Source: a virus. From it: 22,595 bases of DNA. Location of the stretch: positions 1-22,595 of the IMG/VR virus record IMGVR_UViG_3300037852_000367; one strand, given 5' to 3'. Positions 1 through 22,595 of this stretch are shown piece by piece (within the stretch, counting starts at the first letter, position 1; each line of letters starts with the position of its first letter). A program made the translations under genes and the position numbers. The notes below the pieces were generated by a model, which saw only the letters and a program-made list of their open reading frames with translations, was not told the origin of the DNA and made no database searches.

Positions 1-240
1 GTTGAAGAGGCGAGCGCGGTGTTTAGCGGCTAACGCGGGATTCGCGGCAAAATAGGCTGCGCGGTCGTGCTTACGACGGTTGTCGCGCCCGGCCAGCCAG
101 AACGCGTAGCCAACGTAGCTGCGCGGGGGCGGCTTAGAGCGGGGGTCTCGGTAGCCCCGGCGGTAGTAACCGTCGTAGTTCACCCACTTGTCGTGCTCGG
201 TCAGGGCGCGGTCGTAGTCGCGCCGCTGGTCGGGGGTCAC
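1..240 (-). CDS. Hypothetical protein, 3' end outside the window (partial)
   Basis: An open frame of 80 codons begins with GTG at 240 and runs off the left edge without a stop. The GTG overlaps the TGA stop of the upstream gene (bases 237-240 read GTGA on the minus strand), the same coupled arrangement seen elsewhere in this unit, and this is the main reason to believe it. The visible product is polar and rich in Arg, Tyr and Asp, with a YYRRGYRDPRSKPPPRSY stretch near residues 22-39 and a YVGYAFWLAGRDNRRKHDRA segment at about 39-58. I recognise no domain. It is probably a small phage accessory protein; only the N-terminal part can be judged. Confidence 0.6.
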   Translation of the reverse strand, partial: MTPDQRRDYDRALTEHDKWVNYDGYYRRGYRDPRSKPPPRSYVGYAFWLAGRDNRRKHDRAAYFAANPALAAKHRARLFN

Positions 241-458
241 GGCTCATCGCCCATAAGCTGCCGCGAGACGTAGACGTCGAGGTCCGCGTCGGCGAGGTAG
301 ACCTTCGTGTCGGGGACGTACAACCCATCGCCCTCGTGTGCCACGCGGCGTAGGGACGCGAAGAGGCCGACATCGCGAGCGGCGATCAGGGACGCGCGGA
401 GCTCGGCTATCGCGGCACGGATGCGGGCGGTGTGCTCGGAGTCGGTCTGGGCTTGCAT
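237..458 (-). CDS. Hypothetical 73-aa protein
   Basis: This 73-residue frame starts with ATG at 458, preceded by GGAGAG (465-470) at a 6-base spacing. It ends in a GTGA overlap with the next gene to the left. The N-terminal half is Ala/Arg/Glu rich and predicted helical (residues 8-40). The C-terminal half has the run VYLADADLDVYVSRQLMG, which could be a short strand-helix. No family is recognised. It lies last but one in the visible leftward unit and is separated from the preceding gene by 66 bases that may hold a weak promoter, so it could be transcribed partly on its own. Confidence 0.65.
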   Translation of the reverse strand: MQAQTDSEHTARIRAAIAELRASLIAARDVGLFASLRRVAHEGDGLYVPDTKVYLADADLDVYVSRQLMGDEP

Positions 459-486
459 CGGATGCTCTCCGGTTAGCGGTGAGGGG

Positions 487-515
487 AGCCTAGCGCGTGG
501 CGGGTGATTAGTAAA
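487..515 (-). promoter_or_regulatory. Weak candidate promoter in the 66-bp gap
   Basis: On the minus strand TTTACT (510-515) is followed after exactly 17 bases by TAGGCT (487-492). The -35 and spacing match the two stronger candidates at 4985-5013 and 5396-5424, and the spacer is similarly C-rich. The -10 box is poor (3 of 6 to TATAAT). A start near 480 would give a leader of about 20 bases for the 73-aa gene. Seen by eye only. Confidence 0.25.
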
Positions 516-524
516 TAGTAAAAT

Positions 525-776
525 TTAGGAGGCGTTGGCGCGGCGCTCGGTTTGGGCTACTAGGCAGTCTTCGATGGCTCGGTCGCGGGTGCGCTTGACG
601 TCGGCATCGGTGAGGCCGGTCACGATCAGCACGTCGGGGGTAGTGGTCAGGTCGCCGTCGCGGTAATCGCCGTCGATCAGGAGGTAGGTACGGGTCTCTC
701 CCAGGAGGCTCACCAGGAGCTCGGAAATCTGGGTCTTGCCGCAGCCCTGTGGGCCGGTGAGGATTATGGTGAGCAT
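525..776 (-). CDS. Mini P-loop NTPase-like protein, 83 aa
   Basis: The ATG at 776 is preceded by AAAGGA, well spaced. Residues 3-16 read TIILTGPQGCGKTQ, a textbook Walker A loop (GxxGxGKT, residues 8-15) after a beta strand. YLLIDGD (about 31-37) could be a degenerate Walker B strand, and DVLIVTG (48-54) looks like a further core strand. At 83 residues it is far shorter than a normal P-loop NTPase domain (about 150-200), so it is either a minimal nucleotide-binding protein or a remnant; the clean start and stop favour an intact gene. Its role is unknown. Location next to the replication unit suggests nucleotide or DNA metabolism, by inference only. Confidence 0.7.
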   Translation of the reverse strand: MLTIILTGPQGCGKTQISELLVSLLGETRTYLLIDGDYRDGDLTTTPDVLIVTGLTDADVKRTRDRAIEDCLVAQTERRANAS

Positions 777-791
777 GGGGGTAGTCCTTTC

Positions 792-1067
792 TTATGTCGG
801 CCAAGGCACATCCCATGGCTGCGTGCCATCTGGGGTATCGCGACCGATGACGGACGTGCTTGCCTCCTCGGGCAGGCGGCTGTCGATGTAGCCCTGCGTC
901 AGGCCAGCGCTATTGTCGAGGTGGATTGAAGTGTCGGCCATCATTGCCACGAGGTGCGGAGTGGGATGCGCAATCGGGTTCGTTAATAACAGCGCTAGTG
1001 CACGCAAAATAGTTACCTGATTGCCTAAGATCACATGCTCGGTCTTGGTTAGGGGAGGGTGGGGCAT
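792..1067 (-). CDS. Hypothetical 91-aa protein
   Basis: This frame starts with ATG at 1067, two bases after the stop (1069-1071) of the upstream gene, and ends 16 bases before the mini P-loop gene. The product is not charged-rich. A central segment ILGNQVTILRALALLLTNPI (about residues 13-32) is hydrophobic and probably an amphipathic helix, and the C-terminus ends in TQPWDVPWPT. I do not recognise a family. Tight packing between two real genes is the principal support for it; another start cannot be excluded. Confidence 0.6.
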   Translation of the reverse strand: MPHPPLTKTEHVILGNQVTILRALALLLTNPIAHPTPHLVAMMADTSIHLDNSAGLTQGYIDSRLPEEASTSVIGRDTPDGTQPWDVPWPT

Positions 1068-1068
1068 G

Positions 1069-1365
1069 TTAGTCTTTCCCCATAGCTTCGATCTCGGCTT
1101 CTAACTCGTCCCACCAAGCACGTTCCTCGGGAGTGCGCTCATCCGGGATGTCGTCTTCCGGCTCTGACATGGCGATGATGCAGTCGACGGCGCGCGGAGG
1201 GTCACAATCGATGTAAAGATCGCCCAGCGTATCTTCGTCCGTGGCATCCGGCGGTAGATTAGCCTCACCACCGTAGTGTTGGATAAGTGCCAACTGGACT
1301 TGCTCGCGCCACAGCGGATAGGGCAAGTCGCGCTCGATGATGCATACATCGTCTATAAACTTCAT
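1069..1365 (-). CDS. Hypothetical acidic 98-aa protein
   Basis: The ATG at 1365 overlaps the TGA stop of the GIY-YIG gene (ATGA, 1362-1365), so translation is probably coupled. The product is strongly acidic, especially from residue 40 onward (TDEDTLGDLYIDCD, EPEDDIPDERTPEERAWWDE), and the C-terminus EERAWWDELEAEIEAMGKD is a likely helix. Small acidic phage proteins are often host-takeover factors or DNA mimics, but nothing in this sequence proves either. No known domain is recognised. Confidence 0.65.
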   Translation of the reverse strand: MKFIDDVCIIERDLPYPLWREQVQLALIQHYGGEANLPPDATDEDTLGDLYIDCDPPRAVDCIIAMSEPEDDIPDERTPEERAWWDELEAEIEAMGKD

Positions 1366-2312
1366 CTGACTGACTCCTCTTCTGAGAATTTTCCAAAATA
1401 GACGGCTGGCGAAAGACCAGTCTCTTTGATCGCCAACGTATCGAGAGATGACCGCAGCGCCATCAGCGTTCGAATTATCCTTCCGATACGCGTCGCGGCC
1501 TCTGTATTTCTCGGGCGGGCATTGTAGAGGAGAGCTTGTGCGTTAGTCAGCGCCCAGTGCGCTCGCGAGAGATCCTTGCCCATGACAATATGCTCAGAGG
1601 CGATAAAGTGTAGCGGTCGTTTAGCGCGCCGAAGCTGCTCTTTCTCCAAATCGGTCAAAGGCGGTCCCCCAGCGCGCTCGCGCAATATGGCGCGAACCTG
1701 GGCAGCACGGAGATGGAAAAGAAACTCACTAGACGGCTCATGATCGTACAACCAAGACCTAACAGCCTGCGTGCTCCTAACGAGCTTGAGTCCTATGTCG
1801 CAGAATCGAGCGCCGTGTGCCGTACCTAACAGTCCAGGGAGCGGACACAGAAACATCTCCACCGCAGACAGTTTTTCTCTGGCAGTAACCGCCTGTCGAA
1901 GTGCAACCACAGGTTCGTAGGGAATTGATCGAATAATCTCCGGCGGTTTATCGCTCACTTGGGTAAAAGTTGGCTCAATTAGGTCAATAGTCGCGTTGTC
2001 GTTCACGCCGGTCGGCAAGGTGCTTGTTTCTACAAAGCTCTCTGGTGCTACGGTGCGGAGGCGGTGATTATCTATGAAATCCAAAAGCTCCGGAGCTGGG
2101 AAGAAGAATTCGCGTCCAGGCGCATCATTCACGTTCAAGTACTGAAAACGCCGATGTAAACGACCTTCGTCGCGTTGCATCCCTGGAATTACCAACCGTA
2201 CCGCAAACTTACAGTGATGCTGCAAATTGAGTTGCTTGATTCGAGCGTAAAGATCGTTAGTGAAGCCAATCTTTATCTCCTCGCGATGAGGGTGCCAGAG
2301 AAAATAGATCAA
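1362..2312 (-). CDS. GIY-YIG (T5orf172/Mug113-like) nuclease-domain protein, 316 aa
   Basis: The start is TTG at 2312, overlapping the primase stop (TTGA); GAGGA lies about 9 bases upstream. Residues 1-85 fit the T5orf172/Mug113 branch of the GIY-YIG superfamily: IYFLWH (strand 1), IKIGFT (13-18, the KIG half of the motif), a helix starting LYARIKQL with the conserved Arg (about 24), VIPG, then DEGRLHRRF (about 48-56) with the catalytic-type Glu and His, and EFFF. The remaining 230 residues are unrecognised and mostly helical. Family members cut DNA or are of unknown role in phages. Base composition is more AT-rich than the flanking primase, hinting at separate acquisition. Homing, restriction or repair functions are all possible. 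Confidence 0.7.
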   Translation of the reverse strand: MIYFLWHPHREEIKIGFTNDLYARIKQLNLQHHCKFAVRLVIPGMQRDEGRLHRRFQYLNVNDAPGREFFFPAPELLDFIDNHRLRTVAPESFVETSTLPTGVNDNATIDLIEPTFTQVSDKPPEIIRSIPYEPVVALRQAVTAREKLSAVEMFLCPLPGLLGTAHGARFCDIGLKLVRSTQAVRSWLYDHEPSSEFLFHLRAAQVRAILRERAGGPPLTDLEKEQLRRAKRPLHFIASEHIVMGKDLSRAHWALTNAQALLYNARPRNTEAATRIGRIIRTLMALRSSLDTLAIKETGLSPAVYFGKFSEEESVR

Positions 2313-4657
2313 AACGGCGGGTCCTCTTCTTCGTCTATCGTCCGATCACGCGGACCGAAATCACTAAATTGGGGCTCACGGGTACCGAAGCGGTCGTCGT
2401 ATGACTTTGGCGGCTCTTGGGTTCCGGCCTGGAGTTGGGCGGCGGTGAGCGCGGCCTCATAGGTGGCGCCGTCGCCGAAGTAGAGCGCGTGTTTGGCGTT
2501 GGGAGGGCGGTACGTGGCGATGAATATCTCGCGCTGGCGAGCGTCGCCCTTAACGTAGCAACGAGTCGGCGCGCCGTGCAGCCGGAGCACCTTGCGCTCC
2601 CAGCCGATCTCGCGCATCACCTCACCGAGGCGGGCGTTATCGGTCTGCAGTCGGCGCTCGTTGGGCTTGTCGATGATGGTCCAGATGTCATCAGTGAATA
2701 TCTTGCCAACACGGTCCTTGAGCTGCCGATTTATCGTGCTGGCCCACGGCTCCTCGATACGGTGGAACTCTTGGACCTCGGCCGCCGCCACCCAGAGGGA
2801 CTCATCGAGGCGAATGCTCTCGCCCAGCGTTTCGTAGTGAGCGGCCTCGGCCCATAGTTGATCGCGGATGGCGATAAGCCCAGCCACGTTGAACCGCTTG
2901 CGCACGACAACGGGCCAGAAGCGGCGGTTGCCGGTACTGTCGCGCAGGAACGTCTCGACATTGGTCGTACCAAAGATGACGCACTGACGGGGCCAGTCTA
3001 TCGTGAAGTGACCGTAAGCCATCCTCCCGGAGTCCACGGTCTTGCTAAGGAACTTCTTGACCGCCTCGACGTCGCGCTTGCCTATACCCTCAAGTTCACT
3101 GACCTCGATGATCCAGCGCCCCGCCATCTCCTCTATAGCCTCGCGGTCTCGCGACCCGAGGTGCACCGAATCGCTGAACCACTCGCGGCGCGGGCACAGT
3201 GCGGCTAGCAGAGACGATTTGTCCGTGCCTTGGGTCGGGTCGACAAGGACGAGCATCTCGTCAAACTTGCACCCCGGATGACGCACGCGGCGCACGGCGG
3301 CCACCAGCATCAACCGGCTTATCGCTCGGTTGAGCTCGGTGTCGGCGACGTCCCCGTGGTCGATGAGCCACTTCTCGATCCTGGGGACACCGTCCCAAGA
3401 CAGGGATTTCAGGTAGTCGAGGACGGGATGGTAGGAGTTGCGCTGGCCAATGTCGATTATCGTCTCGTTGAATGCGGGAATGGTAGGTAGGAAGCCGAAG
3501 CGTCGGTTGATCTCGTGTGCCAGGAACACGTTCTCCCGGTCGCTGACCAAGCGAAGGGGTCCGGCTCCATTGAGCTTATCGCGCCCTACGAACATATCGT
3601 ATGTGACGCGGACGCCCATCTGGGTCAGCGCGCGCTCGATGTTGGTAGGATTGTCCTTGAGCACGGCACCGCTCTTCGGGTTGCGCAACCAGTCCTTATC
3701 GACGGCGTCGCGGGCCTTGCGAAGTTGTCGGTTGGCGTAGCTTGCCGGGTTGCCCTGGTCCCGCACGTGCTGGCTGAGCCCATAGGCTGAATCCGTGAGA
3801 AATGGGTATATTTCATCGTCGTTCCATCCGCGGCGAATGAGCATACAGATGACGTACCACAGCATCTTGGAGCGGTCGTTGGAGTGCTCGGATGCGTCGC
3901 CCGACTTGATAAGCTTGCGGAGCTTGGCGTCGAGACCTTCGAGCGTGTGCGCGTTGTCGCCGAACGCGGGTTCGTCGGGCGGCGGCAGGCTCCCGTCATC
4001 GGGGTAGTGCGGCACTGGGTCGCGGTCCAGGGAGAATGTCGTCTCCCAGTCGGCGTCGACGACACGCGCCAACATCGGCCGACGACCCTTGGCCACTTTC
4101 ACGACGTTGGGGACGTTGATCGTGCCGGGCAGCCGCATCAGCCGGTTGTGGTTCTGCACGGAGTCCGCGCCGACGTTCCGCTGGATCGCCTTGTTAACAG
4201 ATTCAGCGCGGTCGCCGTACTCGGAGAGCGGCGTTGGCGCGTCGAGCCGCCAGAAACCCTGGAAGCCACCTCCGGAAAAGATGATGAGCGGCGGTGGGGG
4301 TTCGAGCGAGCGTAAACGCGCTAGGAGGCTGGCTTCCTGCTCGGGGTCCTGGGTTCCAGGTAGATCCAGATCGACATAGTGCGAGATGACGTGGGTTATC
4401 TGCTCCTTGGTCGGCGACGTTCGGATCGACGGATCAGCGCGGTTAGCCGAGAAGTACAGGTTCCAGATACCCTGCCACCCGTCGATGAACGCAGCGGCCG
4501 TGGTTTCCTGGCCAGGATAGAAGACGCGGGCTTCGGTCTTCGCTCGCTGCTCTTTGGCTTTGGTGGGTTCAATCGCGACGACGACCCAAGGTCCAGCGGG
4601 CTCCCAGCGGGCTAGCCAGTCGAGTGCTGCGGGCGTATCGCCCCGGAGCGGTTCCAA
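2309..4657 (-). CDS. Bifunctional primase-helicase (AEP/RepB-like primase plus VirE helicase)
   Basis: This 782-residue protein starts with TTG at 4657, with AGGAG 7 bases upstream. The N-terminal half resembles archaeo-eukaryotic-type primases of plasmids and phages: VDLDL (95-99) supplies the DxD metal ligands, SGGGFQGFW (128-136) and QNHNRLMRLPGTIN (168-181) match the later motifs. The C-terminal half is a VirE/superfamily 3-type helicase: SWDGVPRIEKWL (420-431), P-loop TQGTDKSS (475-482), Walker B WIIEVSE (515-521), GTTN (563-566) and TGNRRFW (575-581). Together these would prime and unwind DNA at the phage origin. The P-loop has Asp479 where Gly is usual before the Lys. The gene lies just left of the GTTAC array and is the centre of the replication unit. 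Confidence 0.88.
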   Translation of the reverse strand: MEPLRGDTPAALDWLARWEPAGPWVVVAIEPTKAKEQRAKTEARVFYPGQETTAAAFIDGWQGIWNLYFSANRADPSIRTSPTKEQITHVISHYVDLDLPGTQDPEQEASLLARLRSLEPPPPLIIFSGGGFQGFWRLDAPTPLSEYGDRAESVNKAIQRNVGADSVQNHNRLMRLPGTINVPNVVKVAKGRRPMLARVVDADWETTFSLDRDPVPHYPDDGSLPPPDEPAFGDNAHTLEGLDAKLRKLIKSGDASEHSNDRSKMLWYVICMLIRRGWNDDEIYPFLTDSAYGLSQHVRDQGNPASYANRQLRKARDAVDKDWLRNPKSGAVLKDNPTNIERALTQMGVRVTYDMFVGRDKLNGAGPLRLVSDRENVFLAHEINRRFGFLPTIPAFNETIIDIGQRNSYHPVLDYLKSLSWDGVPRIEKWLIDHGDVADTELNRAISRLMLVAAVRRVRHPGCKFDEMLVLVDPTQGTDKSSLLAALCPRREWFSDSVHLGSRDREAIEEMAGRWIIEVSELEGIGKRDVEAVKKFLSKTVDSGRMAYGHFTIDWPRQCVIFGTTNVETFLRDSTGNRRFWPVVVRKRFNVAGLIAIRDQLWAEAAHYETLGESIRLDESLWVAAAEVQEFHRIEEPWASTINRQLKDRVGKIFTDDIWTIIDKPNERRLQTDNARLGEVMREIGWERKVLRLHGAPTRCYVKGDARQREIFIATYRPPNAKHALYFGDGATYEAALTAAQLQAGTQEPPKSYDDRFGTREPQFSDFGPRDRTIDEEEDPPF

Positions 4658-4666
4658 CGGAAGCTC

Positions 4667-4954
4667 CTACGCCGCTACCGTTTCCTTGTTCACAATGGGA
4701 TAGAGTTGCCACCGCGCATCATCACGCAGGATAAAGTAGACGCGGTTGCCGTCTGGCCCGTCGAAGGGGACGCACTCGTGCTTGCGGAGCCAGCGGCGGA
4801 GGGCGCTGACGAGGCTTTCGTCCTCCTCGGCGTAAGACGAGATTGCGGCGAGGATCGTCTCGTTGCCCTCGATCGCGGCCGTGACCACTTGGCGTGGCGT
4901 CACGTGAGTGTTGCGGAAAGTTTCCCACCAAGCCCCGACGATCTGCTCGGACAA
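4667..4954 (-). CDS. Small replication-associated protein resembling a helicase-primase C-terminal domain, 95 aa
   Basis: The start is TTG at 4954 with GGAGG five bases upstream; the stop lies 9 bases before the primase start. The pattern AWWETF...VTPRQVV...LVSALRRWLRKHECVPFDG...ARWQLYPI resembles, from memory, the small winged-helix-like domain often fused to the C-terminus of phage helicases or primases (W-W, VTA, R-x-L/W-L and a final W-x-L). Here it is a separate gene directly in front of a VirE-type primase-helicase, so it may work with that protein or bind the adjacent repeat array. It is the first gene of the leftward unit. The assignment is tentative. Confidence 0.65.
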   Translation of the reverse strand: MSEQIVGAWWETFRNTHVTPRQVVTAAIEGNETILAAISSYAEEDESLVSALRRWLRKHECVPFDGPDGNRVYFILRDDARWQLYPIVNKETVAA

Positions 4955-4976
4955 TAACGCCTCCCCGATACGCTAA

Positions 4977-4996
4977 GCCCGCTTACTATAGCGGGC
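4977..4996. repeat. Inverted repeat around the leftward -10 box
   Basis: GCCCGC (4977-4982) and GCGGGC (4991-4996) form a perfect 6-bp dyad with an 8-base centre TTACTATA. The centre contains the leftward -10 element (TATAGT on the minus strand), so at DNA level it looks like an operator over the promoter rather than an RNA hairpin. Confidence 0.5.
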
Positions 4997-5013
4997 GGTG
5001 GTTTGCGGGTAAA
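4985..5013 (-). promoter_or_regulatory. Candidate sigma70-type promoter for the replication unit
   Basis: On the minus strand TTTACC (5008-5013) and TATAGT (4985-4990) are separated by 17 bases. Four of six -35 bases and five of six -10 bases match the sigma70 consensus. Transcription would begin near 4978, giving a leader of about 25 bases before the TTG at 4954. The element shares TTTACCCGC, spacing and GCTATA with the rightward candidate at 5396-5424. Confidence 0.5.
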
Positions 5014-5071
5014 TAGGTATTTATTTTCTGATCATCGTTTGGTTTTATGGAGCTAAAGTGGGGGTTACGTA

Positions 5072-5169
5072 GGTAACGGTAGGTTACGATAGCTATTAAT
5101 AGCCGAATAGGGGGTTACGCGGTTACGGGTTAACTTATTGATATTGCTTAGGCGTAACCTACCGTTACC
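5072..5169. repeat. 17-bp perfect inverted repeat inside the GTTAC array
   Basis: GGTAACGGTAGGTTACG at 5072-5088 recurs as its exact reverse complement at 5153-5169. Twelve bases of it (ACGGTAGGTTAC) occur again in direct orientation at 5311-5322. The arms flank a 64-base centre that holds the 12-bp palindrome at 5092-5103 and two more GTTAC copies. Confidence 0.7.
5092..5103. repeat. Perfect 12-bp palindrome GCTATTAATAGC
   Basis: The sequence is its own reverse complement and sits between the first two GTTAC groups. Its arms GCTAT/ATAGC recur in the palindrome at 8464-8475. A dimeric DNA-binding protein could use both, though one such palindrome alone would not be significant. Confidence 0.5.
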
Positions 5170-5395
5170 CGTAACTACCTATGTCGTACTCTTTGCCAAG
5201 AATTTGCGTAGCGTTATTTTCTTCTCTCTTTTATTAATATATAGGTTACGGGGGTAACAGTAGTAACGTTCAAGGGATTCTGCGGGTTTGAGCCGTAACC
5301 GCTGGACGTTACGGTAGGTTACTCACCTTCGCTGGTTGGGCGATCTTAAAGTCCCACCTTAACTTCCACCCCCTATCCCACCATAATCAAACGAC

Positions 5396-5424
5396 TTTAC
5401 CCGCCCCCGAACCCAAGCTATAAG
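5396..5424 (+). promoter_or_regulatory. Candidate sigma70-type promoter for the late unit
   Basis: TTTACC (5396-5401) and TATAAG (5419-5424) are spaced by 17 bases. The nine bases TTTACCCGC and the GCTATA junction are identical in position to the divergent promoter at 4985-5013. Transcription would begin near 5431, about 30 bases before the preferred start of the NusG-like gene. Confidence 0.5.
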
Positions 5425-5426
5425 CG

Positions 5427-5450
5427 CTCCCCAGCACACAGCTTGGGGAG
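5427..5450 (+). promoter_or_regulatory. Inverted repeat covering the ribosome binding site of the NusG-like gene
   Basis: CTCCCC (5427-5432) pairs with GGGGAG (5445-5450); AGC (5433-5435) and GCT (5441-5443) extend the stem around an ACACA loop with one bulged T. The right arm is the Shine-Dalgarno sequence. If transcription starts upstream of 5427 it could form an RNA hairpin that hides the site. If it starts near 5431, as the -10 box suggests, the left arm is mostly untranscribed and the dyad is more likely an operator. Confidence 0.4.
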
Positions 5451-5459
5451 ATGCAAACC

Positions 5460-6059
5460 TTGACCGATCGCTGGCACGCCGCCTTCACCTCGTTCGGGCT
5501 TGAGCCGCTGGCTTTGCGCAACCTCGCGGGCGGAGCGCCGAACCCGGATCCGCGGTGGCTGGCCGGTGCCACGTACCGGGCGATCTGGCCGCGCTACGTT
5601 GAGCGGCGCACGTGGCGCAACACGACGCGGGAGATGGTGCGGGGGCTGTCGGCCGGCATGATGTTGATCAGCTTCGACGGATCGGATGGCAGTGTCTGGC
5701 ACGACGTGCGCAACCGCTGTGGCGAGAGGACCCGGTTCATCGGCGGCGAGTACCCGGACCCGGTGGCCGACAGCGAGGTCGCGCGGCTGATGGAGCGGGC
5801 CGTCACCGCTGACGGCGAGCTCAAGCTTCCGGAGGCCGAGAAGTTCTCTGTCGACGTCAAGGTGGGGGATAGCGTGCGGTCGCTGCTAGGGGCAACGGGC
5901 GTGGTGCTCTGGCTCGATGCCAAGGGCTGCCGTGTGCAGACGATGATGTTCGGGAGGCTGATTCCGGCGTGGTTCCCGCATGGGGATTACGAGAAGGTTT
6001 ATGCGGAGGATAAGGACTTGCGGACGCCGCAGTATGGGCGACGGAAGCGGGTGGGGTAA
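5460..6059 (+). CDS. NusG-like transcription elongation/antitermination factor (NGN plus KOW)
   Basis: I prefer the TTG at 5460 (199 aa) because GGGGAG (5445-5450) is 9 bases upstream; the ATG at 5451 directly touches that site. The pattern follows NusG/RfaH. IWPRYVERR...REMVRGLSAGMMLISFD (42-73) matches the vlvP...R.r...r..fPGYvfv core, and VWHDVRNRCGERTRFIGG...PDPVADSEVARLM (79-111) matches W..vr...gv.gfvg...P.pl.d.Ev..l. A KOW segment VGDSVRSLLGATGVVLWLD (135-153) ends in MMFGRLIPAWF (162-172). The family binds RNA polymerase to prevent or modulate pausing and termination. As the first gene after the late promoter it could let polymerase read the more than 17-kb late operon. The usual N-terminal strand is not obvious. 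Confidence 0.65.
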   Translation: MTDRWHAAFTSFGLEPLALRNLAGGAPNPDPRWLAGATYRAIWPRYVERRTWRNTTREMVRGLSAGMMLISFDGSDGSVWHDVRNRCGERTRFIGGEYPDPVADSEVARLMERAVTADGELKLPEAEKFSVDVKVGDSVRSLLGATGVVLWLDAKGCRVQTMMFGRLIPAWFPHGDYEKVYAEDKDLRTPQYGRRKRVG

Positions 6060-6068
6060 AAATAGTGC

Positions 6069-6095
6069 TTTACAGGGGCTGGATTTTACTATAGG
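6069..6095 (+). promoter_or_regulatory. Weak promoter-like element before the terminase genes
   Basis: TTTACA (6069-6074) precedes TATAGG (6090-6095) by only 15 bases in the gap between the NusG-like and small terminase genes. The boxes resemble those of the two divergent promoters but the spacing is short. The rest of the 6060-6215 gap shows no clear terminator or small gene. Confidence 0.2.
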
Positions 6096-6215
6096 CGCTA
6101 AGGATTAGGGTGCGAAACTTCCCGCGATAATGGGGTCGAGAGCATCTGTTGTGTTTCTTTTGCGTGAATTCTGCGTCAAGGGATGCGGGACGCGCAACGC
6201 GCCTTTAAGGATTTC

Positions 6216-6698
6216 ATGCCCTCCACCACCGCGATAGCGCGCCCTGTTGGGCGACCGCCAACTTATGATTCTGACTTTGCTGACTGGGCGCGTAAGTTCG
6301 CGCGGCTTGGCTCGACGGAACAGGATTTGGCTGATGCGTTTGGCGTTTCGGTTAAGACGATTCGTTGTTGGAAGGATGATATTCCTGAGTTTGGTATAGC
6401 CCTAAAAGAGGGCAAAGAGCGCTCCGATGCTGAAGTTGCGCATCGGTTATACACTCGCGCTACGGGCTACTCGCGCAAGGTTGTGAAGGCCCTCCTTGAC
6501 CGAGAAGGCAACGAGATGCTCATCGAGTACGAGGAAGAAGTGCCACCTGACACGACGGCGTGCATCTTCTGGCTCAAGAATCGTCGCTCCGATCTCTGGC
6601 GCGACAAGCGCGAGCATGAGCACACCGGCAAGAATGGTGGGCCAATCGACATGACCCTCGGACCTTCGGAGGCGTACCGCCGGTTACGTGAGGGTTAA
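6216..6698 (+). CDS. terS: Terminase small subunit
   Basis: The product (160 aa from the ATG at 6216) recognises phage DNA and loads the large terminase for packaging. GRPPTYDSDFADWARKFARLGSTEQDLADAFGVSVKTIRCW has the usual N-terminal helix-turn-helix pattern of small terminases (GRP.ky...., a-ll-G.t..dlA..fgVs..Ti..W). It is followed by an acidic/basic helical middle (EGKERSDAEVAHRLYTRATGYS, with the common RATGYS) and an IFWLKNRRSDLWRDK segment near the end, also typical. I chose 6216 because AAGGA (6207-6211) lies 4 bases upstream. The in-frame ATG at 6183 would add 11 residues but its AAGGG touches the start codon. It lies four bases upstream of the large subunit. Confidence 0.88.
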   Translation: MPSTTAIARPVGRPPTYDSDFADWARKFARLGSTEQDLADAFGVSVKTIRCWKDDIPEFGIALKEGKERSDAEVAHRLYTRATGYSRKVVKALLDREGNEMLIEYEEEVPPDTTACIFWLKNRRSDLWRDKREHEHTGKNGGPIDMTLGPSEAYRRLREG

Positions 6699-6701
6699 CG
6701 C

Positions 6702-8474
6702 TTGCTGGGATTCCCGTTCGATTGGCGCAATCCCAATTATGAAGCGGTCTTCTCAGAGCGCATCAAGCGCCTTGAGCGGCTGCGCGCGGATCCTAGTCTG
6801 CTGGAACCGCTGAAGCTCTATTATCGGGATAATCCGGCGGATTTTGTTTCTGATTGGGGAACAACACTCGACCCGCGCAATGTGGAGCGCGGTCTTCCGG
6901 CCTTGGTGCCATTCGTGTTGTTCGAGCGTCAGGTCGAGTGGATCGATTTCGTCATCAAGTGCTGGCGTGACCAGCGACCAGGCATCACCGAGAAGAGTCG
7001 CGACAGCGGTGTATCCTGGCTCAGCGTCGCGCTCGCGTGTACCCTTTGCCTGTTCCACCGCGGCCTCGCTGTGGGCTTCGGGTCGCGCAAGGAGGAATAC
7101 GTCGACCGGATCGGTGACCCCAAGTCGCTGTTCTACAAGGCGCGACTTTTTATGGACGAACTGCCGGTTGAGTTCCGTATGGGTTGGGAATCCGATCGTC
7201 ACGCCCCGCACATGCGGATCATGTTCCCGCAGAGCGACTCGATCATAACGGGTGAGAGCGGCGATAACATCGGCCGTGGCGATAGGAAGTCGATCTACTT
7301 TGTCGACGAAGCGGCGTTCCTGGAACATCCGCTGATGATCGACGCGGCTCTTAGCCAGACGACCAACTGCCGGCAGGACGTGTCGACGCCCAACGGTCTG
7401 GGCAATCCGTTCGAGCAGAAGCGCCACGCGGGGAAGATAGAGGTCTTCACCTTCCACTGGCGCGATGACCCGCGCAAGGACGACGGTTGGTACGCGAAAC
7501 AGGTCGCGGACATTGACAATCCGATCATCGTCGCCCAGGAGCTCGACATTGACTACGCGGCCTCGGTCGAGGGTGTCCTAATCCCGCACGCCTGGGTGCT
7601 GGCCGCGTTCGATGCGTGCGAGAAATTGGGCATCGAGCCTAGCGGCGAGAGCGTAGGCGCACTGGACGTGGCCGACGAGGGCGGCGACCTGTTGGCTTTC
7701 GCCGTGCGTCACGGCGTCGAGGTCAAGTGGCTGGAGGAGTGGCCCGGCAAGGGTGCGGATATCTTCAAGTCGGTGGAGCGCGCGTTCCGCATTTGTGACC
7801 ATTTCGGACTCGAAGGATTTCGCTACGATTCTGACGGACTCGGCGCCGGGGTACGCGGCGACGCTCGTGTGGTGAACGTCCAGCGTGGTTCGGCTGGTCA
7901 ACCTAAGATCAGCGCGACGCCGTACCGCGGCTCGGGCGCAGTGTGGAACCCCGATGGCCAGGACGTGCGCGGTCGCAAGAACAAAGACTTCTTTGCCAAT
8001 TGCAAGGCCCAGAGTTGGTGGGCTCTGCGGGAGCGGTTTCGTAAGACGCACCGTTGGATCGTGGGCGACGAGGACGGTGTCAAGGTGCGGTGTAGCCCGG
8101 ACGAGATCGTCTCGCTGTCCGCCACGATCGACCAGGGTGATAATCCTAGGATGCGGTTGAAGCTGGCAGCCGAATTGAGTCAGCCGACATTCGCTACCAC
8201 GGCAGTCGGGAAGATCGCTATCGACAAGGCACCGGAGGGCACGAAGTCGCCGAACCTGGCCGATGCGGTCGTGATCGATTTCGCGCGAGGTCTGGGCGAG
8301 ATGAAGATATCCGAGGGATTGATGACGCGGGCTCGCGTTGCTACGGTCGTTACTGCGATGCAGCCGACCGAAGGCGCGCAGAAGCCGGTCAGTGGCTCGG
8401 GGCTGTATGTGTCCAATGCGTTATTGTATCGAGCCCGCGATCCGCAGGGGGCCGGTAAAGTAGGCTATCGATAG
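6702..8474 (+). CDS. terL: Terminase large subunit (ATPase plus nuclease)
   Basis: This 590-residue protein pumps DNA into the prohead and cuts concatemers. The ATPase half shows an adenine/Q-type segment FERQVEWIDF (74-83), the deviant phage Walker A KSRDSGVSW (98-106), Walker B SIYFVDEAAF (197-206) and the coupling motif STPNGLGN (228-235). The RNase H-like nuclease half shows acidic clusters at GALDVADEGGD (319-329), FRYDSDGLGAGVRGD (373-387) and SPNLADAV (516-523), the usual three metal-ligand sites. Start is TTG at 6702, four bases after the small subunit stop, with GAGGG upstream. Length is normal for the family. The stop codon lies inside a 12-bp palindrome. Confidence 0.93.
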   Translation: MLGFPFDWRNPNYEAVFSERIKRLERLRADPSLLEPLKLYYRDNPADFVSDWGTTLDPRNVERGLPALVPFVLFERQVEWIDFVIKCWRDQRPGITEKSRDSGVSWLSVALACTLCLFHRGLAVGFGSRKEEYVDRIGDPKSLFYKARLFMDELPVEFRMGWESDRHAPHMRIMFPQSDSIITGESGDNIGRGDRKSIYFVDEAAFLEHPLMIDAALSQTTNCRQDVSTPNGLGNPFEQKRHAGKIEVFTFHWRDDPRKDDGWYAKQVADIDNPIIVAQELDIDYAASVEGVLIPHAWVLAAFDACEKLGIEPSGESVGALDVADEGGDLLAFAVRHGVEVKWLEEWPGKGADIFKSVERAFRICDHFGLEGFRYDSDGLGAGVRGDARVVNVQRGSAGQPKISATPYRGSGAVWNPDGQDVRGRKNKDFFANCKAQSWWALRERFRKTHRWIVGDEDGVKVRCSPDEIVSLSATIDQGDNPRMRLKLAAELSQPTFATTAVGKIAIDKAPEGTKSPNLADAVVIDFARGLGEMKISEGLMTRARVATVVTAMQPTEGAQKPVSGSGLYVSNALLYRARDPQGAGKVGYR

Positions 8475-8495
8475 CTAACTGAGGATATTAATATC
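8464..8495. repeat. Two adjacent perfect 12-bp palindromes at the terL boundary
   Basis: GCTATCGATAGC (8464-8475) covers the terL stop codon, and GATATTAATATC (8484-8495) ends right before the next start codon and overlaps its ribosome binding site GAGGA (8481-8485). The first shares its arms with the palindrome at 5092-5103. They may be protein-binding sites or RNA elements; chance is not excluded. Confidence 0.4.
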
Positions 8496-8819
8496 TTGAT
8501 CATCGCCTGCAAGCATCCCAATGGCCTCAATTGCGGCGGCGTCGTGCTGCGCGGACCGGCCGTCGAGGGCACGCCGATCGGCGAGGTGGCGCAAGTCGTT
8601 GGCCAGGACCCCACTCTATACGGCGGGTACCGCCTGAACCACGTCGACGACGTGCGCGACTTCCCCCGCTGGGCGCAGGACAACGCGCAGAGTGACCTGG
8701 TGCGCCAGGGCGTGGTCGTCTGGGGCGACGACGAGGCCGAGGTCAAGACGAAGATATTCGAGGGCCGCAGGAGCGGGAGCTTCGCGTCCGGTGCGCCGGC
8801 CATACAGCACGTGTTCTAG
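8496..8819 (+). CDS. Hypothetical 107-aa structural-region protein
   Basis: Start is TTG at 8496 with GAGGA 10 bases upstream. The N-terminus IIACKHPNGLNCGGVVLRGPAVEGT resembles, from memory, short proteins that lie between terL and the portal gene in many phages (MIIACKHPNGL..gGv.l.G). The middle GGYRLNHVDDVRDFPRWAQDN suggests a beta-alpha fold, and the C-terminus is basic and Gly/Ser rich (EGRRSGSFASGAP). The position between terminase and portal suggests a virion or head-assembly accessory role, but no function is established. Confidence 0.7.
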   Translation: MIIACKHPNGLNCGGVVLRGPAVEGTPIGEVAQVVGQDPTLYGGYRLNHVDDVRDFPRWAQDNAQSDLVRQGVVVWGDDEAEVKTKIFEGRRSGSFASGAPAIQHVF

Positions 8820-8831
8820 GAGCGTTATCCT

Positions 8832-9029
8832 TTGGCCATCACCGTAGCGACGACAAACAGTAACCAGACGCTGACGCCGCTCACCGCAGTAGCGCGGGTA
8901 GCGCAGATAGCCGCGGGAGGTTACGCGCTAGGGCAGCACGTTCTCAAGGACGGTGTTACCTGGAAGTCGATAATCGATAACAACACGTCGGTCCCAGGTG
9001 AGTCGGGCACGTGGAGCTTATTTTGCTGA
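8832..9029 (+). CDS. Small carbohydrate-binding-module-like protein, 65 aa
   Basis: Start is TTG at 8832; AGGAG (8818-8822) overlaps the preceding stop and lies 9 bases upstream. Residues 29-63 read GYALGQHVLKDGVTWKSIIDNNTSVPGES-GTWSL, which fits the pattern of CBM5/12-like chitin-binding folds (Y..G..V...G..y.......t.PG.s..W..l). Such modules are common as additions to phage tail and fibre proteins but here the module stands alone before the portal gene. It is likely a small decoration or accessory protein. The ligand is unknown and the match is by pattern only. Confidence 0.65.
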   Translation: MAITVATTNSNQTLTPLTAVARVAQIAAGGYALGQHVLKDGVTWKSIIDNNTSVPGESGTWSLFC

Positions 9030-9033
9030 AGCG

Positions 9034-10776
9034 ATGCCCTCCAACCTAAAGCTCGTAACCCCGACCATCCCCGCGCTTGAGGCGGCGGTCGCGCGCAACC
9101 GCGCCGGCCCGCAGCTCAGGGTGCCAGATGCTGCGCTGCGCCGGGGCCGAGCGCAGTCGATGACGAAGGCGCGCGCTGCGTCGATGCTCGCGGAGGGCGA
9201 GCGGGTCAAGGCGCTCTTCAGCGCAGCCCCGCCCTTCCCTGGTGTGGTGCCGAAGGACGAGCCCAAGATGGCGCTGGACTCGCAGACGATCGAGGTCGTC
9301 GCGTGGTCGCAGCAGTGGGCTGCTAGCTCGGCGCTGGCCGAGGGTCAAGGTTGGTTGGGCTACCAGCTGCTCAGCGAATTAGCGCAGCGGCCCGAGTACC
9401 GCGCAATAACCGAGACCATCGCGTACGAGATGACCCGCGAGGGCATCGAGTTCCAGAGCGCGGGCAAGGAGAAGAAGACCGAGCGCATCAAGCGCCTGGA
9501 GGACGCGTGCAAGCGCCTCAAGGTCATGGACGTGCTGGCCAAGGCCGCGGTGCACGACGGGTTCTTCGGCCGCGGGCACGTGTACATCGACACTGGCTAC
9601 ACCAGCGAGCGCGAGGAGCTCAAGACGCCGATAGGCGACGGCCGCGGCGCGCTCAGCAAGCTCAAAGTCTCGCCCGAGCGGCCGGTGGTGGCGTTCCGCA
9701 ACGTTGAGCCGGTGTGGACGTACCCCACGAGCTACGACAGCGCCAACCCGCTGCGCGAGGACTGGTACAAGCCCACCACGTGGTTCGTCATGGGCACCGA
9801 GATCCACGCTACCCGGCTGCTGACGTTCATCGGGCGCGAGGTGCCCGACCTGCTGAAGCCGGCCTACTCGTTCGGCGGCCTCAGCATGAGCCAGATGGCC
9901 ATGCCGTATGTGCAGAACTGGCTGCGCACCCGGCAGGCGGTGGCTGACCTCATCTGGTCGTTTACGGTATTCGTGCTCAAGACCAACCTAGGCGAGTCGA
10001 TGCAGGGCGACGGTCAGCAGCTGTTCGACCGCGCCGAGCTGTTCAACCTGATGCGCAACAATCAGGGGTTGATGATCCTCGACAAGGATTTGGAGGAGTT
10101 CGATAACGTTAGCGCGAGCTTGGCTGGGCTTGAAAATCTTCAAGCCGCCACTCAAGAACATATGTCATCTGTGTCGAAGATACCCCTGGTTAAGCTGTTG
10201 GGCATTCAGCCTGCAGGATTGAATGCAAGTTCTGAGGGTGAAATCCGCACGTTCTACGATTGGATCGCAGCGTACCAAGAACATTTTTTCCGGGACAATC
10301 TCAACCGGATGGTGGATTTCGTTCAGCTCTCCGAGTTCGGCGATATTGATCCAGATATAACGTATGATTTCAAGCAGCTGTGGCAGCTGGACGAAGCTGG
10401 CGAGGCCGCGGTCGTCAAGACCCGCGCCGATACGCGTGAGGCGTATCTATCGATGGGTGCGGTCACAGCGGACGAGGTGCGCGAGGCGATCGCCGGCGAC
10501 AAGGAGAGCCCATTCAACGGCCTCGACCTCAGTCAGCCTTTGCTTGAACCCGATCCGCTGGACGACACGGACCTGATCGGAGGTGAGGAACCGGAACTCG
10601 GTGAGCACGAAGATCAGCCCGAGAAGGTGTTTGGTCGCACCCCTGGCGAGGTGACGATACCGAAGGTCAAGGATCCGTCGAGCCGCCTCGCGACGAGCCT
10701 GACGTCGAAGGCCGCGAACTTCGGCGGTGCGACGACTGGCGGGTTCCCCGCGAAGGATGTGGCGAAGCCAGACTGA
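9034..10776 (+). CDS. Phage portal protein (DUF1073/anti-CBASS-Acb1-like portal family)
   Basis: The portal forms the dodecameric ring at the head vertex through which DNA passes. The 580-residue product shows the features of the DUF1073 portal family: LAQRPEYRAITETIAYEMTREGIEF near residue 110-135, the VHDGFFGRGHVYID segment, FRNVEPVWTYPTSYDS, a long helix LGGL/MSQMAMPYVQNW, and the very conserved MSSVSKIPLVKLLGIQPAGLNAS followed by EGEIRTFYDWIAAYQE. I prefer ATG at 9034; an in-frame GTG at 8998 would overlap the previous gene and has no ribosome binding site. The first 70 residues and the acidic/Gly-rich last 90 are variable. The conserved core near 10050-10370 is encoded with lower GC than the rest. 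The stop overlaps the next ATG by one base. Confidence 0.9.
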   Translation: MPSNLKLVTPTIPALEAAVARNRAGPQLRVPDAALRRGRAQSMTKARAASMLAEGERVKALFSAAPPFPGVVPKDEPKMALDSQTIEVVAWSQQWAASSALAEGQGWLGYQLLSELAQRPEYRAITETIAYEMTREGIEFQSAGKEKKTERIKRLEDACKRLKVMDVLAKAAVHDGFFGRGHVYIDTGYTSEREELKTPIGDGRGALSKLKVSPERPVVAFRNVEPVWTYPTSYDSANPLREDWYKPTTWFVMGTEIHATRLLTFIGREVPDLLKPAYSFGGLSMSQMAMPYVQNWLRTRQAVADLIWSFTVFVLKTNLGESMQGDGQQLFDRAELFNLMRNNQGLMILDKDLEEFDNVSASLAGLENLQAATQEHMSSVSKIPLVKLLGIQPAGLNASSEGEIRTFYDWIAAYQEHFFRDNLNRMVDFVQLSEFGDIDPDITYDFKQLWQLDEAGEAAVVKTRADTREAYLSMGAVTADEVREAIAGDKESPFNGLDLSQPLLEPDPLDDTDLIGGEEPELGEHEDQPEKVFGRTPGEVTIPKVKDPSSRLATSLTSKAANFGGATTGGFPAKDVAKPD

Positions 10777-11225
10777 TGACCCACCCCATCCAGTCCCACG
10801 ACTTCGCCTCCGGCGTCTGCGTCCACTGCCACGCGCCCGAGAGCAACGCCTCGCAGAACAGCGAGAAGCCGATCGCGTGCGTGACGCGATGGGTCAGTGG
10901 TCACGCGCCCGGCGAAGAGCGCGGTCACACCGGCTTCGCGGCCGATGACTTCAACGCCATCGGCGCGCGGTTCCAGGAGCTACGCCGGGAGCAGGACGAG
11001 GCGTTGGCTACGGTGGTGGAAGAAGTAGAATTGACAACTGAATCTGCTACGTTATTAGCTGATACGCACAAGCTGTTTTCGTGGTTTTGTCAGCTGATTG
11101 ATCCAACGTATTCATCAGGCCGCATGGTGGATGCCATCGGTAAGATTTACTACGTTAGTCGCGAGCCGGGTGAGACACCGCAGGAGTTTGAGCAGCGAGT
11201 TAAGAACGCTGTGCTGGTGCGATGA
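10776..11225 (+). CDS. Hypothetical 149-aa protein between portal and Mu-F-like gene
   Basis: The ATG at 10776 overlaps the portal TGA (TGATG) and the stop overlaps the next ATG (ATGA), so all three are probably translated together. The N-terminus HDFASGVCVHCHAPESN carries CxxCH, and another Cys follows at about residue 35 (IACVTRW); a metal site is possible. The C-terminal half (about 65-149) is helical and polar (FQELRREQDEALATVVEEVEL and KLFSWFCQLIDPTYSSG). From about 11020 the codons become AT-rich. No family recognised; a head-assembly role is inferred from position. Confidence 0.75.
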   Translation: MTHPIQSHDFASGVCVHCHAPESNASQNSEKPIACVTRWVSGHAPGEERGHTGFAADDFNAIGARFQELRREQDEALATVVEEVELTTESATLLADTHKLFSWFCQLIDPTYSSGRMVDAIGKIYYVSREPGETPQEFEQRVKNAVLVR

Positions 11226-12058
11226 CTCCAGCCGAGTTCGCCGCAACCCACGGCCTGGACGCCAAGCCCCGTCGCCGCGACACGCTCGACCCGGTGCGCC
11301 CGTCGCCGGCCATCGAGGCCGCGTACCGGAGGAAGCTGGACGCGCTTATCGAATCTATGCAGCGCAGCGTGCTCTATTTCGTAAAGGCCGCGTGGCGCAA
11401 GAACACGCCAGAGATGGCGCAGGATGAGTCACCGGCGCGCGGGCTCGCCGCTGCTGTTCGCCGGCTGGCGCGGCGTTGGCAGAAGCGGTTCGACGAGGCG
11501 GCCAAGGAGCTCGCCGCGTACTTCGCGAAGTCCGTTGCCGATCGCAGCGACGTGGCCTTGCGTCGCACGTTGGAGAAGGGTGGTATTTCGGTGAAATTTC
11601 GGATGACCGCCGCGATGCAAGACGTACTTTCGTCTGCTGTAGAAGAAAACGTTGCGTTGATTAAAAGTATTCCGCAACGCTATTTCCTTCAAGTACAAGG
11701 TTTTGTGCAGCGATCTGTTCAGACTGGTCGTGATTTAAAACAATTGACCGATGATTTGGAAAATAATTTTGGAGTGACGCGCCGTCGCGCTGCTTTTATT
11801 GCAAGAGATCAGAACAATAAAATCAGTGGAACATTACAGCGTGTACGTCAGCAGGAACTGGGTATCACTCAAGCCCGGTGGGTTCATTCTTCTGCGGGCC
11901 GAGAACCGAGACCTACGCATGTTCAAGCATCAAAGGATGGCGTAATTTTTGACCTCCGTGAAGGGTGGCTCGACCCAGCGTTGAACAAAAGGATTTGGCC
12001 CGGTTCTGAACCAAATTGCCGCTGTATCGCTAAGCCAATTATTTTAGGATTCTCGTAG
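11222..12058 (+). CDS. Mu-F-like minor head (morphogenesis) protein
   Basis: The 278-residue product matches the Phage Mu F / SPP1 gp7 head morphogenesis domain in its C-terminal half: GFVQRSVQTGRDLKQLTDDL, RRAAFIARDQNNKISG (the RA..IArtE-type motif, with Gln here), TQARWVHSSAGREPRPTHV, FDLREGWLDPAL and the closing WPGSEPNCRC (259-268), which supplies the characteristic CRC. The family binds near the portal and is incorporated in few copies per head. The N-terminal 110 residues are helical and basic. Translation is coupled to the gene before (ATGA). Codon use changes sharply at about 11580 from GC-rich to AT-rich, at the start of the conserved part. Confidence 0.88.
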   Translation: MTPAEFAATHGLDAKPRRRDTLDPVRPSPAIEAAYRRKLDALIESMQRSVLYFVKAAWRKNTPEMAQDESPARGLAAAVRRLARRWQKRFDEAAKELAAYFAKSVADRSDVALRRTLEKGGISVKFRMTAAMQDVLSSAVEENVALIKSIPQRYFLQVQGFVQRSVQTGRDLKQLTDDLENNFGVTRRRAAFIARDQNNKISGTLQRVRQQELGITQARWVHSSAGREPRPTHVQASKDGVIFDLREGWLDPALNKRIWPGSEPNCRCIAKPIILGFS

Positions 12059-12060
12059 TA

Positions 12061-12216
12061 ATGGGCCTAATCCTCCTCATCGTCCTGCTCTTGCTCCTCT
12101 TCGGCGGGGGATACGGAGGCTATACGCGCTGGGGCGCTCAGGGCGGGATAGGCATCGGTGGGATACTCCTTCTCCTTCTCGTACTTTATCTGCTCTTCGG
12201 TTTAGGTCGTTTCTGA
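12061..12216 (+). CDS. Two-helix membrane mini-protein (DUF3309-like), 51 aa
   Basis: This short gene starts with ATG at 12061, two bases after the previous stop, with AGGA about 9 bases upstream. Residues 2-14 (GLILLIVLLLLLF) and 30-48 (IGIGGILLLLLVLYLLFGL) are strongly hydrophobic and flank a glycine/aromatic hinge GGGYGGYTRWGAQGG. The layout recalls DUF3309 proteins found in many proteobacteria and some phages. It is probably an inner-membrane protein with both ends on the same side. A holin-like role is conceivable because of size and two helices, but its position among head genes gives no support, and no lysis genes are seen nearby. Confidence 0.7.
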   Translation: MGLILLIVLLLLLFGGGYGGYTRWGAQGGIGIGGILLLLLVLYLLFGLGRF

Positions 12217-12337
12217 TCCCGTGTCTCATCACCACCGCTGGCCCCACTTCTTCAGACGCAGACCCTTCCACCACTGCCGTCCGGTGCTGCACTTCCGCGG
12301 CATCGCCATCGAACTCTTGCCGCAGGAGCACATAATC

Positions 12338-12658
12338 ATGGCCTTGACGCTCGAAGTCGGTCAGACCGACGCGCTCTCGATCACCGTGCTGGACTCGAAC
12401 GGACAGCCGATCGCAAGCCCCACCTTCGACACGCCCCCGGCGTGGAGCAACACGACCCCGGCCACGGAGACGCTCGCGGCTGCCGCGGACGACCTGACCG
12501 CGACCCTGACCGCCGTCGCGGTGGGCACTGACGTGGTCAACCTCAGCTGCTCGATCGACGGCGCCGCGTTCACCGCGTCGCTCGACGTGACCGTGACCGC
12601 CGCGCCGCAGGTGCCGGCGAGCGTCGAGATCGTGACGGGACCGCCGCAGGGCGTGTAA
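12338..12658 (+). CDS. Ig-like (Big-type) domain virion protein, 106 aa
   Basis: The ATG at 12338 has AGGAG 9 bases upstream. The same frame is open back to a GTG at 12221, but that 39-residue extension is His/Arg/Phe rich, has no ribosome site and does not fit the fold, so I leave it out. The product alternates strands as bacterial Ig-like group-2 domains do: LTLEVGQTDALSITVLDSNG, SPTFDTPPAWSNTTP, ATLTAVAVGTDVVNLSCSID, FTASLDVTVTA. Such domains decorate phage heads and tails and are thought to hold weakly to cell-surface sugars. The exact virion location is unknown. It lies directly before a glycosyltransferase-like gene. Confidence 0.75.
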   Translation: MALTLEVGQTDALSITVLDSNGQPIASPTFDTPPAWSNTTPATETLAAAADDLTATLTAVAVGTDVVNLSCSIDGAAFTASLDVTVTAAPQVPASVEIVTGPPQGV

Positions 12659-12665
12659 CACCGCC

Positions 12666-13559
12666 GTGAACTTCCAGTTCTACCTGCACAACCACACACG
12701 CCCCGGCCAACGCACGCTGGAGGACCCGCGCGATATCCTTGCGGGCCAACTCGCTGCGCTCGGCCACAAGGTATCTCATGGCGACATGGTCGTGACCGAT
12801 CGGATCAACGTGCTGTTCGAGGGCTTCTCCGCCACGGTCGTCGACCGCATGGCCGAGGCCCACCGCCACGGCGCGCGATTCCTGATCGTAGCGACCGAGC
12901 GTCCGACCCCGGAAGGCTTCAACGGCGGCATCAGTCGCGCGATGGTCGACCGTCAGGCGATCTTCCCGGAGGCCGCGCGCTACGCCGACGCCATCTGGAC
13001 ACTGATACCTGGCGACGACACGCTGGAGTGGTACAGCCAGCATGCGCCGACGGCGTACGTCGAGCTGGGCTACGCGCCGAGCCTCGTGCGCCGCGTTCGC
13101 GTCGATCCCGACCACGGGTTCAGCTTCCACGGTTCGGTGACCGACCGTCGCCGCACGATCTTCCAGAAGCTCGCCAAACGGTTCACCAAGCGCGGCGGCG
13201 CGGTGACGAGCTTCGCCGATGGCGGGAGCCGCGATGCGCTGGTCTCGCGCGGCAGGATCGTGGTCCAGGTCCGCGCGTTCGACGGCATGGGCAGCGTCTC
13301 CAGCAGCCGGTGCGCCACGGCGCTCCACCTGGGACGCCCGGTCGTGGCGGAGCCTCACGAACTCTCGAAGCCCTGGGACGAGATCGTGCACTTCTCGAAG
13401 TCGCTCGACGCGTTCTACGACGACGTGCCGGTCAAGGGCATCGCCTGGCGCGACGAGCACGAGCGCCAGTTCGCGCGGTTCGCGAGGCTACTTAGCCCGC
13501 AGATGTGCGCGGGACGTGCGCTGCGGGAGACGTTCGCTAAGACTGCGTTAGCCGCATAA
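12666..13559 (+). CDS. GT-B-type glycosyltransferase-like protein, 297 aa
   Basis: The start is GTG at 12666, eight bases after the Ig-like gene; its ribosome site is weak. The two-domain layout looks like a GT-B fold. An N-terminal half begins with the strand FQFYLHN and a helix with LAALGHKV. A hinge at about 145-157 (VDPDHGFSFHGS) is followed by the nucleotide-sugar half: RRRTIFQKLAKRF, RDALVSRGRIVVQVR (189-203), SSSRCATALHLGRPVVAEP (212-230) and DEIVHFSKSLDAFYDD (238-253). This C-terminal order (short strands, an R/E-rich loop, then a late helix) is shared with GT4/CgeB-like enzymes. It could glycosylate a virion protein such as the Ig-like or fibre proteins, or modify the host surface. 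Donor and acceptor are unknown. Confidence 0.65.
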   Translation: MNFQFYLHNHTRPGQRTLEDPRDILAGQLAALGHKVSHGDMVVTDRINVLFEGFSATVVDRMAEAHRHGARFLIVATERPTPEGFNGGISRAMVDRQAIFPEAARYADAIWTLIPGDDTLEWYSQHAPTAYVELGYAPSLVRRVRVDPDHGFSFHGSVTDRRRTIFQKLAKRFTKRGGAVTSFADGGSRDALVSRGRIVVQVRAFDGMGSVSSSRCATALHLGRPVVAEPHELSKPWDEIVHFSKSLDAFYDDVPVKGIAWRDEHERQFARFARLLSPQMCAGRALRETFAKTALAA

Positions 13560-13567
13560 GCCTTTGT

Positions 13568-13583
13568 AGGAGTTAGGAAAATC
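13568..13583 (+). promoter_or_regulatory. Ribosome binding site placed for an ATC start codon
   Basis: AGGAG (13568-13572) stands 8 bases before ATC at 13581. There is no ATG, GTG or TTG in frame until GTG at 13605, which is 32 bases from this site. The frame is open from the preceding stop (13557-13559). The site therefore points to an unusual ATC initiation codon. Confidence 0.5.
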
Positions 13584-14717
13584 TCGATCGTTATCTCCGA
13601 CATTGTGCTCTACGGCGCGAGTCAGATGCCCGAGGCCGACGGCGTGACCGTCGGCGGCGTGATCAACTTCAATAATCGCGTTGAATTCAACGGAACCGCC
13701 CTATCCCCCACGACCCAATTCCAGGTCGTGTCCTCCTCCGCCTCAGACACCGCCACCCGCGCCCTGATCAGCTACCGCGACGCGACGGGCGTGGTGCAGA
13801 CCCCGGCGTTTACCACGCTCAACGGCACGACCAAGGTCACGATGACCACGATCGCCGCCGAGCGGCTGCTGTCGGGCGTTACGAGCTCCGGCGCGATCGG
13901 CGCGCTGGCCAATCCTGGTGGAACACTCGCCGTGGGCGATGTGGCGGTCATCTCGTCGACCCTCGTTATTTCTGCACACACGATGCAGTCGGGCTCGGCT
14001 AACGCCAGCCTCATCAACCCGCCGATCGCGCACCTGCAGTCCGGCGACGGCGCGTCCGTGGCGCCCCAGATGGTGCTGCGCACGACGGGCGGCACGGGTC
14101 CGAATCAGATCCGCCGCATCCTGCAGGTCAACCCCAACACGCTGGGCGCGGATTTCGTCGCGGTCAATCGCAACTGGGGCACGACCCCAGACGCGACGAC
14201 GACGTACGAAGTCGGCTATGGCATGTGCTTCGACCTCACTGGGTCGACTGGTGGTACGGCCCTCGCGGGTGGTACCTCGACGCAGACGACCGGCATCACG
14301 CGGCTGTTCGTGGGAGCTACGGCCAATGTCTCGGGCGGCGCCAATATCAACTTCTACGATAAGGTGTTCGTCAACAACAACAATCAGGCGACCGCGCTGA
14401 CCGGCGTCTCAGAGATCATCCAGTCGATCGTCCCTGGTCTGCCCGGCACCGACGCCATCAACATCGCGCTGGCCAATGCGCTCAACGACGCGACGACCAT
14501 CGCCAACCGCCAGACCGCGCCGGGGAGCGCGACCGCGTTCACCAGCGGCGCGCCGCCGCAGACCGTCGCCGTGCCCGCGCCCGGCAACCTGCCCGCGAGC
14601 GCCGGCAACGGCAGCGCGGCTGGCGCGCAGGCGATCTGGGTCAATCTGCTCGCGGTCGCCGGCTCCGCCGCCTGGGAGGGCGTGCCGGACATCCGCACGC
14701 AGGGGAGCTCAACGTAG
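13581..14717 (+). CDS. Phage structural protein, 378 aa (probable ATC start)
   Basis: With the ATC at 13581 the protein begins (M)SIVISDIVLYGASQMPEADG, which matches the start I recall for a common phage virion protein (IVISDIVLYGS..MP..D). Initiating at GTG 13605 would remove the first eight residues, within a conserved strand. The rest is Thr/Ser/Ala/Gly-rich and beta, with DGVTVGGVINFNNRVEFNGT, a middle with QIRRILQVNPNTLGADFVAVNRNWGT, a Ser/Thr/Gly stretch GSTGGTALAGGTSTQTTG, and a low-complexity Pro/Ala/Gly tail near 14540-14640. It has no known enzymatic motif. It is probably a major or minor tail/head protein; its partners follow directly. Confidence 0.8.
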   Translation: MSIVISDIVLYGASQMPEADGVTVGGVINFNNRVEFNGTALSPTTQFQVVSSSASDTATRALISYRDATGVVQTPAFTTLNGTTKVTMTTIAAERLLSGVTSSGAIGALANPGGTLAVGDVAVISSTLVISAHTMQSGSANASLINPPIAHLQSGDGASVAPQMVLRTTGGTGPNQIRRILQVNPNTLGADFVAVNRNWGTTPDATTTYEVGYGMCFDLTGSTGGTALAGGTSTQTTGITRLFVGATANVSGGANINFYDKVFVNNNNQATALTGVSEIIQSIVPGLPGTDAINIALANALNDATTIANRQTAPGSATAFTSGAPPQTVAVPAPGNLPASAGNGSAAGAQAIWVNLLAVAGSAAWEGVPDIRTQGSST

Positions 14718-14718
14718 T

Positions 14719-15198
14719 GTGGCGAACGCATCGATTATCACCTCGGTCGTCCTCTCTAACCAGCTGCAGCGGGACGGTCGCGCCTGGATAGTTGAGCAGC
14801 ACACCGACAACCTCGCGGCGCTGCACCAGATCACGTACTTGTGGAACCCGAACACCGACCCGGCGCTGGCGACGCTCCTGGCGAACCACGCGACCGGCCT
14901 CGCGGCGTCCCTGCAAGCCAATGAGATCGCAGCCAATGTCTCGGTGGTAGAGCAGCTGGGCGCAGCGGCGGTCTACACGACGAACTACTCGACCCAGGCC
15001 GAGAATGATCTGGCGGTGCGGCAGGCGTTCCTGACGGCCACCGGGATCACGGCGATTACGATCGGCGCGTTTCTCAATACCATCGGCGCGGCGCGGTTGA
15101 CCGTCGCGTTCAACCTCGCGAGCGTGATTGCTCTCCAGACGCTGCTGACGACGCTCAACGGCAACGCGGTCACCGTGGCCGCGGCGAAGGGGCAGTAA
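14719..15198 (+). CDS. Hypothetical virion protein, 159 aa
   Basis: The start is GTG at 14719, one base after the previous stop, with GGGGAG about 11 bases upstream. The N-terminus ANASIITSVVLSNQLQRDGR with WIVEQHTDNLAALHQITYLW resembles, from memory, a family of tail-module proteins whose members begin similarly. The C-terminal half is Ala/Leu/Thr rich, with long helices (NEIAANVSVVEQLGA, ARLTVAFNLASVIALQTLL). It is sandwiched between two clear structural genes. The reading frame extends further upstream as an open frame but this overlaps the preceding gene and has Arg/Ser/Pro-rich composition typical of a shadow. Confidence 0.8.
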   Translation: MANASIITSVVLSNQLQRDGRAWIVEQHTDNLAALHQITYLWNPNTDPALATLLANHATGLAASLQANEIAANVSVVEQLGAAAVYTTNYSTQAENDLAVRQAFLTATGITAITIGAFLNTIGAARLTVAFNLASVIALQTLLTTLNGNAVTVAAAKGQ

Positions 15199-15201
15199 TT
15201 C

Positions 15202-18120
15202 GTGGCGAATATCAGCCCACCAGCCTGGTACTGCTCGTCGAACACCGGCTGGAACATCGTCGACCTCGGGACGAGCAACAACAGCGCGGGCGCGACGCTC
15301 ACCCTCGCAGGTATCACGGTCCCGGCCGGTGCCGCAATCTGCGTGGCAATCGTTGAGGCTACGGCAACCTCTGCCGGAACGCTGAGCGACGGCGGGACGA
15401 ACAGCTACGCGATCCCCTCGGGTGCATCAGAGGGATTGCCGACCTCGGGCTTCGCGCAGTTCTTCTTCAGCAACAACGTCGCGGCGCTGACAGGTGCGAC
15501 GCTGACCTACACGAAGCAGACCTCGGGTGATCATTGCTCGATGTCGGCGTTCTACGTAACGGGCGAGTTGGTCTCCGGTTCGTCGATCGACTCGGGTGTC
15601 ACTGCGGTCGCCAACGGCACGAGCAACGCACCATCGGTTGCCAGCGCGGGTGCGCCGGCCGAGTTGGGCGAGTTGTTCATCGGCATGGTCGGGTTCACGG
15701 CGGGCACCTACGCCAACCAGGCGACGCCGCCGTTTGCCGCGCCGTTCGACACGAGCACGACCGCGACCAATGCGTTCCTCGGCGGTGGATGGGTCATAAA
15801 CGGCGGCACGCTCGCCGTTACCTACGCGCCGACGCTGACGACCGCGCCAGGCTGGGCCGCGATCATCGTGGCGCTCAAGCCCGCCGCCATCCCGAGCACC
15901 GGCTACTACGGCGCAGTCGTGCCCTGGAAACCGAGCACGGGAAGCATCTCGCCGGGTCACCTGACGCGGCAGAACGCGCCGCCCGCGATCGGCAACGAGC
16001 GGGTGTTTGTCTCGGCTCCGACGGCAACATCGACGGGTGCGCAGACGACGGGCGCGAGCGAGCCGACCTGGGTCGTCACCAAGGGCGGCTCGGTCATCGA
16101 CAACACGAACATCACTTGGTTCGAGTGCACCGGGCAGCCGGGGGTCAACGGCGACTACCCCGGATCGAAGACCGCGACGACGAACGCCTCGACCGCGACG
16201 AGCAGCAACGTCCTCCAGTTCGCGACCTCGGGCCTCCCGGCGGGCGGCATCCCCGAGGGATGCTACGTCTACGACAGCACGTCGGGCACGGCGATCACCC
16301 CCGGCACGACGATATCGTCGATGTACACGTCGGGGACGAACACGTTCATCGTGATGTCGGCGAACGCCGCCGGCTCGGTGGGCAACGGCGACACGATCCA
16401 GTTCAGCTTCTGCCCGCAGTGGAACGCGCAGCATGCGGTCAGCGTCGCGGTCACCACGGGCCTGGTGATCTACGATCCCGGCACGTCGAGCCTCCAGATC
16501 GTCACGACCTCGGGCAACATCGGGTCGAGCATCCCGACGTTCTCCGCCACGGCCGGGACGGTCACGACCGACAACACGGCGAAGTGGACGAGCCTCGGAG
16601 CGGCATCGAACTTTAGCGCGTGGGGCGCGCCGATAGCGCGAGTAAGTCTCATCTACACGCAAAATTCGGCATGGTCAGGAACGGGCGCTGTCTTTATTGC
16701 CGATAATCACGCTGAAATTCAAGGAGCAGCGATTTCACTGACGACGGCGAGCGCTACACTCGTTCTAGCCTACGACGTTGACCATACCGCCGCTGTGCCG
16801 CCCGGTGGTTCTAATATGAAGAGTACGTCGCAGATTGTTACGATAGGAAATTCAAATATTAATTTGACAGCACCCAGTTCTTCAGCCCGTCAGTATTTTG
16901 ATGGAGTAGTGTTTCAGGCTGGAAATGGGGCAAACAGCACGTCTATTCAGATCGGTGCCGCTAATTTAAATCAGCTAGCGTTATTTGATAACTGTGGTTT
17001 CTATATCCCGGCGACAGGAAGTGCCGCAAATATCACTGTCGGTCTATCTGGTCATAATTCCAAGGTTAGGTGGAACAATACGAGCGTATCCTTTGGTGCC
17101 GTCGGGCAGAGCATCTCCATAACATCGGACGATTTTGTCTGGCGCAACAGCATTGCTTTTGCTGCCGGAAGCGTGATCCCGACAAATTTATTTAATTTGG
17201 TAAACTCATTCTCCGGTATCATTATCTGCGAGGGCGTTGACTTCTCTGCTATGACGAGCGGAACAATATTCGGCTCCAATGTCGCTGCTAGCTATAGGGT
17301 CATGGCCGTAAATTGCAAGTTTGGCAGTGGTGTTACTGTCGCTGCGACTCCAGGCGCTCCTGGTTCGACGGTAGATATCGTTATATCCGACAGTACTGGA
17401 ACAACATATCAGCAGCAACGTTACTGGTATGAAGGCACGCTCACCCCCTCCACCTCCATCGTGCGCACCGGCGGCGCGTCGGACGGGCTGACGACTATTT
17501 CTTGGTCCATTGCGACGACGGCTAACAGCACCTTCGTTGATCCCTTCGAGTCGATGCCGATCCCCGTCTGGAACACGACGACCGGAAGCAACCAGACTGT
17601 CACGCTCTACGGCATCTTCTACAGCACGACCGGCACGCTGCCCGCGAACGACCAGATATGGCACGACGTGGAGTACCTCGGTTCGGCCTCCAGCCCGCTC
17701 GCCAGTCTGGGCAGTGGCACCAAGGCCAACAACCTAGCGCCTGGGGTACTGTGGCCCGCCGACACGAGCGCTTGGGACAGCGGCCTGATCGCGCTCGGCG
17801 GCACGAACATCCGCACGAACAGCCACATCTACGCGACCGGCGCGATGATCACGCTAAACAACGGCACTGGGCAGGTGTGGTACTGCTCCGTTGGCGGCAC
17901 GACGGCCGGGTCGCAGCCGGGGGGCTACACGGGAGCGACGGACGGTACGAGCGTCACGGACGGCACGGCGACCTTCCGCGCGATGATGCGCTTCGCGATG
18001 ACCGTGACGCTGAGCGCGCCGCAACCGCAGTTGGTCGGGTCGCTGAGGAGCACGATCAAGGCGGCGTTGCCCTCGACGACGTTCTTCGTGGAACCGAACT
18101 TCCCGATCCCGCTGGCCTAG
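15202..18120 (+). CDS. Large fibre-like virion protein with beta-helix region, 972 aa
   Basis: The start is GTG at 15202, three bases after the preceding stop, with AAGGGG upstream. The 972 residues are almost all beta-prone and rich in Ser, Thr, Gly, Ala. Residues 1-235 resemble a jelly-roll or concanavalin-like domain (ITVPAGAAICVAIVEATA; GWAAIIVALKP). Three modules of the type G..v......t......G.s.P.w....g...D....W lie at about 263-305, 410-460 and 889-928, a repeat often seen in phage fibres. Residues about 480-743 show short strands with turn residues and Asn ladders (IVTIGNSNINL, DNCGFYIPATG, RWNNTSVSF) consistent with a right-handed beta-helix. That section is AT-rich in codons and the rest GC-rich. 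Probable receptor-binding or head-fibre protein; no pectinase-type active site is evident. Confidence 0.75.
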   Translation: MANISPPAWYCSSNTGWNIVDLGTSNNSAGATLTLAGITVPAGAAICVAIVEATATSAGTLSDGGTNSYAIPSGASEGLPTSGFAQFFFSNNVAALTGATLTYTKQTSGDHCSMSAFYVTGELVSGSSIDSGVTAVANGTSNAPSVASAGAPAELGELFIGMVGFTAGTYANQATPPFAAPFDTSTTATNAFLGGGWVINGGTLAVTYAPTLTTAPGWAAIIVALKPAAIPSTGYYGAVVPWKPSTGSISPGHLTRQNAPPAIGNERVFVSAPTATSTGAQTTGASEPTWVVTKGGSVIDNTNITWFECTGQPGVNGDYPGSKTATTNASTATSSNVLQFATSGLPAGGIPEGCYVYDSTSGTAITPGTTISSMYTSGTNTFIVMSANAAGSVGNGDTIQFSFCPQWNAQHAVSVAVTTGLVIYDPGTSSLQIVTTSGNIGSSIPTFSATAGTVTTDNTAKWTSLGAASNFSAWGAPIARVSLIYTQNSAWSGTGAVFIADNHAEIQGAAISLTTASATLVLAYDVDHTAAVPPGGSNMKSTSQIVTIGNSNINLTAPSSSARQYFDGVVFQAGNGANSTSIQIGAANLNQLALFDNCGFYIPATGSAANITVGLSGHNSKVRWNNTSVSFGAVGQSISITSDDFVWRNSIAFAAGSVIPTNLFNLVNSFSGIIICEGVDFSAMTSGTIFGSNVAASYRVMAVNCKFGSGVTVAATPGAPGSTVDIVISDSTGTTYQQQRYWYEGTLTPSTSIVRTGGASDGLTTISWSIATTANSTFVDPFESMPIPVWNTTTGSNQTVTLYGIFYSTTGTLPANDQIWHDVEYLGSASSPLASLGSGTKANNLAPGVLWPADTSAWDSGLIALGGTNIRTNSHIYATGAMITLNNGTGQVWYCSVGGTTAGSQPGGYTGATDGTSVTDGTATFRAMMRFAMTVTLSAPQPQLVGSLRSTIKAALPSTTFFVEPNFPIPLA

Positions 18121-18123
18121 CCG

Positions 18124-19398
18124 ATGGGCCGCCAGTACATCGTACCGGGGTTCCCGAACCCGCTCTTCGTCAACGAGACTGGCACGCGGCAGTACATCCT
18201 GCCGGGCACGTATATTAATGAGACGACGAGCACCGGCATCACGGTCACCTATGACGGGTACCTCTCGAGCGAGGTGCTCCGTCGTAGTCAACAGGACGGT
18301 TACGCTGCCAGCGAGCTGCTCCAATCCGTCACTGCCGATGGGTTCGTAACCGAAGAGATACTGCTCGGTCGCCAGCAAGATGGCTTCCTAGCGGCTGAGG
18401 TTTTACGCCGAGTCATCGACGACGGTTTCGCGACCGGCGAACTCTTGCTAACGCAGCGGTACGATGGAAGCGCAGCCGGTGAACTAACCCGTGCATTCCA
18501 GTCCGATGCAGCCGTAGCGGGAGAACTACTGCTCGGTACTCGATACGATGGTTCGACGGCCGGCGAAGTATTACAGACAACGCGGCCCGACGGCTTCGTA
18601 GCCGGAGAGCTGGTTCGTAGCGTCCAGTCTGATGGCGTGCCGACCGGCGAGCTTCTCCGCGGTACACGCTACGATGGTTCTACCGCAGCCGAACTCAGTG
18701 CTCGCATCGCGCAGGACGCCACCCTCGGCGCGGAGCTAGCGCGCCAGGTCCAGTCTGACGCGTACACCGCAGCTGAGTTGCTGCGAGGCGTCGTCAAGGA
18801 CGCGAGCGTGGCTGGCGAGCTGCTGCTCACGCTGCGCTACGACGGGGCGCCGGCCGGCGAATTGCTGAGCCAGCTACTAACGGTGCGTGCTGATGGATTC
18901 GCTGCGGCCGAGCTACTGCGTGGGATCGTTAATAATGGCTTCGTCGCTGGTGAATTGAAGGCGACGGTCCAGTCTGACGCGCTGTCTGCCGGTGAATTGA
19001 TCGCTACGCTGCGCTTCGACGGAAGCATGCCCGCCGAGCTGCTGCGTCGGGTCTCATCTGATGCTGTGCTAGCTGGCGAGGTTCTTCGCGGGGTTGCCCA
19101 GGACGGTACGACTGCGGGTGAACTGAAGACAACGCTCGCGTTCGACAGCCCGCTCGTCGCCGAGCTGCTGCTCCTTGCGATTAGTGTCTCGGTCGATAGC
19201 TTCCTCGGCGCTGAACTGCTGGCCGGCGTCTCGTACGACGGCTTCCTCGCGGCGGAATGGTTCCTCGCACAGGTCATCCTCGCGCTGGCGACCGCTATGG
19301 ATGTCTCGGTCTGGAGCGCGACTGCGGTCGACGAGCTGGTGGATGCGGACAGCGGATCGGACCAGGCGGGATTCTCGTCCACGGCGAAGGATATATGA
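18124..19398 (+). CDS. Tandem 14-residue repeat virion protein, 424 aa
   Basis: Start is ATG at 18124, four bases after the fibre gene stop; there is no clear ribosome site, suggesting coupled translation. The N-terminus has a doubled motif, RQYIVPGF...FVNET and RQYILPGTYINET (about 3-34), which I recall from other phage tail proteins. Residues 44-385 are 24 tandem units with consensus DGxxAGELLRxxxx: 22 are 14 residues long and two (units 15 and 22) are 17. The Glu at position 7 is present in all 24 and Asp (once Asn) opens every unit. After the repeats comes an Asp/Ser-rich tail. It probably forms a long regular fold used as a spacer or fibre, but the fold is not known to me. The stop overlaps the next ATG. 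Confidence 0.78.
   Translation: MGRQYIVPGFPNPLFVNETGTRQYILPGTYINETTSTGITVTYDGYLSSEVLRRSQQDGYAASELLQSVTADGFVTEEILLGRQQDGFLAAEVLRRVIDDGFATGELLLTQRYDGSAAGELTRAFQSDAAVAGELLLGTRYDGSTAGEVLQTTRPDGFVAGELVRSVQSDGVPTGELLRGTRYDGSTAAELSARIAQDATLGAELARQVQSDAYTAAELLRGVVKDASVAGELLLTLRYDGAPAGELLSQLLTVRADGFAAAELLRGIVNNGFVAGELKATVQSDALSAGELIATLRFDGSMPAELLRRVSSDAVLAGEVLRGVAQDGTTAGELKTTLAFDSPLVAELLLLAISVSVDSFLGAELLAGVSYDGFLAAEWFLAQVILALATAMDVSVWSATAVDELVDADSGSDQAGFSSTAKDI
18253..19278 (+). repeat. 24 tandem 42-bp coding units (14-aa repeats)
   Basis: The protein periodicity corresponds to 42-bp units, with two of 51 bp. The DNA itself is diverged: neighbouring units use different codons for the same consensus, so the repeat is clear in protein but not as long identical DNA. 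Longer shared blocks such as GTACGATGG and GTCCAGTCTGA(C/T)G recur at intervals and hint at older multi-unit duplications. Confidence 0.75.
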
Positions 19399-19682
19399 AG
19401 GCGTACCCTATCAACTCGCTGGTGCAGATGTCGACCCAGTTCAACGCGCTCAACGCGGACGGCTCGGTTGGCACGCCAGTGGACCCGAGCACCGTGACGC
19501 TGGAGCTGACGCCGCCCAATGGCGCGCCGCAGCAGGTAATCTCGGCGGGGATCGTGCGGACGGGGGTCGGGGCGTACTATTATCAGATGGTCGTTTCTAC
19601 ACTCGGGCTATGGATTTATAGATTTCAAGGGGAAGGTGCGGTGATTGCTGCGTCGCCCAACGGGTTCTTCCAAGGCGTATGA
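19395..19682 (+). CDS. Small beta-sandwich virion protein, 95 aa
   Basis: The ATG at 19395 overlaps the previous TGA (ATGA), with AAGGA 4 bases upstream. The stop overlaps the next ATG likewise. The sequence KAYPINSLVQMSTQF, VTLELTPPNGAPQQVI, IVRTGVGAYYYQMVV, GLWIYRFQGEGAVIAA has the repeating strand and V.L.l..PnG, G.G.Yyy, G.W.yr pattern of Ig-like/fibronectin-type sandwiches found in phage proteins. Its role is probably structural, but which particle part is unknown. The frame continues upstream to 19257 but that part is the shadow of the repeat gene. Confidence 0.75.
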   Translation: MKAYPINSLVQMSTQFNALNADGSVGTPVDPSTVTLELTPPNGAPQQVISAGIVRTGVGAYYYQMVVSTLGLWIYRFQGEGAVIAASPNGFFQGV

Positions 19683-20182
19683 TCAAGTTTGATTTAGGGC
19701 TCGCCCACCCGGACTACCGCGCGCCGATCCGCGATATCATCACCGGGCTCGTCGCTAAGTACCCCAGGGCGAAGCTCAAGCGTGTCTATATCATGGATCG
19801 TCGGAATTCCGACGACGTTTCAATGGGCTACTTCGACGAGCACAAATTCGAAATCGGGTTCAATACGTACTGGTTTTCGAAGCCGATGGAAGTGCTGCAG
19901 AAGGCCGCTAAGTCCGAGCCGCTATTCCACGGAAAGATGACGCGGGAACCCGAGCACGTTGGAATCCACGAGGGGTTTCATTCTATCGAGGTTGGGATAC
20001 CTGGTATCCAGCCTCGGATGAAGGAAGCGTGGGTTGCAGCGACGAAGAATCCAGGTAGCGCGCCGGCTGGATATAGTCTGGTCAACGAGACCGAGTTCTT
20101 CGCAGAGCTCGGAGCGTGCGTCGAGATGGGGTTGGCGACCGATGAGCAGCAGGCTCAGCTTAAGTGGATCATGGAGGGTTAA
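19679..20182 (+). CDS. Putative HExxH zinc metallopeptidase-like protein, 167 aa
   Basis: The ATG at 19679 overlaps the previous stop (ATGA). Residues 93-104 read HVGIHEGFHSIE, containing HEGFH (97-101), an HExxH zinc-binding helix. NETEFFAELGACVEMG (136-151) lies about 38 residues later and offers a Glu third ligand, as in gluzincin-like domains such as those of lethal-factor type (HExxH ... E/ FAE). A strand VYIMDRRNSDDVSMGYFD precedes the motif. Such domains are often found fused to phage head proteins. The target is not known; cleaving a virion protein during assembly, or acting on the host cell envelope after injection, are both possible. No signal peptide. An inactive fold cannot be excluded. 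Confidence 0.6.
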   Translation: MIKFDLGLAHPDYRAPIRDIITGLVAKYPRAKLKRVYIMDRRNSDDVSMGYFDEHKFEIGFNTYWFSKPMEVLQKAAKSEPLFHGKMTREPEHVGIHEGFHSIEVGIPGIQPRMKEAWVAATKNPGSAPAGYSLVNETEFFAELGACVEMGLATDEQQAQLKWIMEG

Positions 20183-20188
20183 CCGATT
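20173..20188 (+). promoter_or_regulatory. Ribosome binding site placed for an ATT start codon
   Basis: GGAGG (20173-20177) lies 8 bases before ATT at 20186; the frame opens after the previous stop at 20180-20182. The next possible standard start in frame is TTG at 20210 and has no ribosome site. The arrangement mirrors the one at 13568-13583. Confidence 0.5.
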
Positions 20189-22595
20189 GCCGCGTCTAAT
20201 CTTGGTCCGTTGTGCTGGGCGCCTTGCAAACACTATCGCGGGATTCGCGAGGGTGCGGGGTACACCTGTGCGGCGTATCCGAGCGGTATTCCAGTCGAGA
20301 TTTGTGCCAGCCTATGGGATCACAGATCGCCTCAAAAGGGCGACCATGGGATTCAGTTTGAGCCGATGACCCCGAAGATCGCCCAAGATCCAGCTGAGTC
20401 AGAAGCCCAGCGCCGCGCGATGTTCGCGTCGGCCGCAGGGCACTCGACACTGGGAATTCCAAAGAAAGTCGGCGAGGAGTTCACCGAGTCCGACCCCGGC
20501 GGCAAGCTCCCCGCCCGCGCCAAGGATCTCGCCCCAGAGAAGTTCGCCGCGATCAAACGCGGGCTGGAGTTCCTGCGCGAGTTCTTCACCGAGGAGGAGG
20601 CCGAGCCGGAGCACGCAGCGAAGGACGAGGTGCCCGCGCTGGGCGGCGCGGCTAACTCGGGCGTGCCGGTGGGTGGACGGCGCGAGGGTGAGGATGCTAA
20701 TTGGGAAGAAGGTAAGCATCCTCGAAATCAAGGAAAATTTTCGTCGGCTCCTGGCGGCAGTGGACGCAGTAGCAATAATGAGAGCCGTTCTAGTAAGAAA
20801 ATTGATTACGCAAATCGGCCGCCGCTCGCCTTTCACAAAGATCGTCCCGGAACGGCTCATTATATCGTAAATAATGGGACTATTCGTCCGTACGAAAAGG
20901 GCGATCTTCTTGATTCGGTGGGATCGCTCCTTGAATACAAGATTGATGTTAAGCACAGTGGAGTAACTAAGACGACGGGTCGTGTAGAAGATCACGGCGA
21001 TGGTCATTTTGTTTTTGTCTCTGATGTCGATAAGATGCAGCCGGTTCCTTATAAGATGGAAGAGAAACCGACTCCAGAAAGCGTTGAGAAGCAGTCTGGG
21101 TTTGATTTTGCGATTAAGAAGGGAAAAAAGGGTGGAGATTTTAAGCATATCCAAGAAAAATCTGTCGATTTTTCCGATGGATACCGCGAAGGTCTTCGTG
21201 CTCTAGCAGATGAGCCAAAGGAAAAGATTAAAGAATATCAAGATTTGATTTCAGGCAACCAAGCTCGTGACGATGCCTCAGAACCCGTCGGCCGCGCGGC
21301 CAGCCTAGCCTTCGTCACCAAAGACGGCAAGGCGCTGCTCCTGAAGCGCGCCGACGACGAAAGCAACTATCCCGGCACTTGGGCCTTCCCCGGAGGCAAG
21401 CTCGACGAGGGCGAGGACTTCGAGGACGCCGCCCTGCGCGAGGCTCGCGAGGAGTGCGGCGAGGACTGCCTGAACGGCGTGGTGCGGCCGGAAGCTGAGG
21501 ACGCCCGCTCGTGCCTCAAGGCCCTGGACCAGCGTCGCACGCCCTTCGGCTGGGACCACGCAACCTTCGCGCTGCCAGTCGAGGACGAGTTCGAGCCGAC
21601 TTTGAATAAAGAGCACTCGGACCACGCTTGGGTCTACCCTGACGAGCTTCCGGAGAAGACGCACCCTGGCGTGAGGGCGACGATCGAGGACTGCCTGAAG
21701 GGTGGTGAAGTCAAGGATGAATCGGTTGAGACTAAGGAACGCCACGAAGGTAAGCTCTCCGAGCGCACGCACCAGGAGATTGGCCGCGTAGGTTCGCCTA
21801 AGCGCGAGGATATGGCGGGGAGCGAATTCCTGCTGTCTAGTGAGAAAAAGTATCCAATCAAGAAATCTGGAAAATATGATCGTTCGCTTCTCCTTGCCGC
21901 CGCAAAAGAAGCCCGAATGCACGGCCGCGGCGACCTAGCCAAGCGCGCAGACGCTATACGAGCCCGCGAGTTCCCCGAGCCCGCCAAGGACGGCATGGAG
22001 CAGCGCGCCGTGCCCGGTGGTGGCCGCGGCCCGATGATCCGGTTCTCGCCCGTGGACAAGCGCGAGGCGCGGTTGGCCGGCGTGACGCGGGGTCAGGAGC
22101 GCGGGCAGAAGACGCGGGTGGCTAATATCGCTGGCTTCGATATGGCGATGGATTGGTCCGGTAACGTTGCGCTCGACGTTAAGGGATCGCTCCCCGGTGT
22201 GCTGGCATTCGACAAAGATTCGACGCGCAAGTTTGATGCCGATGGGCGCATGCACGTTGACCAGGCTAATATTTCGAAGGCAAACGTCTGCGAATATTTG
22301 GGTAAAGAGATACCAGACGCGCAGAAGCTTGGCCTCGATCCGGAGAAGAAGTACCGACTCTACCGCGACCCGGAGGAACTGAAGAAGGCTGTAAAGACCT
22401 TCAACCAGATTCCTATCTTATCGAAGCATGTGCCGGTCGACGCGGACACCCACCCCGCTGAGTTGGTCGTCGGATCGACGGGAACCGACGCGGACTTTGG
22501 CGACGGCTATCTGAAGAACAGCTTGGTCTTTTGGCCGCGCAAAGCTATCGACGAGATCGAATCCAACCGCAAGAAACAGTTGAGCGCAGGCTACA
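20186..22595 (+). CDS. Fused Cys-rich domain, NUDIX hydrolase and DUF2213 prohead domain; partial at right edge
   Basis: I checked this frame codon by codon: it has no stop from the TAA at 20180 to the window end, giving at least 803 codons from ATT 20186. Domains in order: (1) residues about 8-60, C10, C14, H16, C28 with YPSGIPVEICASLWDHRSPQKGD, like the short Cys domain (C.pC.H...C.afP.GIP..I..dHr....GD.GI.FE) of other phage proteins; (2) GKHPRNQGKFSS near 175-187; (3) an unknown AT-rich section, about 190-360; (4) a NUDIX domain, about 370-515, with box G(404)KLDEGE...REAREECGE(426); (5) a short helical motif at 544-596 (FLLSSEKKYPI...AKEARMHGRGDLAKRA); (6) from about 643 a DUF2213-like domain (ANVCEYLGKEIP, YRLYRDPEEL, SAGY). 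DUF2213 is found near prohead protease/scaffold genes. Whether these form one polypeptide or a polyprotein is not known. Confidence 0.72.
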   Translation, partial: MAASNLGPLCWAPCKHYRGIREGAGYTCAAYPSGIPVEICASLWDHRSPQKGDHGIQFEPMTPKIAQDPAESEAQRRAMFASAAGHSTLGIPKKVGEEFTESDPGGKLPARAKDLAPEKFAAIKRGLEFLREFFTEEEAEPEHAAKDEVPALGGAANSGVPVGGRREGEDANWEEGKHPRNQGKFSSAPGGSGRSSNNESRSSKKIDYANRPPLAFHKDRPGTAHYIVNNGTIRPYEKGDLLDSVGSLLEYKIDVKHSGVTKTTGRVEDHGDGHFVFVSDVDKMQPVPYKMEEKPTPESVEKQSGFDFAIKKGKKGGDFKHIQEKSVDFSDGYREGLRALADEPKEKIKEYQDLISGNQARDDASEPVGRAASLAFVTKDGKALLLKRADDESNYPGTWAFPGGKLDEGEDFEDAALREAREECGEDCLNGVVRPEAEDARSCLKALDQRRTPFGWDHATFALPVEDEFEPTLNKEHSDHAWVYPDELPEKTHPGVRATIEDCLKGGEVKDESVETKERHEGKLSERTHQEIGRVGSPKREDMAGSEFLLSSEKKYPIKKSGKYDRSLLLAAAKEARMHGRGDLAKRADAIRAREFPEPAKDGMEQRAVPGGGRGPMIRFSPVDKREARLAGVTRGQERGQKTRVANIAGFDMAMDWSGNVALDVKGSLPGVLAFDKDSTRKFDADGRMHVDQANISKANVCEYLGKEIPDAQKLGLDPEKKYRLYRDPEELKKAVKTFNQIPILSKHVPVDADTHPAELVVGSTGTDADFGDGYLKNSLVFWPRKAIDEIESNRKKQLSAGY

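Follow-up and report, generated by a model that had tools for sequence, protein, structure and literature searches.

A clustered GTTAC array beside a phage PrimPol-VapE helicase gene as a probable iteron-type replication origin

Genes around the array

The DNA analysed here is a viral fragment of 22,595 bp from IMG/VR, referred to below as the window; all window positions refer to this full stretch. A dense array of GTTAC pentamers lies between outward-facing promoter-like sites, with genes for a 95-aa protein and a large helicase on the minus strand to its left and genes for a NusG-like protein and the two terminase subunits on the plus strand to its right (Table 1).

Table 1. Features of the array locus in the window
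Feature	Position	Strand	Remark
PrimPol (RepB'-like) + VapE/SF3-like helicase + C-terminal winged helix, 782 aa	2309..4657	-	proposed initiator
Predicted C-terminal winged helix of the helicase, about residues 637-704	2546..2749	-	proposed site-reading domain
95-aa protein	4667..4954	-	homologues in the same place in L004 and L007
Promoter-like TTTACC-N17-TATAGT	4985..5013	-	before the 95-aa protein and helicase genes
GTTAC array	5064..5322	both orientations	proposed iteron array of the origin
Array sites 1-8 (GTTAC/GTAAC)	5064+, 5073-, 5083+, 5114+, 5122+, 5154-, 5164+, 5171-		
Inverted repeat, left arm, exact 17 bp	5072..5088	+	two sites in the arm
Inverted repeat, right arm, exact 17 bp	5153..5169	-	two sites in the arm
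Pyrimidine tract, then AT-rich: TTTATTAATATATA	5214..5243	none	candidate unwinding element
Array sites 9-14 (GTTAC/GTAAC)	5245+, 5254-, 5263-, 5295-, 5308+, 5318+		
Promoter-like TTTACC-N17-TATAAG	5396..5424	+	before the NusG-like gene
NusG-like protein, 202 aa	5451..6059	+	divergent neighbour of the array; conserved in L004 and L007
terS; terL	starts at 6183; 6702	+	right of the NusG-like gene

An earlier note on this DNA placed the array beside a primase-helicase gene, and this description holds: the array lies 411 bp upstream of a gene whose 782-aa product matches VapE (PF05272, E 2.5e-69) and DNA helicase and primase families in PHROG, including the phage primase family PHROG 1829. The AlphaFold2 model of the protein is confident (mean pLDDT 85.5). 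Its best solved match is 7pds, SaPI PriRep1 with dsDNA (sequence E 6e-39, fold E 7e-26), and the C-terminal region of NrS-1 polymerase also matches the model by fold (6k9c, E 4e-10). Rather than a TOPRIM primase domain of the P4 alpha type, the N-terminus has a fold match to the RepB' primase (3h20). Near the C-terminus the model predicts a winged helix, made up in order of a helix (637-646), a strand (651-654), two helices (655-662 and 671-683) and two strands (687-693 and 696-703), with pLDDT about 90. The helicase gene is directly followed, on its own strand, by one for a protein with a MUG113/T5orf172 (GIY-YIG-like) N-terminal domain (1362-2312, minus).

The 95-aa protein is modelled as four helices and a two-strand hairpin and looks winged-helix-like by inspection; a fold search of the PDB with this model gave no convincing match. 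The 202-aa protein is called NusG-like through its homologues, for which the PF02357 profile matches at E 8e-10 in L004 and 2e-11 in L007, the two loci closest to the window by helicase; in the window's own protein the match is at E 0.003, below the curated cut-off. A NusG/RfaH-like gene stands divergently beside the proposed origin in the window and in both relatives (3567-4175 in L004, 3310-4014 in L007), and its product is possibly a phage antiterminator.

The pentamers and flanking elements

The array contains 14 exact copies of GTTAC/GTAAC, and just 20 others occur in the remaining 22.3 kb. The earlier note had considered equal density elsewhere in the genome as a reason to abandon its proposal, and the density is clearly not equal. 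Among all pentamers and hexamers of the window, GTAAC is the most strongly clustered (log10P -19.7); in 60 dinucleotide shuffles, each scored by whichever pentamer clustered most, the strongest value was -8.1. When positions 5000-5400 were shuffled locally in 2000 trials, copies averaged 2.3 with a maximum of 8. The extended site has the heptamer consensus GGTTACG, which is perfect in seven copies and has one mismatch in five.

From left to right the sites are spaced by 9, 10, 31, 8, 32, 10, 7, 74, 9, 9, 32, 13 and 10 bp, so that they form groups of 3, 2, 3, 3 and 3, with neighbours 7-13 bp apart within groups and gaps of 31-32 bp between most groups, the exception being the single gap of 74 bp. 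The near-helical spacing claimed earlier is thus found inside groups, but over the whole array phasing is weak (Rayleigh p 0.017 at period 10.0 and 0.54 at 10.5). The predicted inflection of GC skew near the array was not seen, which in a fragment of 22.6 kb is a weak test. A search of phage DNA with the array region as query gave no meaningful match.

The exact 17-bp inverted repeat described earlier is confirmed; its stem encloses a loop of 64 nt, and the DNA fold of 5060-5180 has a z of -6.4. Since each arm consists of two sites, the repeat follows from the presence of paired sites in both orientations. The 74-bp gap, with eight sites to its left and six to its right, is filled by a pyrimidine-rich tract and an AT stretch. 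The tract (19 nt with one mismatch) is longer than in 100 of 100 shuffles, while the AT content of 5214-5243 alone is not significant; the window thus has multiple short repeats near a candidate melting region, marked by its pyrimidine tract.

The two promoter-like sites beside the array face outward, and the one at 5396-5424 is a 70% inverted copy of the one at 4985-5013, forming a 27-nt pair around the array. This promoter pattern occurs three times in the window (0.13 expected). The third promoter-like site of the TTTAC-N-TATA design (6069-6093, plus) lies upstream of terS. L007 has similar sites, one on the minus strand (4063-4089) and one on the plus strand (4606-4633). The array had been described as a divergent control region: matched promoters do stand on both sides of it, but no array site overlaps them, and the -35 elements are ~50 and 74 bp from the nearest sites.

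Arrays and site words in related helicase loci

Among 56 IMG/VR relatives of the helicase, the word that clusters most in a locus begins very often at the helicase stop codon. A larger set was dereplicated at 90% helicase identity to 103 loci. In each of these, the 5-7-mer with the strongest clustering was counted as a hit when the midpoint of its cluster fell at -60 to +400 of the helicase stop codon. Hits were obtained in 74 of the 103 loci, with 5.7 expected under uniform placement, and in 62 of the 76 loci with strong clusters (4.3 expected). The ends of 189 other long ORFs in the same loci, used as a control, gave 7 (9.9 expected). The pattern extends to isolate phages, with seven copies each of GGCAAC in Javan405 and GGAACA in ACF1 at the helicase stop. 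A prophage-like locus of Sphingomonas koreensis (L168) is also among the relatives. Across 64 arrays, AT enrichment is significant in only 8, and a pyrimidine or purine tract is significant in 13 (3.2 expected).

In 29 of the 103 loci the strongest cluster lies elsewhere, and these include the window, L004 and L007. All three use GTTAC, and all three have the array upstream of the helicase gene rather than at its stop, in a common cassette order of NusG-like gene, array, small ORF and helicase. Arrays also adjoin VapE helicases that are short and in which no PrimPol domain was recognised (L034, 398 aa; L012, 511 aa), which argues that the array goes with the helicase. In Staphylococcus aureus phage 2638A (L074) no simple short-word array was found at the VapE helicase; longer repeats around CGTCCCTT/AAGGGACG and AAGGCACG are present downstream of it, at 4077-4420. 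Phage BIP-1, which was used in the pRN1 paper (PMC4234260), has no pentamer array at the 3' end of its replicase. Because that replicase, read by eye as a D5-like primase-helicase, is not a close relative, BIP-1 neither supports nor contradicts the association.

The word itself differs among relatives, which use GTTAC, GTTCC, GGTAAG, GGTCAC, GGTACT, GGGTCC, GGCAAC, GACAGT and others. In L010 and L011, whose helicases are 80% identical, the array flanks can be aligned and are largely conserved, and the five sites GTTACCCC/GTGACCCC/GTTACCCC/GGGGTAAC/GGGGTAAC of L010 appear at homologous positions in L011 as GTAGCCCC/GTGGCCCC/GTAGCCCC/GGGGCTAC/GGGGCTAC. The winged helices of this pair differ at a few positions, including R/H and T/I. 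A second pair, L163 and L167 (helicases 78.5% identical), has GTTAC sites replaced by TGGACA-type sites at homologous positions. Further close pairs also have different words; their flanks align poorly, and so positional homology is less sure. Judging from these alignments, a joint change of sites is what would be expected if one protein reads them all, and neither chance nor a structural element would readily account for it. That many relatives keep the layout and differ in the word suggests that the helicase and its landing sites change together. Word class showed no clean mapping to single winged-helix residues, a comparison confounded by ancestry, and the divergence of the winged helix did not differ significantly between switched and unswitched pairs (p 0.07, with non-independent pairs).

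Origin reading, precedents and alternatives

We consider it probable that the array is the iteron-type replication origin of the phage and that the adjacent PrimPol-VapE helicase is its initiator. This reading, drawn from comparison of sequences, is supported because equivalent arrays adjoin the same helicase in most of about 100 relatives and because their sites switch word jointly. Counting against it are the lack of a GC-skew change at the array, the upstream position in the window, L004 and L007, the 29 loci with their strongest cluster elsewhere, phage 2638A, the low number of arrays with significant AT enrichment or tracts, and the poor fit between words and winged-helix residues. Of the candidate origin and control region put forward earlier, the origin has thus gained support, and the control region stands in part. 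The 95-aa protein had been suggested as a binder of the array; the helicase is the likelier one, since arrays occur beside helicases in loci that show no homologue of the 95-aa protein.

If the helicase works as SaPI Rep and Cch2 do (PMC7581432), it would read the GGTTACG sites through its C-terminal winged helix, and the initiators gathered by the 14 sites, placed in both orientations on either side of the pyrimidine/AT tract, would assemble as helicase rings around it. The anatomy of the array suggests that the tract would then melt and that the rings would unwind the DNA outward from it. The first primers would be laid by the fused RepB'/NrS-1-like PrimPol domain, as may be supposed from RepB', pRN1 and NrS-1. 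Because the array sits between outward-facing promoters, one can also speculate that the bound initiator tunes early transcription from them.

Phage P4 alpha is at once a primase and an SF3-like helicase and binds the origin through its C-terminus, with short iterons at ori and crr. The window's helicase differs from it in having an AEP PrimPol; the comparison with P4 is one of descriptions. T antigen of SV40 and polyomaviruses is an SF3 initiator that recognises GAGGC pentamers, which surround a melting region in both orientations; the likeness is only in how the two would work, and T antigen reads its origin with an N-terminal origin-binding domain. The P4 alpha primase is of the TOPRIM type (PMC4234260).

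The SaPI/PICI Rep origins (S. aureus pathogenicity islands; PriRep1, 7pds) share with the window a VapE-domain helicase, iterons beside the helicase gene and a C-terminal DNA-binding domain (PMC7581432), which in the window's helicase would be the predicted winged helix. In SaPIs the C-terminal domain of Rep acts on iterons just downstream of rep (PMC7581432). The window, from a tailed phage, differs in its RepB'/NrS-1-like PrimPol N-terminus and in its GGTTACG sites in both orientations; its array lies between divergent promoters and beyond a small ORF, upstream of the helicase gene, whereas in most relatives it is immediately downstream. Because of this upstream position, we regard the window array as working like a SaPI origin without filing it as one. 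SCCmec Cch2 is likewise an initiator helicase with short iterons next to its own gene, namely three direct 5-nt copies (AAGTG), with a C-terminal dsDNA-binding domain and a separate primase (PMC7581432); the window's 14 sites run in both orientations, and its PrimPol is fused to the helicase. ORF904 of pRN1 is a single chain with an AEP PrimPol, an SF3 helicase and a winged helix at the C-terminus (PMC4234260), and the pRN1 origin is reportedly a stem-loop that lacks iterons. NrS-1 polymerase also has a PrimPol fused to an SF3-like ring helicase, but only two recognition sites and no array are described for it (PMC7102993).

The comparative evidence from sequence favours the origin over four other readings. 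One is that the array is an operator or enhancer for divergent early promoters, read by the 95-aa protein or another regulator and without origin function. The outward-facing promoters on both flanks, with similar sites in L007, agree with this, as does the way in which the upstream type of array is accompanied by the 95-aa protein and by the NusG-like gene. We nevertheless think it unlikely: the array sites nearest the -35 elements lie upstream of them rather than over them, the model of the 95-aa protein lacks a convincing PDB match, and in most relatives the array is at the helicase 3' end and the locus yielded no homologue of the 95-aa protein. An operator role can, in any case, coexist with an origin role. 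Alternatively, the pentamers could be single-strand priming sites recognized by the PrimPol domain rather than duplex sites for the helicase. The NrS-1 PrimPol template TTTGGTTA shares GGTTA with GGTTACG (PMC8718748), and start sites of the SCCmec primase overlap helicase iterons (PMC7581432). This reading is very improbable given that arrays accompany VapE helicases without a recognised PrimPol domain and that their sites are in both orientations, and NrS-1 itself is reported with only two copies of its own site (PMC7102993).

The proximity of terS, which starts 0.9 kb from the array with terL following on the plus strand, raises the question of a packaging (cos/pac) region bound by the small terminase. 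Lambda provides a model, with terminase-bound repeats near terS. We give this only a slight chance, however, as the array is not conserved with the terminase genes: close TerL relatives (L064-L073) have no comparable GTTAC array, with four copies at most, and loci with arrays mostly have no homologue of the window's terminase nearby. A search of genome contigs with the window TerL found none. Finally, the inverted repeat of ~100 nt could be the functional element, as an origin of the pRN1 kind, with the pentamers incidental. Its 17-bp stem and 64-nt loop are near the pRN1 origin stem-loop in size (PMC4234260), its DNA fold has a z of -6.4, and stem-loops of this sort are what the pRN1 study proposes for AEP-SF3-winged-helix proteins (PMC4234260). 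Against this, each arm is made of sites, and DNA folding found a comparable stem in the window only and none in L004, L007 or L005, which keep arrays of short words; there is hardly any likelihood that the stem-loop is the origin. From this comparison, the stem-loop origin put forward for AEP-SF3-winged-helix replicases does not seem to be a general rule for such proteins.

Short-repeat origins beside a VapE-type initiator are already known from SaPIs. What appears to be new is the GTTAC array with its cassette upstream of the helicase gene, how widely phages show the pattern, and the switching of words. A literature search, covering few subscription papers, returned the SaPI, SCCmec, pRN1 and NrS-1 precedents and no description of arrays in VapE phages. 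If the array is the origin, as we favour, looking for the most clustered short word beside the helicase gene offers a rule for finding the origins of many VapE-helicase phages, most of them uncultivated. More tentatively, and with the balance somewhat against it, these phages may have a fast-evolving origin 'code', in which the winged helix and a dozen sites repeatedly switch word together, making the origins of close relatives mutually incompatible and perhaps allowing escape from satellites, superinfecting phages or defences that rely on the former word. L010/L011 and L163/L167 are natural pairs with related helicases and different site words, and with them it becomes directly testable how the specificity of an initiator can shift while its replicon survives.

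Additional repeats were observed at a few of the surveyed loci. In L142, L148 and L075 an extra element like ACGCATGCTAACGCGTATA lies past the array, downstream of the helicase, and in L036 AGGCGG occurs 18 times at 7878-8088, 1.7 kb downstream of the helicase and not at its stop codon.
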